Below, in pieces: positions 1-64,000 of a stretch of 64,000 nucleotides of DNA. The notes below the pieces were generated by a model. It ran no database searches. It was given only the letters and a program-made list of their open reading frames with translations, and was not told the DNA's origin. The DNA is from Hyalangium gracile. Its GTDB lineage: Bacteria; Myxococcota; Myxococcia; Myxococcales; Myxococcaceae. Position 1 is the stretch's first letter; the number at the start of each line of letters is the position of its first letter. The translations under genes and the position numbers were made by a program. The stretch lies in NCBI RefSeq assembly GCF_020103725.1, contig NZ_JAHXBG010000021.1, positions 62,001-126,000 of the forward strand, in the 5' to 3' direction.

Positions 1-1269
1 GGGCGCACTCCCTTCGGCAAGGGCGGGCTGGGCAGCCTGCTGCATGCCCACCTGCAGGAGATGCCCGCCGCCCCCCACGAGGTGAACCGCCAGGTGCCGG
101 TGGCCCTCTCGCAGGTCGTCATGCGCGCCATGGCCAAGCGCCCGGAGGATCGCTTCCGGAGCGCCAGCGAGATGCGCGCGGCCCTGGAGCAGGCCCTCAC
201 GGCCCCCGAGTCCGTGCCGACGCCGAAGCTCATCGCGCCCCCACCCGCCGCGAGCGCGCCCCCGCCCCCGCTCCCCGCGGACACGGCCATGGGCATCCCG
301 CCCACCGCGCCCGCCCCGCCCCGCCGCTCCATGTCTCCCCCGCCGGGCGACATCGCCGTGCGGGTGGTGCTCGCGCCGGGCACGGACGCGGTCCGCCTGA
401 ACTGCACCGACCTGAGCCGCGCGGGCGCCTTCCTCTGCACCGAGGGCGTCATGCCCCCGCTGCGCTCGCGCGTGTCCATCACCTTCGAGCCGCGAGACAG
501 GCCCCTCACCTGCATGGGCGAGGTGGTCCGCCACGTCACCCCCGAGCAGGCCTCCGCCTGGGCCATGCGCGCGGGCTTCGCCATCCAGTTCGTCGATCTC
601 TCCACCGAGGCCCGGGACGCCCTGGTGCGGCTGGCCCAGGGGCAGAGCCCCGCCCCCGCGCCGCCCAAGGCCACCACGGATGATCCGCAGGCGGAGGCGC
701 TGCTGGCCATGCTGCAGCGGCGCATGAGCAGCGATCCGTACGTGCTGCTGTCGCTGCCGCTGGACGCCACCTTCGATGACGTGCGGCAGCACGCTCGCGC
801 CGCCCTGAGCGCCCTGGAGAACATCGCCACCCGGCCGCTGTCGGCCCGGCAGTCGAAGGAGCTGTCCGACATGCGCTCGCGCGTGGAGAAGGCCGCGGAC
901 CTGCTCGGCCATGCCCGCCAGCGCATCGAGCACGACGCCTGGCGCGCCAACTTCGCCGGAGTGGCCCGGTGCATCTCCAGCGGCCTGACGGCCAGCGAGA
1001 TCGAGTCCCTGCGCGCCCGCTTCCTGCTGGCCCACCCCGGAGCCGAGGCCCGCGAGCGCATCCACTCCACCACCGCGTCCGCCTGGGAGGGCCAGAGCCG
1101 CGTCGACCTGGCCCTGGCGGAGTACGAGAAGGCGCTCACCGCCGATCCGCTCAACCTGTCGCTCCAACAGCGGTACTGGAGTCTGAAGCAGCGCGGGAAA
1201 CCCACGCCGGCCCCGGATTCCAAGGGCCAGGACATCCCGGGACTGCGCCGCCGACCTGGCCGCTCGTAG
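1..1269 (+). CDS. Ser/Thr protein kinase with PilZ and J/TPR-like C-terminus (5' truncated)
   Basis: This is the C-terminal part of a eukaryotic-like Ser/Thr kinase. The frame is open from base 1, and its first residues (GRTPFGKGGLGSLLHAHL) match the end of the kinase C-lobe of the intact paralog at 2978-5182. After the kinase end comes a Pro/Ala-rich linker (about 210-340). A PilZ-type domain follows, with the AGAFLCTEG and AGFAIQF stretches. The C-terminus has a J-domain-like helical segment (DPYVLLSLPLDATFDDVR) and one TPR-like repeat (about 1090-1190). PilZ domains often bind cyclic-di-GMP, but the classical RxxxR plus D/NxSxxG residues are not clearly conserved here, so ligand binding is uncertain. 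The catalytic core lies outside the window. The kinase identity rests on alignment with the neighbouring paralog. Confidence 0.88.
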   Translation, partial: GRTPFGKGGLGSLLHAHLQEMPAAPHEVNRQVPVALSQVVMRAMAKRPEDRFRSASEMRAALEQALTAPESVPTPKLIAPPPAASAPPPPLPADTAMGIPPTAPAPPRRSMSPPPGDIAVRVVLAPGTDAVRLNCTDLSRAGAFLCTEGVMPPLRSRVSITFEPRDRPLTCMGEVVRHVTPEQASAWAMRAGFAIQFVDLSTEARDALVRLAQGQSPAPAPPKATTDDPQAEALLAMLQRRMSSDPYVLLSLPLDATFDDVRQHARAALSALENIATRPLSARQSKELSDMRSRVEKAADLLGHARQRIEHDAWRANFAGVARCISSGLTASEIESLRARFLLAHPGAEARERIHSTTASAWEGQSRVDLALAEYEKALTADPLNLSLQQRYWSLKQRGKPTPAPDSKGQDIPGLRRRPGRS

Positions 1270-1392
1270 CGCGGCGAGGCAACGTTGTCGGGAGCACTCG
1301 GAGCGCCAGCACGGGTTCTGTCTTCAGGGAGGCCACTGCTAGGACTGTCCTGCCGTCCTCGCCCTCGTGCCTGCTCCTGGAGAACTCATCCC

Positions 1393-2775
1393 ATGCGCGA
1401 CACCGCGGCCATGTCCCCGCTTCCTCGCCTGCACCTTCCGCCCGCCGTTCCGGGCCTGCCCCTGGTGGGAAACCTCCCGCGGCTGCTGCGGCGCAGGCTC
1501 GACTTCCTCGAGCAGGCACGCCAGCGACACGGCGACATCTTCCGGCTGCGCCTGGGGCCCGCCGAGGCCGTGGCGCTGTGCCACCCGCGCCACGCCCAGC
1601 ACGTGCTGGTGGACAACGGGCCCAACTACATCAAGGGCGGGCCCTTCTGGGACTCGGTGCGGACCTTCATGGGCAACGGGCTGCCCGTGAGCGACGGTGA
1701 GTACTGGCGTAGGCAGCGCCGGCTGCTCCAGCCCGCCTTCCACCACCAGCGGCTCGTCACCCTGGCCGAGCGGCTGGTGGAGACCCTGGACGAGAGCCTG
1801 GCCGAGCGCTGGGACGAGGCCGCTCGGACGGGTGAGCCCTTCAACGCCGCCCAGGCCTTCACCCACATGACGATGCACCTGCTGGTGCGCACCATGTTCG
1901 GCGGCGGGCTGTCGCAGGCCGAGGCCGAGCAGGCCGAGCAGGCCATGGTCTACATCATCCACTTCATGCTGAAGGGGATGGTGAGCCGGTTGCTGCCACC
2001 GTGGGTGCCAATCCCAGGACACGCGCGCTACCGCGCCGCCATCGAGGCCATGGACTCGGTCATCTTCCGGATGATCGAGCGGGGCGAGCACGACGCCGAG
2101 CTGGGCGACACCCTGCTCTCCCTGATGGGGCAGGCCGTCGATGCGGAGACGGGCGAGCGGATGACGACGAAGCAGATCCGGGACGAGGCCATCGCGCTCT
2201 TCGTCGCGGGCTTCGAGACCACGACGACGGGCCTGGCGTGGGCGCTCCATGCGCTGACGCAGCAGCCGGAGGTCGCCCGGCGGCTCCAGGCGGAGGTGGA
2301 CAGCGTGCTGGGCACGCGCGCGCCGCGGTTCGAGGATCTGCGGCGGCTCTCCTATACGCGCTGCATATTGCAGGAGACGCTCCGGCTGTACTCGCCGGTG
2401 TACTGGCTGCCCCGGACACCGCTGGAGGATGACGAGCTCGACGGCTACCGCATCCCCGCGGGGACGCTGGTGGGCGTCCTCTCGCACCTCATCCACCGCC
2501 GCCCGGACATCTGGGAGTCTCCCGAGCGCTTCGATCCCGACCGCTTCTCCCCCGAGCGCTCCGAGGGGCGCCCCAAGCTGGCGTGGCTGGCCTTCGGCGG
2601 CGGCCAGCGGCAGTGCATCGGCAAGGAGTTCGCCCTGATGGAGGGGCAGTTCATCCTGGCGCGCATCGCGCAGCGCTACCGCGTCACGGCGATTCCCGGG
2701 AAGCTGGCGCAGCCGCAGTTCGCCACCACCCTGCGCGCCCGGGATGGCGTCTGGGTGCACCTGGCTCCGCGCTGA
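1393..2775 (+). CDS. Cytochrome P450
   Basis: A soluble-type P450 of 460 residues that should bind heme-thiolate and oxidise a small hydrophobic substrate; the substrate cannot be read from the sequence. Visible landmarks are the Pro-rich N-terminus PPAVPGLPLVG (16-26), the C-helix WRRQRR (106-111), the I-helix oxygen-activation motif AGFETT (272-277), ExxR (E328/R331) and the heme loop FGGGQRQCIG (401-410) with Cys408 as axial ligand. I chose ATG 1393 because GGAGA lies about 9 bases upstream and the upstream extension is low complexity. No ferredoxin or reductase gene is adjacent, so redox partners must come from elsewhere. The gene sits between two paralogous kinase genes, which suggests an insertion between duplicated copies or a co-regulated trio. 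Confidence 0.95.
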   Translation: MRDTAAMSPLPRLHLPPAVPGLPLVGNLPRLLRRRLDFLEQARQRHGDIFRLRLGPAEAVALCHPRHAQHVLVDNGPNYIKGGPFWDSVRTFMGNGLPVSDGEYWRRQRRLLQPAFHHQRLVTLAERLVETLDESLAERWDEAARTGEPFNAAQAFTHMTMHLLVRTMFGGGLSQAEAEQAEQAMVYIIHFMLKGMVSRLLPPWVPIPGHARYRAAIEAMDSVIFRMIERGEHDAELGDTLLSLMGQAVDAETGERMTTKQIRDEAIALFVAGFETTTTGLAWALHALTQQPEVARRLQAEVDSVLGTRAPRFEDLRRLSYTRCILQETLRLYSPVYWLPRTPLEDDELDGYRIPAGTLVGVLSHLIHRRPDIWESPERFDPDRFSPERSEGRPKLAWLAFGGGQRQCIGKEFALMEGQFILARIAQRYRVTAIPGKLAQPQFATTLRARDGVWVHLAPR

Positions 2776-2899
2776 TCTCCGACGAGGAAGGTCTTTATCC
2801 CACCTGAAAGCTGTGCGGGCCCGCGCCCTGCTTCCGAAGCGGACGCGAAAAGCCTGCGCGGCCCAGGCGCTCGCATAGACGCATCCCAGAGGAAGGGCT

Positions 2900-2915
2900 G
2901 TGCACGCACCTTGCA
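2900..2915 (+). promoter_or_regulatory. Possible sigma-54-like promoter of the kinase gene
   Basis: GTGCACG-CACC-TTGCA resembles the -24/-12 consensus TGGCACG-N4-TTGCA with correct spacing, but the first G of the -24 GG pair is T. A start near 2926 would leave a leader of about 50 bases before ATG 2978. Sigma-54 promoters are common in myxobacteria. The -24 mismatch keeps this tentative. Confidence 0.3.
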
Positions 2916-2977
2916 AACGATGGCGACGGGCTCCGCACCCAGGCGCCCGAGACGTGGTTCGAGGAAGGCAGATCCTT

Positions 2978-5182
2978 ATGCGTCAGCAAGGCACGAACGC
3001 TCCCGAGCAGACCCTGAAGCCCGAGGAGGCGTCGGGTGAGACCGCGCCCGGGGTGGCCGCTCGTCCGGAGTCCGCCCCCACGCAATTGCGCGCGCGCCCC
3101 GAGGAGAAGGATCCGCTGCTGGGCGCGGTGGTGGGCAGCTTCCGCCTGGTGCGCAAGCTGGGCGGCGGCGGCATGGGCAACGTCTACCTGGCCGAGCACA
3201 CCGTCATCGGCAGCAAGGTGGCGGTGAAGTTCCTCCACGAGCACTTCGCCACCAACGAGGCCCTCGTCCAGCGCTTCCTGGCCGAAGCCCGCGCCGTCAA
3301 CCTCATCGGCCACGAGAACATCGTCAACATCTTCGACATGAGCGTGCTGCCGCCTCGGAGGCACTACCTCGTCATGGAGTACCTCGAGGGCCAGTCGCTG
3401 GCCTCGCTCCTGCGTCGCCCGGTGCCGCCAGCGGTGGCCGTGCCGATCCTCACCCAGGTCTGCGATGCGCTGCAGGCGGCTCACGCGCACGGCGTCATCC
3501 ACCGCGACTTGAAGCCGGAGAACATCTTCCTGGTGCGGCGCGACCGCACGCCCCACTTCGTGAAGGTGCTGGACTTCGGCGTCGCCAAGCTGCTCGACCG
3601 CAACGTGGGCCAGGCCCAGACTTCGGTGGGGACGCTGCTGGGCACTCCCGAGTACATGGCCCCCGAGCAGTGGACGGGCCAGCCGGTGGATGGACGCACG
3701 GACCTGTACGCGCTGGGGCTCATCGCCTACGTGATGCTCACGGGCCGGCGGCCCTTCAGCGGAGAGGGGCTGGGCGAGCAGCTGCAGGCCCACCTGAGGC
3801 AGGTGCCGATGTCCCCGCACGGGGTGCGGCCCGAGGTGCCGGCCGCCCTCTCGGACGTCGTCATGCGCGCCATCGCCAAGCGGCCGGAGGACCGGTTCCA
3901 GACCGCGAGCGAGCTGCGCGCCGCGCTGGAGCGAGCCATGGCGCCGTCGGCCATGCCCATCGCGGCCACGGTGGTGAGGGCGCATCCGCCCAGCCTCGAG
4001 TCCCCCCGGCATACGCCGATGGCGATGCCCCGGGTGCAGGTGACGCCGATGGCCGAGCTCGCCGCCCGGATGACGCCGGCCCCCGTGGCCCGTGCCACCC
4101 CGATGGCGCTCCCCACCGCCCCAGCCACGCCGCTGGCCACGCCCGTGCTCCGAGCCCCCGCGACGGCCGCGCCGGTGGCCCCGCTGACTCCGCCCATGGC
4201 GCCCTCCTCCCCGTCCGCGGCCCCCCGCGTGGCGGATGTGATTGCCTGGGTGGGGTTCCCGCCGGGGGCCGAGTCCCAGCGCATGGCCTGCACCGCGCTG
4301 ACGCGTGCGGGCGCCTTCCTGTGCAGTGATGGAGCCCTCCCCGCGCTGCGCTCGCGCGTGTCGCTCATGCTGGAGCTGAACGACAGGCTGCTGCCCTGCA
4401 CGGGCGAAGTGGTGCGCCATGTCCTCCCCGCCGAGGCCGCCTCCTGGGGAATGCGCGCGGGCTTCGCCATCCAGTTCGTCAACCTGTCCGCCGAGCTCCG
4501 GGACGCCCTGGACCGGCTGGCCCACGGACACACGCCGGCACCCCTGAAGCCCGCGAAGACGCTGCCGGACGATCCGCGGGCGGAGGCGCTGCTGGGCGCG
4601 CTGCTCCACCACATGAGCAGCGATCCCTACGCGCTGCTGTCGCTGCCGCAGGACGCCACCTTCGACGACGTGCGCAACCACGTGCGCGACATCCAACGCT
4701 CCGTGGAGGCGATTGCCGCCCGGCCGCTGTCGGCCCGCCAGATGAGGGATCTCGCCGAGGTGCGCTCGCGCGTGGAGCGGGCGGCGGACCTGCTCGGTCA
4801 GCCCCGGCAGCGCATCGAGCACGATGCCCGGCACGGCAACTACCCGGGCGTGGCCCGGTGCATCTCCAGCGGGCTGACGGCCACGGAGATCGAGACCCTG
4901 CGCGCCCGCTACCTGCAGGCCCACCCCGGCGCGGAGATGCGGGGAAGGATGCACGCCACGAGCGCCGCCTCCTGGGAGGCCCAGGGGAAGATCGATCCGG
5001 CGCTGACGGAGTACGAGAAGGCGCTGAGCGCCGACCCGCTCAACCTGCCCCTCCAGCAGCGCTACTGGAGCCTCAAGCGCCGAGACCCGCGCCAGGGCTC
5101 GGGTGCCACGCCGGCTCCCGCTCGGCTGAAGACTCCCTCCGGCAGGTTCGCGAGCATCCCCGAGCCTCCCTCCACGAGGTAG
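2978..5182 (+). CDS. Ser/Thr protein kinase-PilZ-J/TPR protein
   Basis: A 734-residue Hanks-type kinase with all catalytic motifs: glycine loop GGGGMG (62-67), Lys84, HRDLKPEN (175-182, catalytic Asp177), DFG (199-201) and APE (228-230). The Thr/Pro/Ala linker (about 325-415) carries repeated ATPMA-like units. It is followed by a PilZ-type domain (about 420-515), a J-domain-like helical region with DPYALLSLPQDATFDDVR (about 540-600) and a terminal TPR-like unit. There is no transmembrane segment, so the protein is probably cytosolic. GAGGAAGG about 9 bases upstream supports ATG 2978. It is the full-length paralog of the truncated gene at 1-1269, with near-identical blocks in the PilZ and C-terminal regions. 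The architecture suggests a kinase coupled to a second-messenger or protein-interaction module; the ligand is unknown. Confidence 0.95.
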   Translation: MRQQGTNAPEQTLKPEEASGETAPGVAARPESAPTQLRARPEEKDPLLGAVVGSFRLVRKLGGGGMGNVYLAEHTVIGSKVAVKFLHEHFATNEALVQRFLAEARAVNLIGHENIVNIFDMSVLPPRRHYLVMEYLEGQSLASLLRRPVPPAVAVPILTQVCDALQAAHAHGVIHRDLKPENIFLVRRDRTPHFVKVLDFGVAKLLDRNVGQAQTSVGTLLGTPEYMAPEQWTGQPVDGRTDLYALGLIAYVMLTGRRPFSGEGLGEQLQAHLRQVPMSPHGVRPEVPAALSDVVMRAIAKRPEDRFQTASELRAALERAMAPSAMPIAATVVRAHPPSLESPRHTPMAMPRVQVTPMAELAARMTPAPVARATPMALPTAPATPLATPVLRAPATAAPVAPLTPPMAPSSPSAAPRVADVIAWVGFPPGAESQRMACTALTRAGAFLCSDGALPALRSRVSLMLELNDRLLPCTGEVVRHVLPAEAASWGMRAGFAIQFVNLSAELRDALDRLAHGHTPAPLKPAKTLPDDPRAEALLGALLHHMSSDPYALLSLPQDATFDDVRNHVRDIQRSVEAIAARPLSARQMRDLAEVRSRVERAADLLGQPRQRIEHDARHGNYPGVARCISSGLTATEIETLRARYLQAHPGAEMRGRMHATSAASWEAQGKIDPALTEYEKALSADPLNLPLQQRYWSLKRRDPRQGSGATPAPARLKTPSGRFASIPEPPSTR

Positions 5183-5216
5183 GCCCGGGCCAGGCCGCCG
5201 GGACGGACAGGCCTAC
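5179..5216. terminator. Inverted repeat between convergent genes
   Basis: GTAGGCC (5179-5185) and GGCCTAC (5210-5216) form a 7-bp inverted repeat spanning the short gap between the kinase and the OPT transporter. Each arm contains the stop codon of the gene ending there. It could act as a bidirectional terminator, but the loop is long (24 bases) and no T tract follows. Confidence 0.3.
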
Positions 5217-7126
5217 TTCGGCATGAAGCCGAAGGCCTTGAGCATGATGAGGGCGATGCCCATCAGGCTCTCGCCGGCGATGAGGCCGGAGCCCACGGGG
5301 AACACCGTCGCCTCGGCCAGCTTCGGCTTGCGGCGGCGCAGGTACTCCGCGATGGCCGCGCCGATGAAGAAGCTGATCGAGCTGGAGCCGGGGATGACGA
5401 TGGCCAGCCCGAAGCCCGCGGCGGAGGGAATGAAGGGCTTGGCCTTCTTCGGCGCCCACCGCTCCAGCAGCACCAGGACGATGCCCAGCGTGGCGCCGCA
5501 CACCGCCCCGATGCGAGCGCTCGGGTGCAGCGCCTCGATGCCCACCGAGAGCATCTGGGAGACGCCGGCCCACACCAGGGCGCCCGGCGCGGGGAACTGG
5601 TCGGTGCCCAGCACGCTGGCGTCCGGCACGAGCAGGTGGAAGGCGGGCACCACGACGATGGCGCCGGCCACCACGCCGAAGAGCTGGCCGATGAACTGCT
5701 GCCGCGGGTTGGCGCCCAGCAGCCACCCGGACTTGAGGTCCGTCAGCAGGTCCGCCGAGTGCAGGCCCACGCCGCCGGTGGCGTTGGCGCTCATCACGTT
5801 GGCCGCGATGTTGCCCGGCGCCAGGCCGCCGTAGATGAGCTGGGTGACGGGCCCCAGCGCCTTGGTGGGCGTGGTGTCCGTCTCGCCGGTGACGCGCGCG
5901 GCGATGACGCCCATGATGACCGCCAGCGGCAGCGCGAGCACGCCCGCCCACACGGGGATCTGGAAGAGGTACGCCATGAGCGCCACGGCGATGGGGCCCA
6001 TGATGGCGAAGCCCAGGGGGAACCACGCGGGCGGGCACTCGATGTCCGCCAGCGGATCGGCGGCGGCGTCCTCCTTCTTCTTCCCGAACAGCCCCGACAG
6101 CGCCTTGAAGGAGCGCGCCACGCTGCGCCACTGGAACGCGAAGGACAGCAGTCCCGAGGACACGAGCAGGGCCGCGCCCGTCCACAGCGTCCACGTGTTG
6201 ATGGCCTTGAAGGTGACGGCGGTGATGACGCCCTGGTCGAACATGGCCGGGGCGAGGAAGCCGTAGGTGAGCACCGCGCCCAGGAGCATGGACCAGCCGG
6301 TCTTCCAGCTCATCAGCGCCCCGGCGCCCACCAGCAGCAGGCTCAAGTCGAGGGACAGCCCCCAGTCCCCGGCGGGGCGGCCGCGGATGGTGATGAACGG
6401 CAGGCTCACCTTGGCCGGGATGAGGGGCAGGCGCAGCAGCGCGGGGGCATGGGTATCGAGCCAGGCGCTCTTGGACTCGCGCAGCACCGCGATGACGGCG
6501 CCGATCAGGCCCGCCCCGCCGAGCAGCCGCGACTTCTGGCGGGCCACCTCGCCATGGCCGTGCAGGGCCTGGATCGTCTCCGCGGTGGCGGTGCCCGTGG
6601 GGAACGGCAGCGCCTCGATGTTGACGAGCTGGCGCTTGATGGGGATGGCGGCCACCACGCCCAGGATGGCGACCACCGTGAGCCACAGCACCAGCCAGCC
6701 GGTGCCGGGCAGCGTGCCCGTCAGCATCAGCAGCGCGGGCACCGCGTGCATGTTGCCGCCGCCCGTCATGTAGCCCGCCGCGGACGCCACCGAGCCCATG
6801 GCGTTGTTCTCCAGCGGGGAGAAGTCGTTGCGGAACACGCCCACCTGGCGCAGCAGGCTGAAGACGGAGAAGGCCAGGATGCAGGCGGTGAGGGTGACGC
6901 CCATGCTCCAACCCGTCTTGAGGATGACGTACAGGTTGGAGAGGCACATCACCATGCCGATGAGCATGCCGGCGATGACGGCGCGCGGCGTGAGCTGGCG
7001 CACGCCTCCCTGGTACACGTTCTCCAGCCAGTAGCGCTCGGGGTCCTGCGCCGCGGCGGACGCGGCCCCCGGAGGGGCCTCAACGGGAACGTGCGAGGGC
7101 TTCTCGTTCGGTGCGGGGTGGCTCAT
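5213..7126 (-). CDS. OPT family oligopeptide transporter
   Basis: A 637-residue polytopic inner-membrane protein of the OPT (oligopeptide transporter/YSL) family, expected to import peptides or metal chelates by proton symport. The N-terminal 40 residues are hydrophilic. They are followed by YQGGVRQLTPRAVIAGMLIG and about fourteen hydrophobic segments. Typical family stretches include NLYVILKTGWSMGV and EKWAPKK/SISFF-like loops near the C-terminus. The size is normal for bacterial OPTs. ATG 7126 is preferred because upstream residues are low-complexity translation of a non-coding leader, although no strong ribosome binding site is visible. The gene converges with the kinase (30 bases apart) and follows the FKBP gene on the same strand by about 70 bases. 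Confidence 0.93.
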   Translation of the reverse strand: MSHPAPNEKPSHVPVEAPPGAASAAAQDPERYWLENVYQGGVRQLTPRAVIAGMLIGMVMCLSNLYVILKTGWSMGVTLTACILAFSVFSLLRQVGVFRNDFSPLENNAMGSVASAAGYMTGGGNMHAVPALLMLTGTLPGTGWLVLWLTVVAILGVVAAIPIKRQLVNIEALPFPTGTATAETIQALHGHGEVARQKSRLLGGAGLIGAVIAVLRESKSAWLDTHAPALLRLPLIPAKVSLPFITIRGRPAGDWGLSLDLSLLLVGAGALMSWKTGWSMLLGAVLTYGFLAPAMFDQGVITAVTFKAINTWTLWTGAALLVSSGLLSFAFQWRSVARSFKALSGLFGKKKEDAAADPLADIECPPAWFPLGFAIMGPIAVALMAYLFQIPVWAGVLALPLAVIMGVIAARVTGETDTTPTKALGPVTQLIYGGLAPGNIAANVMSANATGGVGLHSADLLTDLKSGWLLGANPRQQFIGQLFGVVAGAIVVVPAFHLLVPDASVLGTDQFPAPGALVWAGVSQMLSVGIEALHPSARIGAVCGATLGIVLVLLERWAPKKAKPFIPSAAGFGLAIVIPGSSSISFFIGAAIAEYLRRRKPKLAEATVFPVGSGLIAGESLMGIALIMLKAFGFMPK

Positions 7127-7199
7127 TGGGGGCAGCAACCATAATGCACCGGCCCCGAATCGCCGAGCGCCCCGCGCGGAGGGCGTGCGCCCCCCCTCG

Positions 7200-7694
7200 T
7201 CACTCGTGGTGGTGGCCGTGGCCGTCCGGGCCGTGGGCGTGGCCGTGGGTGAGCTCCTCGGCGGTGGCATCCCGCACCCCGCGTACGGTCACGTCGAAGT
7301 GCAGCGTCTTGCCCGCCAGGGGGTGGTTCAGGTCGACGATGACCGTGTCCCCCTTCACCTCGTGGATGCCGATGGGGATGACCTCGCCCCCGTCCGTCTG
7401 CGCGGCCAGGCGCATGCCCGGCTTCAGCTCGGCGTTGGCGGGGAACATGGTGCGCGGCACCTCCTGGAGCCCTCGGGAGTCATGCTCGCCGTAGCCCTGC
7501 CCGGGGGGCACCACCACCTTCTTGGCATCGCCCACGCCCATGCCCTCCAGGGCCCCCTCGAGCCCCGGGACGATCTGCCCACGCCCGTGCAGGTACGAGA
7601 GCGGCTGGCCGGGCTCGCTCTGGTCGACGACCTGACCGTCCCCGAGGTGCAGCTGGTACTCCAACGAGATGATTCGATCCTTGCCGACTTTCAT
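7200..7694 (-). CDS. slyD: SlyD-like FKBP-type peptidyl-prolyl isomerase
   Basis: A 164-residue FKBP-fold prolyl isomerase/chaperone. The FKBP core shows LGDGQVVDQSEPGQPLSYLHG and PGLEGALEGMGVGD. It is interrupted by an insert-in-flap chaperone domain (YGEHDSRGLQEVPRTMFP to HPLAGKTLHFDV), as in SlyD. The C-terminus is His-rich (HGHAHGPDGHGHHHE), a metal-binding tail typical of SlyD that may handle nickel. AAGGAG lies about 8 bases before ATG 7694. It acts in the cytosol as folding helper and possibly metal chaperone. No nickel enzyme is adjacent. The assignment is strong; the symbol follows the family. Confidence 0.93.
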   Translation of the reverse strand: MKVGKDRIISLEYQLHLGDGQVVDQSEPGQPLSYLHGRGQIVPGLEGALEGMGVGDAKKVVVPPGQGYGEHDSRGLQEVPRTMFPANAELKPGMRLAAQTDGGEVIPIGIHEVKGDTVIVDLNHPLAGKTLHFDVTVRGVRDATAEELTHGHAHGPDGHGHHHE

Positions 7695-7956
7695 GAGGCC
7701 GCTCCTTGGGTGCGACTACGAGTTGGGACTTCCTTCCGGAAGATTGCGAGCGAGTTCCCACACCTGCACTGCCCTGACGTACCCCCACCTGGGGAGCGAG
7801 CCCCTGCCCGGCGGGTCGGTCCACCTGGGAGCAGGGAGGCTATGGAAGGCACTCGGGATATGGGACTCGGAGTGAAGGCCCCGCTCTTCGAGAGCAGGGC
7901 TGGGAGGAGGTATATCGCGCCGGGCAAGCCCTGTCGCAGCGTGCGGGAGGGAGCCG

Positions 7957-9237
7957 TCACCCGGAGGACGACTCGACAGGTTCCCCTGGGGACTGGCCCT
8001 CGGAGGGCTCTCCCCGGGCGACGTAGAGGGCCGCGGCGAGATCGCCCGAGACGTTGAGCGTGGTGCGGCACATGTCGAGGAAGCGGTCCACGCCGAGGAT
8101 GAGCCCGATGCCCTCGGTGGGAATCTTGAAGATGCCGAGGATCATCAGCACAACGGGCAGGGAGCCGGCGGGGACGCCCGCGGTGCCGATGCCCGCCAGC
8201 ACGCAGATGAACATGATCTGGGCCTGATCCGCGAGGCTCAGGGGCACCGCGTACACCTGGGCGAGGAAGAGCACGGTGACGCCCTCGAAGAGCGCGGTGC
8301 CGTTCTGGTTCATGGCCGCGCCAGCGGTGAGGACGAAGCGCGACACGTGGCGCGGGAGCCGGAGGTTCTCCTCGGCGACCTTGAGGGCGGTGGGCAGCGT
8401 GGCGTTGGAGGAGGCCGTGGAGAAGGCGGTGGCCATGGCCAGGCGGATGTCACGGAAGAACGTGAGGGGGTTGCGCCCGCCGAGGAAGCGCACCGAGAGC
8501 GAGTACACCCCGAACATGTGCAGCCCGAGCGCCAGCACCACCACGGCCACGTAGGCGAGGATGGAGCCCAGCACCTGAACACCGAGCTGCGCCATGACGG
8601 AGAAGAGGAGCGCCGCCACGCCGAAAGGCGCCAGGCGCAGCACTCCGTCGATGAGCCGCATCATCACGTCATAGAGCCCCTGCAGCATCTCGCGCAGGCG
8701 CAGAGCCCCCGGCGTACGGGTCAGCGCCAGGCCGGCGCCGAAGATGAGGGCGAAGATGATGACGCCGATGATATCTCCTTCCGCGGCGGCGCGCAGCGGG
8801 TTGTCCGGCACCATGCCGACGAGGATCCCGGCGGGCGCGGTGCTGCCGGGCCTGGGGGCCGCCTTGACGGTGGAGGTGTTCTTCGCGGCGGAGGCGCGCG
8901 CCTCCTCGCTGAAGCCCACGCCGGGCTGGAGCATGTTGACCAGCACCAGCCCCAGGACGACGGCGATGGTGGAGAAGGCCACGGTGTAGGCGAGGGTCTT
9001 CAGCCCGAGCCGGCCGATCTGCCGCAGGTCCAGCTCGCACACGCCAATCACCAGGGCGGAGAAGAGCAGCGGCATCACCATCATGATCAGCAGGCGGATG
9101 AAGACCTTGCCCAGGGGCTCGGTGATGTTCGTCACCACCCAGGAGAGCCAGGCCGCGTCACCGGCGAGCGAGTGGGCCACGAGCCCCGCCACGGTGCCAG
9201 CGATAATGCCCACGAGCATCTTCTGGTGTGCCTTCAT
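7957..9237 (-). CDS. Dicarboxylate/amino acid:cation symporter (DAACS family)
   Basis: A 426-residue GltP/DctA-type secondary transporter for acidic amino acids or C4-dicarboxylates. It has the usual eight helices, the serine-rich re-entrant region TAFSTASSNATLP, the signature LTAGAAMNQNGTALFEG and the C-terminal GVDRFLDMCRTTLNVSGD. The last of these is the substrate/cation-binding helix with D, R and N in conserved places. ATG 9237 fits the family N-terminus (MKAHQKMLVG); the upstream ribosome binding site is weak. It is divergent from the oxygenase gene starting near 9305, so the roughly 70 bases between them must carry both promoters. Glutamate versus dicarboxylate specificity cannot be settled. 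Confidence 0.93.
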   Translation of the reverse strand: MKAHQKMLVGIIAGTVAGLVAHSLAGDAAWLSWVVTNITEPLGKVFIRLLIMMVMPLLFSALVIGVCELDLRQIGRLGLKTLAYTVAFSTIAVVLGLVLVNMLQPGVGFSEEARASAAKNTSTVKAAPRPGSTAPAGILVGMVPDNPLRAAAEGDIIGVIIFALIFGAGLALTRTPGALRLREMLQGLYDVMMRLIDGVLRLAPFGVAALLFSVMAQLGVQVLGSILAYVAVVVLALGLHMFGVYSLSVRFLGGRNPLTFFRDIRLAMATAFSTASSNATLPTALKVAEENLRLPRHVSRFVLTAGAAMNQNGTALFEGVTVLFLAQVYAVPLSLADQAQIMFICVLAGIGTAGVPAGSLPVVLMILGIFKIPTEGIGLILGVDRFLDMCRTTLNVSGDLAAALYVARGEPSEGQSPGEPVESSSG

Positions 9238-9304
9238 CGCGGCGCAGCCTAGCGATGAATGGAGGTGGCGCATACCTTCCATTCAGCGGAAGCTGCGAGG
9301 CCTC

Positions 9305-9952
9305 GTGGAACCGTACTTCCAACAGATCGAGCTCAGCGACGGAGTCCTGCCCGCCCCGCTCTTCCGCCGCCTGCTGCGGCGCGTGGGAGCGCTGGGCACC
9401 GAGCGCCTGCGCACCACCTACCAGACGACCTTCTGGTACGACTTCAGCGAGCCCACCAACGTGGTGGAGGAGGTCATCCTCACGCTGCGGCCCCGCGTGG
9501 TGAAGCACCCGCGCATCGTCGGCGTGGAGTGGTGGCTGAGCCGCATGTACGCCACGGACGTGCGCGTGGACTTCCACCAGGACCGGGACGAGAAGCTGGC
9601 GCTGCGCACCGGGAAGCTGGTGCACCCGCGCCTGTCCTCGGTGCTCTTCCTCAACCGCGTGCGCGGCGGGGCCCTGGCCATCACGCGCGAGCTGCCGGAC
9701 CCGGCCAACCCCTCCCTGGCGCCCCGAAAGCTGGACGACCTGACGCTGGTGGCGCCCCGCCCCAACCGCTTCGTCGTCTTCGACGGCACGCTCACCCACG
9801 GAGTGCTGGACGCGAACAACCAGATCCCGGATGGCAGGCTCCCGGGCCGCACGCGGCAGCGCCGCACCATCGCGCTGAACTGGTGGACGCGGCGTCCCAC
9901 GGACACGCCCACGTGGGCGGAGACGAAGCTCTACCGCGCGCTGGGAGGCTGA
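9305..9952 (+). CDS. 2-oxoglutarate/Fe(II)-dependent oxygenase-like protein
   Basis: About 215 residues with the facial-triad pattern of 2OG-Fe(II) oxygenases: HxD at H91/D93 (VDFHQDRDE), distal His165 (DGTLTHGV) and a following Arg in QRRTIALNWW that could bind 2-oxoglutarate. This implies hydroxylation or another oxidative modification of an unknown substrate. The start is uncertain. Similarity-like sequence begins near 9272, but the only ordinary start codon there is GTG 9305 with GAGG 4 bases upstream; ATG 9259 is in a different frame. The 3' end overlaps the methyltransferase gene tail-to-tail by 22 bases. A second protein with the same triad lies at 39191-39973. Confidence 0.75.
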   Translation: MEPYFQQIELSDGVLPAPLFRRLLRRVGALGTERLRTTYQTTFWYDFSEPTNVVEEVILTLRPRVVKHPRIVGVEWWLSRMYATDVRVDFHQDRDEKLALRTGKLVHPRLSSVLFLNRVRGGALAITRELPDPANPSLAPRKLDDLTLVAPRPNRFVVFDGTLTHGVLDANNQIPDGRLPGRTRQRRTIALNWWTRRPTDTPTWAETKLYRALGG

Positions 9953-10707
9953 GCCTTCGCCGTCTCGTGCAGGCGGTGCGTGACGCGCTCGGCCCACTCG
10001 GGCTCGATCTCCATGCACGCCGGCCTGCGCCCCAGCCTCAGCGCCGCCGCGGGCGTGGAGCCGCTCCCCGCAAAGGGATCCAGGATCGTATCCCCAGGCC
10101 GGGTATAGGTCCGCACCAGCGGCTCCAGCACGGAGAACGGCTTGTGGTGCGGGTGGTTGCCCCAGCGCCCCGCCTCTCCGTCATCGTCGTAGCCGCTCAC
10201 CACCGCCCAGACCGTCGGCGGCTCTCCCAGGCCCGGCACCGGCGCCGGCGTCCGCGCGAACACCAGGGCGACCTCATAGACGCGCAGCAGCTGCTCGTTC
10301 GCGTTCTTCTCGGTGGTGCGCTTGCCCCAGACGTACTCGCCCCTCAGGTGCGTGTAGCCGAGCCCCCGGGCCACCGTCGTGATGGGCTCCTTGCCCAGCA
10401 GGTTCGTCCAGATGACCAGCGGCGCCTCCGGCGTGAGCCAGCCCACCGCGCGCGTCATCCACGCCTCCGTGAAGACGCGGTAGTCCCGCACGGTCTCGAA
10501 GCGGACGATGGGGTTGCGATCGATCTTCTTGTGGGCGCGCGGATCCCGCTCGTCCCCGCCCTTCCTGCGCCGGGTCAGCAGACAGTACGGCGGATCCGTG
10601 AGGAGCAGGCCGGCGCGGGACTCCCCGAGCGCCGCACGGTACCCGTCCTCCTCGCGCGCATCGGCGCGGTGGCAGCGCAGGGCCTCGGTGGGAAGATCGA
10701 TGCTCAT
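9931..10707 (-). CDS. Beta-class site-specific DNA methyltransferase (orphan)
   Basis: A 258-residue AdoMet-dependent amino-methyltransferase (N6-adenine or N4-cytosine). The catalytic motif IV DPPY is at 38-41 and the AdoMet-binding motif I, DPFAGSGS, at 210-217. That order, catalytic motif first, is the beta-class arrangement also found in CcrM. No restriction endonuclease or specificity subunit is adjacent, so this looks like an orphan methyltransferase with a regulatory or protective role. ATG 10707 was chosen because conserved sequence begins just after it and the upstream frame is Arg/Pro-rich. The last 22 bases overlap the convergent oxygenase gene. Confidence 0.9.
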   Translation of the reverse strand: MSIDLPTEALRCHRADAREEDGYRAALGESRAGLLLTDPPYCLLTRRRKGGDERDPRAHKKIDRNPIVRFETVRDYRVFTEAWMTRAVGWLTPEAPLVIWTNLLGKEPITTVARGLGYTHLRGEYVWGKRTTEKNANEQLLRVYEVALVFARTPAPVPGLGEPPTVWAVVSGYDDDGEAGRWGNHPHHKPFSVLEPLVRTYTRPGDTILDPFAGSGSTPAAALRLGRRPACMEIEPEWAERVTHRLHETAKAQPPSAR

Positions 10708-10741
10708 CCGACCGCGCACCCTACACCCGGTGGCGTGGGGC

Positions 10742-10981
10742 TCAAGACATCGCGCGCAGCTCGGAGCGGGAGACCGCCTCAATCTCACTGACAGGCACCC
10801 GGACGTGCGAGCGGAAGACCGCGAACTCGGTCCCCGCCTCGGTGACCACGTCCATCATCTGATCGATGAAGGTCTCACCCTCGCGGAGCTGTACGGCCAC
10901 GGGACGCCGCCGCAGGACCGCCTCCTCGAGCACATCAATGAAGTCACACTGCCCTACATCGTCCTGGAAGATCCGGCTCAT
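10742..10981 (-). CDS. Small Rof-like (Rho-binding antiterminator-like) protein
   Basis: A 79-residue soluble protein starting at ATG 10981, preceded by AGGTGG. The pattern QCDFIDVLEEAVLRRRPVAV, then a beta-rich region ending in HVRVPVSEIEAV, resembles the Rof/YaeO fold, which binds Rho and inhibits termination: an N-terminal C-D segment and helix, then an Sm-like barrel with an R-x-x-x-I terminal strand. Sequence identity to enterobacterial Rof looks low, so this is a family suggestion only. It is upstream of the methyltransferase on the same strand, about 35 bases away, and may be cotranscribed with it. Confidence 0.55.
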   Translation of the reverse strand: MSRIFQDDVGQCDFIDVLEEAVLRRRPVAVQLREGETFIDQMMDVVTEAGTEFAVFRSHVRVPVSEIEAVSRSELRAMS

Positions 10982-11119
10982 GTCCCACCTGACCCGGGAT
11001 GGAGCCCGGTTCCGAGGCGCGGTGCACCGCCTCCCCCTGTGAATGCTCAAAGGCGGTAACGGCCTCGGAGCTCGGGTGCAACCCAAACCCGAGCCATCAG
11101 GTCACGCGCTGCACTCGGA

Positions 11120-11968
11120 TCAGATCTTTCCGGCGGCGTAGTCCTTCGCGTACTCCTTGAAGGTGCGCGGCGGCCGGCCGAGCACGTCCTTCACCCCGGT
11201 GGCCGGCGTAGCCGCCCAGCCGTTTCGAATCAGGGCCGCCAGCTCCGACAGACCATCCACGATCCAGTCGGGCATGTGCTGGTCCTTCATGGCCTTGCGC
11301 CCCGCCTCTTCCGGCACCGGCACATGGGTGTACTTGCGGCCGAGCGCCTCGCCCAGGATGGTCAGCGCCTCGGCGGAGTCCAGGGCCTCGGGGCCGGTCA
11401 ACTCGTACGCCTTGCCCTCGTGCCCCTTGCCGGTCAGCACCGCCGCGGCCACCTCCCCCACGTCACGCCCATCCACCCAGACCGCCTTGCCGTTGCCGTG
11501 GGTGGTGTAGACGGTGCTGTCCTTCTTCGGATCCGCGCCGTAGAAGTTGAAGAAGTTCTCCATGAAGTAGGTGGGCCGCAGCATGGTCCACGCGATGCCG
11601 CTGTCCTTGATGGCCTTCTCGCTCGACCGGTGCAGCCGCCCCAGCGAGATGCCCGGCTCGGCATCCGCGCCCATCACCGACAGCTTCACGATGTGCTTCA
11701 CGCCCGCCTTCTTCGCCGCATCCACGAGCGCCTGCGTGTACTGCGTCTGCTTGTCCGAAACGGGCGTCAGCAGGAAGACCTTCTCCACGCCCTGCAGCGC
11801 GGGGCCGAACGTCTCCGGCTTGTCCCAGTCGAACAGGACCGTCTCGACGCCCTGCCCCTTGAGCTTGTCTGGCGAGCGGGCCCCCACCTTGAAGCGCGCG
11901 CCCTTGGCCTGAAGCGCCTTCACCGTCGAAGAGCCGATCGTGCCCGTGCCACCCGTGACGAGAATCAT
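11120..11968 (-). CDS. NmrA-like NAD(P)-binding reductase (atypical SDR)
   Basis: A 282-residue Rossmann protein with the dinucleotide motif ILVTGGTGTIGSS at the N-terminus. The pattern continues with VGARSPDKL and VFLLTPVS as in the NmrA/QOR2-like atypical short-chain dehydrogenases. The middle contains LRPTYFMENFFNF, a hallmark of this subgroup. Such proteins are NAD(P)H-dependent quinone or azo reductases, or redox sensors; which applies here cannot be told. ATG 11968 gives the canonical N-terminus. It follows the DNA glycosylase gene by 59 bases on the same strand, so an operon is possible. Confidence 0.88.
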   Translation of the reverse strand: MILVTGGTGTIGSSTVKALQAKGARFKVGARSPDKLKGQGVETVLFDWDKPETFGPALQGVEKVFLLTPVSDKQTQYTQALVDAAKKAGVKHIVKLSVMGADAEPGISLGRLHRSSEKAIKDSGIAWTMLRPTYFMENFFNFYGADPKKDSTVYTTHGNGKAVWVDGRDVGEVAAAVLTGKGHEGKAYELTGPEALDSAEALTILGEALGRKYTHVPVPEEAGRKAMKDQHMPDWIVDGLSELAALIRNGWAATPATGVKDVLGRPPRTFKEYAKDYAAGKI

Positions 11969-12027
11969 GCCGCCTGCCTTTCGTGAACGAAACAGCCCAC
12001 GCACCATGCCACGAGCCCTGGTGGCCG

Positions 12028-12756
12028 TCAGCCCGGCTTCCCACGAGCCACCCGTTGCTGCCCCCAGGGGCACAGGTCCAACACGGGGCAGCGGACGCAG
12101 GCGGGCGCCAGGTGGAAGCAGCAGCGCTGGCCATGGAGCATGAGCGCCTCGTGGTGATCATAGACCTGCTGCGCGTCCCAGCCCGGAGGCAACAGCGCGG
12201 AGAGCAGGGCATGGGAGCGCCCCACGGGGACACGGGCCGAGATGAGGCCCAGCCGCACCGCCACGCGGTAGTGGTGGCTGTCCACCGGCAGGGCCGGCCT
12301 CCTCAGGCGGCTGAACAGGAGCACCGCGGCGCTCGTCTTGGGCCCCACGCCCGGCAGCGACTCCAGCCATGCACGCGCCTGGGGCACCTCCAGCTCGCCC
12401 AGGAAGTCGAGCGCCATGTCCCCACCCCGACGAGCGGAGATCTCCCGGAGGACCGCCTGGAGGCGTGGCGCCTTCTGCTCGGGCCAGGTGACGGAGGCCA
12501 CGGCCTCCTGCACCTCCAGGAGGGGCGCGTCCCGGACCGCCTCCCAGGTGGGAAAGCGCGCCCGGAGCTGCCGGAACGCCCGCCCCGAGTCCGCGTTGCG
12601 CGTGCGGTGCGACAGCAGCGCGGAGATGAGCTCGCTCAGCGGATCCAGGTCGTGGAAGAACGGGATGGGACAGCCATAGACGGCGCATAGGCGCTCGTGC
12701 ACGCGCAGCGCCTTCTCGCGGGGCGGCAGCGACGCGGGTAGCTCGGGGATCTCCAT
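12028..12756 (-). CDS. HhH-GPD DNA glycosylase, endonuclease III-like
   Basis: A 242-residue base-excision repair enzyme. The helix-hairpin-helix LPGVGPKTSAAVLL carries Lys140, the Schiff-base lysine position of endonuclease III. Asp159 (VDSHHYRV) is the conserved catalytic Asp. Four cysteines at 213, 220, 223 and 229 fit the C-x6-C-x2-C-x5-C [4Fe-4S] cluster exactly. The protein should therefore be a bifunctional glycosylase/AP lyase acting on oxidised pyrimidines. The N-terminal 30 residues are longer than in E. coli Nth. ATG 12756 is preceded by AGGAGG 11 bases upstream. The NmrA-like gene follows at 59 bases. Confidence 0.92.
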   Translation of the reverse strand: MEIPELPASLPPREKALRVHERLCAVYGCPIPFFHDLDPLSELISALLSHRTRNADSGRAFRQLRARFPTWEAVRDAPLLEVQEAVASVTWPEQKAPRLQAVLREISARRGGDMALDFLGELEVPQARAWLESLPGVGPKTSAAVLLFSRLRRPALPVDSHHYRVAVRLGLISARVPVGRSHALLSALLPPGWDAQQVYDHHEALMLHGQRCCFHLAPACVRCPVLDLCPWGQQRVARGKPG

Positions 12757-12949
12757 GGCCAGGGACACCTCCTGCCTCACGGGTTGTGAGGGTTCGATGG
12801 GACCTGGCAGGTTACTTCGGGCGCGGGCGCTCCTCCGGGCCGGATGAGGGGACATGACGCATGGCGTTCACTGAGCGACGGCTCCCCCCAATGGACGCCA
12901 TGGCCCGCCCCGGCATACCGTCTCGCCTGACCTGAGCGCACGAGTGCCC

Positions 12950-14365
12950 ATGAGCTGGAATCCCCTCCGCACCCTGTCGCGCCCTCTCCGGAGCGGCGTC
13001 GTCCTCTGCCTGCTGGCGAGCCTCGCCCTGCTCCCGGCCACCGTCCGGGCCCAGGGCGCCGCCGAAGCGCCCGTGAGCCCGCCGGGCCCATTGGAGGAGA
13101 GCTCCGCCGTCGTGGCCCCACCGCCCACGGACGCGCCGAGCGCGCCGGCCCGCCGCAAGGGCTGGGACATCCAGGGCGTGCCCGCGCTCAACTTCAACAC
13201 GGACGAGGGGTTCGGCTACGGCGCGATCCTGATGCTCGTCGACCGGGCGGATGGCACGTACGAGCCCTTCCGCTACTCGGTCCTGCTGCAGCTCTTCCAG
13301 ACGACGCGGCAGGTGGCCGCGCACCTCATCACCGTCGACGCGCCGCGCTTCCTCGACTCGCAGTGGCGCATGGGCCTGGAGCTGGCATACGCGCGAACCC
13401 TGTTCGCGCCCTACTACGGCCTGGGGAACACCGCGTCCTTCGTGAAGGAGTTCTCGAGGTGTGACGATCGCGACGCCCTGGAGGGCAATCCAGACGTCTG
13501 CCCGGGCAACCCCGACTTCCGCGGCCTGCGCTACTACACGTACGACCACCAGAGCCTGCCGCGAATCCGCCTCAACGCGCGGCGCCAGCTCTCCGACACC
13601 TGGCGGCTCTTCCTGGGCTACCGCCTGCGCATGGACCGCATCCGCATGCGCTACTCGCCCGACGATCTGGGCCAGAGCGGAGACTCGAAGCTCCTCGAGG
13701 ACACGTCCACGGGAGTGCTCCAGAGCGATGAAGGCAGCCTCGGCGATCCGCTCTCGCAGCGCACCTCCGAGCTGATGGTCGGGCTCCAGTACGACACGCG
13801 AGACATCGAGGCCGCCCCCACGCTGGGCATGTTCCACGAGCTGTCCGTGCGCGGCGGCGCGGGGGCGATTGGCAGCCAGTTCAACTACTGGGGAGCCACG
13901 CTGCACTCCCGGTTCTTCCACCCCGTCATCCCCGGGTACTCGCGGCTGGTGATGGCGTGGCGCGGCCTGTTCGACGTGATGGGCGGCGACGTGCCCATCT
14001 CCCTGCTGCCGGTGTACGGCGGGTTCGAGAACAGGGACGGCCTGGGTGGCGTGTACTCCGCGCGCGGCATCCTCCTGCGGCGCTACCAGGGCCCGGCCAA
14101 GCTGCTGCTCAACGCGGAGCTGCGCTGGATGGCGCTCTCGGTGGAGCCGTGGGGGCAGCAGTTCGACTTCACCCTGGCCGGCTTCCTGGACGGAGGGCGC
14201 GTCTGGAGCAACCTGGACTTCCAGGAGGGAGGCGGCCTGAAGACGTCCACGGGCGGCGGGCTGCGCATCTCCTGGAACCGCGAGTTCGTCATCCGCCTGG
14301 ACTACGGCGTCGGCATCACCGAGCCCACCACGGGCTTCTATCTGGACATCGGCCACATCTTCTGA
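12950..14365 (+). CDS. BamA/surface-antigen-like outer membrane beta-barrel protein
   Basis: A 471-residue secreted protein with a signal peptide (hydrophobic 15-30, cleavage near VRAQ) and a Pro/Ala-rich spacer. A barrel of alternating strands follows, ending in phenylalanine (YLDIGHIF), the typical C-terminal signature for BAM-assisted insertion. The RGILLRRYQGPAKLLLNAELRW and FLDGGRVW blocks match the Omp85/bacterial surface antigen barrel. No POTRA domains are present, so it is a barrel-only member like those annotated as BamA/TamA-family outer membrane proteins. A loop with two Cys (about 165-180) could form a surface disulfide. ATG 12950 and GTG 12944 are both possible starts. Function is unknown. 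Confidence 0.85.
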   Translation: MSWNPLRTLSRPLRSGVVLCLLASLALLPATVRAQGAAEAPVSPPGPLEESSAVVAPPPTDAPSAPARRKGWDIQGVPALNFNTDEGFGYGAILMLVDRADGTYEPFRYSVLLQLFQTTRQVAAHLITVDAPRFLDSQWRMGLELAYARTLFAPYYGLGNTASFVKEFSRCDDRDALEGNPDVCPGNPDFRGLRYYTYDHQSLPRIRLNARRQLSDTWRLFLGYRLRMDRIRMRYSPDDLGQSGDSKLLEDTSTGVLQSDEGSLGDPLSQRTSELMVGLQYDTRDIEAAPTLGMFHELSVRGGAGAIGSQFNYWGATLHSRFFHPVIPGYSRLVMAWRGLFDVMGGDVPISLLPVYGGFENRDGLGGVYSARGILLRRYQGPAKLLLNAELRWMALSVEPWGQQFDFTLAGFLDGGRVWSNLDFQEGGGLKTSTGGGLRISWNREFVIRLDYGVGITEPTTGFYLDIGHIF

Positions 14366-14388
14366 GCGCTCTGCTCCTCGGAAGATCG

Positions 14389-15630
14389 ATGAGGACTCTC
14401 ATGTCACGGAATGCGTCCCTGCTCGTCGCCACCCTGGCTGCCTGGGTGGCCGTCACCGGCTGCAAGAAGGAAGAGCCCGTCCGCGCGGACGCGGACTTCT
14501 ACAAGAAGACCCAGGAGGCGCTGATCCGCGCGAAGCCGGGCGCGGTCATCGAATTGCCCGAGGGCCGCTTCCAGCTGGACCGGAGCCTGTCCTCCACGGT
14601 GGATGGCATCACGATCCGGGGCAAGGGCATGGACAAGACGGTCCTGTCCTTCAAGGGCCAGACGCAGGGCGCGGAGGGCCTGCTCCTCAAGGGCAACAAC
14701 CTCACCCTGGAGGACTTCGCCGTCGAGGACACGAAGGGGGACGCCATCAAGGTCAACGGGGCGAACGGGCTGGCCATCCGGCGCGTGCGGACCGAGTGGA
14801 CGGGCGGCCCCAAGGCCACGAATGGCGCGTACGGCATCTATCCGGTGCAGTGCAAGAACGTGCTGATCGAGGACTCGGTGGCCATCGGGGCGTCGGACGC
14901 GGGCATCTACGTGGGGCAGTCCGAGTACGTCGTCATCCGCCGCAACAAGGCGATGCGGAACGTGGCGGGCATCGAGAGCGAGAACACGAAGTACGCCGAC
15001 ATCTACGAGAACACGACGACGGAGAACACGGGCGGCATCCTGGTGTTCGATCTGCCGGATCTGCCGGTCCAGGGCGGCAAGTCCACGCGCGTGTTCAACA
15101 ACGACATCTACGGCAACGACACGGACAACTTCGCGCCCGAGGGGAACATCGTCGCCACGGTGCCTGCCGGCACGGGGATGATGATCATGGCCAACGATCA
15201 GGTCGAGGTCTTCAACAACCGGATCCGGGACAACAAGACGGCGAACATGTTCATCGTCAGCTACTTCGTGTCTCGCAAGCCCATCAAGGACAAGAACTAC
15301 GATCCCTACCCCGAATCCATATACATCCACGACAACACGTTCTCGGGGGGTGGCCAGTCGCCGAGCGGGCTGGCGATCAAGCTGCTCGCGCTGAAGCTCG
15401 GCAAGCCCTTCCCGGACATCCTCTATGACGGCATCGTGGACGACAAGAAGCTGAGCCCGCAGGGCACGCTGCCGGACGCGCTGCGACTCTGCATCCGGAA
15501 CAACGGGGACGCGGACTTCGTCAACGCCGACCTGGAGCACGACTTCGCGAACATGAACAGGGACCTGAAGCCCCATGACTGCGCGCACCCCAGCCCCGAG
15601 CCGGTGAAGCTGTCGGGAGTGGCGCAGTGA
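14389..15630 (+). CDS. Right-handed parallel beta-helix lipoprotein
   Basis: A 413-residue lipoprotein with the signal peptide ending in VTGC (lipid Cys25). The body is made of roughly 22-residue parallel beta-helix coils with repeated ITIRGKGMDKTVLSF, LTLEDFAVEDTKGDAI, VVIRRNKAMRN and ADIYENTTTENTGG type units. It matches the family I know as TIGR03805, which is found paired with a diheme cytochrome of the TIGR03806/SO2930 family, as here. The next gene starts within its stop codon (GTGA), so the two are translationally coupled. The pair probably works together at the envelope; the reaction is unknown. ATG 14401 with GAGG upstream is an alternative start. Confidence 0.88.
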   Translation: MRTLMSRNASLLVATLAAWVAVTGCKKEEPVRADADFYKKTQEALIRAKPGAVIELPEGRFQLDRSLSSTVDGITIRGKGMDKTVLSFKGQTQGAEGLLLKGNNLTLEDFAVEDTKGDAIKVNGANGLAIRRVRTEWTGGPKATNGAYGIYPVQCKNVLIEDSVAIGASDAGIYVGQSEYVVIRRNKAMRNVAGIESENTKYADIYENTTTENTGGILVFDLPDLPVQGGKSTRVFNNDIYGNDTDNFAPEGNIVATVPAGTGMMIMANDQVEVFNNRIRDNKTANMFIVSYFVSRKPIKDKNYDPYPESIYIHDNTFSGGGQSPSGLAIKLLALKLGKPFPDILYDGIVDDKKLSPQGTLPDALRLCIRNNGDADFVNADLEHDFANMNRDLKPHDCAHPSPEPVKLSGVAQ

Positions 15631-16787
15631 GGCGGAACGGGCACTCGAGACGCTGGAAGCTGGGGGGCCTGCTGCTCGTGCTGGCCCTGGGAGCGGGGGG
15701 CTGCAGCAAAGGGCGGAGTGAGGTCCAGACCTTCGTGGAGGATCCGTATCCGGAGAAGCTGTCGGCGTGGGGGCTCTTCCGGGGCACGGGCTGGACGCTC
15801 GAGCCCAATGCGGGCGTCGTCCCGTACGATCTGAACACGCCGCTCTTCACCGACTACGCGGAGAAGTACCGGACGATCTGGTTGCCACCGGGGCAGTCGG
15901 CCACCTATCGGGACGCCGAGGTGTTCGACTTCCCGGTGGGGACGATCATCTCCAAGACGTTCATGTACCCGAGCGATGGGAAGGTCCCGGCGGCAACTGG
16001 GGCGCGGCGGACGGCGGGCAACGGGGACAAGCGCTTCCGGCCGCTCGAGACTCGAATCCTCGTGCACGCGAAGCAGGGGTGGATCTCGCTGCCGTACGTG
16101 TGGAACGAGGACGGCACGGACGCCACGCTGGAGGTGGTGGGCGCCAGCCGTACGGTGGAGGTGACGCACGCCTCGGGGAAGAAGCTGCCCGTCCACTACA
16201 TGGTCCCCAACGTGAACCAGTGCCAGGGCTGCCACGAGCGCAACAAGGCCATGACGCCGATCGGGCTCCAGGCGCGGCACCTCAACCGGGACTATGCCTA
16301 TGACGAGGGCTCCGAGAACCAGCTCACGCGGCTGGCGCGTGTGGGGTACCTCAAGGGAGCGCCGGAGCCTCGGGCGGCGCCTCGGAACGCTGTCTGGAAC
16401 AATCCGAGCACGGGGAGCGTGGAGGAGCGCGCCCGGGCGTACCTCGACGCGAACTGCGCGCACTGCCATGACCGGCGTGGGCCCGCGGCGAGCTCGGCGT
16501 TGTACCTGTCCGCGCAGGAGAAGGAGCCGCACACGCTCGGCCGGTGCAAGGCGCCGGTGGCCGCGGGACGAGGCGCGGGGAAGGACCTCCCGTTCGACAT
16601 CGTCCCAGGCAAGCCCGAGCGATCGATCCTCGTGTATCGGATGGACTCGCTGGATCCGGGCGTGATGATGCCGGAGCTGGGGCGCTCGCTCATCCACGAC
16701 GAGGGCGTGGCGCTCATCCGGGAGTGGGTCCAACAGATGCAGGGTTCCTGCGAGGGCGAGGGACGGCAGGCGCTGGGTGGCGGCTAG
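15627..16787 (+). CDS. Diheme c-type cytochrome lipoprotein (SO2930/TIGR03806-like)
   Basis: A 386-residue lipoprotein; the N-terminus is basic, then a hydrophobic stretch ends in LGAGGC (lipid Cys26). It has two CxxCH heme sites, C199-C202-H203 (CQGCHERNK) and C277-C280-H281 (CAHCHDRRG). The MMPELGR segment near 347 may supply an axial Met. The N-terminal block YPEKLSAWGLF and PYDLNTPLFTDYAEKYR is characteristic of the family paired with the beta-helix protein upstream. The GTG start overlaps the upstream TGA. It should be exported by Sec, lipidated and loaded with two hemes to act in periplasmic electron transfer. The donor and acceptor are unknown. Confidence 0.92.
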   Translation: MRRNGHSRRWKLGGLLLVLALGAGGCSKGRSEVQTFVEDPYPEKLSAWGLFRGTGWTLEPNAGVVPYDLNTPLFTDYAEKYRTIWLPPGQSATYRDAEVFDFPVGTIISKTFMYPSDGKVPAATGARRTAGNGDKRFRPLETRILVHAKQGWISLPYVWNEDGTDATLEVVGASRTVEVTHASGKKLPVHYMVPNVNQCQGCHERNKAMTPIGLQARHLNRDYAYDEGSENQLTRLARVGYLKGAPEPRAAPRNAVWNNPSTGSVEERARAYLDANCAHCHDRRGPAASSALYLSAQEKEPHTLGRCKAPVAAGRGAGKDLPFDIVPGKPERSILVYRMDSLDPGVMMPELGRSLIHDEGVALIREWVQQMQGSCEGEGRQALGGG

Positions 16788-16889
16788 GTTCCCCGAAGGC
16801 GGTGGGGGCTACCGAGCAACCGTCTGTCTCCCTTGCTGTCCGGGGAGGCTCGAGGTGGCTACACTGTTGAGGAAGGAAGAGGGAGAGCC

Positions 16890-17483
16890 ATGAGAGTACC
16901 CGCTCGGAAACCCGCGACGTACGAAGATCTCTGCGCACTTCCCGAGAACCTCGTGGGAGAGATCATCGACGGCGAGCTGTATACCTCACCGAGACCTGCC
17001 TCCCGACATGCCAAGGTCTCTTCAGTCCTGGGAATGGACCTGGGCGGGCCGTTCCAGCGGGGACGTGGAGGACCCGGGGGCTGGTGGATCCTCGATGAGC
17101 CTGAGCTGCACTTTGGCAATGACGTGCTCGTGCCCGATCTTGCCGGCTGGAAGGTCGAGCGAATGCCTCGCATTCCGGATGCGCCCTTCATCGAGCTGGC
17201 TCCCAACTGGATCTGCGAGGTCCTCTCACCTTCCACGGCGAAGCTCGACCTCGTTCGCAAGCTGCCTCGCTACGCGCGCGCGTCCGTGGAGCATGCCTGG
17301 GTGATCGATCCCATCCATCGGACGCTCGAAGTCTTCCGCCAGGAGCACGAGCGCTGGGTGCTGGTCGCCGCGTTCGTGGGCGATGACAAGGTGCGTGCCG
17401 AGCCTTTTGATGCGGTGGAGCTGGAGCTCGGCGCCCTGTGGCTGGAAGAGGCTCCTCCCCCGTCACCTGACTCGGAGCGCTGA
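16890..17483 (+). CDS. Uma2 family (DUF820) putative endonuclease
   Basis: A 197-residue Uma2 protein, a PD-(D/E)XK-fold family abundant in cyanobacteria and myxobacteria. The hallmarks are YEDLCALPENLVGEIIDGELY at the N-terminus, VLVPDLAGW (metal-binding Asp) and EVLSPSTAKLDLVRKLPRYA, followed by HAWVIDPIHRTLEVFR. ATG 16890 follows a purine-rich GGAAGAGGGAGAG leader. The biological role of Uma2 proteins is unsettled; nuclease activity is inferred from the fold. The gene ends 7 bases before the convergent lipoprotein gene. Confidence 0.9.
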   Translation: MRVPARKPATYEDLCALPENLVGEIIDGELYTSPRPASRHAKVSSVLGMDLGGPFQRGRGGPGGWWILDEPELHFGNDVLVPDLAGWKVERMPRIPDAPFIELAPNWICEVLSPSTAKLDLVRKLPRYARASVEHAWVIDPIHRTLEVFRQEHERWVLVAAFVGDDKVRAEPFDAVELELGALWLEEAPPPSPDSER

Positions 17484-17490
17484 AGCTCCG

Positions 17491-18009
17491 TCAGCGGACG
17501 TGCACAGGGGTGAGCTCGCCGGACTTCAGCTCCCGGGCATGCACGTCCCGGAACAGCGCGTAGGTGTTCCCGCGCGAGTCCTTCACCTGCAGGTGGATGC
17601 GGTACCACCTGGGGCCCTCGGCCTCGTCCATCGCTGGCACCGTGAACGTCCCACGTGCCATCCCGCTGATGGGCGGCACGAAGGGATACACCCGGCCTCC
17701 ATCGTGGAAGTCCACCTTCCATGTGAAGGCGCTCGCCGGCAGCCCGCCATCCTCCGGGTCCATGCCGCGCGCCTCGAACGTGATGGCGCTCCCAGGCTGA
17801 TAGCGCGCCCCCTCCTGCGGTGAGTGCAGCGTCGCGACCGGAGGCCTGTCTCCCCGCGCGACCTCGGCCTCGGCGGGCTCACGCCGCGCCTCGTCCTCAT
17901 CCGCCCCCTCGTAGCGTGAGGGCGGCGGCATGGGCGGCTCGGTGAACTCCGCTCCAGTACATCCCCCGAGCACCAGGAGCAGGAAGGCCGAAAATTTCTT
18001 CAGAGACAT
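17491..18009 (-). CDS. Hypothetical lipoprotein with Ig/PKD-like domain
   Basis: A 172-residue lipoprotein. MSLKKFSAFLLLVLGGC gives a short signal peptide with lipid Cys17. An acidic spacer (20-50) precedes one beta-sandwich-like domain containing PPVATLHSPQEGARYQPGSAITFEARGMD-type pattern. That pattern resembles the Ig/PKD-like domains appended to secreted enzymes, with HLQVKDSRGN late in the fold. No catalytic residues stand out. Probably an outer-membrane-anchored binding or structural protein; the partner is unknown. Confidence 0.75.
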   Translation of the reverse strand: MSLKKFSAFLLLVLGGCTGAEFTEPPMPPPSRYEGADEDEARREPAEAEVARGDRPPVATLHSPQEGARYQPGSAITFEARGMDPEDGGLPASAFTWKVDFHDGGRVYPFVPPISGMARGTFTVPAMDEAEGPRWYRIHLQVKDSRGNTYALFRDVHARELKSGELTPVHVR

Positions 18010-18092
18010 GGCTGCGCTTCACCGGCACATGCCGGCTTGGGCGTGCCCGGGAAGTTGGGGTGCCTGCTCCCGCACGCCACCCACAAGCCGAC

Positions 18093-18152
18093 TCAGGCCT
18101 CACCGGTCATCCAGGAATGAACGGTCTCCAGGGAGGACTGCCATGCAGCCAT
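18093..18152 (-). CDS. Candidate 19-residue small ORF downstream of tfuA (speculative)
   Basis: A tiny reading frame, MAAWQSSLETVHSWMTGEA, begins 48 bases after the TfuA stop. Its ATG is preceded by a very purine-rich GGGAGGGGAGGG leader that could serve as ribosome binding site. It is listed only because YcaO-TfuA pairs may act on short peptides and no other candidate substrate is visible nearby. There is no leader/core organisation and no recognised motif. The 190-base gap before the next gene is otherwise featureless. Confidence 0.15.
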   Translation of the reverse strand: MAAWQSSLETVHSWMTGEA

Positions 18153-18199
18153 CAGCCCTCCCCTCCCGGAGTGTCCAGCGATGGATCCCGCCCGCCTCC

Positions 18200-19372
18200 T
18201 CAGCGGGCCCGGGTACGCCCGGCGCGGCGGGCACCTCGCACCACCTCCACCCAGCGGCCCTGGAGGCGCGCCTCGGAGGCGAGCGCCTCCTCCCAGGAGG
18301 GACCGTCCGGCAACAGCCGCTGCGCATGGGACAGCACGAGCCGCTCCAGCGCGCGCTCCTCGCACAACCGCCGCAAGCCCGGCCCGTCCAGCCCACACGC
18401 GCCCAGGAACGCCTGCCGCTCCGAGGGCTTCACGCGATGGTGCCGCCACCACTCCGCCTCCGCCGCCTTCACCTCCTCCGCCGTCGGCACCAGCCCCAGC
18501 GAACGAGCCCACCCCGCCAGCAGCGCCCGCCGCAGCCCCGCCTCGGCCAGTTCCACGCTGTCTGGCGCCCGCTGCAGCGCCGCCACCACCTGCGCGGAGG
18601 GCACCGCCCTGCCGTCCAGCACGGACACGTCATCCGCCAGCCTCCGCCGCCGCACCAGCGAGGAGGGCGGAGGCCGGGACGCGCCTCGCGGCAGCTGCAC
18701 CGGCAACGGGGACGACGCGAACGCCGCCGCCGCACGGATGCAGGCGATGGCGTCCTGCCGCTTGAGATCCTCCACGCCCCTCGAGAACCAACCCTCCCAG
18801 TCCCCCCGCGTGGCCGCCGGCCAGGTGGGCCGCACCGACTCCAGGATCCGGCGCCAGGTGCGGTCCTGGTAGAAGAGGCCCTCGGCCGCCATCACCACCG
18901 CCCGCGCCTGCCGCTGGTTGAGCACCCGCGCCGCTCGCGCCTGGGCCACCACGTGCCGGACATTCACCAGCGGCACGGTGAGCGGCCGGTAGCCGTGCTC
19001 CGCATCGGCGTGCAGCAGCGCCACCTCCGAGTCATCCACCAGCTCCCCATCCCGATACCCCTCGAAGATGCGCCCCACGCCCACCATGCCATGGGCCGAC
19101 AGCTCCGCCGCGCGCAGCGCCCCCATGCTCGCCCCACCGAAGATCGCCACGCCCGCCTCCATCGCGGCCAGCAGCTCGTGGTGCCACACCGAGGGCTGCG
19201 CCTCGAAGACGCCATCCACCAGCGCGATGGCTCGGGGCCGCAGCGACAGTGCCCGCCACACATCCCCCTGACGGGCCGGAGGCAGGACACGACAGGGCGC
19301 CAGCTTGCGCGCCTCGTCCGCGGGCAGCGAGGGGCCCAGGAAGACGACGAGATCCTCGGGACGGCGTTTCAT
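18200..19372 (-). CDS. tfuA: TfuA-like protein (YcaO partner in thioamidation)
   Basis: A 390-residue TfuA protein. The TfuA core shows FLGPSLP (11-17), RVLPPARQGDVW (28-39), IALVDGVFEAQPSVWHHELLAAM and IFGGASMGALRAAELSAHGMVGVGRIFEGY (77-106), then DDSEVALLHAD and PLVNVRHVV. The C-terminal half (about 150-390) is a helical extension beyond the minimal domain. TfuA is known to partner YcaO enzymes in backbone thioamide formation, for example in thioviridamide-type peptides and methyl-CoM reductase. It is thought to help deliver or activate sulfide. Its ATG overlaps the YcaO stop by 4 bases (ATGA), so synthesis is coupled. No precursor peptide, maturase or exporter is obvious next to it. Confidence 0.92.
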   Translation of the reverse strand: MKRRPEDLVVFLGPSLPADEARKLAPCRVLPPARQGDVWRALSLRPRAIALVDGVFEAQPSVWHHELLAAMEAGVAIFGGASMGALRAAELSAHGMVGVGRIFEGYRDGELVDDSEVALLHADAEHGYRPLTVPLVNVRHVVAQARAARVLNQRQARAVVMAAEGLFYQDRTWRRILESVRPTWPAATRGDWEGWFSRGVEDLKRQDAIACIRAAAAFASSPLPVQLPRGASRPPPSSLVRRRRLADDVSVLDGRAVPSAQVVAALQRAPDSVELAEAGLRRALLAGWARSLGLVPTAEEVKAAEAEWWRHHRVKPSERQAFLGACGLDGPGLRRLCEERALERLVLSHAQRLLPDGPSWEEALASEARLQGRWVEVVRGARRAGRTRAR

Positions 19373-20535
19373 AGGAGCTCCGAGATGCGCATGCCCGGCA
19401 CCACCACCCGCCGCACGTGCAGTCCGGGCATCGGTGCATCGAGCGTGACGGCGGCCACCTGCGTGAAGCCCGCGCGCCGAAGCTGGTTCAGCACGCGCCG
19501 CACCCCTCGGACCGGCGAGCCGCTGTCCGCCGAGAAGTCCGGCATGTCCTCGGCCCGGCGCTTGGAGCGCACCGAGGCGCAGACGCGAGCAAAGCCGCGC
19601 GCCGCCTCGCGATCCACCGCCGACACATCCTCCCGCGCGCCGTGGATGTCCGTGAGCCGCGACTGGGCCGCCTCCAGCAGGGCGCGCAGCAGCGCCTCAT
19701 CCCTCCCGAGCGCGCACGCATACCCCGCCGTCAGCGGCACCGGCCCCTCCTCCTGGTCCACCAGCACCGCCGCCGCCACGGGCAGCCCCACCGCGCCGGG
19801 CGTCCGCGACGTGGGCGTCGCATCGAAGAGGTACACGCCGAAACCCCGCTCCCGCAGCGCGCGGGCCAGCTCCGCCGCCCGAGGCGCCCCCCGCCCCAGC
19901 ACCACCGGCCCCAGCATCCGCCGCCGCACCGCCTCCTCCGTCCACCCGCCCGGCAGCGCGCGCGCGAGCTGGTCCCGCTCCGTGGCCTCCAGCAGCGCGT
20001 GCAGCAGCGCACGCCGCGCGTCCGGGTGCGCTCCCGAGCCGTTGCTCGTCCACGCCACGCACACCGGCCCCAGCGCCACCGAGCCCGCGGGAGGACAGTG
20101 CACCCCCTGGGCCGGCACCCACACCGACCGCCCCGTGTGCAGCTCCGTGGCCTGCCGCCAGGCACACCGCACCGAGTCCCCCCACAGCCGTGGGTCCACC
20201 ATCCTCCCGGCCGAGCCCAGCGCCTCGGCGCTCCAGGCCCCCGCGTTGCGCCCGTCCAACTCGGAGCGCGAGCCCCACACCAGCCGGCCGGGGGACACAT
20301 GCTCCGCGGCCCACAGCTCCGCGGTCTCGAAGAGCGCCCCCAGGGCCGCGCCCTCGAAGGAGAGCCCCTTGCCATTGCAGACCTGGAGCACATGGCCTCC
20401 CGGACGCACGGCGCACGCCACCTCCACGCCCGTCCGGTCCAGCCCCGTCACCCGCGCTACCCGGGTGACGCCCATGGCCTGGGCCAGTCGCGCCTGGAAC
20501 ACCTGTGAGACAAGGACTTGGTTGGTAGGAAGCAC
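19369..20535 (-). CDS. YcaO-domain cyclodehydratase/thioamide synthetase
   Basis: A 388-residue stand-alone YcaO protein. ATP-binding motifs are present: NGKG (54-57) and the FETAELWAAEH helix (E70, E72), then TSNGSGAHPDARRAL and LLEATERDQLA (E183, E186, R187), and AAQSRLTDIHGAR (about 290-300). The C-terminus is VVVPGMRISELL. YcaO enzymes phosphorylate a backbone amide oxygen with ATP. With a TfuA partner the nucleophile is sulfide, giving a thioamide. GTG 20535 is preferred because TAAGG lies 9 bases upstream; TTG 20544 would add three residues. It is divergent from the peroxiredoxin gene, and the substrate is not encoded nearby. Close homologs of E. coli YcaO lack TfuA, so the pairing argues for thioamidation. 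Confidence 0.92.
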   Translation of the reverse strand: MLPTNQVLVSQVFQARLAQAMGVTRVARVTGLDRTGVEVACAVRPGGHVLQVCNGKGLSFEGAALGALFETAELWAAEHVSPGRLVWGSRSELDGRNAGAWSAEALGSAGRMVDPRLWGDSVRCAWRQATELHTGRSVWVPAQGVHCPPAGSVALGPVCVAWTSNGSGAHPDARRALLHALLEATERDQLARALPGGWTEEAVRRRMLGPVVLGRGAPRAAELARALRERGFGVYLFDATPTSRTPGAVGLPVAAAVLVDQEEGPVPLTAGYACALGRDEALLRALLEAAQSRLTDIHGAREDVSAVDREAARGFARVCASVRSKRRAEDMPDFSADSGSPVRGVRRVLNQLRRAGFTQVAAVTLDAPMPGLHVRRVVVPGMRISELL

Positions 20536-20639
20536 GGCGGACAACCTTAACTCGAAAACGGGGCCCGCAATCCACCCATCGTATTCGTCAGGCGCGGACA
20601 GACCGTGGTAGGGGTGTGGGACGTAGAGGGAAGCCCCGG

Positions 20640-21122
20640 ATGATCCAGGTCGGAGATCCAGCGCCGGAGTTCACCGCCACCGATTGCCAGGGGCATCCCT
20701 TCTCCCTGGCCGCGCTGCGCGGACGGCGGGTGGTGCTCTTCTTCTTCCCCAGGGCCTTCACCATCGGCTGCACCATCGAGATCCGGGCCTTCCGCGACAA
20801 CCAGGCCCGCATCGAGGCGCTGGGCGCCCAGCTGGTCGGCGTGTCCGTGGACTCGGTGAGCACCCAGTGCGCCTTCGCCCAGCAGGAGAACATCCACTTC
20901 TCCCTGCTCGGCGACGAGCAGCGCAGCATCAGCACCGCCTATGACGTGCTCTGGCCCGTGCTCAAGGTGGACCGGCGCGTCACCTTCATCATCGACCCCG
21001 CCGGCCGGGTGGAGTCCATCATCCGCCATGAGGTCCGCGTCTACCGCCACCTGGATGACGTGCTGAAGTACCTCCAGGCACACCCGCTCCCCTCTGCCCC
21101 GTCGGAAGGCTCACACGCCTAG
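20640..21122 (+). CDS. Peroxiredoxin (AhpC/TSA, BCP/PrxQ-like)
   Basis: A 160-residue thiol peroxidase. The active-site loop FFFPRAFTIGCTIEI has Thr41 and peroxidatic Cys44 in the PxxxTxxC arrangement. A second Cys at 77 (STQCAFAQ) could serve as resolving cysteine, though its position differs from classical PrxQ. The thioredoxin-fold end is RRVTFIIDPAGRV. ATG 20640 follows GAGGGAAG. It reduces peroxides in the cytosol using thioredoxin or a similar donor. It is divergent from ycaO and shares the palindromic CTAG stop with the convergent DUF2378 gene. Confidence 0.92.
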   Translation: MIQVGDPAPEFTATDCQGHPFSLAALRGRRVVLFFFPRAFTIGCTIEIRAFRDNQARIEALGAQLVGVSVDSVSTQCAFAQQENIHFSLLGDEQRSISTAYDVLWPVLKVDRRVTFIIDPAGRVESIIRHEVRVYRHLDDVLKYLQAHPLPSAPSEGSHA

Positions 21123-21700
21123 TCCCACTGGCAGAGATACTCGCAGTGCGGCGCGCCACGGGCCACGCACCTGGGGTGGGTCACCTTCACGGCCCTGCCG
21201 CCGGACAGCTCGATGGCGCGCTGGTGCCAGCCAACGATGGTGAGGCAGTCCGTCTCGGTGACGTTCTCCGCGCCGAAGGTGCGCAGGGTGGCCGACTTCG
21301 GCCCCGTCTTCTCATAGGTGCGCGAGCCCAAGGCGTAATAGAAGCGGTAGATCTGCGGCGCCTGGCTCAGCAGGAAGTGCGGCTCGCCCGGCCGGACGAA
21401 GACGTGCTGCGCGCCCTTGAGGTTCTCGTCCGCGGAGGCCCGGCCCATGTCCATGAAGGCCCGCATCCGGTCCTCGGGCGACAGCACGTCCGCGATGGCC
21501 GCGTCCAGGCGCAGGTTGAGCTCCAGCGGGTACCAGTTGATGGGAAGGATCATCTTCCGCAGCAGCGCCTGGTCCGCGGGCGACAGGCGCTTGAGCACCT
21601 CCTCCACCCGGGCCTGTCCCCCGTGCTGGCGCACCATGTTCAGCCGGGAAATGAGCACCGTGCCCTTGATGCGGCAGCTGTGGAGAGAGTCCGTCGACAT
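21119..21700 (-). CDS. DUF2378 (TIGR02265) Myxococcales-restricted protein
   Basis: A 193-residue soluble protein of the family I know as TIGR02265/DUF2378, found as many paralogs in myxobacteria. Typical features are IKGTVLISRLNMVRQHGG at the N-terminus, INWYPLELNLRLDAAIADVL and RMRAFMDMGRASADENL. The C-terminal HPRCVARGAPHCEYLCQW resembles the V4R/heme-NO-type Cys-His ending. Function is unknown. ATG 21700 and ATG 21739 are both possible and neither has a clear ribosome binding site. The stop codon overlaps that of the convergent peroxiredoxin by sharing CTAG. Confidence 0.88.
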   Translation of the reverse strand: MSTDSLHSCRIKGTVLISRLNMVRQHGGQARVEEVLKRLSPADQALLRKMILPINWYPLELNLRLDAAIADVLSPEDRMRAFMDMGRASADENLKGAQHVFVRPGEPHFLLSQAPQIYRFYYALGSRTYEKTGPKSATLRTFGAENVTETDCLTIVGWHQRAIELSGGRAVKVTHPRCVARGAPHCEYLCQWD

Positions 21701-21879
21701 ATGGAGAGGGCGCCCCGGAAGAGGCAGGGGGTGCGACATTCTGTCAGTGACGGATGCAGTGCGGCAACCGGATGTAGGAGGGACCCTGCCGGGGTGTCGC
21801 CTGCTCCCTCACTCCGCGTCAAAACAGGGACTTCCGGGCAGGGGTGTAACCTTCTGGCCCTCCGCGTGTTCAAGTCACC

Positions 21880-22518
21880 GTGACGGCATGGAAGACAAAG
21901 GGAGGCCCCGCGCTCCCCCGGCTGGCGCTGGCGAGCGCCCCGGCGCCCACGGATGAGGCGCTGTGCCAGGCCTTCCTGGAGGGCGACGAGGCAGCCTTCG
22001 GCACGCTGGTGGAGCGCTACCGGACGCTCGTCCTCTCCCTGGTGCGCCGCTTCGCCCCCCGGCCCGAGGATGCGGCCGACCTGGCGCAGCAGGCCTTCCT
22101 GCGCGCCCTGGAGGCCTCCGGCCGCGTCTTCTCCCGCTGGAAGTGGACGAGCCCCACCCCCTTCCGGGCCTGGCTGGTGCGCATCGCCCTCAACCTGGCG
22201 AAGAACCACGCCCGCCAGGGCCACCGCTGGCGCCCGGCCCTGCTCACCGAGGTGGAGCACGCCACGACGGACCCACGGGAGTCTCCCCAGGAATTGCTGG
22301 AGCGCCAGGAGCGGGATCGGCACCTGCGGGCCGCGGTGCTCGCCCTGCCCCGCCGCCAGAGGGAGGTGCTCACCCTCCGGGTGGATGGGGGCCTGCCCTT
22401 TCGAGACATCGCCGAGATGCTCGGCATCACCGAGAACAACGCCAAGGTGCAGTTCCACCACGCCGTGAAGCGGTTGAAGGCGGAAGTGGCCGGCGCGCCG
22501 GAGGAGGAGCGCGGATGA
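21880..22518 (+). CDS. ECF-type RNA polymerase sigma factor
   Basis: A 212-residue extracytoplasmic-function sigma factor. Region 2 is visible as CQAFLEGDEAAFGTLVERYRTLV and EDAADLAQQAFLRALEA, with FRAWLVRIALNLAKNHAR, and region 4 as LPRRQREVLTLRVDGGLPFRDIAEMLG, a helix-turn-helix for the -35 element. The GTG start at 21880 has a weak ribosome binding site, and the first 25 residues are poorly typical. The stop overlaps the anti-sigma start by 4 bases (ATGA). Together with the next two genes it forms an envelope-stress-type regulatory operon. Confidence 0.93.
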   Translation: MTAWKTKGGPALPRLALASAPAPTDEALCQAFLEGDEAAFGTLVERYRTLVLSLVRRFAPRPEDAADLAQQAFLRALEASGRVFSRWKWTSPTPFRAWLVRIALNLAKNHARQGHRWRPALLTEVEHATTDPRESPQELLERQERDRHLRAAVLALPRRQREVLTLRVDGGLPFRDIAEMLGITENNAKVQFHHAVKRLKAEVAGAPEEERG

Positions 22519-23042
22519 GCGCGTGCCAGGATCAAGAGGAGCTGTTGACGCTCCACGCCGCGGGGGCGCTGGAGCCGGACGAGGAGGCGCGGCTGCGCGA
22601 GCACCTGGCCTCCTGCCAGGCCTGCCGGAGCGAGGCCGAGTCCACCGCGAAGCTCCTGGGCGCGGTGGCGCTGCCGCCTCCCTCGCCGGCGATGAGGGAC
22701 GTCGCGGAGGCCCTGCCCCGGCGGGCGCTGGGAGCGTGGCGGCGCGAGCAGGTGCGCAAGGCGTTGCGGGCCCGGACGGTGGGCGCGGTGCTGGCCGCGG
22801 CGGCCGTGGTGCTGCTGGTGGTGAACCCCTCGCTCCACCACCAGGGGACACCGGGCGTCACGCCCTCGCCTGTCGCTGCCTCGACGGTCTCGGAGACCCA
22901 GGCCGACTTCGAGCAGTGGGCCTCGTCGGATCCGCTCGGGGACGCGCTCGAGCTCGCCAGCGCCGAGGAGGACTTCGAGGACACCGAGGACTGGGCCGAC
23001 CCGGACTCCTCCGCGAGCGAGCTGTTCTTCGACGACTTGTGA
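22515..23042 (+). CDS. Zinc-finger anti-sigma factor (zf-HC2) with one TM segment
   Basis: A 175-residue membrane-anchored anti-sigma factor. The N-terminal cytosolic domain carries the zinc motif H30-x3-C34-x2-C37 (LREHLASCQACRSE) and begins MSACQDQEELLTLHAAGAL, as in zf-HC2 proteins. A single transmembrane helix spans about 88-107. The periplasmic tail is very acidic (EEDFEDTEDWADPDSS). It should hold the cognate ECF sigma inactive until a periplasmic signal is sensed. Synthesis is coupled to the sigma gene through the ATGA overlap. Confidence 0.9.
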   Translation: MSACQDQEELLTLHAAGALEPDEEARLREHLASCQACRSEAESTAKLLGAVALPPPSPAMRDVAEALPRRALGAWRREQVRKALRARTVGAVLAAAAVVLLVVNPSLHHQGTPGVTPSPVAASTVSETQADFEQWASSDPLGDALELASAEEDFEDTEDWADPDSSASELFFDDL

Positions 23043-23061
23043 ACCCTGGAGAGACGCCGTG

Positions 23062-23589
23062 ATGAAGCACAATCGAGTGGCCGTGTTGATGCTGACCCTG
23101 CTGCCGCTGGTCGCGCTCGCCGCGCCCCCGGACACGCGGGAGGAGGCGGAGCAGGAGGCCGAGCGCCGGATGCGCACGGCGCGAATCATCGGGCTGGCGG
23201 AGGAGCTGGAGCTGGACTCGGCCCAGGCGCTGAAGCTGGATGAGACGATGCGCAAGTTCGACGAGCGCCGTCGGCCGCTGCGGCAGCAGGTCCGCGAGTC
23301 GGCGGAGATCCTCGAGCGCGCGGCGAGCGGCGACACCGCCGTGCAGGCCCAGGTGGATCAGGCGGCGCAGCGCGCCTTCGACGCCCGGGCGCAGCTCGCG
23401 GCGCTGGACCGCGAGATGTTCCAGGCGCTCTCCCGGGATCTGCCGCCGCAGAAGCGCGCGAAGCTGGCGCTCTTCATGGCCCGCTTCGAGAGCCAGTTCT
23501 CCAAGTTCAAGCACAAGTTCCGCGAGAAGGCGAAGGAGCGGCTGCGCGAGAAGCTGCGCAAGTACGAGGGGCTGGAAGACCGCGGCTGA
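23062..23589 (+). CDS. Periplasmic Spy/CpxP/CnrX-like helical sensor protein
   Basis: A 175-residue exported protein. The signal peptide runs through LVALAAPP. The mature part is almost entirely alpha-helical and charged, with LAEELELDSAQALKLDETMRKFDERRRPL and LSRDLPPQKRAKLALFMARFESQFSKFK. That layout matches LTxxQ-type periplasmic heavy-metal/folding-stress proteins of the Spy/CpxP/CnrX group. As third gene of the sigma/anti-sigma operon (20 bases downstream) it may sense metals or misfolded proteins for the anti-sigma factor. GGAGA lies upstream of ATG 23062; the overlapping GTG 23059 would add one residue. Confidence 0.82.
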   Translation: MKHNRVAVLMLTLLPLVALAAPPDTREEAEQEAERRMRTARIIGLAEELELDSAQALKLDETMRKFDERRRPLRQQVRESAEILERAASGDTAVQAQVDQAAQRAFDARAQLAALDREMFQALSRDLPPQKRAKLALFMARFESQFSKFKHKFREKAKERLREKLRKYEGLEDRG

Positions 23590-23662
23590 GCGTCCCCTCC
23601 CCATCCAAGGCCGGTAGAGGGCCTGATGAGCGGGGAAAGTCCGGGAAACGCGAGCCTGGGGG

Positions 23663-23678
23663 GCCGGCAGAAGCCGGC
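23663..23678 (+). terminator. Possible terminator hairpin after the sensor gene
   Basis: GCCGGC-AGAA-GCCGGC forms a perfect 6-bp stem with a 4-base loop about 75 bases after the sensor gene stop. It is followed by CTGGCCGCCCTGTTAAT. There is no strong T tract, so termination efficiency is doubtful. Confidence 0.35.
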
Positions 23679-23735
23679 TGGCCGCCCTGTTAATGTGGCC
23701 GGTGGTTCGCCAGCTGCACTCTCCGAGGCTCGCAT

Positions 23736-24872
23736 ATGAACAACCGGATCCGGCTGAAGCCCCCTCTGAAGCACGTCGCGCTGGGAGCGCTGACGGCCAT
23801 GGTCCTGCACGGCTGCTCGCAGGGCGCTCCCCAGGCCCCGGCACCGCAGGCCGTGACGGCCGCGCCCGCTCCGGTCCCCGCCGCGCCGCCCGCGCCGAAG
23901 CCTGCTCCGATGGATCCCGCGAAGCTGGCCCAGGCCTTCAAGCTGGCGCCGAGCGCCAAGGCGGCTCCGAAGCCCCAGGACACGGAGGCGCAGATCACGC
24001 TCGGCCGCATGCTCTTCTTCGACGCGCGGCTCTCCAAGAACCACGACGTCTCCTGCAACTCCTGCCACGGCCTGGACACCTTCGGCGTGGACAACAAGGC
24101 CCTGTCCGATGGCCACCGGGGACAGAAGGGCACGCGCAACTCGCCCACCGTCTACAACGCGGCGAACCACGTCGCGCAGTTCTGGGATGGCCGCGCGCCC
24201 ACGCTGGAGGTGCAGGCCGAGGGCCCCCTCTTCAACCCCGTGGAGATGGCCCTGCCAGACGACAAGCGCCTGCTGGCGACGCTCACCTCCATTCCGGAGT
24301 ACGTGAAGTACTTCAAGCAGGCCTTCCCCGGAGAGAAGCAGCCGGTGACGCGGGCCACCGTGACGCAGGCCATCGCCGCCTTCGAGCGCCAGCTCAACAC
24401 CCCCTCGCGCTTCGACAAGTTCCTCGCGGGCGAGCACGACGCGCTCACGGCCCAGGAGCGCCGGGGGCTGGAGACGTTCGTCACCTCCGGCTGCACCACG
24501 TGCCACAACGGCCCGGCGGTGGGCGGCACCTCCTTCCAGAAGCTCGGCCTCATCGAGGAGTGGCCGCACCTGGAGGACAAGGGCCGCTTCGACGTGACGA
24601 AGGCCGAGGAGGACCGGGCGAAGTTCCGCGTCCCCACGCTGCGCAACGTGGAGAAGACCTGGCCGTACATGCATGACGGCGCCGTCCAGGCACTGCCGGA
24701 GATGGTGCGGCTGATGGGCAAGCACCAGCTCGGCAAGAACCTGTCGGACGGCGAGGTGGACGACGTGGTGGCCTTCCTCAAGAGCCTCACCGGCGAGCTG
24801 CCCCAGCAGTACATCACCGCCCCCGAGCTCCCGAAGAGCACGCCCCGGACGCCGAAGCCGGACCCCTCGTAA
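23736..24872 (+). CDS. Diheme cytochrome c peroxidase lipoprotein (CcpA/MauG family)
   Basis: A 378-residue lipoprotein with lipobox LHGC (lipid Cys27) and a long Ala/Pro spacer to about residue 58. The first heme site is C107-C110-H111 (CNSCHG) and the second C253-C256-H257 (CTTCHNG). WPYMHDGA supplies Met312 as a likely axial ligand. The TRNSPTVYNAANHVAQFWDGRA block is the usual peroxidase signature. It should reduce hydrogen peroxide in the periplasm with electrons from a small cytochrome c. GAGG lies about 9 bases before ATG. It converges with the giant uvrA gene 16 bases away. Confidence 0.94.
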   Translation: MNNRIRLKPPLKHVALGALTAMVLHGCSQGAPQAPAPQAVTAAPAPVPAAPPAPKPAPMDPAKLAQAFKLAPSAKAAPKPQDTEAQITLGRMLFFDARLSKNHDVSCNSCHGLDTFGVDNKALSDGHRGQKGTRNSPTVYNAANHVAQFWDGRAPTLEVQAEGPLFNPVEMALPDDKRLLATLTSIPEYVKYFKQAFPGEKQPVTRATVTQAIAAFERQLNTPSRFDKFLAGEHDALTAQERRGLETFVTSGCTTCHNGPAVGGTSFQKLGLIEEWPHLEDKGRFDVTKAEEDRAKFRVPTLRNVEKTWPYMHDGAVQALPEMVRLMGKHQLGKNLSDGEVDDVVAFLKSLTGELPQQYITAPELPKSTPRTPKPDPS

Positions 24873-24888
24873 GGGGCCCGGCGGCAGC

Positions 24889-27800
24889 TCACCGCGCCGG
24901 GGCCCGGGCCTTCTTCTCCTCGCTCGAGGAGAACAGCGCCTTGAGCACACGGCCCGTCGCCGTCTTCGCCTTGCACACCTCGCGAGGCGTTCCCGTGGCG
25001 ACGATGAGGCCTCCCTCGTCGCCGCCCTCGGGACCCAGCTCCACCACGTGGTCCGCCGCGGCGATCACCGACGGGTGGTGCTCGATGACGACGAGCGTGT
25101 CCCCGCGATCCACCAGCCGCCCCAGGAAGGTGATGAGCCGCTCCACGTCACCCAGGTGCAGGCCCGTGGTGGGCTCGTCGAGCACGTAGAGCGTCGGCTC
25201 GTGGCGCGCGGAGGCGGTCAGCTCCGCCGCCAGCTTCAGCCGCTGCGCCTCTCCGCCCGACAGCGTGTTGGAGCCCTGGCCGAGCTGCAGGTAGCCCACG
25301 CCGAGATCCGACAGGCACTCCAGCGGCGCGGACACCTTGGGCAGCGCGCGGAACACCTCCTTCGCCTCGTCGGCGGACAGCCGCAGCACCTCGCCGATGG
25401 TGAGCCCGTGGTAGCGCACCTCCTGCGTGGCGGCGTCGAAGCGCGTCCCACCGCACACCTCGCACGGCGTCACCACGTCCGGGAGAAAGGCCATCTCATG
25501 GGAGATGGCGCCCTGCCCCTCGCAGGCGGTGCACCGGCCTCCGGCGGCGGTGTTGAAGGAGAAGCGCGCCGGGCCGAAGCCCCGGATCTTCGCCTCGGGA
25601 GTGGCCGCGAAGGCCCGACGCAGCTCGTCCCAGATGCCCAGGAACGTCGCCGGCACCGAGCGCGGCGTGCGCCCGATGGGAGACTGATCCACGGCGAGCA
25701 CGCGGGACACCGCCTCCACGCCGTGGAGCGAGTCGAACGGCCCTGGCTTCGGCCCCACGAGCCCCAGCTTCTCCCGGAGCGCCGGGTACATCACCTGGCG
25801 GATGAGCGTGCTCTTGCCCGAGCCCGACACTCCCGAGACGACGGTGAGCCGCCCCACGGGTACCCGCAGGTCCACGCGCTGGAGGTTGTTGGCCCGAGCT
25901 CCCTTCAGCTCGATCCATCGCTCCGGAGCACCCCGCGTGGACGGAGGACGGACCTGGGAGGTCCGCAGCGCCCGCGCGGTGGGCGAGTCCTCCCGCTGGA
26001 GCACCTCCTCCGGCGAGCCCTCCGCGAGGATACGCCCACCGCCCCGTCCGCCCGTAGGGCCCAGATCGATGAGGTGGTCCGCCGCGCGGATGGTGTCCGT
26101 GTCGTGCTCCACGACGAGCACCGAGGAGCCCGTGTCCACGAGCGCCCGCAGGTTGGACAGCAGCCGGTGGGTATCTCGCGGGTGCAGGCCGATGGTGGGC
26201 TCGTCCAGCACGTACAGCGCGCCCGTCAGCCCCGCGCCCAGCTGCGCGGAGAGGCGCAGCCGCTGCATCTCGCCTCCCGAGAGCGTCGCGGCGGCACGGT
26301 CCAGCGAGAGGTAGCCCAGTCCCACGCGGTCCAGGAACTCCAGGCGCCGGACGAGCTCCTGGCGCGAGGGCTCGCCAATGAGCGACCGATCTCCGCGGAA
26401 CTTCCAGCCCTGCACGCGCTCGAGCGTGGCCGTGACGGAGGTCTGCACCACCTCGTGGTAGCGCGCCCCCTCCAGCCTCACCCCGCGCGGCACCGGCGCC
26501 AGCCGTGAGCCCTCGCAGGAGCTGCACGGCTCGGTGTGCCCCTCGGCGATGGCCTCGGCGCCGCCTTCCACGCCAGTGCCCTCGCACGCCTCGCAGCGGC
26601 CCTGCTTCGTGTTGAAGGAGAACCAGCGCGGATCCAGCTCCGGCACGGCCGTCCCACAGCGCGGGCAGGTCCGCTCGGTGGACAGCAGCGTCTCGCCCTT
26701 GGCTCCCCGCACCTTGAGGGCACCCTGCCCCCAGCCCAGCGCCCGATCGAAGACGGCCCGCGACAGCTGCGAGAGCTTCCCCTCGTGCATCACGAGATCG
26801 ATGTCATGCTCGCGGGTCTTCGTCAGCCGCGGCGGGTTGTCGGTGCCGGCGAGCTGCCCATCCACGATGGCGGTGGTGATGCCGGAGCGGGCCGCCGCGG
26901 CGAACAGATCCAGGTAGGTGCCCTTGCGCGCGCGCACCGCGGGAGCCAGCACCGTGCCCTCCCCCTTCATCCCGGTGAGCTGCGCGTACAGCGCATCCGC
27001 CGTGGTGGAGGCAATGGGCGAGTCATCCCTCGGGCAGTGCGGCTGGCCCAGCTTGGCGAAGAGCAGGCGCAGGTAGTGGGCCACCTCGGTGACGGTGGCC
27101 ACGGTGCTCGTCGCGCCCGCGCGCGAGGTGCGCTGCTCCAGCGCCACGGTGGGCGGGATGCCGCTGATGCGCTCCACGTCCGGCCGAGGCATGGTGGGCA
27201 GGAACTGCCGCGCGTACGGCGTGAGCGTCTCCAGGAAGCGGCGCTGCCCCTCCGCGAAGACGACGTCGAACGCCAGCGAGCTCTTGCCCGAGCCGCTCGG
27301 CCCCGTCACCACGGTCATCTTCCCCAGGGGAATCTGGCAGGAGATCTCCTGCAGGTTGTGCTCGCGCGCGTGCTCCACCTCGATGGCCGGGCCGCCCGAG
27401 CTCACCCCGCGCGACTTCGCCGGACGCCGGGTCGCCGTGCCCTCGCCGCGCAGCGCCGCCGCGGTGAGGCCCTTGCCCCGCGCCACCTCCTCCGGAGTGC
27501 CCTCGGCCACCAGCCGCCCACCATGCCGACCGCCTCCCGGGCCCAGATCGATGATCCAGTCCGAGCCGCGCATGACGGTGAGGTCATGGTCCACGACGAT
27601 GACGCTGGCCCCTCGCTCCACCAGCGCGTGCAGCGCGGTGAGCACGTGGCGCACGTCGAGCTCATGGAGCCCGGCGCTCGGCTCGTCGATGAGGAAGAGC
27701 GCGCCCTTCGTCTCGCCGGCCAGGGCCCGCGCCAGCTTCAGGCGCTGCGCCTCGCCGCCGGAGAGCGTGGACAGGGGCTGGCCCAGCGACAGGTAGCCCA

Positions 27801-30186
27801 GGCCGAGCTGCGCCACGGGCCCCAGCGTGCGCTTGAGCACGGCATCCTCCGCGAAGTGCTTCAGCACCTCGTCCACGGTGAGCTCCAGCACGTGCGCCAC
27901 GCTGAAGCCCGAGTGCTGGACGGCGAGCACCTCCTCCTTGAAGCGCCGTCCCCGGCAGGAGGCGCAGCGCAGGGCCACGTCCGCCAGGAACTGCATCTCC
28001 ACCGTCTCGTAGCCCTCGCCCGCGCAGGCCTCGCAGCGGCCCTTGTCCACGTTGAAGGAGAAGTGCGCGGCGGTGAGGCCTCGCACCTCCGCCTCCGGCT
28101 CGCTGGCGAAGCGCTCGCGCAGCCGGTCCCACGCCTTGGTGTACGTGGCGGCGTTGCCTCGCGAGGTGCGCCCCAGCGGAGACTGGTCCACGAAGGTGAT
28201 GGACTTCACGGCCTCGGCCCCCTCCAGCGCCTCCACCTCGCCGGGAGCCTCCACGTCCTTCTCGCCCAGCCCTCGCGCCAGGTGCCGGTACAGCACCTCG
28301 TCCATCAGCGTGCTCTTGCCCGAGCCGCTGGGCCCGGTGATGGCGCACAGCACCCCGAGCGGCACCTTCACGCTGAGCCCCTGGAGGTTGTGGGCCCGGG
28401 CGTTGCGCACGAACAGCTCCCCCGTGCGCTCGCGAGGCGTGTGCTTCGTCACCTCGGAGCTCGCCAGGAGCTGCCCCGTGGGCAGGTCCGTCCGCTTCGC
28501 CAGCGCCTCGGGCGGTCCGTCGAAGCACAGCTTCCCGCCATGCTTGCCCGCCCCGGGCCCCAGCTCCAGCACGCGGTGGGCGGAGCGGATGACGTGCTCG
28601 TCCTGCTCGATGACGAGCGCGATGTTGCCGCGATCAGCCAGCTCCGCCATGGCCTCGGTGAGCGGACGCACGTCACTGGGGTGCAGCCCCACCGTGGGCT
28701 CGTCCAGCACGAAGAGCGCCCCCGTCAGCGACGAGCCGAGCGCCGCCGTGAGCGACACGCGCTGGGCCTCTCCTCCCGAGAGCGTGCGAGCCTGACGGTC
28801 CAGCGTGAGATAGCCGAGCCCCACACGCACCAGGTAGCGCAGCCGGTTGGCCAGCTCCTTGCGCGCCAGCTCGCCCTGGCCGGTGGTGGTGCGCAGGGAC
28901 TGCAGGCGCTCGCAGGCGTCGGACAGCTCCAGCCGGTGCCAGGCCGCCAGGTCCAGCCCGCCCACGCGGTACGCCAGGGCCTGCTCGTTCAGCCGCGCTC
29001 CCTTGCAGCTCTCGCAGAGCGCGTAGGCCCGGTAGCGAGAGAGCAGCACGCGCACGTGCATCTTGTACGTGCGGCTTTCCATCCACCGGAACCACGCGCG
29101 CACGCCGGGGTACGAGCGCCCGCCGTGGTAGTCGCCCTCCCCCTCCAGCACCATCTCCTGCTGCGCCGGGGTGAGCGTGCCCCACGGCTTGTCCAGCGGG
29201 ATGCCCATGGCCCGCGCGTAGCGGTGGAGCATGTTGCGCTCCCAGTCCGAGGTCTTCCCGCTCCACGGCCGGATGGCGCCCTGCGCCAGGCTCAGCGCGG
29301 GGTTGGGGATGACCTTGGCCCAGTCGATGCCGATGGTGCGCCCGAAGCCTCGACACGTGGCGCACGCGCCCGTGGCGGACTGGTAGCTGAACAGGCCCGG
29401 CCGCGCGGGCTCGAACTCGCGCGCGCACTCCGGGCACACGAGTCCTCGGCGGAGACGCTGGGTGGCCCCTCCGGGGAGGAACACCCGGGCCTCACCGTCA
29501 CCTCGCACCCACGCGTCCTCCACGGCCTGGGTGACGCGGGACAGCTGCGAGCCCGCCAGCTTCACCCGGTCCACCACCACCTGGGCGATGCCCACCGCGT
29601 CCGTGGCCTCGCCCGGCCGTAGCGACTCCAACTCACGCACCTCGCCCTGCACGAGGAGCCGGTGGTAGCCGTCCTTGAGCAGCCGCGTGCGCACATCGAG
29701 GAACTCGGCGGTGCCGGAGATGCGCACCGGGAAGGTGAAGATGGCCTGCGCCTCCGGGTGCGCGGCGATGACGGACGAGGCGGCTACGCGCGCATCGGTG
29801 CGCACCGCCTCCACGCCACACGCGGAGCACACGGGCATGGCCTCGCGGGTGAAGAGCGCGGAGAGGTAGGCCTCCACATCGGCCATCGTGGCCACGGTGG
29901 AGCGCGAGCTCTTCACCGGCGCGCGGCGATCCACCGCCACGCCGGCCGCCACCGGCTCGAGCGTGTCCATGGGCGGCCGCTCCAGCCGCTCGAGGAACTG
30001 GCGAGCGTACGGGCTGAAGCTCTCGACGAAGCGGCGCTGACCCTCGGCATACAAGGTGTCGAGCGCCAGGCTCGACTTGCCTGCCCCGGACACACCCGTG
30101 ATGCAGACGAGCTCTCCCTCGGAGAGATCCACGGAGAGCGACTGGAGGTTATGGGTACGGGCGCCGACGAGGTGCGTCTTGTGCAT
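24889..30186 (-). CDS. uvrA: Tandem (twin) UvrA excinuclease subunit
   Basis: A 1765-residue protein about twice the usual UvrA length (about 940). It is two UvrA units head-to-tail, roughly 1-905 and 925-1765. Four ABC cores are present, with Walker A lysines at 37, 624, 968 and 1458, and each has an LSGGEAQR- or LSGGEMQR-type signature. Each unit keeps the distal zinc module (CEACAGEGY...CASC; CTACEGQG...CEVC) and an insertion region with further CxxC pairs. UvrA recognises bulky DNA lesions as a dimer and loads UvrB. A tandem form may pre-assemble that dimer intramolecularly. It could also be a UvrA2-like damage or drug-tolerance ATPase. No uvrB or uvrC is adjacent. Confidence 0.93.
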   Translation of the reverse strand: MHKTHLVGARTHNLQSLSVDLSEGELVCITGVSGAGKSSLALDTLYAEGQRRFVESFSPYARQFLERLERPPMDTLEPVAAGVAVDRRAPVKSSRSTVATMADVEAYLSALFTREAMPVCSACGVEAVRTDARVAASSVIAAHPEAQAIFTFPVRISGTAEFLDVRTRLLKDGYHRLLVQGEVRELESLRPGEATDAVGIAQVVVDRVKLAGSQLSRVTQAVEDAWVRGDGEARVFLPGGATQRLRRGLVCPECAREFEPARPGLFSYQSATGACATCRGFGRTIGIDWAKVIPNPALSLAQGAIRPWSGKTSDWERNMLHRYARAMGIPLDKPWGTLTPAQQEMVLEGEGDYHGGRSYPGVRAWFRWMESRTYKMHVRVLLSRYRAYALCESCKGARLNEQALAYRVGGLDLAAWHRLELSDACERLQSLRTTTGQGELARKELANRLRYLVRVGLGYLTLDRQARTLSGGEAQRVSLTAALGSSLTGALFVLDEPTVGLHPSDVRPLTEAMAELADRGNIALVIEQDEHVIRSAHRVLELGPGAGKHGGKLCFDGPPEALAKRTDLPTGQLLASSEVTKHTPRERTGELFVRNARAHNLQGLSVKVPLGVLCAITGPSGSGKSTLMDEVLYRHLARGLGEKDVEAPGEVEALEGAEAVKSITFVDQSPLGRTSRGNAATYTKAWDRLRERFASEPEAEVRGLTAAHFSFNVDKGRCEACAGEGYETVEMQFLADVALRCASCRGRRFKEEVLAVQHSGFSVAHVLELTVDEVLKHFAEDAVLKRTLGPVAQLGLGYLSLGQPLSTLSGGEAQRLKLARALAGETKGALFLIDEPSAGLHELDVRHVLTALHALVERGASVIVVDHDLTVMRGSDWIIDLGPGGGRHGGRLVAEGTPEEVARGKGLTAAALRGEGTATRRPAKSRGVSSGGPAIEVEHAREHNLQEISCQIPLGKMTVVTGPSGSGKSSLAFDVVFAEGQRRFLETLTPYARQFLPTMPRPDVERISGIPPTVALEQRTSRAGATSTVATVTEVAHYLRLLFAKLGQPHCPRDDSPIASTTADALYAQLTGMKGEGTVLAPAVRARKGTYLDLFAAAARSGITTAIVDGQLAGTDNPPRLTKTREHDIDLVMHEGKLSQLSRAVFDRALGWGQGALKVRGAKGETLLSTERTCPRCGTAVPELDPRWFSFNTKQGRCEACEGTGVEGGAEAIAEGHTEPCSSCEGSRLAPVPRGVRLEGARYHEVVQTSVTATLERVQGWKFRGDRSLIGEPSRQELVRRLEFLDRVGLGYLSLDRAAATLSGGEMQRLRLSAQLGAGLTGALYVLDEPTIGLHPRDTHRLLSNLRALVDTGSSVLVVEHDTDTIRAADHLIDLGPTGGRGGGRILAEGSPEEVLQREDSPTARALRTSQVRPPSTRGAPERWIELKGARANNLQRVDLRVPVGRLTVVSGVSGSGKSTLIRQVMYPALREKLGLVGPKPGPFDSLHGVEAVSRVLAVDQSPIGRTPRSVPATFLGIWDELRRAFAATPEAKIRGFGPARFSFNTAAGGRCTACEGQGAISHEMAFLPDVVTPCEVCGGTRFDAATQEVRYHGLTIGEVLRLSADEAKEVFRALPKVSAPLECLSDLGVGYLQLGQGSNTLSGGEAQRLKLAAELTASARHEPTLYVLDEPTTGLHLGDVERLITFLGRLVDRGDTLVVIEHHPSVIAAADHVVELGPEGGDEGGLIVATGTPREVCKAKTATGRVLKALFSSSEEKKARAPAR

Positions 30187-30212
30187 GGAGGCCGCGTCAT
30201 TTAACGGCCGGA

Positions 30213-30226
30213 TTGGCTCTCGCCAA
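30213..30226 (-). terminator. Small GNRA-loop hairpin after the ATP-grasp gene
   Basis: On the minus strand TTGGC-GAGA-GCCAA forms a perfect 5-bp stem with a GAGA tetraloop, 8 bases after the ATP-grasp stop and about 27 bases before the uvrA start. It could end the graspetide transcript or be a processing structure. No U tract follows. Confidence 0.3.
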
Positions 30227-30233
30227 GCTTATC

Positions 30234-31367
30234 CTACAGGTTGGATTTCCGAGTGGACGAAGGCTCGCTCCCCCCCTCGTACCAGGTGGCCTCCGGCTCC
30301 TGGACGTGGAGCGCCAGGTCCCTCTGGAGCCGGTGGAAGGCGGCCTCCTTCACCTCCGCGTAGCGGACGGAGACGCGCTCCGGGCTCCAGTCGAAATCCA
30401 CGCTCCCCTGCCGCAGGAACTCCGAGAAGGCGTCCAGCAGGGGCTGCCGCGTCGCGTTCTCCACGAAGAGGAACTGCCCGGCCTGGTTGACCTCGAGGAA
30501 GACATAGCGGCCGTCCGGCCGGACGATGAAGTCGAAGCAGCCGAAGACGATGTCCAGCCCGCGCATCAGCGCGAAGCACCGCGCGGCCACCTCGGCGGGC
30601 AGCTCGAACGGCTCCATCCTCAGCTCGTCGGGGTCCGCCCGGCGCCAGTCGAGCCGCCCCTCCCGCGTCTCTTGCGAGAGCAGCTTCGCCGCGAACGCGC
30701 GCCGCCCCATCATCGTGACGCGCAGCTCGAAGGCCTTGGGCACCAGCGCCTGGTAGATGCCCGGCACCATGGAGAGCAGCTCATCCTCCACCAGCTGCGC
30801 CTCGGTGAGCCGGCTCGTGTACGTCATGTAGTACTTCGCATCGTCCTTCCAGGCGGTCATCTTGAAGGGCTTGTAGGCAATCTGCCCGCCGTGCTCGCGG
30901 AGGAAGGCGCGAATCTCCCCCGGATCATTGGTGTAGACGGTGTCCGGCGCCTCCAGGCCCACCTCGAGCGCGAGCTGGTGCTGCCTCAGCTTGCTGGTCC
31001 GCTCGACGGCGCGGTGCGGGTTCACCCAGAAGGCCTCGGGCGCGAGCGTGTCGAGGAGCGACCGCCGGAACGTCCCACACCCCAGCTCCACGTACGCGTG
31101 GTCCGCGGGGTGGATGCGCCGCGGGTCGATGACCAGCGCGGGCCTCCGGTTCCACACGGTGCCGATCGCCTGCTCGGCGAGGTCCAGCTCAGGGCCCCGC
31201 AGGCGTACCGAGCGGCGACCGCGCTCGAAGCGCACCGTCTCCGTGGCGCGCGTGGGGAAGTCCGAGGTGTGCCAGAGCAGGTGCGCCACGCCCCTGCGGG
31301 CAAGCGCCTCGGCGACGGCGGTGGAGTGGATGTCGTTGGGTCGGGAGAGGATGAGGACGGTCTTCAT
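30234..31367 (-). CDS. MvdD-like ATP-grasp ligase (graspetide macrocyclase)
   Basis: A 377-residue ATP-grasp protein of the RiPP maturase type. Diagnostic features are the N-terminal pre-grasp domain ending in TVWNRRP (70-76), the central AYKPFKMTAWKDDAKYYMTY (Lys166), VPKAFELRVTMMGRRAFAAKL, FDFIVRPDGRYVFLEVNQAG (Asp279, Glu292, Asn294) and QFLFVE. In this family the enzyme phosphorylates Asp/Glu side chains of a bound precursor and joins them to Thr/Ser (ester) or Lys (amide), giving microviridin/graspetide macrocycles. A matching precursor gene lies 107 bases upstream on the same strand. ATG 31367 starts the canonical MKTVLILSRPND N-terminus. No acetyltransferase, protease or exporter gene is adjacent. 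Confidence 0.92.
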   Translation of the reverse strand: MKTVLILSRPNDIHSTAVAEALARRGVAHLLWHTSDFPTRATETVRFERGRRSVRLRGPELDLAEQAIGTVWNRRPALVIDPRRIHPADHAYVELGCGTFRRSLLDTLAPEAFWVNPHRAVERTSKLRQHQLALEVGLEAPDTVYTNDPGEIRAFLREHGGQIAYKPFKMTAWKDDAKYYMTYTSRLTEAQLVEDELLSMVPGIYQALVPKAFELRVTMMGRRAFAAKLLSQETREGRLDWRRADPDELRMEPFELPAEVAARCFALMRGLDIVFGCFDFIVRPDGRYVFLEVNQAGQFLFVENATRQPLLDAFSEFLRQGSVDFDWSPERVSVRYAEVKEAAFHRLQRDLALHVQEPEATWYEGGSEPSSTRKSNL

Positions 31368-31402
31368 GGCGAGGCTCGGGTGGAAGGGCGCGGGTGGCAC
31401 CC

Positions 31403-31430
31403 GGCCGGAGAGAGGGCGTGCTCTCCGGCC
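31403..31430 (-). terminator. Perfect 10-bp hairpin between precursor and ligase genes (attenuator candidate)
   Basis: GGCCGGAGAG (31403-31412) and CTCTCCGGCC (31421-31430) form a perfect 10-bp stem with an 8-base loop, about 45 bases after the precursor stop and 35 before the ligase ATG. Its place suggests partial termination or transcript stabilisation, giving more precursor than ligase mRNA. No U tract follows, so a processing or stability role is as likely as intrinsic termination. Confidence 0.6.
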
Positions 31431-31474
31431 AGGTGTCTGCAAGGAGTGACAGGGACTCTCGAGGGCCTGGGCCC

Positions 31475-31672
31475 TCAGTCGCCGTCGGTCTGCCCCGGGC
31501 TGCCTCCGGTGAGGTCCGGGTGGCCGTGCGGATCCCGGGTTCGCCCGGCCGTCGCCTCCGCGAGCACCGGTCCCAGGTAGCCGCCGCGGACCTGCTCCAG
31601 CTCCTCGGCCAGCACGCGCCCGAGCACGCGCCCCGGCTGCCTCGTTCCCGTCTGCATCTCCAGCTTCTTCAT
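31475..31672 (-). CDS. Graspetide-type RiPP precursor peptide with double-glycine leader
   Basis: A 65-residue peptide starting MKKLEMQTGTRQPG. Residues 21-31 (LAEELEQVRGG) match the classical double-glycine leader motif ELxxVxGG cut by C39 peptidases, so the mature part would be residues 32-65. That core has ester acceptors Asp47, Asp53, Asp63 and Asp65 and Glu39, and donors Thr41, Thr45, Thr55, Ser58 and Thr62. There is no Lys in the core, so any rings should be esters rather than amides. The final segment is Gly/Pro-rich (HPDLTGGSPGQTDGD). A strong GGAGGT lies 6 bases before the ATG. The ATP-grasp ligase follows on the same strand. Family assignment is inferred from context plus composition; I do not recognise an exact known core consensus. 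Confidence 0.78.
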   Translation of the reverse strand: MKKLEMQTGTRQPGRVLGRVLAEELEQVRGGYLGPVLAEATAGRTRDPHGHPDLTGGSPGQTDGD

Positions 31673-31674
31673 GT

Positions 31675-31711
31675 GACACCTCCGTGTCGAATGGCTCCTC
31701 CATGGAGCCAT
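31675..31711 (-). promoter_or_regulatory. Paired hairpins in the precursor 5' leader, enclosing the ribosome binding site
   Basis: Two inverted repeats precede the precursor ATG (31672). GACAC (31675-31679) and GTGTC (31684-31688) form a 5-bp stem whose 4-base loop is the GGAG of the ribosome binding site. Immediately upstream, ATGGCTCC (31691-31698) and GGAGCCAT (31704-31711) form a perfect 8-bp stem with a 5-base loop. This could be translational control or mRNA protection, or the outer repeat could be a repressor operator. Confidence 0.45.
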
Positions 31712-31841
31712 GAGGGACTACGGAGGCACTCGCGAAGTGGATGGCACCGGAAAAGAGGCCGCCGGGGACTGCCCTCCCTTCGAGGCGCGAGCGCAAGGCC
31801 CGACCGCACGCCTGCCGATACCCTGGCGCTGAAATGACGAA

Positions 31842-31869
31842 GGGCCGCCACGCTCGCGCGTGACGGCCC
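31842..31869 (-). terminator. Terminator of the TonB receptor operon
   Basis: An imperfect hairpin lies 26 bases after the receptor stop: GGGCCG/CGGCCC outer stem (31842-31847, 31864-31869), one mismatch, then CACGC/GCGTG with a 4-base loop. Read on the minus strand it is followed by TTCGTCATTTC, a weak T-rich tail. The structure, tail and position fit intrinsic termination, just upstream of the graspetide locus. Confidence 0.65.
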
Positions 31870-31894
31870 CGGGAACCTCGAGCCACCGCCTGGC

Positions 31895-34800
31895 CTAGTA
31901 GTAGTTGTAGGACAGGCGCAGGTAGAAGTAGCGACCCATATAGTCGTAGGTCGACGCGTCCGAGGACGCGAGGAAGCCGTTGACCACGCGGGCCGGCTGG
32001 GCGTCGAAGAGGTTGTTCACACCGGCCTGCGCCCCGATGGTGCCCACCTTCGTCTCGAAGTCGTACCCCGCATTCACATCGAAGGAGTAGTAGTCCGACA
32101 CGGCGCGGGAGATCGGCGCGGGAGCGCCCTCCTGCTCCTGGCAGGAGTTGTTCTGGCACTCCTTGAAGCCGTTGATGAAGCGCATGTTGATGCCGGCGCT
32201 GAGCGCATCCCGGGCCCAGCTCGCCCCCAGCATGCCCACCCAGTCGGTGTGGACCTCCTGGAGATCGTAGTTGCCCCGCGCCTTGAGGACGCGGCCGCCC
32301 GCCAGGATGCGGTCGAACTTGTGCAGCCACGTGGCGTCCGCGCTGAAGCCGAAGCGGCCGTACGCCGTCTGCGGCGAGTAGCGCAGCGAGATGTCGATAC
32401 CGCCCGTCCGGTCACCACCCACGTTGGTCAGCGGGTCATCGATGGTGCTGATCAGCCCGTTGGGGCTGCGGTGGATCCGATCGCAGTACTGCGGCGTCAC
32501 GCCGCCCGCGGCCGGGAAGCAGCTGTTCAGGATGACGTCCGCGCCCAGGCTGGTGATCGCCTGGTCCACGGCGATGTTGTAGTAGTCCACCGTGGCGGTG
32601 ACGTCCTTGAGGAACTGCGGCTCGAAGACGACGCCCACCGTGAGGATCTTGGCCGTCTCGGGCTCGAGCGCCGAGTTGCCGCCCAGGATCGTGCGCTGCT
32701 GGGGCCGCGGATCCACCAGGTCGTCCGGAACGTTCTGCGCGTCACAGGCGGCGTCCAGCGCGTTGCCCTCCTGGCGGCCAGAGCTGGCGCACGGGTCCTT
32801 CACGCCCTGGAAGCTGTCGGACTGCCCCAGGTAGAGCTCGTTCACCGACGGCGCGCGGAACGCCGTGGACCACGTGGCGCGCAGGGTGAAGTCCGGGATG
32901 ACGCTCACGCGCGTGCCGAACTTGTACGTGAAGTCCGAGCCGAAGGTGTTGTAGTTGAACGCGCGCGCGGCGCCCGTCACCTCCAGCACGTCGCGCAGCT
33001 CGCCCGTGCCCGGGTTCGTCGCGCCGAGGATGGGCACCGCCAGCTCGAGGTAGGCCTCGTTCACGTAGTAGCGGCCCTCCGTCGAGGTCTCCTTGTTGCC
33101 CGTGGTGTCACCCGCGTCCGTGATGGGGTCCGGGATGTAGGCGCCCTGCTCGCGGCGGTGCTCGTAGCCCACCGCGAGGCCCGCGGGGCGCGCGCTCGAG
33201 GAGACGCGGAACAGCTCGCCGCCCATGTTGGCGGTGATGGCCGTCTGCTGGGTGAAGCCGCGAGCCGTGCCGCGGAAGCCCAGGTAGTCCACCGCGTCCG
33301 GAGAGATGGAGCCGGCGCCGCCCAGCAGGTTCAGCGGGGCGCAGCCCTCGATGGGCGCCTCGGGCGTGCCGCACACCAGCTGGCCCGAGTCGTTGACGAA
33401 GCTCGGCCCCAGCGCCGCCTGCAGCCGGCTGCGCCGCAGCGTGCCCTGCTTGGTGGTGATGCCCTGGGTGCGGCCGAAGTTGTAGGCCACATCCCAGTGC
33501 CAGTCCTTCAGGGGGCCGAACTGCTCGTCCAGCTTGCCCTCGAGACCGGTGACGATGCGGAACGTCGTGAGGTCCTGCTCGTAGTCACGCGTGCCGAACT
33601 CGGTCAGGCGGCGCAGCACCTCCACCGTGTCGGGCGTCAGGTCCACCCCGAACGGGTTGTAGGCGTTCGCCGCGGAGATGGTCAGGTTCTCACCCGCCGT
33701 GCTCAGCGGCTCGGGCGCCAGCTTCTGGGCCGACTGCCGGCCGGTGTACGAGGCCTCGAAGAAGGCGCGCGAGGAGGAGCCGATGCGCAGACCACCGGTG
33801 GAGTAGACGTGCGCGCGCTGCTGCGGCGTCACCAGGTAGTTGGCCGGCTGGTAGTTGTAGAGGTCGCCGCCCGCCTCCGTCACGCCCGAGAGGTTGAACG
33901 GACGGTATCCGTTGGGCCCCCGGAAGAAGGCGCTCTCGTCCGGGTAGGCGCTCAGCAGATCGCTCCAGGTCGCGTTGCCCACGACGTCGTCGTAGATGAA
34001 GAAGGCGCCCTCGGGCACGTACACGCTGCCCGCCGTGTAGATCTGCCGGGAGTTCCAGTCGTAGTCCGTGTCGAACTTGCTGAAGCGGCGCGCGTCCGCG
34101 AACACGTCCTTCTGGGTGTAGTAGCCCGCGGTGAAGAGGATGTTGCCGCGCTCGGTGCTCTGGCCCGTCGTCATGCTCAGGTCGTACGTCAGACCGTCGC
34201 CCCGCGAGGACATGCCGGAGAAGGCCCGCAGCTCGGTGCCGGAGAAGTCCTTGCGCGTGATGATGTTCACCACGCCCGAGATGGCGTCCGAGCCGTACAC
34301 CGCCGAGCCACCGTCCTTGAGGATCTCGATGCGCTGGATGGCGGCGGTCGGAATGGCGTTGAGGTCCACGGTGGCGTCCGCGCCGGTGCCGCCGGCCACG
34401 TGGCGCCGCCCGTTGAGCAGCACCAGCGTACGCTCGGGCCCCAGGCCGCGGAGGTTCACGCGCGTGGAGCCATCACCGCTGTTGTTGTACTGCGTGTTGA
34501 TGGCGTTGGACTGCTCCGGCAGGTTCTGGAGGATGTCGCCGATGGACGTCTTGCCCGTCTTCTCGATCTGCTGACGGTCCAGCACGGTGACGGGCGCCGC
34601 GGTGGTCAGCTCCTTGCGCGGGATGCGCGAGCCGGTGACGACGATCTCCTCGATGTACTCCTCGGGAGGAGGCTCCTCGGCCACCGGCTGGGGCGCGGGC
34701 TTCGCCTGCGGCCGGGGCTGGGCCTGGGGCTGGGGCTGCGGCGCGGGCGCGGCCGGAGGCTGGGTGGCCTCGATGGGCTGCTGGACGGGCGTGGCCGCCT

Positions 34801-34984
34801 CGGGCTGCGGCGCGGGCGTCGGGGCAGGGGCTGCTTCCTGCGTGGCGACCGGGGCGTCGGCGGGAGCCTGCTGCGCCGTCGCGACTCCGCCGGTCCCTGT
34901 GACGAGAACGGCCAGGGCCAGGACCGTGTTCTTGCGGGTGGATTTCTTCGACACCTTGGAACCCTTGCGTGTGTGGAGAGACAT
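31895..34984 (-). CDS. TonB-dependent outer membrane receptor
   Basis: A 1029-residue TonB-dependent receptor. The signal region (about 18-38, ending VATAQQ) is followed by an unusually long Pro/Ala/Gln-rich periplasmic spacer (41-108) and a TonB-box/plug start [11 protein letters not shown] (111-121). The plug has [16 protein letters not shown]-like and [20 protein letters not shown] stretches and [20 protein letters not shown]. The barrel ends in an aromatic terminus (LRLSYNYY). Several extracellular loops carry Cys pairs. Such proteins import large substrates with TonB/ExbBD energy. The long Pro-rich spacer could span the periplasm toward TonB. The gene follows the Cys-rich lipoprotein gene by 27 bases in one operon; the substrate is unknown. 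GTG 34954 is an alternative start. Confidence 0.93.
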
Positions 34985-35011
34985 GGATGGAGATCCCAGG
35001 AATGGCGGGGG

Positions 35012-35407
35012 TTAGAAGGGCGCGAGGGTGGGCGCGCCGTCCGAGCAGTTCGGATCCGTCTTCGTCTCGGCGGCGACGGCCTCGCAGTACGGCGTCATGC
35101 AGTCCACCCAGGCCTGCGCGGACTCGGCGCAGCCGGCGAACTCCGCGTCGCAGATCTTCGACGAGTTGTTCTCCCAGCAGTCCAGGTGCGCCTGGAACTG
35201 GGCGTCGCAGCTCTCGAACTCCGCCGCCTGCGCTCGCGCGTTGAAGTCCTCCACGTCCGCGCAGAACTCGGGGCAGTCGACGTCGACGGACCGCTCGTCT
35301 ACCTCACACGAGTTGGCGTTGCCGCAGACGGAATCGCACTTGCTGGAACACCCGGTGATGAGGCCCATCACGGCCAAAAGACCCGCGGTCAGAACCACAG
35401 CTCTCAC
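35012..35407 (-). CDS. Cys-rich lipoprotein
   Basis: A 131-residue lipoprotein: signal MRAVVLTAGLLAVMGLITGC with lipid Cys20, then a small mature domain with 12 further Cys (24, 28, 34, 45, 49, 67, 77, 86, 93, 103, 108, 121), enough for six disulfides. The C-terminus is short and acidic. No family is recognised, but the layout resembles small disulfide-rich secreted myxobacterial proteins. The GTG start at 35407 has an excellent GGGAGGAG ribosome binding site 5 bases upstream. It is the first gene of the operon with the TonB receptor, which suggests a surface co-receptor or substrate-binding partner. Confidence 0.85.
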   Translation of the reverse strand: MRAVVLTAGLLAVMGLITGCSSKCDSVCGNANSCEVDERSVDVDCPEFCADVEDFNARAQAAEFESCDAQFQAHLDCWENNSSKICDAEFAGCAESAQAWVDCMTPYCEAVAAETKTDPNCSDGAPTLAPF

Positions 35408-35445
35408 GCTGACTCCTCCCAGGAGATTGTCCGGAAACGGACGTC

Positions 35446-35475
35446 ATGTTGACGATCCCTGATTCCAACGTCAAC
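35446..35475 (-). promoter_or_regulatory. Sigma-70-type promoter overlapped by an inverted repeat
   Basis: On the minus strand a TTGACG -35 element (35469-35474) and a CAACAT -10-like element (35446-35451) are separated by exactly 17 bases, giving a start near 35439 and a 32-base leader before GTG 35407. GTTGACG (35448-35454) and CGTCAAC (35469-35475) form an inverted repeat lying over both elements, which suggests a repressor operator. The -10 match is weak (3 of 6). Confidence 0.5.
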
Positions 35476-35490
35476 CGAGGGCATCCCATA

Positions 35491-35504
35491 TCGAGGGCCC
35501 TCGA
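35491..35504. promoter_or_regulatory. 14-bp perfect palindrome TCGAGGGCCCTCGA
   Basis: A perfect 14-bp palindrome centred about 58 bases upstream of the predicted start of the lipoprotein-TonB receptor operon. That is a plausible site for a dimeric activator. It also lies just after the convergent aminopeptidase gene region. It may be chance at this GC content, but it stands out in the gap. Confidence 0.35.
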
Positions 35505-35549
35505 GATCCAACTTCCGGAGTATTTCTCCCGGGGTTGCGCACCCCTGCT

Positions 35550-36860
35550 TCAGGTGAAGAAGCGTTGCAACACGGAGATCATCGCCACCACATCCGAGGC
35601 GGCGGCCATCTCGCGGATGGAGTGCATGGAGAGCATGGGGCTGCCTACATCCACGGTGCGGATGCCCAGCTCCGCGGCGGTGATGGGCCCGATGGTGCTG
35701 CCGCAGCCCAGGTCCGTGCGCGTGACGAAGTGCTGGGGCGTCACCCCGGCCTCGCGGCACAGCGCCGCGAAATGCGCCCACGTCTCACCGTCCGTGGCGT
35801 AGGACTGGTTGACGTTGGACTTGATGACCGGGCCGCCGCCCATGAGCGGCTGGTGCCTCGGCTCGTGGAGCGAGGAGTAGTTGGGGTGGACGGCGTGGGC
35901 CATGTCCGCGGACACCAGGAACGAGTGACGGATGGCGCGGTGGTACGCGTCCGCGCGTCCGTCCGAGTGGCCCAGCACCAGCCGCTGCAGGCAGTCCCGC
36001 AGGAAGGTGCCGGCGGCGCCCTGGGCGCTGCGGCTGCCGATCTCCTCGTGGTCGTAGAGCACGACGCCCCGGGTCGTCTCGCCGGCCTTGCCCGCGGCCA
36101 GCAGCGCGCTCAGGCCCGAGTAGCAGCTGGCCAGGTTGTCCAGGCGCGGCGCGTGGAGGAACTCGCCCTGCGCGCCCGAGCGCGTGGAGGGCTGCGTGTC
36201 GTAGAGGGCCAGATCATAGCCGAGGAGGTCCCCGGCCTCGGCGCGGACATTGGCGCGGGCCAGCTCCCGCACGAGCAGGGAGCGCAGCTCCGCCGGGCCC
36301 GCGCTCTCCAGGCCGAGCACGGGGACCATGTGGTCCTGCGCGTTGAGCTTGAGGCCGTCGGTGTTGACGGTGCGGTTGAGGTGGATGGCCAGGTTGGGCA
36401 CGCGCAGCAGCGGCCGCTGGAAGTCCACCAGGTGCGGGACGGGACGGCCTCCCGAGAGCACCACCACCCGGCCCGCCAGCGACAGATCGCGATCCATCCA
36501 GGTGCTCAGCAGCACGCCTCCATAAACCTCCACGCCGAGCTGGTGGTAGCCGTGCTTCGCCACGGGGGCATTGGGCTTGAGGCGCAGGTTGGGCGAGTCC
36601 GTGTGGGAGCCCACCAGCCGGAAGCCCGCGCGATCCACGGGCGTGGTGCCCAGGTGGAACGCGGCGATGCTCGTGTCGCCTCGGGTGATGAACACCCGGT
36701 CTCCTGGCTGGAGGCTCCAGGGCTCGCGCTCGTCCAGCTCCCGGTAGCCGTGCTCGGTCAGGCGTCGCGCCGTCTCGCGCACCGCGTGGTAGGGCGTGGG
36801 CGAGGCGTCGATGTAGGCAAGCAGGTCCTTGGCCGCGGTATCGATGTCGGTGGGGCTCAT
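35550..36860 (-). CDS. M18 family aminopeptidase (aspartyl aminopeptidase)
   Basis: A 436-residue dizinc aminopeptidase of the M18 family, removing N-terminal (often acidic) residues from peptides in the cytosol. Metal-site motifs are visible: SHTDSPNLRLKP (His86, Asp88), APRLDNLASC, YDHEEIGSRSAQGA (general base and ligand Glu), VSADMAHAVHPNY and the C-terminal MLSMHSIREM (His413). The length is normal for the PRK02813-type enzymes. ATG 36860 gives the canonical N-terminus; the ribosome binding site is unclear. It is divergent from the GspE-like gene across 205 bases that must hold both promoters. Confidence 0.95.
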   Translation of the reverse strand: MSPTDIDTAAKDLLAYIDASPTPYHAVRETARRLTEHGYRELDEREPWSLQPGDRVFITRGDTSIAAFHLGTTPVDRAGFRLVGSHTDSPNLRLKPNAPVAKHGYHQLGVEVYGGVLLSTWMDRDLSLAGRVVVLSGGRPVPHLVDFQRPLLRVPNLAIHLNRTVNTDGLKLNAQDHMVPVLGLESAGPAELRSLLVRELARANVRAEAGDLLGYDLALYDTQPSTRSGAQGEFLHAPRLDNLASCYSGLSALLAAGKAGETTRGVVLYDHEEIGSRSAQGAAGTFLRDCLQRLVLGHSDGRADAYHRAIRHSFLVSADMAHAVHPNYSSLHEPRHQPLMGGGPVIKSNVNQSYATDGETWAHFAALCREAGVTPQHFVTRTDLGCGSTIGPITAAELGIRTVDVGSPMLSMHSIREMAAASDVVAMISVLQRFFT

Positions 36861-37065
36861 GGCGTGCAGGCTAGCGCTCCCACCGCACGCAGCCACCGGA
36901 AAGGTGCGCCTGCGCGCTCGCTCCCGGCGCCCTTGTCTTCCAGCGCGCACACCGGCAGCTGCGCAGCGGGTGCGCGGACCCGGGTGGACGCGCAAGGTTT
37001 GCGACCCTGGTCCTCCGGACAGGAGGGTGGGACGGTGGCGCCCGGGTTGCAGTGTCCCCTCCCCC

Positions 37066-39228
37066 ATGAGGACACCCCACCCCCACGCCCCCTCCCGCGA
37101 GGAGACGCTGCTGCGGATCCTGCCCGGCCACTGGCTGGCCCGGCCCGGCATCCCAGCCCTCATCGAGGGCGCCCGGAGCGCCCAGGCTCCGCTGGAGACC
37201 TTCCTGCTGGAGCACGGGCTGGTGTCGCGCCAGGCGCTCGTCTCGGTGCTGTTGGAGATGGAGGGCGCCAGCGGGCAGCTCATCGAGGGCGAGTTCGTCC
37301 AGCTCCGGCTCCCGCGCGCGTTCCCGCTGATCCGGGCGCTGGAGCTGCACGTGCTGCCCCTGGCCTGGCAGAACCACGTCCTCTACTGCGTCGCGGAGCC
37401 CGGGGTGGCCGAGGTGGAGCGGGCCAGCTGGGAGCGGCGGCATGGCTCCCGGCTCATCGTCCTGGGCACGACCGAGCACCTGGGCCCGCGAACCCGCCGT
37501 GTGTACGCGGAGCTGGAGCGGCTCGATCCGGGCACCCTCACCTTTCCCCAGTACCTGCGCCGACGGAACGTCATCGATGACGCCCGGGCCGCGGCCATCT
37601 CCGCCAATCCCACGCTCATGACGTGGCGGGCGCTGCAGGCCTCCAAGGAGCTGCCCGAGGCCGAGCTGTACGCCGCGGCGAGCACCTTCTTCGATGTCCC
37701 GCTGCTGCCCCGCGAGCGGCTGCTGGAGCTGGTGGAGGAGGATGTGCTGCGGCGCGTCCACCGGCCCTTCCTGGAGTCCATCGGCGCCCTGCCGCTGCGG
37801 GTCGAGGGAGACAGGCTCTGGCTGGCCACCGCGGACACGCCGGAGCTCCAGACGCTGGATGCGCTGGCCCATGCGCTGGACTGCACGCGGCTGCACTTCC
37901 TGGCCACGCCCGCCAGCATCCTGGCGTCCGTCCTCGAGGAGCTCTACAGCGGGGAGGATCCCCTCCACGTCCACCCGCGCATCCCGCCGCGCCCGCCGGA
38001 TCCGAACGGTGTGCCGGCCATCGTGGACGCGCTGCTGCACGAGGCCGTCCGCCGCAAGTGCAGCGACATCCACATCGAGCGCTACGAGCGCCGCGTCACC
38101 GTCCGCCTGCGCAAGGACGGCAACCTGTGGACGTACGCGGACAGCCGCGTCACCCCGGACAACGTCCAGGCGGTGGTGACCAAGCTGAAGGTCGATGCGC
38201 GGCTGGACATCACCGAGCGTCGCCGCCCACAGGACGGCGTCATCCGCCGCCGCTACGAGCACGGCTGGGTGGACTTCCGCGTGGCCACCCAGCCCACGCT
38301 CTGGGGCGAGAACGCCATGCTGCGCGTGCTCCAGCAGGGCATGCGCGTGCCTCGCCTGGAGGAGCTGGGCGCCGAGCCGGGTGTGCTCGGGCGGCTGCGG
38401 CGCATCCTCCACAACCCGCAGGGGCTGGTGCTCGTCACCGGGCCCACGGGCTCGGGCAAGACGACGACGCTGTACGCCATGCTCCAGGAGCTGAACACCC
38501 CGGACGTGAAGATCCTCACCGCCGAGGATCCCATCGAGTACGTCATCGACGGCATCCAGCAGAGCCAGGTGAACGAGGAGATCGGCAACACGTTCGATCA
38601 CTACGTGCGGGCCTTCATGCGCCAGGATCCGGACATCCTCCTGGTGGGGGAGATCCGCGACAAGGAGACGGCGCGGAGCACGCTGCGCGCGGCGCTCACC
38701 GGCCACCTCATCCTGAGCACCGTCCACGCCAACGACGTGTTCGGCGTGGTCCGCCGCATCATGGACCTGGGCGTGGAGGAGAGCCTGCTGTCCCAGACGC
38801 TGCTCTGCGTGCTCGGCCAGCGGCTGGTGCGGCGGGTGTGCCTGGCCTGCGCCGAGCCCTACACCCCCGCGGCCGATCTGGTAGCAGAGTTCTTCCCTCA
38901 GGGGGTGCCCGAGGGAGCACGGCTGATGCGGGGGCGCGGCTGCGAGGCCTGCGAGGGCACGGGCTACTCGGGCCGGACCGCGCTGATGGAGTTCTGGGAG
39001 CCGGATGACCAGGGGCGGGATCTGCTCGAGAAGGGCGCGGAGGTGTCCGCGCTGCGCAAGTCCGCGCTCGAGATGGGCTTCCGCTCGGTGCTGGCCCACG
39101 CCCAGCGCCTGGCCCTGGAGGGCACCACCTCGCTGGAGGAGCTGCGCGCCGTCGTCCCCTACGACGCCATCCTCCGCTATCGCGGGCTGCTCAGCGCCGT
39201 CCCGGTGCCCGAGAGCTCCGCCGCGTGA
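37066..39228 (+). CDS. GspE/PilB-type secretion or pilus ATPase
   Basis: A 720-residue type II secretion/type IV pilus assembly ATPase. Two N-terminal GspE_N-like segments (about 10-110 and 155-290) precede the ATPase core, which has Walker A GPTGSGKTT (459-467, Lys465), an Asp box (EDPIEYVIDGI), Walker B DILLVGEIRD (from 523) and a His box (HLILSTVHAND). The CxxC...CxxC zinc module is CLAC and CEAC. It is a stand-alone gene with no gspF, pilC or pilin genes nearby, so it probably serves a system encoded elsewhere. Myxobacteria often carry several PilB paralogs. The 3' end overlaps the convergent oxygenase-like gene by 38 bases. Confidence 0.94.
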   Translation: MRTPHPHAPSREETLLRILPGHWLARPGIPALIEGARSAQAPLETFLLEHGLVSRQALVSVLLEMEGASGQLIEGEFVQLRLPRAFPLIRALELHVLPLAWQNHVLYCVAEPGVAEVERASWERRHGSRLIVLGTTEHLGPRTRRVYAELERLDPGTLTFPQYLRRRNVIDDARAAAISANPTLMTWRALQASKELPEAELYAAASTFFDVPLLPRERLLELVEEDVLRRVHRPFLESIGALPLRVEGDRLWLATADTPELQTLDALAHALDCTRLHFLATPASILASVLEELYSGEDPLHVHPRIPPRPPDPNGVPAIVDALLHEAVRRKCSDIHIERYERRVTVRLRKDGNLWTYADSRVTPDNVQAVVTKLKVDARLDITERRRPQDGVIRRRYEHGWVDFRVATQPTLWGENAMLRVLQQGMRVPRLEELGAEPGVLGRLRRILHNPQGLVLVTGPTGSGKTTTLYAMLQELNTPDVKILTAEDPIEYVIDGIQQSQVNEEIGNTFDHYVRAFMRQDPDILLVGEIRDKETARSTLRAALTGHLILSTVHANDVFGVVRRIMDLGVEESLLSQTLLCVLGQRLVRRVCLACAEPYTPAADLVAEFFPQGVPEGARLMRGRGCEACEGTGYSGRTALMEFWEPDDQGRDLLEKGAEVSALRKSALEMGFRSVLAHAQRLALEGTTSLEELRAVVPYDAILRYRGLLSAVPVPESSAA

Positions 39229-39973
39229 GGGGGGCTCGGGGCGCGTCCAGGAAGGTGCCGAGCAGCACCCAGCGCCGCGCCGCGTCCTCGGCGCCAGGCT
39301 TGGCCACCAGCGGCGTGGTGTAGTGCCAGAAGGGCAGCCGGTACACCGTCACCCCGCCCACGGTGTTGACGCTGCTGATCTCCGTGAAGTGGCCGCCCTT
39401 GGCGTAGACGAGCCACTGGTGCGCCACGGCGGGGGTGGCCAGGCTGATGTGCATGTCCACGTACCCGTCGCGGGCCTCGGGGTCCTCGGGGTGGTGATCA
39501 TTGTGGGGCCCCGTATAGTCCCCGGGCCCGTAGCACAGCACCTGGATGCCCCACCGCCGCCGCAGCGCCCGCCCGCTCACCACGGACGCGAAGGCGCCGA
39601 AGCTCTCCGAGCGGAGCATGGCGGTGAGCCCCACCCGCTCCGCGGCGCGCCACGAGCGGGAGCGCCGGCTGCCCAGCAGGGCGGTGCGCACCCGGACGGA
39701 TTTCGGCAGCAATTCCGAGTAGTTCTCCGTCATCCCCAGCAGGGCCTCGGGGGGGATGGGATCGTCCATCTCCGTGAGGGTGTCCCGCAGCTCCTCCTCC
39801 AGCGCCTGGCGGCAGGCGGTGGCCTTCCTCACGTCCACCACGTCCGGCAAGGCGATGAAGCGCTGAGGCGGCACCCGGAGCAGCGCCCCACAGGCCTCCG
39901 CATCTCGTCCTCTGAGAATCCGGAGGCCTCGAGGCGTCAGCAGGTCGGCAAATTCAGAGGGAAATAAGGGCAT
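39191..39973 (-). CDS. 2OG-Fe(II) oxygenase-like protein
   Basis: A 260-residue protein with an HxD...H...R pattern typical of Fe(II)/2-oxoglutarate oxygenases: His157/Asp159 (YTGPHNDHHPED), distal His217 (YRLPFWHYTT) and Arg233/234 in the last strand (ARRWVLLGTF). The N-terminal half (1-140) is helical with no recognised domain. The family is not one I can name. Hydroxylase activity is inferred only from the triad. GGAAG precedes ATG 39973. It is divergent from the unknown gene at 40059 and overlaps the GspE-like gene at its 3' end. Confidence 0.65.
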   Translation of the reverse strand: MPLFPSEFADLLTPRGLRILRGRDAEACGALLRVPPQRFIALPDVVDVRKATACRQALEEELRDTLTEMDDPIPPEALLGMTENYSELLPKSVRVRTALLGSRRSRSWRAAERVGLTAMLRSESFGAFASVVSGRALRRRWGIQVLCYGPGDYTGPHNDHHPEDPEARDGYVDMHISLATPAVAHQWLVYAKGGHFTEISSVNTVGGVTVYRLPFWHYTTPLVAKPGAEDAARRWVLLGTFLDAPRAPLTRRSSRAPGRR

Positions 39974-40058
39974 GCAACTTCCGCCCAGGCTGTCAGATAA
40001 TGGTCCCAATGTCTCTCCCCACCTCCGGGGAGCCCTCGGATCGACCAGGAGCACGCCC

Positions 40059-40772
40059 ATGAACCCCATCAGCCGCCGCCCTACCGCCCTCCGGCCCACC
40101 GCGACGACGCCCCAGGCGCAGACGACCCGCCCCGTGGCCACCGCGAAGACGACCGCGACGAACACGGTGGGCCAGGTGGGGCGCAGCAGCTTCGACGCTC
40201 CGGCCTCGCTGGCGCCCGCCAGGCCGATGCCGGGCGCGTGGCGTGGCGGTCCGGACACCGAGGTGGGCAAGGCCATCTCGGGGATGATCAACCGGATGCG
40301 CTCCTCGGACGCGGCGGGCATCCAGATCAAGGGCGACACCATCGAGAGCCTCTTCACCCGGGCCATCCTGGACAACAAGCACGTGACCAACGAGCAGCTG
40401 CTGGCCATCAGCCAGGTGAAGCTGGAGCAGCTGGCCACCAGCCCCGAGGATCAGGCCAAGGTGCTGAAGAAGGTCCCCAACGCCCGCGAGCTGCCGGTGC
40501 ACAAGTTCACCGTGGCCATGCTGGCGGCGGCCACGGGGCTGGATGAGAAGGCGCTGTCCCAGGCCTGCCCGGATCTGGGCCTGACGGGCGCGCCGGGCAC
40601 CCCGCTGCTCTACGCGGCGAAGACGGAGCGGATGCAGCGCTCCACCGCCCTGCACGACTTCACGGACTACCTGCGCGGCGCCGGCATCAAGGGCATGAAC
40701 AAGGCCGTCTGGGGCGTGGAGAACCGCGTCCTCTCGGCCGCCGTCAGCGCGCTGGGCGGCGGGCGCTACTGA
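40059..40772 (+). CDS. Hypothetical protein, basic low-complexity N-terminus
   Basis: A 237-residue protein that I do not recognise. The first 65 residues are Thr/Ala/Pro/Arg-rich, apparently disordered and basic. The rest is helical and soluble, with LFTRAILDNKHVTNEQLLAISQVK and VHKFTVAMLAAATGLDEKAL, which read as paired helices of a small helical domain. No signal peptide or transmembrane segment is present. AGGAG lies about 8 bases before ATG 40059. The divergent neighbour is an oxygenase-like gene. The N-terminal composition resembles secreted-effector or spore-protein tails, but this is weak. Confidence 0.7.
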   Translation: MNPISRRPTALRPTATTPQAQTTRPVATAKTTATNTVGQVGRSSFDAPASLAPARPMPGAWRGGPDTEVGKAISGMINRMRSSDAAGIQIKGDTIESLFTRAILDNKHVTNEQLLAISQVKLEQLATSPEDQAKVLKKVPNARELPVHKFTVAMLAAATGLDEKALSQACPDLGLTGAPGTPLLYAAKTERMQRSTALHDFTDYLRGAGIKGMNKAVWGVENRVLSAAVSALGGGRY

Positions 40773-40778
40773 GCCCCC

Positions 40779-40795
40779 GAGCGCCGCGAGCGCTC
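40779..40795. terminator. Bidirectional terminator-like hairpin
   Basis: GAGCGC-CGCGA-GCGCTC forms a perfect 6-bp stem with a 5-base loop in the 21-base gap between two convergent genes. One arm includes the TGA-containing end of the TonB receptor gene. It could end both transcripts; there is no T tract. Confidence 0.4.
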
Positions 40796-43667
40796 AGAAC
40801 GAGATTGACGCGCCCAGCCTCACCTCTCGGCCGTACTGCGGCACGGTGGTGCGCCCGAAGTCGGGGCTCACCGGGTTGGGGCGGCGCTCGTCGAGCATGT
40901 TGTACACGCCGCCGTAGTAGCGCAGCCGCCACGGCGTGAACTGGCCGGAGAGCATCAGGTTCACGTAGAGCGACTCCGGGACGCGCAGCCCGGTGGAGTC
41001 GAAGCGGGCGCCGGTGAAGACCAGCTCGGTGCCCGCCACCAGCCCCTTCCTCAGCACGGGCAGGCCGAAGCGCGCGGAGATGGCATGCTCCGCCGAGTTC
41101 ACCACGTGCGGCTCGAGGTCCCCGTCGAACCCCTCGCGGACCGCATCCTCGGGGCTGTCGAGGCGGGCCTGCACGTAGCCGGAGATGCTCACCAGCTGCC
41201 CCGTCCCGGGGGCGTAGCGCAGCTCCACCTCCGCGCCTCCCAGGACATGCGGCCCGGAGTTCGAGTACCGGAAGGGCAGCGCCTGCTCCGAAGCAGTGCG
41301 GGCGATGTCGGCGTAGGCGTTGAGGAACACGGCCGCGATCAGGCTCGTCTCTTCGCTCACGGTGTGCGTGTGCTCGAGCGCCGTGGCGAAGTGGCTCTCC
41401 GGAACCAATGACAGCGGCGCCAACCGCTCGAAGTCCTCGAAGTCGTAGCGGAGCTCGCGCTCGCTGGGTCCCCTGCCCGTGACGCCCGTGGTGAACTTGA
41501 GGCTGCCTCCCTCGTAGGGCTTGCTCACCATCGCCAGCACCGGAGACAGGGTGAAGACCAGCTCGAACGGATCGTTGGTGTCGGCGCTCGTCACCCGGAA
41601 GGGGCTGATCCGCGAGCCGAAGTGGAGCAGGAACCAGGGCCGCGGCGTCCACTCATAGCTGCCGTAGAAGGTGAGCTCCGTGCGCGTGCCGCTGTACAGC
41701 TCGGCCTCCGTGCCGTCGCCCAGGCTCAGCTGGCCATCCAGGTGCATCGCCCGCCGGAGCGACGCGCCCGCGATGAGCCGGCTGGTGCTCGAGCGGGCCC
41801 ACTCGAAGCGGGACTCGACGGAGAGCCCCAGCCCGTAGCCTGTCTCCTCTCGCGGCAGCACCGGGGCCTGCACGGGCTGGGAGCGCAGCGAGTAGTCCAT
41901 GTCATCGATCGCCACCCGCGAGAGCAGGAAGCTGCCGCCCGGGAAGGTGTGGTCGTACTGCAGCGAGGCGAAGCGCCGAAGATCCGTGGCCAGGACGGGC
42001 TGGCCTTCCGTCCAGACGAAGCTGCTGGGGACATGCTTGGCCCGGCGGATGATGCCCGAGGTGAGTGAGAAGCCCCCGTACCGACCAAGGACGAAGGCGC
42101 GCTCCACGGACTCCTCGTCGGAGAGCAGGCCCACCCCCGTGGGCGCGGGAAGTGGATCTCCTTCCCGATACTGGTTCCCCGCGAGCACGACCAGCTCCGT
42201 GGCTCCGCGCCGGCCCGAGGCCATGGCCTGCAGATCGGTTCCGCGCAGGGTGTCGGCGCCCATGCCGAAGCGCACGTGCACCCCCTCCTCCGCGCGGCGC
42301 GTCACCACGTTGATCATACCGAGGAAGGCGGTGCTGCCGAAGACCATGCCCTCGCCGCGCACCACCTCGATGCGCTCCACCTGGGACATGTCGATCCCCA
42401 GGTCCATCCCGAGCGGGCCGTAGCCACGCACCACGTCATTGAGCGGGTGCCCGTTGAGCAGCACGAGGATCCGGGCGTTGGCGTTCTCCGGCCAGCCGAA
42501 GCCGCGCATGCCCACCGAGTCGTAGAGCCGGTCGGTCCACACCTGCAGGCTGCGCACCGAGCGCAGCGCCTCGGCCACCGTGCGGTAGCCGAACATGCGC
42601 AGCTCCTCCGCGGTGATGATGGTGGTCGAGGCGGGCGCGTCCTCGAGATGGATGAGCCGCTGGGTGGCGCCGGCCACCTCCAGCCGCTTGGGGCGCAGGT
42701 GGGCATCCAGCGAGCGGAGCTGCCGATCCTCCAGGTCCACCTCGGCCCGGAAGGGCTCGAGCCCCTCGTGCTGCACCTCCACCACCCGCCGCCCCGCGTC
42801 CACGCTCTCGATGACGGCCGGGGTGAAGCCCACCTCCCGGCCATCCACCAGCACCACCGCGCCGTCGACGTTGGCTCGCACCACCAGGCTGCCGACGCGC
42901 CGGGGCGGCGGCGGCTCGGCGATGAGCGGAAGGTGCACGGGCCGGAGCTGATCGGCCACCACCTCCACGTCGAGCCGGGTGGGCAGGAAGCCAGGGGCCA
43001 CCACGCGCAGCGGCACCCGTCCCGGCCGCAGCCCCATCACCTCGCCCGGTCCGGTGCGCAGCACCTCATCGGTGTCCTCGCGCCGCACCTCGGCGCCCTC
43101 TGGCACGTCGCGGATCTCCAGCCCGCCGACGATCAGCTCCAGCTCTCCCGTGGCTACCACCTCGCGCCCGCGCGCCACGTCCACCTCCACCTCGCGCGAG
43201 CGGTAGCCCTCCAGGTCCAGCAGGATGCGATGGCGGCCGGGCTTGAGGGCCAGCGTCTTGGGTGTGACTCCCAGCGCACCGAGATCCCGTCGTCCGATGA
43301 AGATGGTGGCCCCGGGGGGCGTGGACTCCACGCGGACCAGCGCCAGCTTGGGCCGGAGGAAGGCCAGGGCCTGCTCCACGTCCGCGCGCTCGTCCGGCTC
43401 GAGCGGCTGCCGGGCCACCTCGGAGTAGGCGCGGAAGGCCTCGTCGTAGAGCTGCAGCCGCCCCAGCGTGGAGGCGATGTTCAGCTGCACGTTCCGGTTC
43501 GGCACCAGCCGGTTGGAGGCGTAGAACTCGGCGAGTGCGTCGTCGAAGCGCCCCTGTCGCTGGAAGGCCAGACCGCGGCGGAAGTGGAACTCCGCCTCGT
43601 CGGCCACGTCCGCCGCCCCCGCTGCCCCCGCCACCAGCGCGAGGAGCAGGATCAGCAAGCGCCTCAT
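40794..43667 (-). CDS. TPR-PEGA-TonB-dependent receptor fusion
   Basis: A 957-residue exported protein with an unusual layout. A signal peptide (1-18) is followed by TPR-like helices (about 25-105, FHFRRGLAFQRQGRFDDALAEFY type), then three PEGA-type beta units (about 108-170, 172-248, 255-320), then a TonB plug (about 345-460, with SVGMRGFGWPENANARILVLLNGHPLND and EVVRGEGMVFGSTAFLGMINVVTRR). The C-terminal half is an outer membrane barrel ending in F (RLGASISF). PEGA and TPR modules would sit in the periplasm, so the receptor may bind peptidoglycan or partner proteins as well as transport. Its ATG overlaps the stop of the upstream PEGA-tailed kinase gene by 4 bases. Confidence 0.9.
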   Translation of the reverse strand: MRRLLILLLALVAGAAGAADVADEAEFHFRRGLAFQRQGRFDDALAEFYASNRLVPNRNVQLNIASTLGRLQLYDEAFRAYSEVARQPLEPDERADVEQALAFLRPKLALVRVESTPPGATIFIGRRDLGALGVTPKTLALKPGRHRILLDLEGYRSREVEVDVARGREVVATGELELIVGGLEIRDVPEGAEVRREDTDEVLRTGPGEVMGLRPGRVPLRVVAPGFLPTRLDVEVVADQLRPVHLPLIAEPPPPRRVGSLVVRANVDGAVVLVDGREVGFTPAVIESVDAGRRVVEVQHEGLEPFRAEVDLEDRQLRSLDAHLRPKRLEVAGATQRLIHLEDAPASTTIITAEELRMFGYRTVAEALRSVRSLQVWTDRLYDSVGMRGFGWPENANARILVLLNGHPLNDVVRGYGPLGMDLGIDMSQVERIEVVRGEGMVFGSTAFLGMINVVTRRAEEGVHVRFGMGADTLRGTDLQAMASGRRGATELVVLAGNQYREGDPLPAPTGVGLLSDEESVERAFVLGRYGGFSLTSGIIRRAKHVPSSFVWTEGQPVLATDLRRFASLQYDHTFPGGSFLLSRVAIDDMDYSLRSQPVQAPVLPREETGYGLGLSVESRFEWARSSTSRLIAGASLRRAMHLDGQLSLGDGTEAELYSGTRTELTFYGSYEWTPRPWFLLHFGSRISPFRVTSADTNDPFELVFTLSPVLAMVSKPYEGGSLKFTTGVTGRGPSERELRYDFEDFERLAPLSLVPESHFATALEHTHTVSEETSLIAAVFLNAYADIARTASEQALPFRYSNSGPHVLGGAEVELRYAPGTGQLVSISGYVQARLDSPEDAVREGFDGDLEPHVVNSAEHAISARFGLPVLRKGLVAGTELVFTGARFDSTGLRVPESLYVNLMLSGQFTPWRLRYYGGVYNMLDERRPNPVSPDFGRTTVPQYGREVRLGASISF

Positions 43668-45379
43668 CGCTGCGCCTTCGTCTTGAACGGCGAGTCCTCC
43701 CTGGCGCTCTGACGAACCAGCCCGACCTCCTGGACCGCTCCGTCTCGCGGGGTGAGCTCCACGTCCTTGGACACGTAGCCCTTGAGGCTGAGCACGAGCC
43801 GGACCGGCACCTCCTCGTCACCGGAGAAGCTCAGCGGCGTCTCCCCGAGGCGCTGCCCATCCCGGAGCACCGTGGCTCCCTGGGGCTTGCTGTTCAGGGT
43901 GACGGTCGCCTTCTTGCGCGCCAGCTCCAGGGCGAGCTCGGCGTCTGCAAGCATCTCCTGGGTGCGCTGCACCGGCACCCGTCCCGGAGCCTGGATCGTC
44001 AGGTCGAGGCGCTTGCCGTGCTCGAAGGAGTGCACGAACGGCGTCTTGCCGGCGGGTGAGCCACCGATGAGGACCTCCGCCTCCGCGGGGTCCGTCGTGA
44101 TGCGCAGCGTGTGCAGGACCGGAGCGGGTGCGCTCTCGGTCGCGGGCCCGGGAGCAGGCACGTTGGTAGCGGCCGTGGGCGAGGCCGGGCGTCGCGTGAC
44201 GTATGCGCCGCCAGCGAGCAGCAGCCCCCATGCCACGCCGACCGCGAGCTTCCTCCCCAGTGTGCGGCGGGGAGGAGCAGGAGGCAGAGGCGAAGGCGTG
44301 GCGGGTGCTGGCTCGGCGGGGGGCGCGGACTGGGCGCGCTCGGGCGTCAAGAAGGTGCGGGTGAGCCCGGAAGGCTGCTGGCTCCCGCCCGAGGGCGTGC
44401 GGATGAGCGTCCCCTCGAGCCCGGACACCGGAGTGGTCTCCGAGCGCGCTCGGGAGCGCTCCTTGTAGTCGGGATAGACGCCGCGCAGGAAGGACGTCAG
44501 GTGGGTCTGCGACGAGGGCTGCTGGCTGCGCAGGAGCCACTCCTCGAGCGCCAGCGCGAGCTGACCCGCGGTGGCGTACCGCTCCTCCGGGCGCCGGGCG
44601 AGCGCGCGCATCACCACCGGGTCCAGATCCTCCGGGAAGGAGGGGCGCAGCGTGGACGGCGGCGCGATGACAGCCTCACGGGCGGCCTTCAGCGTTCCGG
44701 GATCCGAGTCGCGCTGGAGGACGCGGTGGCCGGTGAGCAGCTCGTGGAGGACCAGGCCGAGCGAGAAGATGTCGCTCCGGGCATCCAGCGGCTCGCCCTC
44801 GGCCTGCTCCGGCGACATATAGGCGAACTTCCCCTTGATCTGGCCGGTGGCGGTGGCGGAGGCACGCCCCGCCGCCTTGGCGATGCCGAAGTCGATCAGC
44901 TTCACCGCGCCGTCGAAGCTCACCAGCACGTTGGAGGGGGAGACGTCTCGGTGCACCAGGCCCAGCGGCCGGCCGCTGTCATCGGTGAGCTCGTGCGCGT
45001 AGTGCAGCGCGGACGCTGCGTCCGCCACCACCCGGCAGGCCAGCGCGGGGGGCAGCACCTGGCCACGCTCGGTGAGGTGCTGCTGGAGCGAGCGGAGGTC
45101 CACTCCCGGCACATACTCCATGGCCAGGTAGTGGGTGCCCGCGTGCTCTCCCAGCTCGAAGATCTGGCAGATGTGGGGGTGGTTGAGCTGGGCGGCGATC
45201 CGCGCCTCGTCGAGGAACATCGCCATGAAGCCCTGGTCCCGCGACAGGTGGGACAGGAGCATCTTCACCACGACCAGCTTCTGGAAACCCTCCGCCCGGT
45301 TGCGAGCGAGGTACAGCTGTCCCATCCCTCCCGTCGCGAGAGGCTGGAGCAGCTCGTAGTTGCCGAAGGGTTCACCCAT
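43664..45379 (-). CDS. Transmembrane Ser/Thr protein kinase with PEGA domains
   Basis: A 571-residue Hanks-type kinase: glycine loop LATGGMGQLYLA (14-25), Lys39, HRDVSPSN (143-150, Asp145), DFG (163-165), SPEQAEGEPLDARSD. A linker (about 285-375) leads to one transmembrane helix (about 380-397). The extracytoplasmic part has two PEGA units (about 418-475 and 485-555). The kinase should sense through PEGA outside the inner membrane and phosphorylate cytosolic targets. It overlaps the downstream TPR-PEGA-TonB receptor gene (ATGA), a coupling that links the kinase to that receptor. The start ATG 45379 fits the family; the upstream region carries a repeated palindrome at 45487-45517. Confidence 0.94.
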   Translation of the reverse strand: MGEPFGNYELLQPLATGGMGQLYLARNRAEGFQKLVVVKMLLSHLSRDQGFMAMFLDEARIAAQLNHPHICQIFELGEHAGTHYLAMEYVPGVDLRSLQQHLTERGQVLPPALACRVVADAASALHYAHELTDDSGRPLGLVHRDVSPSNVLVSFDGAVKLIDFGIAKAAGRASATATGQIKGKFAYMSPEQAEGEPLDARSDIFSLGLVLHELLTGHRVLQRDSDPGTLKAAREAVIAPPSTLRPSFPEDLDPVVMRALARRPEERYATAGQLALALEEWLLRSQQPSSQTHLTSFLRGVYPDYKERSRARSETTPVSGLEGTLIRTPSGGSQQPSGLTRTFLTPERAQSAPPAEPAPATPSPLPPAPPRRTLGRKLAVGVAWGLLLAGGAYVTRRPASPTAATNVPAPGPATESAPAPVLHTLRITTDPAEAEVLIGGSPAGKTPFVHSFEHGKRLDLTIQAPGRVPVQRTQEMLADAELALELARKKATVTLNSKPQGATVLRDGQRLGETPLSFSGDEEVPVRLVLSLKGYVSKDVELTPRDGAVQEVGLVRQSAREDSPFKTKAQR

Positions 45380-45486
45380 GGAGCGGGGGATTCTAAGTCA
45401 TTCCGGAGAAGTTCTTACACCCTGGAGGGAGGCCAGGTGCCAGGGGAGCGGCCTGACCAGGGGGGCGCCCTTTGAGCGAACCGGTT

Positions 45487-45521
45487 CCCAACTGGTATGA
45501 CAGGCAGACCAGTTGGGCCAG
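45487..45521. repeat. Dispersed palindromic element, copy 1
   Basis: CCCAACTGGT (45487-45496) and ACCAGTTGGG (45508-45517) form a perfect 10-bp inverted repeat with an 11-base spacer ATGACAGGCAG. A second copy at 63070-63101 matches 27 of 32 bases, including the spacer core GACA-GCAG and the tail GGCCAG. Both copies are in gaps between genes; this one lies between the acyl-CoA dehydrogenase-like stop and the kinase start. Function unknown: a REP-like mobile palindrome, a regulatory RNA stem or a terminator. Confidence 0.7.
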
Positions 45522-45576
45522 GATTCGCCCGGCAGGGGGCGCACCTGACGCAGAAGTCGCTCCAGCCAGCTGCGGC

Positions 45577-46503
45577 TCACCCACCCGCGAGCCGCTGGCG
45601 GGCCACCTCGCGGCGCTTCGCCCGGGCCTTGCCCGCCACGCCCAGCAGGTACCTGTCCCGCTCCCACCGCTCACGCGTCTCCGCATCCACCTTCGGCCAC
45701 CACTCCTCGAGCCCGCTCACCAGCCGCTGGCAGAGCTCCAGCGCGCCTCCCAGCGCCACGTGCACCGCGGGCGAGGACGGCTCCGCCTGTGCCAGCCCGC
45801 GCATCGTCACCGCCAGCGCGAGCGCCTCGTCCTGGACGCGCTCCGGCCAGCCCGAGCGCCGCCCCACCTGGAGCAACCATCCCAGGAGCGCCGCGTGGAC
45901 ATGGCAGTCCTCCGTCGTCCGGAAGGGCTTGAGGTAGCGCGTGTACCCATCCCCGGGCAGCACCTCCTCGGGAGACACCGCCACGTCGCGCAGCTCCAGC
46001 TCGGCGTGGGGCACCTCGGGCACGAACGGCGTGGGCGGCAGCTCGTTGAGGTGCACCCCCTCCCGCCGGGAGTCGATCATCACCACCCGGAGCCGGTTCC
46101 GGCCCTGCTCGTCCTGCCCCTCACTCGCCACCACAAACAGGGTCTCGGCGGCCGTGCCCAGCGTGACGAAGTTCTTGGCACCCGACAGCCGCAGCGGTCC
46201 CCCTTCCCCACCCGACAGGCGCGTCTGGATGGCGCTGGGGTGTGCCCCGCCCGCCTCCGTCGCGCACAGCGCGCCCCGATGATCCGGGCGCATCCGCGGG
46301 AAGAGGCACCGGAGCGCCGCGTGGTACCCCGAGGCGAAGGCGAACCCCATCCTGTCGGCCATGAAGCCGCCCGCCAGCGCCAAGTCCACCGGCGTCGTGA
46401 ACCGCGAGGCCAGCCCGAGGTGCTGGCGCCACCAGTCCCCCACCGACTGGAGCGAGCCCGGCTGGGGAGGAGTCGTGAGGAGGAAGCGCAGGATTTCGTC
46501 CAC
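45577..46503 (-). CDS. Acyl-CoA dehydrogenase-like protein (short)
   Basis: A 308-residue protein resembling the acyl-CoA dehydrogenase fold but shorter than usual (about 380). The middle beta-domain is recognisable: GALCATEAGGAHPSAIQTRL, RLSGAKNFVTLGTAAETLFVVA (FAD/acyl-CoA contact region) and VPHAELELRDVAVSPEEVLPGDGY. The C-terminal helical bundle is present but divergent, and I see no clear catalytic Glu or the FAD-binding Arg/Gln motifs of the last helices. It may therefore be a non-canonical or inactive relative. The start is GTG 46503 with a weak ribosome binding site. It is divergent from the TolC-efflux operon. Confidence 0.75.
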   Translation of the reverse strand: MDEILRFLLTTPPQPGSLQSVGDWWRQHLGLASRFTTPVDLALAGGFMADRMGFAFASGYHAALRCLFPRMRPDHRGALCATEAGGAHPSAIQTRLSGGEGGPLRLSGAKNFVTLGTAAETLFVVASEGQDEQGRNRLRVVMIDSRREGVHLNELPPTPFVPEVPHAELELRDVAVSPEEVLPGDGYTRYLKPFRTTEDCHVHAALLGWLLQVGRRSGWPERVQDEALALAVTMRGLAQAEPSSPAVHVALGGALELCQRLVSGLEEWWPKVDAETRERWERDRYLLGVAGKARAKRREVARQRLAGG

Positions 46504-46635
46504 CAGGGCACTCTAAGCCATCAGCCCACCTTCTTCTCCAGAGGAGCCCACCCGTGACTCTGCTGAAATGATGACGGAATTTAACTTCCGGTCCCCCCAG
46601 GTGTTCTGCTCCTGGAACTGCACGCTCATCCGACG

Positions 46636-47951
46636 ATGCTCACCTCCTCCTGGAACCGGTCGCGCGCCCCCCTCTCCGCCCTGCTCATGGGCCTGCTGGC
46701 CCTGACGCTCACTCCCAGTGACGGCGCGGCCCAGCAGGAAGCGCCCTGGGTGAGCATGACGCTCGAGGAGGCCCTCTCCCGCGCCATCAAGGTCAGCCCC
46801 CAGATCGTCCAGGCCCAGGGCACCGTCCGCACCACCACCGCCGCCGAGAAGACCGCCTTCGGCGCCTACCTGCCGGACCTGTCCTTCAACGCCAACAGCT
46901 CCCTGTCCAGCAGCCAGCGCCTCATCCCCGAGACCGGCGCCACCGTCACCGGCTCCAGTGACTCCTACAGCGCGGGCCTCTCCACCTCCTGGGACGTGTT
47001 CACCGGCTTCCGCCGGCGCTCCGAGCGGCAGCGGGCCCAGGCGGACTCCCAGTCCGCGCAGGCCACGCTCGCCGGGCAGCGCTTCGTCGTGGAGCTCTCC
47101 GTCGAGCGCGCCTTCTTCGATGCCCTGCGCGCCGAGGAGCTCATCACCGTGGCGAAGTCCCGCATCGAGCGGGCGCAGGAGGGCGTGGGATTCGCCGAGC
47201 GCCGCCTCGCGGTGGGCTCGGCCACCCGCTCGGACCTGCTCCGCGCCCAGCTCGAGCTCAACACCGCGCGCGAGGCCCTGCTCCAGCAGGAGAACCAGCG
47301 CCTCACCGCCGCCCTGAGCCTGGGCCGGCTCGTCGGCGTGGACGGGCCCGTGGACCCGGCCCCCTCCGGCCCTATCGATCCCGCGCCCCTCAAGGCCTCG
47401 CGTGAGGAGGTGGTGGCCACGCTCGTCGCCCAGGCGCCGTCCGTCCGGGCCGCCGAGGCCGCCGTGACCGCCGCCGAGGCCAGCATCGGCACGGCGCGCT
47501 CCCAGTACTACCCCTCCGTCCGCCTGTCCGCCGGCTACGACTGGTTCTACCAGGACCGCGGGCGGACGAGCTGGTCCGTCCGGCTGGGCCTCTCCTACCC
47601 CATCTTCGATGGCTTCGCGCGCGACGAGAGCATGGTGCGAGCGCGGACCCAGGCCGAGGTCGCCCAGGCCCAGCTCAGCGACACCCGGCGCTCCGTGCGC
47701 GCCGAGGCCGAGCGGGTGCTCAGCCAGCTCCAGCTCGTCGAGGAGCGGCTGACCCTCAATCGCCAGGCCGTGGAGGTGGCCCAGGAGGACCTGCGCGTCC
47801 AGCAGGAGCGCTACCGCCTGGGCGCCACCACCATTCTGGAGCTGCTCACCTCGCAGACGGCCCTGGTGGAGGCGCAGAACAACCTCGTGGGCCTGCGCTT
47901 CGACTACGTGCTGGCCCGCGCGGAGCTCCAGTCCATCGTCGGGAGGGAGCT

Positions 47952-47955
<4 letters not shown>
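46636..47955 (+). CDS. TolC family outer membrane efflux protein
   Basis: A 439-residue outer membrane channel protein. After a signal peptide ending DGAAQQ, the mature part shows the two-fold TolC repeat: [19 protein letters not shown] early and [41 protein letters not shown] later. Long coiled-coil helices are visible ([37 protein letters not shown]), and the end is [27 protein letters not shown]. As first gene of a four-gene efflux operon it should provide the outer membrane exit duct for the ABC transporter below. Its stop overlaps the GTG start of the ATPase gene. Confidence 0.94.
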
Positions 47956-48689
<734 letters not shown>

Positions 48690-48735
48690 ACCGGTCGGAC
48701 CCGCGAGGCGAGCAGGCGCGGACGGAGAGGCGCTC

Positions 48736-50244
48736 GTGAACTGGAAAAAGCTCATCCTCATCGTTGGAGTGCTCGCCCTCATCGGCGCGGGGGTCTACTT
48801 CGCGCGCGGTCGCTCGCAGCCCAAGACGCCCACCAGCCAGCTGCCCACCGCTGCGGCCAGGCGCATGGACCTGGCCATCGTGGCGGAGGCCTCCGGCCTG
48901 CTGGAGCCCATCCGCGTGGTGGAGGTGAAGTCCAAGGCCTCCGGCGAGGTGCAGAACGTGCTCGTCGAGACGGGCGCCCGCGTCGAGCAGGGCACCCTGC
49001 TGGCGGAGATCGATCCGCGAGACGTCCAGAACGCCCTGTCCCAGGCCGAGGCGGACCTCGAGTCCGCCCGGGTGCGCCTGCAGACCGTCGAGGCCCAGCG
49101 CAAGCGCATGGAGGAGCTGCGGGCCTCCGGGGTCGTCACCCAGCAGGAGCTGGAGACCTCGGTCGACGCGGCCGCCACGGCCCGCGCGGCGCTGGTGCGC
49201 GCCGACACCAACCTGCAGCTGGCCCGCATCCGGCGGCAGGACGTGACGATCCGCGCCCCGGTCGCCGGCACCATCCTGGAGCGCACCATCGAGCCCGGGC
49301 TGATCATCGCCTCGGCCACCTCCAACGTGTCCGGAGGCACCACGCTGTTCAAGATGGCGGACCTGTCCGAAATGCAGGCTCGCGCGAAGGTCGACGAGAC
49401 GGACATCGGGAAGATCCAGCCGGGCATGGAGGCCCGGGTGTCGCTGGAGGCCTATCCCAACCGCACCTTCACCGGTGAGGTGGTGAAGATCGAGCCGCAG
49501 GCCGTGGTGGAGCAGAACGTGACGCTCTTCCCGGTGCTCATCCGCTTGAAGAACACCGAAGGGCTGCTCCGGCCGGGAATGAACGCGGAGGTGTCCATCG
49601 AGGTCGCCAGCCGCAATGGCGTCGTGGCCATCCCCAACACGGCGGTAGTGGCGATGCGCGAGGCCGCCTCCGCCGCCACCGCGCTGGGCCTGGACGAGGC
49701 GGCGGTGCGCGCGCAGCTCCGGCCCGCGGGAGCCCCCTCCAACGCGGGCCTCCCCGGAGGAGGCGACCCGTCCGCCGCGGGCGGCTCCGGTCCTCCTGGC
49801 GCCCCGGCGGCGGAGCCCTCTCCGGAGTGCGCCGCGCTGTTCGAGCGCCTCCGCTCGGACGCCGGTGTCCCGGCCCTGTCCGACGCCGATCGCGAGCAGC
49901 TGCGCGCGTGCCGGCCCCAGGGACTGGCGGAGGGTGGTGGCGGTGGCTTCCGCTCCCGGGGTGGAGGCCAGGGCCGGGGAGGAGGCAACGCGGACCGGCG
50001 CCCGGGCGTCATCTTCGTGCAGCAGGACGGCGGGCCTCAGCCCCGACGCGTCATGCTCGGCCTGAGCGACTGGGACAACACGGAGGTCATCAGCGGGCTG
50101 CAGGAGGGCGAGCAGGTGTACCTGGTCTCCGTGGCCCAGCTCCAGCAGCAGCAGCAGCAGAGCCTGGATCGCATCCGGCAGCGGACGGGCGGCGTCATCC
50201 CCGGCGCCGGAGGCGGTGGTCCGCGCGGCGGCGGCGGACGGTGA
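48736..50244 (+). CDS. Periplasmic adaptor (membrane fusion protein) with Gly/Pro-rich insertion
   Basis: A 502-residue MacA-type adaptor: N-terminal anchor helix (6-23), biotinyl-lipoyl halves (GEVQNVLVETGARVEQGTLLAEIDPRD and VTIRAPVAGTILERTIEPG) flanking a hairpin of two helices, and a beta-barrel region (ARVSLEAYPNRTFTGEVVKIEPQAV). The usual C-terminal membrane-proximal domain is split by an insertion of about 115 residues (roughly 308-426). This insertion is Gly/Pro/Ser-rich with two Cys and a small helical segment (SPECAALFERLRSDAGVPALSDADREQLRACR). It bridges the permease and TolC in the periplasm. The start is GTG 48736. Confidence 0.92.
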   Translation: MNWKKLILIVGVLALIGAGVYFARGRSQPKTPTSQLPTAAARRMDLAIVAEASGLLEPIRVVEVKSKASGEVQNVLVETGARVEQGTLLAEIDPRDVQNALSQAEADLESARVRLQTVEAQRKRMEELRASGVVTQQELETSVDAAATARAALVRADTNLQLARIRRQDVTIRAPVAGTILERTIEPGLIIASATSNVSGGTTLFKMADLSEMQARAKVDETDIGKIQPGMEARVSLEAYPNRTFTGEVVKIEPQAVVEQNVTLFPVLIRLKNTEGLLRPGMNAEVSIEVASRNGVVAIPNTAVVAMREAASAATALGLDEAAVRAQLRPAGAPSNAGLPGGGDPSAAGGSGPPGAPAAEPSPECAALFERLRSDAGVPALSDADREQLRACRPQGLAEGGGGGFRSRGGGQGRGGGNADRRPGVIFVQQDGGPQPRRVMLGLSDWDNTEVISGLQEGEQVYLVSVAQLQQQQQQSLDRIRQRTGGVIPGAGGGGPRGGGGR

Positions 50245-50251
50245 CGCGGCC

Positions 50252-51463
50252 ATGATGATCCTCGAGATCCTCTGGGTCGCCCTCGACGCCATCGTCGCCA
50301 ACAAGCTGCGCTCCCTGCTCACGATGCTGGGAGTCGTCATCGGCATCGCGGCGGTCATCACCATGGTGGCGCTGGGCGAGGGCGCGCAGCGCTCGGTGGA
50401 GGCCCGGCTGATGACGCTGGGCGCCAACGTGCTCACCGTGCGCCCCGGCCAGTCCTTCATGGGCGGCCTGGGCCGAGGCCAGGCGATGCTCTCCGTGGAC
50501 GACGCGGAGGCCCTGCGCGCGGCGCCCAAGGACATCCTGGCCGTCGCGCCGGAGATGGAGACCCGGACCCAGGTGGAGCACGGCAGCAGCAACGCCAACC
50601 TGTCCATCGTGGGCACGTGGCCCTCCTACTTCAACATCAACAACTACCAGATCTCCTCCGGGCGCCTCTTCACGGACGCGGAGGATCGGGGGCGCCGCCG
50701 CATCGCGGTGCTGGGCGCGCTGGTGGGCGGGCAGCTCGGAGGCGTCTCGGGACCGTCGCTGGTGGGACAGACGATCCGCATCGGCGGCGTGCCCTTCGAG
50801 GTGATCGGCGTGCTCGCGGAGAAGGGCTCGCAGGGGTTCTCGAACCCGGACGAGAGCATCTACGTCCCGCTGGCCACGGCCCAGTTCCGCATCATGGGCA
50901 GCGACCGCGTCCGCTCCATCGGCGTGCAGGCCGTGAGCGAGGACCGGATGGATGAGGCCATGGTGGAGATCAACGAGGTGCTCCGGCGCGAGCACCGGCT
51001 CCGCCCCGGGCAGGAGGCGGACTTCAACATCCGCGATCAGGCCTCGCTGCTGAGCACCGTCCAGGAGACGGCGCAGACGTTCACCCTGCTGCTGGCGGGC
51101 ATCGCGGCGATCTCCCTCCTCGTGGGAGGCATCGGCATCATGAACATCATGCTCGTGTCGGTGACGGAGCGCACCCGGGAGATCGGCCTGCGCAAGGCCC
51201 TGGGCGCCCGGCCGAGCGACATCATGCTCCAGTTCCTCATCGAGTCGCTGGTGCTGTGCCTGGTGGGAGGAGCCCTGGGCCTGCTGCTGGGCGTGGGAGG
51301 CTCGTACGCGCTCCAGCGCATGGCGGGCTGGAACACCTCCGTGGCGCCCGAGTCGGTCCTGCTGGCCTTCGCCTTCTCCGGAGGCGTGGGCGTGTTCTTC
51401 GGCATCTGGCCCGCCCGGCGCGCGGCGAGCCTCACGCCCATCGAGTCCCTCCGCTACGAGTAG
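50252..51463 (+). CDS. MacB-like ABC transporter permease
   Basis: A 403-residue membrane protein of the MacB/FtsX permease type. One N-terminal helix (LLTMLGVVIGIAAVITMVAL) is followed by a large periplasmic domain (about 50-275) with PEMETRTQVEHGSSNANLSIVGT-type pattern, then three C-terminal helices with FTLLLAGIAAISLLVGGIGIMNIMLVSVTERTREIGLRKALGA, the family hallmark. Together with the ATPase, adaptor and TolC it forms a complete mechanotransmission-type efflux pump for a lipophilic compound, peptide or lipoprotein; the substrate is unknown. It starts 8 bases after the adaptor stop. Confidence 0.95.
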   Translation: MMILEILWVALDAIVANKLRSLLTMLGVVIGIAAVITMVALGEGAQRSVEARLMTLGANVLTVRPGQSFMGGLGRGQAMLSVDDAEALRAAPKDILAVAPEMETRTQVEHGSSNANLSIVGTWPSYFNINNYQISSGRLFTDAEDRGRRRIAVLGALVGGQLGGVSGPSLVGQTIRIGGVPFEVIGVLAEKGSQGFSNPDESIYVPLATAQFRIMGSDRVRSIGVQAVSEDRMDEAMVEINEVLRREHRLRPGQEADFNIRDQASLLSTVQETAQTFTLLLAGIAAISLLVGGIGIMNIMLVSVTERTREIGLRKALGARPSDIMLQFLIESLVLCLVGGALGLLLGVGGSYALQRMAGWNTSVAPESVLLAFAFSGGVGVFFGIWPARRAASLTPIESLRYE

Positions 51464-51482
51464 CCGCGGGGCCCCGCGCCGC

Positions 51483-52121
51483 CTACGCCCGCTTGCGGCT
51501 CCGGGAGGCGGTGCCCCCGCCCGTCTTGCGCTGGCTCCGGGCGCCCTGCTTCGTGGAGGGCGCCTTCTTCGTCTTCTTCGCCTGCTTGGCCTTGCTGGCC
51601 GTCTTCTTGCGCGCGCGAGCCGGCGGCTTGGGCGGCGCGAGGATGGTGCCCCGGCAGCTCTTCGCGCCACAGCGGCACATGTAGAGCTTCTCGGACTCCT
51701 CGTCCATGCCCTCGGCGCGCTCGTAGGCGTAGTCGTAGCAGAGCTCCTCGCCGGGCGAGATGTCCTTCAGGGCGTAGATGAAGATCTTCTCGTCCTCGAT
51801 GAGCGCCTGGCAGTTCGGGTCGCAGCTGTGGTTGATGAAGCGCGCCTCGTTGCCGTCGACGGCGGCGTCGATCACCGTGTCCTCGTCCAGGGTGAAGAGG
51901 AAGGTGTGGTGGCGGCCCATCGCCTCGTCGTCGTAGCGCTCGTCCGCCTCGTCCTGGGTGATGTGCTCACCGGTGTACTCGATGATGCGCGCGCCCTTGC
52001 GGATGCGGCGCGTGGCGAAGGCGCCGCGCCCCTGGATGGGGGACTCGCGCAGCTCGAACGGGAGCGGGCGCTCGGCGCTGGAGGAGGAGGAGGTTCGCTT
52101 CTTCGAGGTGGAGTCAGTCAT
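51483..52121 (-). CDS. SET-domain lysine methyltransferase with H1-like basic tail
   Basis: A 212-residue protein with a complete eukaryotic-type SET domain (about 22-135): IQGRGAFATRRIRKGARIIEYTGE, the AdoMet-pocket motif ARFINHSCDPN (93-103) and YDYAYE (129-134) with the catalytic Tyr. A post-SET zinc motif C149-x-C151-x4-C156 follows. The last 50 residues are a Lys/Ala/Pro/Arg tail resembling histone H1 or myxobacterial DNA-binding proteins. The tail may tether the enzyme to DNA, and its own lysines are possible substrates. The basic N-terminal 18 residues are Ser-rich. Bacterial SET proteins of this kind occur in several lineages; the substrate is unknown. Confidence 0.93.
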   Translation of the reverse strand: MTDSTSKKRTSSSSSAERPLPFELRESPIQGRGAFATRRIRKGARIIEYTGEHITQDEADERYDDEAMGRHHTFLFTLDEDTVIDAAVDGNEARFINHSCDPNCQALIEDEKIFIYALKDISPGEELCYDYAYERAEGMDEESEKLYMCRCGAKSCRGTILAPPKPPARARKKTASKAKQAKKTKKAPSTKQGARSQRKTGGGTASRSRKRA

Positions 52122-52225
52122 CGAGAACCAGGAGACAGCCGCGGGGGGATATACCCGGGACGAGACGCCTCGCCCGAGGCGGTGTACCTTGCCGCACTCG
52201 GACCTTCGATGAAAGGCGCTCGACG

Positions 52226-52597
52226 ATGCGGCTATGGATTGTGCTGGGCGCGGTGAGCGCGTTCGTCTCGGTGGCGGCGGGGGCGTTCGGTGCCCATGGC
52301 CTGAAGGCCAGGCTCCCCGCGGACCTGCTGACCATCTTCGAGACGGGCGCGCGCTACCACATGTACCATTCGCTCGGGCTCATCGCGATCGGGCTCGTGG
52401 CCCAGACGCGGCCCTCGCCGCTGCTCTCCGCGGCGGGCTGGGCGATGCTGGCGGGCATCCTGCTCTTCTCCGGCAGCCTGTACGCGCTGGCGCTCACGGG
52501 CGTCCGAGCGCTGGGCGCCATCACCCCGCTGGGAGGACTGGGCTTCCTGGCGGGCTGGGCGCTGCTGGCCGCCGCCGTGTGGCGCTCCGGGAGCTGA
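52226..52597 (+). CDS. DUF423 small membrane protein
   Basis: A 123-residue inner-membrane protein of the DUF423 family (E. coli YgdD, eukaryotic TMEM256). Signature: GAVSAFVSVAAGAFGAHGLKARL, then FETGARYHMYHSLGLIAIGL, with four hydrophobic segments. Function is unknown. The start ATG 52226 has an AAAGGCG-type leader. It is divergent from the SET-domain gene (104 bases between) and ends three bases before the convergent small coiled-coil gene. Confidence 0.93.
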   Translation: MRLWIVLGAVSAFVSVAAGAFGAHGLKARLPADLLTIFETGARYHMYHSLGLIAIGLVAQTRPSPLLSAAGWAMLAGILLFSGSLYALALTGVRALGAITPLGGLGFLAGWALLAAAVWRSGS

Positions 52598-52600
52598 GCC

Positions 52601-52909
52601 TCACTTCAGCTGCGGGGGGACCGGGTACATCAGGTCCACCTCGGAGTGGTTGAACAGGCCCATGGCCTCGCGCTGCACCACCAGGCACCAGCGCTGGTAC
52701 TCCGCGTCCGCCCGGAGCTGATGGTACGCGGCGAGCGGCTTTGCACGCGCCGGCCCGGTGAGGGTGCGCAGCTGGCGCTCCAGCTCCTTCAGCTCGCCGA
52801 GCATCTTCTCCAGCGTGTCTCCGACACGCCGCAGCGCGCCCACCTTCTCCTGCCGGAGCGCGATCTCGATGGCCAGAGGGGAGTCGATAGAGGAGCGGGT
52901 CGTCGCCAT
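52601..52909 (-). CDS. Small helical protein downstream of DUF4032
   Basis: A 102-residue soluble protein that I do not recognise by name. It is largely coiled-coil (ALRRVGDTLEKMLGELKELERQLRTL), followed by AYHQLRADAEYQRWCLVVQREAMGLFNHSEVDLMYPVPPQL, which reads as a helix plus an extended end. It lies 9 bases after the DUF4032 gene and is presumably cotranscribed, so it may regulate or bind that kinase-like protein. Confidence 0.75.
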   Translation of the reverse strand: MATTRSSIDSPLAIEIALRQEKVGALRRVGDTLEKMLGELKELERQLRTLTGPARAKPLAAYHQLRADAEYQRWCLVVQREAMGLFNHSEVDLMYPVPPQLK

Positions 52910-52918
52910 GCGCGAAAA

Positions 52919-54274
52919 CTAACGGCCTCCCGTGGAGCTGTCGACGGGCCGGGGCTCGGCGGAGATCGCCGCCTCTTGCTTCCCATCGGCTGCACTTATC
53001 GCAGGCACCGGCCGAGGGAGCGAGGGAGAGACTGGACCGCCGATCAGCAGCGCGGCCACGGAGGGATCCTTCTGGCGCTTGCGTAGCTCCATGTAGTCCT
53101 CGATGGCCGGCTGGAGGCCCACATCCTTCTTCGCCCGCTCGGAGAGGAACCACTTGTGCTCCAGCACCTGACAGTAGAGCTCGGAGAGGTCCGTCCCCTC
53201 CCTCACCGGCTGGAGCTTCTGGATGGTTGGATTGAAGCGCTCCTCCAGCCAGCGGAACGCGGCCGTGCTCAAGGGCATGCTGCGGTTGAGCTCGCGGGTG
53301 AGCGTGGCCTTGAGCTCCTGGATCTCGTTGAGCAGCAGCGTGGCCTGCCGCTCCTCGGCGACGATGCCCGTGAGGCTGTGGAGCTGGTGGCGGTGGTAGT
53401 TGCGGTCCGTGACGATGGTCCGCATGCGCAGGTGGTCGCTCTCGCCGCTGGCCACCAGGTCCACCTCCCCCACCGAGAAGCCGAGATCGTTCAGGGCGCG
53501 GATGCGCTCGTGGATGCGGTAGCTCTCCTGCGGGGCGACGGGGATCTCCTTGTTGATCTCCTCCCAGAGCCGCTCGTAGCGCTTGCGGATGTTGGGGCCC
53601 GTCTCGAACACGTCCAGGGACGGAGGCAGCTGCACCATCGCCACCAGGTCCGCCAGGCCCCCGGCGACGTTCTCCTCCATGATGTCCAGATCGTGCAGGC
53701 GCTTGCCGTCCGAGAGCTTGTCGTGCAGCTCGGACGTCTCCGCGTCCACCGCGTAGGCCTGCAGCTCGCCCGCATCCCGGCGGAACAGCGTGTTGGAGAG
53801 GGAGCAGTCCCCCCAGTAGAAGCCGCCCAGGTGCAGGCGCACCAGCAGGCTCGCCATGGCGTCCAGCAGCCGCTCTCGGTAGCGCTCCAGGCCCTGGTTC
53901 ATGAAGAGGGTGCGGTAGGGCAGCGAGCCCTCCAGGAACCGGGTGATGAGGATGCTGCTCTCCTCGTCCTCGGCGGAGGCGCCCGTGCGTGCCTTCACCA
54001 GCCCCACGGCCACCACCGCCGGCAGCCCGCGCTCCTCCAGGCCGCGCAGCACTTCGTACTCGCGCTGGCCGACGCGCGGCGGCAGCTCCTTGAGGGCGTA
54101 GATGACCTTGCCGTAGCTGACGAAGAGCACCTCGTGGCGCGACAGGCCGCGCGGCACCTGGACCAGCCGGGTGCACTTCCCCTCCCACTCGGCGAGCGGC
54201 AGCTGCCAGGGCAGGTCGAGGAAGTCCGGGTGGCCCTGGCGGATCTGGATGGCGGTGAGTCCGTTGGGTGGCAT
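52919..54274 (-). CDS. DUF4032/LPS-kinase-like protein
   Basis: A 451-residue protein with an N-terminal kinase-fold domain of the lipopolysaccharide-kinase/DUF4032 type: Lys62 (VIYALKELP), Glu74, [12 protein letters not shown] (154-164, Asp156 and Asn161 in the positions of a catalytic loop) and VDAET (176-180, Asp177). The C-terminal half is the DUF4032 region, rich in helices ([42 protein letters not shown]). A 50-residue Pro/Ser-rich tail ends the protein. The substrate is unknown: a sugar, lipid or protein. GAGG lies 5 bases before ATG 54274. It is divergent from the amidohydrolase gene. Confidence 0.88.
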
Positions 54275-54329
54275 GTCGCCTCTTCACGAGCGCGGAGGTG
54301 CACCCCAAGCATATTCTGCCCGCGCCCTC

Positions 54330-55607
54330 ATGCGCGCCCTCCCCTCGTCCCTCGCCCTCCTGCTCTGTCTCGTGTCCACCGGAACGCTCGCCCAGCCGGC
54401 CACCCTGCTGCGCCCGGCCCGCGTCTTCGACGGCACCACCGCCCAGCCACACACGGGGTGGGTGGTGCTCGTGCGCGGAGACCGCATCGCCGCCGTGGGG
54501 CCCGCGGCCAAGGTGACGCCTCCAGAGGGCACGGAGGTCATCGACCTGCCGGACACCACGCTCCTGCCCGGCCTCATCGAGGGCCACTCGCACCTGTTCC
54601 TCCACCCGTATGACGAGGCGAACTGGAACGATCAGGTGCTCAAGGAGTCCCTGGCGCTGCGTGTGGCCCGGGCCACCAACCACGCTCGCGCCACGCTGAT
54701 GGCGGGCTTCACCACGGTGAGGGACCTGGGCACCGAGGGCGCCTCGGACGCGGACGTGGGGCTCAAGCAGGCCATCGACCAGGGCATCATCCCCGGCCCC
54801 CGGATGCGGGTGGCGACGCTCGCCCTGGTGGCCACCGGCAGCTATGGCCCCAAGGGCTTCGCCGCCGAGTGGCACGTGCCCCAGGGCGCGGAGGAGGCCG
54901 ACGGCGTGGACGGGCTCATCCGCGCCGTCCGGGGGCAGATCGGCCGGGGCGCGGACTGGATCAAGGTCTACGGCGACTACCGCTGGGGCCCTCGCGGCGA
55001 GGCGCGCCCCACGTACTCCGAGGAGGAGCTGCGGCTCATCGTGGAGACGGCGCGCGGCAGCGGACGTCCGGTGGTGGTGCACGCCGCCACGCCCGAGGGC
55101 ATCCGGCGCGCGGTGATGGCCGGCGCGGAGACCATCGAGCACGGCGATGACGCGACGCCGGAGGTGCTCAAGCTCATGGCGCAGCGTGGCGTGGTGCTCT
55201 GCCCCACCCTCTCCGCGCGGGACGCCCTCGTGCGGTACGGCGGCTGGAAGAAGGGCACCAGCCCGGAGCCGGAGTCCCTGCGCAAGAAGCGAGAGACGTT
55301 CCGCGCCGCGCTGGCCGCGGGCGTGACGATCTGCAACGGGAGCGACGTAGGCGTCTTCGCCCACGGGGACAACGCGCGCGAGCTGGAGCTGATGGTGGAG
55401 TCCGGCATGGCCCCCGTGCAGGCGCTGCGGGCCGCCACCTCCGTCAACGCGCGCATGATGCACCTGGAGGAGCAGCTCGGGCACGTGAAGGAAGGGCTGC
55501 TGGCGGATCTCGTCGCGGTGCGCGGCGATCCCACCCGGGACATCTCCGCCCTGCGTCAGGTGCGCCTGGTGATGAAGGGTGGCAAGGTGTATCGCCGCGA
55601 ACCTTGA
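54330..55607 (+). CDS. Secreted metal-dependent amidohydrolase (imidazolonepropionase/prolidase-like)
   Basis: A 425-residue amidohydrolase. A signal peptide ends at LAQP, so it is exported. The binuclear metal site is visible as HxH at 86/88 (EGHSHLF), Lys212 (DWIKVYG, carboxylated lysine), His251 (VVVHAAT), His271 (TIEHGDD) and Asp339 (NGSDVGV). It belongs to the group that includes Xaa-Pro dipeptidases and aryldialkylphosphatase-like enzymes, often called imidazolonepropionase-like, and probably hydrolyses peptides or amides in the periplasm. The ATG 54330 start gives a clean signal sequence. The next gene follows at 14 bases. Confidence 0.92.
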
Positions 55608-55621
55608 TCTGGGAGACGCTC

Positions 55622-56311
55622 ATGGAACCTCTGGAGAAGGCACTCGAAGAGCTGGAGGCGAGCACCCTGGAGGAGCTGCTCGCGCGGCTGGCCGAGCAGC
55701 AGTCCCCGCGGGCCAGGGGTGAGCCCGTGCGGCCGCCGCGGGTCACCCTGCACCTGCGCAGCGGCAGGGACGTGCACGGCGTGCTGCTGGAACAGCGGGA
55801 CGATCGCCGGGGTGGGAAGACGGTGGTGCTCCAGGCGCAGAGCGCGGACGCCCGGCGGCTCGAGCCGGATGCCCTCTTCGTCCGGCTGGAGGCCATCGAG
55901 GCCATCACGGTGCATGACCTGCCCACCATGGCCCAGCTCCCCAAGGGGGAGCCTCCCCCTCCGACGCGGCTCGAGCTGAGGCGGAAGCTCACCGAGCGGC
56001 AGGCCTCGCTCGCCGCGACCCTGGGCACTCCGCTGGAGCTGGAGGTGGACTGGGAGCAGCACGAGTCCCCCGAGGCCCTGGCGGCCCTCGACGCGCTGGG
56101 CACCCGGGCCTTCGCCGTGCTGGAGGAGCTGAGCCGGGAGCTGCTGGGCCTGGAGTCGCTGCGCACGAAGGTCCGCAAGGTGCGCCTGTCCGTGGGCTCG
56201 GCTGCCCAGGCGCGCCTGGAGCAACAGACCCTGCACCTCGTGACGCTCCAGGCGGTGCTGGGGTGGCAGTCCAAGGAGGACCTGCAGAAAGCCATCGAGA
56301 AGCTGCTCTAA
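55622..56311 (+). CDS. Hypothetical protein with a possible Sm-like strand region
   Basis: A 229-residue soluble protein. After a short helical N-terminus comes a beta-rich segment, VTLHLRSGRDVHGVLLEQRDD...VVLQAQSADARRL...LFVRLEAIEAITVHD (about 43-100). It has the hydrophobic spacing of a small Sm-like barrel, but I cannot name a family. The C-terminal part is helical with LRTKVRKVRLSVGSAAQARL and a leucine-rich end. GGGAG lies 7 bases before ATG 55622; TTG 55604 overlapping the amidohydrolase stop is a weaker alternative. Probably cotranscribed with the amidohydrolase upstream and the SGNH gene downstream. Confidence 0.7.
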   Translation: MEPLEKALEELEASTLEELLARLAEQQSPRARGEPVRPPRVTLHLRSGRDVHGVLLEQRDDRRGGKTVVLQAQSADARRLEPDALFVRLEAIEAITVHDLPTMAQLPKGEPPPPTRLELRRKLTERQASLAATLGTPLELEVDWEQHESPEALAALDALGTRAFAVLEELSRELLGLESLRTKVRKVRLSVGSAAQARLEQQTLHLVTLQAVLGWQSKEDLQKAIEKLL

Positions 56312-56323
56312 GCTGTCCCCCCG

Positions 56324-57655
56324 ATGCGTCCGACTCCAGGCCTCCGTCTCCCGCTCGCCGTGTTCACGATGCTCGCCGTGTGCGGGCTCGCGCTCGCGCC
56401 GCGTGCGTCCGCGCAGACGCCCCCGCCCGAGCGTGCGCTCCGCGTCCTCTTCATCGGCAACAGCTACACGTACAACAACAACCTGCCGGCGATGCTGGAG
56501 GGACTGGCCGCATCGGCCACCCCGCCCCTGCGCATCCAGACGCGCGCCATCGCCCGCCCCGGCGTGCGCCTGCAGCAGCATTGGGATCGCGGCGAGGCGC
56601 TCGCGGCGCTCCGGGAGGGCCGCTGGGACTACGTGGTGCTCCAGGAGCAGAGCACGCTGGGCCTGCTGCTCATCGAGGGCCGCCACGAGGTGAATGATCC
56701 GGAGCTGGCCTTCCACCCCTACGCCCGGCGCTTCGTCGAGGAGGCGCGGAAGGTGGGCGCCCAGCCGCTCTTCCTGCTCACCTGGGCCCGGCGGGACACG
56801 CCCGAGTCCCAGGCCCGGCTGACGCAGGCCTATATGTCCGTGGCCCGCGAGCTGGGAGCGCCCATCATCCCCGCGGGGCTCGCCTGGGCCCGCGTGCGGC
56901 AGGAGGATCCGAGCGGGGTGCTGTACCACCAGGACGGCAGCCACCCGTCCCCCGCGGGCACCTACCTCACGGCCTCCGCCCTCTATGCGACGCTGACGGG
57001 CCAGTCCCCGGTGGGCCTCGCCACCGTCCTCACCGGGCACCCGATGCCCGAGGGCGTGCTCAACCCCGCCAGGACGGTGACGCTGGCCTCGCTCGCGCCC
57101 GAGCAGGCCGAGCGCCTCCAGCGCGTGGCCTGGAGCACCTACGAGGAGCTGCGCCAGACTGGTGGCTATGTGGAGGTGCAGCCCCCCGCGTTCGCGCTGC
57201 CCACGCTCCCGGAAGGCCAGCCCCTGGAGCTGCCCGCCCTGCTCGGCACGTGGCAGGGGGAGATGCGCTTCTACTCCCAGGAGGCGGGCCAGTCCCCCGC
57301 CACGCTCTTCCTCACCCTGAAGCAGGCGGGGGCCCACCCGGGCGGCACCGTGCGGATCGTCTTCGCCAACGGCCAGAAGCAGGGGCCCTTCTCGCTCGAG
57401 GCGCTCACGCTGGAGCCCTCCCGGCTGCGCTTCTCCACCCCGCTGCTGAGCAAGGGCCAGGGCAAGGTGGAGCACGAGGCGGTGCTCACGCCAGAGGGCC
57501 TGGTCGGCATGGCTCGCTACGAGAACCCACGCAACCACGATCGGTACGTGGGGACGTGGAAGCTCCATCGCCCCGAGCCCCCCGCGAGCACCGTGGAAGT
57601 CCCGCCAGCGCCCCGCGAGCCACCCCCGGCTCCGCATGCTCCCACCGGGCCCTGA
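56324..57655 (+). CDS. Secreted SGNH-fold hydrolase
   Basis: A 443-residue exported protein with a signal peptide ending ASAQ. The SGNH fold begins LRVLFIGNSYTYNNNLPAML, with Ser47 as nucleophile (GNS rather than the usual GDS). The block V pair is Asp204/His207 (HQDGSHPSPAGT). The C-terminal 130 residues form a separate beta domain (LGTWQGEMRFYSQEAG...GKVEHEAVLTPEGLVGMARYENP), then a Pro-rich end. It is likely an esterase or carbohydrate/lipid deacylase acting outside the cytosol; the substrate is unknown. It converges with the next gene. Confidence 0.88.
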   Translation: MRPTPGLRLPLAVFTMLAVCGLALAPRASAQTPPPERALRVLFIGNSYTYNNNLPAMLEGLAASATPPLRIQTRAIARPGVRLQQHWDRGEALAALREGRWDYVVLQEQSTLGLLLIEGRHEVNDPELAFHPYARRFVEEARKVGAQPLFLLTWARRDTPESQARLTQAYMSVARELGAPIIPAGLAWARVRQEDPSGVLYHQDGSHPSPAGTYLTASALYATLTGQSPVGLATVLTGHPMPEGVLNPARTVTLASLAPEQAERLQRVAWSTYEELRQTGGYVEVQPPAFALPTLPEGQPLELPALLGTWQGEMRFYSQEAGQSPATLFLTLKQAGAHPGGTVRIVFANGQKQGPFSLEALTLEPSRLRFSTPLLSKGQGKVEHEAVLTPEGLVGMARYENPRNHDRYVGTWKLHRPEPPASTVEVPPAPREPPPAPHAPTGP

Positions 57656-57679
57656 GCCTCCGGGCCCGAGGGGCCTGGC

Positions 57680-58780
57680 TCACCACCGCGCGCGGGAGCC
57701 GAGACCGAAGGTCAGGAACCGCTGGACGGACTCGAACTCGTCGCGGGCGACCTGGAAGTGGTAGCGCACATCGACGACGACAGGCACCTGCGCCAAGAGG
57801 TTCAGCTCCACCTCGCCTCCCGCCGCCGCTCCGACATGGCCCGTCTGGTTGTCGGTGAGGCCCAGCCACAGCAGCGCCGAGGTCCGGGTCGGGCCGATCT
57901 CCACGCCCCCTCGGATCAGCCCCCCGAGCTGGAAGAGGCTGTGCTCGCTCTGGAACACCGGCCCCTCGGCTGGAACGAACGTCTCGCTGCCGACGTTGCT
58001 GTACCAGGCCACCTCCGGGCCCACCGCGAGGTACGGGCCGAGCAGCGCGAGCAGGTGGAGCCGACCTCCCCAGCCATTCGTGGCACCGGAGGAGCCCAGG
58101 TTCCGCGCATAGCCCAGCTGCAGCCCCACCTCTCCGACAGGCCCATCGCCGGAGAACCAGCCCTGGAGCGCGTCGTCCTCGGGCTCCCGCAGGCGCAGCG
58201 CCAGGGGACCGTCTTCCTTCTCGTAGATCGTGGACCACCGGGGCACCGCCAGCCCCACCACCGCGCCGATTCCCGCCCCGATCGCGCCACCGATGAGCGC
58301 TCCCACGCCCCCGCAGGCAAGCCCGGTGTCATCGCCTCCCTCGGCGAACGCGACGCAGAGCAGCGCCAGCAGCAGGCCACCGGAGACAGCTCCCGCGCCG
58401 CCCCCCACCAGCGCTCCATGTCCCGGCGCGCGCTTGCGCGTCTCCAGCTCCTGCACATCCCTCAGCAGGATGGTCAGCACCTGCTCGGGCGAGGCCTGGA
58501 GCGAGAGCGCGCCGGGCATGAGGCTCACCAGCTCCCCTGACGCCGTCTGCCCCTGCGTCGTCTCCACGCGCAACCGCTCTCCGGGCTTGACCACGAGCGC
58601 GCGGCCCGTGCCGGTGCTCTGCACGGAGGCAGGAGGTGGCTCGGGCTCCTCGGGAGCCTCCACCAGCGGAGGCGCTGTCTGCGGTGGCGGAGGAGGAGGC
58701 GGCGGGAGGTTCTCGGGAGCCACCTGTGCCCACGCGGCCGGGGCCGCTACCAGGAGGAAGAGGAGCAGGCAGTTGCGCAC
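57680..58780 (-). CDS. Secreted hypothetical protein with glycine-zipper membrane region
   Basis: A 366-residue protein with signal VRNCLLLFLLVAAPAAWAQ. A Pro-rich spacer (PPPPPPPP, Glu/Pro repeats) and a small beta domain (LVVKPGERLRVETTQGQTASGELVSLMPGALSLQ) follow, the latter like SH3/OmpA-linked regions. Then comes a glycine-zipper hydrophobic stretch (GALVGGGAGAVSGG..., GALIGGAIGAGIGAVVGLAV) and a C-terminal beta-barrel-like half with VQLGYARNLG- and LGGLIRGGVEIGPTRTSALLWLGL-type strands, ending in RARW. It may sit in the outer membrane. Function is unknown. The start is GTG 58780 with an ideal GGAGG site. Confidence 0.78.
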   Translation of the reverse strand: MRNCLLLFLLVAAPAAWAQVAPENLPPPPPPPPQTAPPLVEAPEEPEPPPASVQSTGTGRALVVKPGERLRVETTQGQTASGELVSLMPGALSLQASPEQVLTILLRDVQELETRKRAPGHGALVGGGAGAVSGGLLLALLCVAFAEGGDDTGLACGGVGALIGGAIGAGIGAVVGLAVPRWSTIYEKEDGPLALRLREPEDDALQGWFSGDGPVGEVGLQLGYARNLGSSGATNGWGGRLHLLALLGPYLAVGPEVAWYSNVGSETFVPAEGPVFQSEHSLFQLGGLIRGGVEIGPTRTSALLWLGLTDNQTGHVGAAAGGEVELNLLAQVPVVVDVRYHFQVARDEFESVQRFLTFGLGSRARW

Positions 58781-58806
58781 GGGAATTCCTCCGAGACAGC
58801 GTCGAC

Positions 58807-59748
58807 TCACGCCAGACGCTGGGGCTGGACCTTCTCCAGCAGGAACTCGACGTCCGCGCGGCGGCAGAGATCCGTCCCCTGGGACAGGAGCGCGGCGGTC
58901 CCCGAGGCGATGCCCCACCGGAAGGCCTCCTCGGGCAACAGGCCGCGCGCGAGCCCCAGCGTCATGCCTCCCACGAAGCTGTCCCCCGCGCCCACGGAGC
59001 TGTGCGTCTCCACGGGCGGAGGGATGGCCCGGAACTGGCCCTGCTTCGTCGTCAGCAGGGCGCCGTCGGCCCCCATGGAGACCACGAGCAGCTCGGCGCA
59101 CCCCCGGCCCAGGAAGTCCCGGGCGGCCGCGGCCAGGGCGGAGGGCTCATCCACCTGGGCCCCCATCATGTCCCGGAACTCCTTGCGGTTGGGCTTGGCG
59201 AAGAACACGCCCTCCTCCAGCGCCGCGCGCAGCGGCGGACCGGAGGTGTCGAGCACCAGCCGCGCGTTCTGCTTGCGCGCCGCCCGCGCCACCCGGGCAT
59301 AGAAGTCCACGGGGACGCCCGGCGCCAGACTGCCGCTGGCGACGATGTACTCGGCGTCCGCGGCCACGGTGAAGAGCGCGTCCAGGCACGCCTGCCACTC
59401 CTTCTCGGAGAGCGTGGGCCCCGGCATGATGAAGCGGAACTCGCGCTTGCCGTTGCGCTCGGCCACCGTGAAGTTCTCGCGGGTGTGGCCCGAGATGGCG
59501 ATGGGCCAGCGCCGCAGGCCCTTCTGCTCCAGCAGCTGCTCCAGCAGCTCTCCGGTGGGCCCGCCCCTCGGGTAGAGCGCGAGCGACTCTCCGCCCAGCT
59601 CGCGGATGACGCGCGCGACGTTGAGCCCTCCGCCTCCTGGATCCCTTCGCTCCGGGTCGCACCGGAGCTTGTGCTCGGGAGTCACCACATCCACGGTGGT
59701 GGCCAGATCGATCGTCGGGTTGATGGTCATCGTCACGATGGGCTTCAT
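58807..59748 (-). CDS. pfkB: 6-phosphofructokinase II (PfkB)
   Basis: A 313-residue ribokinase-family sugar kinase closely resembling E. coli PfkB over its length: TINPTIDLATT, EHKLRCDPERRDPGGGGLNVARVIRELGG, EFRFIMPGP, KPNRKE and the ATP/anion-hole motif VETHSSVGAGDSFVGGMTLGLARG with catalytic Asp. It phosphorylates fructose-6-phosphate with ATP in glycolysis; tagatose-6-phosphate or fructose-1-phosphate are possible alternatives. AGGGAGGAA precedes ATG 59748. Divergent from the histidine kinase gene across 128 bases. Confidence 0.95.
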   Translation of the reverse strand: MKPIVTMTINPTIDLATTVDVVTPEHKLRCDPERRDPGGGGLNVARVIRELGGESLALYPRGGPTGELLEQLLEQKGLRRWPIAISGHTRENFTVAERNGKREFRFIMPGPTLSEKEWQACLDALFTVAADAEYIVASGSLAPGVPVDFYARVARAARKQNARLVLDTSGPPLRAALEEGVFFAKPNRKEFRDMMGAQVDEPSALAAAARDFLGRGCAELLVVSMGADGALLTTKQGQFRAIPPPVETHSSVGAGDSFVGGMTLGLARGLLPEEAFRWGIASGTAALLSQGTDLCRRADVEFLLEKVQPQRLA

Positions 59749-59876
59749 GACTGAACGTTCCTCCCTGGAAGTCAGGGTGTATCTGGATGCGGCCCGACGT
59801 TCCACCCCCAACGGACGCGTGCGCGCGGCCCTCCCTCGTTGACGCGATCGGGCGCGGAGGCTAGAGCGAGGCAGCC

Positions 59877-61451
59877 GTGGCCCCCCCTCCTCCCGCCAGC
59901 CCTCCCGTGGACCTGACGCCTCTCGTCTGGGTCGTGGACGACAGTCCCACCGAGATCGAGGCCATCCGCCGCTCCCTGTCGAGCGCCTGCCGGGTGGAGG
60001 TGTTCTCCAACGGGGAGGCCATGCTCGAGGCGCTGCACCAGCACGGCCCGCCGGACGTGCTCGTCCTGGACTGGCAGATGCCGGGCCTGTCCGGGCTCGA
60101 GGTGTGCCGCTATCTGCGCGGCACTCCCTCCACGGCGATGCTCCCCGTGCTCATCCTCACCGGGCACGCCCGGCCCGAGGACGTGGAGGAGGCGCTGCTG
60201 GCGGGCGCCAACGACTACGTCCTCAAGCCCTTCCAGCCGGCGGAGCTGCTGGCGCGCGTCCACGCCCTCTCGCGCTGGGAGCTGCAGCGCAAGCGCGTCC
60301 TGGCGGATGAGCGTGCCCGGCGTGTGCTCGCGGAGGGCTCGCTCACGGAGGTCCAGGCGGCCGAGGCCCGGGCCCGCCGGAGCGAGCAGCGCTATCTGCT
60401 CGCCGCCCGCGCCACGCGGGATGTCATCTGGGAGTGGAACACGGAGACGGACGAGGTAGAGCGGAGCATCTCGCTGCCCGCCTACCTGGGTTACCCGGAC
60501 ACGGGGCAGACGGGCGACACCCAGTGGTGGAAGGAGCACCTCCACCCCGAGGACCGGGAGCGCGTGGTGAGCGGCATCCGTGCGGCCATCGCGGGCACGG
60601 CGCAGGACTGGCAGGAGGAGTACCGCCTGCGGCGCGCGGATGGGACGTGGGTGTTCATCGTGGACCGGTGCCACATCGTCCGGGACGAGGAGGGCCGGGC
60701 CAGCCAGGTGGTGGGGGCGCTGCAGGACGTCACCGAGCGCAAGCGCCTGGAGGCCGAGGCGCGCCAGCGCGCCGAGTTCGAGCGGCAGCTCATCGGCATC
60801 GTCAGCCACGATCTGCGCAACCCGCTGAACGCCATCACCCTGGCGGCCACGGCCATCCTCCGCAGCGAGGAGCTGGAGGAGCGGCAGCGGCGCAACGCCG
60901 TCCGTGTCCTCACGGCGGCCGATCGCGCCACGCGGATGATCCGGGATCTGCTGGACTTCACCCAGGCCCGGCAGGGCGGCGGCATCCCGCTGAACCGCCA
61001 GCCCATGGATCTGCACGAGCTGGTCCACACGGTGGTGGACGAGCTGCAGGTCATCCACTCGGACCGCACCATCCACGTGGAGCAGGCGGGAGATGGGAAG
61101 GGCGAGTGGGATCCGGACCGGCTGATGCAGGTCATCGGCAACCTGATGGGCAACGCGCTCCAGTACAGCCCTCCGAACACGCCGGTGAAGGTGACGACGC
61201 GGGGCGAGGTGGACGCGGTGGTGCTGGAGGTCCACAACAGCGGGGACCCCATCGAGCCGGACGTGCTCCCGCGCATCTTCGAGCCGATGGAGCGAGGCAG
61301 CCACCTCCAGGCGGTCCGCGCCGGGAGGAGCATCGGCCTGGGGCTCTTCATCGTCCGGCACATCGTACTGGCGCACGGGGGCCGGGTGAGCGCCCGCTCC
61401 CTGGCGGACGAAGGCACCACCTTCACCGTGCTGCTGCCCCGGCATCCCTGA
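59877..61451 (+). CDS. REC-PAS-histidine kinase (hybrid sensor)
   Basis: A 524-residue soluble hybrid kinase. The receiver domain comes first: DD at 21-22, phospho-Asp65 (LDWQMPG), Thr95 and Lys117 (LKPFQP). A short coiled coil leads to one PAS/PAC domain (about 172-290, RDVIWEWNTETDEV). The HisKA H-box is IGIVSHDLRNPLNAI (His311). The HATPase domain has the N-box LMGNALQYS, VVLEVHNSGDPI and RSIGLGLFIVRHIVLAHGG. With no transmembrane helix, the input is likely the receiver plus the PAS ligand. It starts at GTG 59877 after GCGAGG. A cognate regulator is not adjacent. Confidence 0.94.
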   Translation: MAPPPPASPPVDLTPLVWVVDDSPTEIEAIRRSLSSACRVEVFSNGEAMLEALHQHGPPDVLVLDWQMPGLSGLEVCRYLRGTPSTAMLPVLILTGHARPEDVEEALLAGANDYVLKPFQPAELLARVHALSRWELQRKRVLADERARRVLAEGSLTEVQAAEARARRSEQRYLLAARATRDVIWEWNTETDEVERSISLPAYLGYPDTGQTGDTQWWKEHLHPEDRERVVSGIRAAIAGTAQDWQEEYRLRRADGTWVFIVDRCHIVRDEEGRASQVVGALQDVTERKRLEAEARQRAEFERQLIGIVSHDLRNPLNAITLAATAILRSEELEERQRRNAVRVLTAADRATRMIRDLLDFTQARQGGGIPLNRQPMDLHELVHTVVDELQVIHSDRTIHVEQAGDGKGEWDPDRLMQVIGNLMGNALQYSPPNTPVKVTTRGEVDAVVLEVHNSGDPIEPDVLPRIFEPMERGSHLQAVRAGRSIGLGLFIVRHIVLAHGGRVSARSLADEGTTFTVLLPRHP

Positions 61452-61509
61452 GCACCGGCCCACGGCCCTGTCGGTCCCGGGGAGCGGGTGGGCTACGATC
61501 CGTCCGCTC

Positions 61510-63048
61510 ATGCTCACCTCCACGCGTCGCCCCGGGTCCGCTGTCCTTCTCTCCGCCCTGCTCGTCCCGCTGTGCCTTCTGTCCCTCGCCTGCCCCGACG
61601 AGACGCCAACGCCGATCGATCCTCCGCTCGCGGGGGAGGATCCGACCGCCGTCCATGGAAAGCGCATCATCCACCGCCGCCTGGAGACGGGGGATGTCAG
61701 CACCGCGGACACCACGGAGGTGAGGTCCACGCTGGAGGTGCTCGTGCCCACGGGAGACACCTTCGAGACGCGCCCCGCCATCTCCGTGGACACCGACACC
61801 TTCAAGTTCGCGAACGTCCCGGAGGGCCCGTACTACCTGAAGCGGGGGACGAGCGCCTACGTCATCACCTCGCATCGCCAGCTCAACCTCGACGAGCACC
61901 TGCTGGGCCGCGAGGGCGTCGTCACCGTGCCCGCGGCCATCCCCGTCACCCTGAGCGTGGATGGGCTGGCGCCCATGGATGCCTACCAGGAGCTCGACAT
62001 GGTGGCCCCGAACGCGGGCGCGGCGGGGGTGCTCCACATGGACACGCCCCCTCAGCCGGGAGCGACCTCGCTCTCCGCGGCGGGAGCGACGTACCGCTCG
62101 GCCTTCGGGCGCCAGGAAGTCGTCGATGCGACGAAGGGGGACAGGCTCTACCTCCTCCAGAAGCTCCGCCGCTCGGCGGGGGACTTCAACTACTTCGCGA
62201 CGGCTCGGGGGCTGACGCTGACGCGCGTGAGCTTCCGCCCGGATGAGCAGGCCACGCCGATGGACGGGACCTTCGCCGCCCTCCCTCCGCGTCCACTCAC
62301 GCTCGACTGGCGGCGCTCGAGCTTCGAGGCGCACCGGGCCTCGGTGCACCCGCTGGCGGTGTCGCTGCCCGAGACGTCCGTGCGCCACAGCTTCATCCTG
62401 GCTCCAGCGGTGGGCGGCATCTCCGAGGGCGTGGTGGGCTATGCGGGTGAACTGCTCTCGGGCAACATCCCGGCCGCCAGCCAGGACGTGACGCTCGCGC
62501 TGGAGTACGGCAACCCCTATCCGCCCACTTGGGGCGTGGTGGCCAGCGTGGTCCACCGCTACCAGGTCCCGGTGCGGCTGCCGGCGCAGGGGGCCATGGG
62601 CACGATCGGCGTGTCCTTGGAGGACCAGGCCGAGCTGAGCGCCTTCTCCTCGCAGCCCGTGCAGGCGCGGCTCTCGCCCCCCTCCCGGCTCCAGGTGGAT
62701 GGCGCCGACGCGCAGGCGGACCGGACGCTGGCCTCCCTCACGCCCGTCTTCACCTGGGAGCCGCCCACGCTGGGCACGGCGGACGTCTACGAGCTGCGCA
62801 TCTTCCGCCTGTACACCACCACGAGCGCCCCGGACGTGGCACGCGCGGAGACGGTGGCCACGTTCCTCACGGCGCGGCGACAGGTGCGGGTCCCGCCAGG
62901 CGTGCTCCAGGCCAAGCAGTCCTACGTGGTGCGGATCGCCGCCCTGCGGACCCCGGGTGTGGACCTCACGCGAGCGCCCTACCGCATGGACTCGCTGGTC
63001 GACACCTCGCTGGCCGAGGCGCTCACCAGCGTGCTGACCACGCCCTGA
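61510..63048 (+). CDS. Large secreted lipoprotein of unknown function
   Basis: A 512-residue lipoprotein: signal with lipobox LSLAC (lipid Cys28), then several beta-sandwich-like units. The N-terminal part (about 50-110) reads like a carboxypeptidase-regulatory or transthyretin-like beta sandwich (TFETRPAISVDTDTFKFANVPEGPYYLKRG). A middle region of strands follows. The C-terminal part (about 405-490) has LTPVFTWEPPTLGTADVYELRIFRLYTTT and LQAKQSYVVRIAAL, a fibronectin-III-like pattern. No catalytic site is recognised. Possibly a surface-exposed adhesin or scaffold. Confidence 0.8.
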   Translation: MLTSTRRPGSAVLLSALLVPLCLLSLACPDETPTPIDPPLAGEDPTAVHGKRIIHRRLETGDVSTADTTEVRSTLEVLVPTGDTFETRPAISVDTDTFKFANVPEGPYYLKRGTSAYVITSHRQLNLDEHLLGREGVVTVPAAIPVTLSVDGLAPMDAYQELDMVAPNAGAAGVLHMDTPPQPGATSLSAAGATYRSAFGRQEVVDATKGDRLYLLQKLRRSAGDFNYFATARGLTLTRVSFRPDEQATPMDGTFAALPPRPLTLDWRRSSFEAHRASVHPLAVSLPETSVRHSFILAPAVGGISEGVVGYAGELLSGNIPAASQDVTLALEYGNPYPPTWGVVASVVHRYQVPVRLPAQGAMGTIGVSLEDQAELSAFSSQPVQARLSPPSRLQVDGADAQADRTLASLTPVFTWEPPTLGTADVYELRIFRLYTTTSAPDVARAETVATFLTARRQVRVPPGVLQAKQSYVVRIAALRTPGVDLTRAPYRMDSLVDTSLAEALTSVLTTP

Positions 63049-63069
63049 GCTCCCCTCGGACTTCCGGGC

Positions 63070-63101
63070 AACTGGTCCGACAAGCAGACCAGTCCGGCCA
63101 G
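63070..63101. repeat. Dispersed palindromic element, copy 2
   Basis: ACTGGTC (63071-63077) and GACCAGT (63087-63093) form a 7-bp inverted repeat with a 9-base spacer CGACAAGCA. This copy lies in the 60-base gap between two convergent genes. The 32-base alignment with copy 1 (45490-45521) has 27 identities, and the GACA-GCAG spacer core and GGCCAG tail are shared. Possible roles are a bidirectional terminator or a mobile palindrome of the REP kind. Confidence 0.7.
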
Positions 63102-63108
63102 CGCGCGC

Positions 63109-63999
63109 TCAGCTCATCAGCCGTTGGAGGCTGAGGTCCAGGCGGCTGCGTACCAGGCCGAGCAGGCTCTCCACCTCGGGGCCGGCGAGCTTCAGCCGGG
63201 AGGCCAGGTCCTCGCGCGTGAGCTCCAGCAGCCGCTCGCGGGCCTGGGCCACCCGGCGGGCCACGCCCGAGCGGGACTCGCGGTACATCGCCGAGAGCCG
63301 GTCCATCGTGAGCCCATGGAGGTGGTGCAGCCGCAGCAGGGCCCGATCCCGCTCCGGCAGCGCCGCCAGCGCCTTGCGCAGCGCCTCGGCGAGCGCCTGA
63401 CGCGAGTCCTCCCGGAGCAGCGTACGCTCCGGATCGTTCGCGGACAGCATCCTCGCGAGCACCTCGGGAGGCTCATCGAAGAGCACCTGCCGCCCCTCCT
63501 TGTTCGCCAGCTCGCCGACGATCCGCGCGGCGATGATGCGCACCCACGCCAGCAGCGGCCCCCGGCCCGAGTAGTCGGCGATGCGAGGCGGCGCGTCCCC
63601 GCGCCCCAGCAGCAGGCGCTGGCGGACCTCCTGCAGCACCTCATCCACGGTGGACTCCGGGAGCTGGCCCAGCCGGGAGGGCACCCGCTGGAGGATGTGC
63701 TGCTCGAAGGCATGCAGCCCCAGCGGCTCTCCCTCGGCGCAGGCACACGCCAGGAACAGGTCCGCGCCGTGAAGCTGCCGCAGCCCTGCCTCCAGGTCCT
63801 CCGGCAGGTGCCGCGCCAGGTGCCGTACGAAGCGCTCCGGCCCGAGCGGAACGGACGGCCACCGGTCCTGGCCCCCCGCGTAGTGCTCGCGCAGCAGCGC
63901 CTCCAGCCCCGCCACCTGCTCCAGCGCGGCGCCTCGCTCCCGGGGCGCATGGGCCCGCAGCAGCGCGGAGAGAGAGCCCGGGTCCCGTGTCTCGCTCAT
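63109..63999 (-). CDS. Myxococcales-type sigma-70 family factor
   Basis: A 296-residue sigma factor resembling the Myxococcales-restricted family I know as Sig-70_gmx1. The N-terminal third is helical and atypical. Sigma region 2 is visible as EVLQEVRQRLLLG with IADYSGRGPLLAWVRIIAARIVGELANK (promoter opening), and region 4 as LPERDRALLRLHHLHGLTMDRLSAMYRESRSGVARRVAQARERL. ATG 63999 lies at the window edge, so an upstream in-frame start cannot be excluded. No anti-sigma gene is adjacent within the window. Confidence 0.88.
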   Translation of the reverse strand: MSETRDPGSLSALLRAHAPRERGAALEQVAGLEALLREHYAGGQDRWPSVPLGPERFVRHLARHLPEDLEAGLRQLHGADLFLACACAEGEPLGLHAFEQHILQRVPSRLGQLPESTVDEVLQEVRQRLLLGRGDAPPRIADYSGRGPLLAWVRIIAARIVGELANKEGRQVLFDEPPEVLARMLSANDPERTLLREDSRQALAEALRKALAALPERDRALLRLHHLHGLTMDRLSAMYRESRSGVARRVAQARERLLELTREDLASRLKLAGPEVESLLGLVRSRLDLSLQRLMS

Positions 64000-64000
64000 G

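Follow-up and report, generated by a model that had tools for sequence, protein, structure and literature searches.

Does a small ORF lying beside a single ATP-grasp gene in Hyalangium gracile encode the precursor of a graspetide, and if so, of which kind? The window analyzed here is a 64,000-nucleotide stretch of NZ_JAHXBG010000021.1, which is contig C21 of the 11.7-Mb genome. Both ORFs proposed in the initial annotation were found in the window on the minus strand. The precursor ORF (31475..31672, 65 aa) starts with ATG downstream of a Shine-Dalgarno sequence, CGGAGG. The ATP-grasp ORF (30234..31367, minus strand, 377 aa) starts 107 bp downstream of the precursor ORF, and the gap between the two is 87–107 bp across the orthologous loci. 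Among the Myxococcota genomes searched, five have the pair: H. gracile, Hyalangium versicolor (G006), Archangium lansinium (G059), a Myxococcaceae MAG (G002), and G020. It is very probable that this pair is a minimal graspetide biosynthetic cassette; co-conservation, selection, structure, and the similarity of the leader to those of sister loci all support the assignment of a graspetide-type precursor and ligase.

The precursor peptide and its conserved core

A profile made from the five precursors gave convincing matches only in the same five of 145 genomes of the order (E of 5e-33 or better). Matches in G065, G068, G101, and G122 (E of about 1e-3) were partial and lay inside long frames, and were discarded as noise. 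The precursor and the ligase always occur together, in 5/5 genomes with orthologues and convincingly in none of the 140 others of the order. An orthologous ligase lacking the precursor ORF beside it, which the initial annotation had named as evidence against itself, was not found, and no genome without the ligase has the precursor. Thus, an adjacent small peptide with a leader and a donor/acceptor core, as expected of the graspetide class, is present at all five orthologous loci. The precursor matched no family in Pfam or NCBIfam.

Is the precursor ORF maintained as a protein? Synonymous and non-synonymous differences were counted over all pairs of the five orthologues. The pN/pS ratio was 0.45 for the whole frame and 1.35–1.37 for two wrong frames. 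By part, it was 0.17 for the leader (from PGRV to GG), 0.86 for the linker, and 0.36 for the core from about residue 41. Thus, the ORF is maintained as a protein, in which a free linker separates two constrained modules, the leader and the core. The leader (residues 1–31; 31580..31672, minus strand) carries the conserved sequence PGRVLGRVLAEELxxVRGG. As had been described, LAEELEQVRGG ends at residue 31 and the tail of residues 32–65 is free of Lys. The VRGG end is invariant in all five orthologues and is of the ELxxVxGG type known from double-glycine RiPPs. The core had been placed at residues 32–65; this is the tail after the double glycine, but the functional core is probably residues 41–65, since residues 32–40 belong to the free linker as judged by pN/pS.

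The search for homologous precursors that the initial annotation had proposed yielded a core with conserved spacing. The core (residues 41–65; 31478..31552, minus strand) reads T-x3-T-x7-D-x-T-x6-[ST]-D-x-D up to the C-terminus, with identical spacing in the five orthologues. The hydroxyl donors T41, T45, and T55 and the carboxylate acceptors D53, D63, and D65 are invariant, position 62 is Thr or Ser, and D47 varies. The only Lys in any of the five cores, that of G002, sits at a variable position (R/R/K/V/V). Therefore, ester-only chemistry is expected for the five-genome family, and the earlier prediction of ester-only rings holds at the family level. The conserved donors and acceptors suggest about three ester rings, possibly four, three corresponding to a predicted mass change of −54 Da; five orthologues limit how precisely the ring residues can be assigned. 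The pairs T45-D53 and T55-D63 with an outer pair T41-D65 would make the preferred topology, which I offer as a long shot.

The core matched none of the few published graspetide motifs with which it was compared (two from PMC8939145, and among the others motifs from PMC9576775). By profile score, the ligase closest to the five is L027 from a Myxococcales MAG (39% identity). It is preceded by a precursor, MKNERILSFNMSQQLTDDDLEGVSAAGFSSHFTGNGTYQKGSGWDGSIDVSIDP, that has T-x3-T-x7-D-x-[ST] in common with the five-genome core. Shuffling of the L027 peptide yields this pattern in 0.10–0.16% of trials. Since the pattern was spotted after the fact, it is supportive but not decisive.

The ligase and its lineage

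The ATP-grasp protein had been called MvdD-like. The landmarks on which this was based are present, VWNRRP at residues 71–76 and LEVNQAG at residues 291–297. The ligase matches Pfam PF21068 slightly above the cut-off, and it scores 215, 172, and 161 bits against NCBIfam TIGR04187, TIGR04185, and TIGR04184, all below the curated cut-offs of 350, 425, and 475. Thus, these models assign it to the RiPP ATP-grasp families, and the match to MvdD-like enzymes is real but distant. A profile of the ligase run over 195 Myxococcota genomes retrieved the same five at 772–810 bits, and the next score was 235. When 48 ligases were placed in a tree, the five grouped into one clade with strong support, whose sister group is L027 plus two ligases from Acidobacteriota (support 95/87). 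This clade lies away from the microviridin-type ligases, among them those of the second graspetide locus of H. gracile itself. Because the ligase branches apart from the microviridin-type enzymes, the label MvdD-like is too loose.

An AlphaFold model of the ligase was made from 45 ligases (pLDDT 91.3, pTM 0.90). The best match among solved structures was MdnC (Z 30.9, 304 residues, 2.3 Å), and it was followed by other graspetide-type ligases, namely AMdnB (Z 30.8), CdnC (29.5), MdnB (28.2), PruB (27.5), and PsnB (26.8). RimK (Z 21.8) and LysX (Z 21.2) rank below these six, and Foldseek agrees. Residues K166, R216, D279, E292, and N294 are invariant across the 45 ligases, and K126 is nearly so. 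With fold and sequence matches above RimK and intact catalytic residues, the enzyme has what marks a graspetide-type ligase. The acidic pair of MdnC was looked for and is not conserved: the Glu/Asp pair that binds the leader in the microviridin ligase MdnC corresponds to A190/Q191 here. Thus, leader binding would differ in detail from that of the microviridins.

The model has an additional C-terminal part. Residues 319–363, which include a confident helix at residues 336–353, fall outside the part aligned to the solved macrocyclases, whose alignments mostly span residues 1–324. The pN/pS ratio is 0.37 for the ligase and 0.47 for its C-terminal tail, indicating that the tail is constrained.

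How do the related loci compare? At the sister Acidobacteriota loci, precursors such as MKKNETHTGRILGRRLARELTREELDKAAGG-VQCWTLTDPPDGPYRDH resemble those of the five in the leader but not in the core. The same leader type, RILxRRLAR.LT..EL...GG, was also seen with unrelated cores at the myxobacterial and Acidobacteriota loci L028:7-159, L029, and L009. It is known that graspetide leaders follow the ligase while the cores diversify (PMC8939145). The second graspetide locus of H. gracile (L002/L003, C13:187142-192090) is of the microviridin type with two tandem ATP-grasp ligases, and its precursor, MKKTAADKAQQKGKKPFFARLLEAQDLEQASGGTTFQTKKYPSDSDEFFTMKYPSDSDEDFSK, has two KYPSDSDE cores. Small precursors beside single ligases were also observed at L011, L013, L010, L058, and L014 (for example, ...LATGGRLAVQDLACTCPNTCGPCGPDDH and ...FVTGGAGPTQGGTTSDTGDTDQ), which form their own ligase clade.

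Candidate RNA elements, insertion sites, and alternative explanations

Two potential regulatory elements accompany the pair. Between the two ORFs lies a hairpin (31398..31435, minus strand) with a 15-bp stem and no U-run. In the alignment of five species, it shows four compensatory pairs, and 98.7% of the cells are paired, compared with 37–52% when the partners are slid. Since a U-run is lacking, I infer its role rather than read it from the sequence: partial termination or 3′-end stabilization would provide more precursor than ligase. Upstream of the precursor ORF is a nested inverted repeat (31678..31727, minus strand), whose outer arm pairs with the Shine-Dalgarno sequence and would sequester it as RNA. 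Its predicted minimum free energy is −32.6 kcal/mol (z −3.8) with the Shine-Dalgarno sequence in the stem, and the sequence is conserved in four of the five species. A single compensatory pair was found, which does not demonstrate RNA control, and the repeat could instead be a DNA operator.

Are the neighboring genes part of the unit? In H. gracile, H. versicolor, and G020, the pair adjoins a uvrA-like gene and a TonB-receptor gene on the same strand. The peptide might therefore serve one of these neighbors, for example as a ligand of the receptor. However, in four congeners (G001, G003, G004, and G005), the uvrA-like gene directly adjoins the TonB receptor and the region between them, a unit of about 1.6 kb, is missing. 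Homology in G002 and A. lansinium is limited to the block corresponding to 30262-31744 or 30274-31673, with unrelated surroundings, and the uvrA gene of G002 lacks the insertion. These empty sites, together with the occurrence of the pair elsewhere in two relatives, define the unit as the two genes without the neighbors; they speak strongly against the association and make a service to the neighbors very improbable. The pair was inserted independently at different sites. In the window, the insertion extends approximately from 30247 to 31842 (minus strand), between the end of the TonB-receptor gene and the start of the uvrA-like gene. The empty-site sequence ATCCAACCTG...GCTTGGCGAGAGCCAAT occurs in H. 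gracile itself, where it overlaps the end of the ligase gene. Thus, the last ligase codons (SNL and stop) of H. gracile and H. versicolor appear to be host DNA. As for the uvrA-like gene (24889-30186 of the window, 1765 aa), it seems to contain two UvrA copies in tandem and has a homologue in 7/7 genomes of the genus searched.

Two further alternatives concern the enzyme and the state of the locus. The enzyme might instead add an amino acid, polyglutamate, or a guanidino acid to the peptide, or close it head-to-tail, as RimK, LysX, and PGM1-type relatives do. Such reactions are known in the same superfamily (Makarova 2022, PMC8939145), and RimK and LysX come next in the structural ranking. Nevertheless, the six graspetide-type ligases exceed RimK by 5–9 Z units, and the core keeps several hydroxyl donors and carboxylates at set intervals, which other ligations would not require, making this explanation improbable. 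That the pair is a leftover that has decayed or lost its function, as its patchy distribution and the unlinked exporter might suggest, is the least probable of all: both genes are under purifying selection, the catalytic residues are intact, the core spacing is identical in five genomes, the Shine-Dalgarno sequence is conserved, and the intergenic hairpin covaries.

Maturation and place among the graspetides

How would the graspetide cassette work? In the graspetide class, phosphorylation is followed by hydroxyl attack (PMC13097080). The leader helix PGRVLGRVLAEEL would dock on the ligase, which would use ATP to phosphorylate the side chains of core Asp residues, and the Thr/Ser hydroxyls would then attack the phosphorylated Asp residues to form about three side-chain macrolactones. 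A C39-ABC exporter encoded elsewhere would cut after RGG and export the product. The pair has no linked gene for tailoring, export, or immunity. The lack of an adjacent exporter or C39 peptidase noted in the initial annotation was borne out, with no C39 domain on contig C21 and six matches elsewhere in the genome. The cluster-encoded C39-ABC exporter typical of PCAT-exported RiPPs is absent from the contig. Contigs C2, C22, and C23 encode three NHLM-like C39-ABC exporters in trans, and maturation in trans, as had been proposed, is plausible. ATP-grasp loci typically do not encode a double-glycine peptidase (Makarova et al., PMC8939145).

Which known graspetides does the pair resemble? It shares with the microviridins (MdnB/MdnC, group 1) the ATP-grasp macrocyclase fold, a leader helix before a GG-type site, and hydroxyl donors with carboxylate acceptors. 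In contrast, it lacks the TxKxPSD core, a conserved Lys, and the PFFAR leader, and it has a single ligase on a separate branch. The TxKxPSDxx[DE][DE] core was matched in 0/5 orthologues, the leader is PGRVLGRVLAEEL, and one ligase is present instead of two. Thus, core, leader, ligase number, and tree rule out membership in the microviridins. Plesiocin (PsnB), which comes from a myxobacterium, Plesiocystis, and thuringinin likewise use one ligase for all rings and are ester-only, as is predicted here; this pair differs in lacking the TTxxxxEE repeat, in having Asp and not Glu acceptors and a single core, and in its 23–24% identity to PsnB.

The graspimiditides (fuscimiditide/ThfB, group 13) also have Thr donors four apart (Thr3/Thr7 in fuscimiditide), Asp acceptors, and a long loop (PMC12291112), while this pair has no linked isoaspartyl methyltransferase, a DxD plus an internal D as acceptors, another leader, and a host outside the Actinomycetota. 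Rosaritide (MirB, group 21) is similar in its three macrolactones, its Asp acceptors in a C-terminal DxDxD, and its TIGR04187-type ligase (PMC13097080), but the present pair has no PPIase partner, no linked exporter, and a different donor spacing.

Is this a new kind of graspetide? More than 20,000 members have been predicted, with groups numbered to 43 (PMC13097080), and the class was sorted into 174 families in PMC8939145. In the genomes searched here, the five-genome family falls below the threshold of 20 members for new numbered groups. The best reading of the sequences is a small, apparently undescribed, presumably ester-only family of the known graspetide class and not a new class, with a core unlike the few motifs compared and possibly a new ring topology. 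A further-reaching reading, to which I would give slightly less than an even chance, is a new graspetide group that combines a new ester-ring topology, a ligase lineage of its own that bears an additional C-terminal helix, a movable two-gene cassette, and a precursor-to-ligase ratio set by the hairpin. Its rings would link T45 to D53 and T55 to D63 (i to i+8), with an outer T41-D65 ring closing them, or would combine the three invariant donors and acceptors in some other way. No paper on graspetides in Hyalangium or Archangium was among the hits listed in the literature search.

Natural variation in this small, self-contained family pinpoints the likely ring residues, and the topology is therefore testable in Escherichia coli with two genes. 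The empty and alternative sites provide a clear example of a RiPP cassette, two genes long, that moves from one genome to another. The graspetides of known activity are protease inhibitors. By class precedent, the mature peptide may inhibit a serine protease, and protease inhibition would be a plausible tool for predatory myxobacteria.
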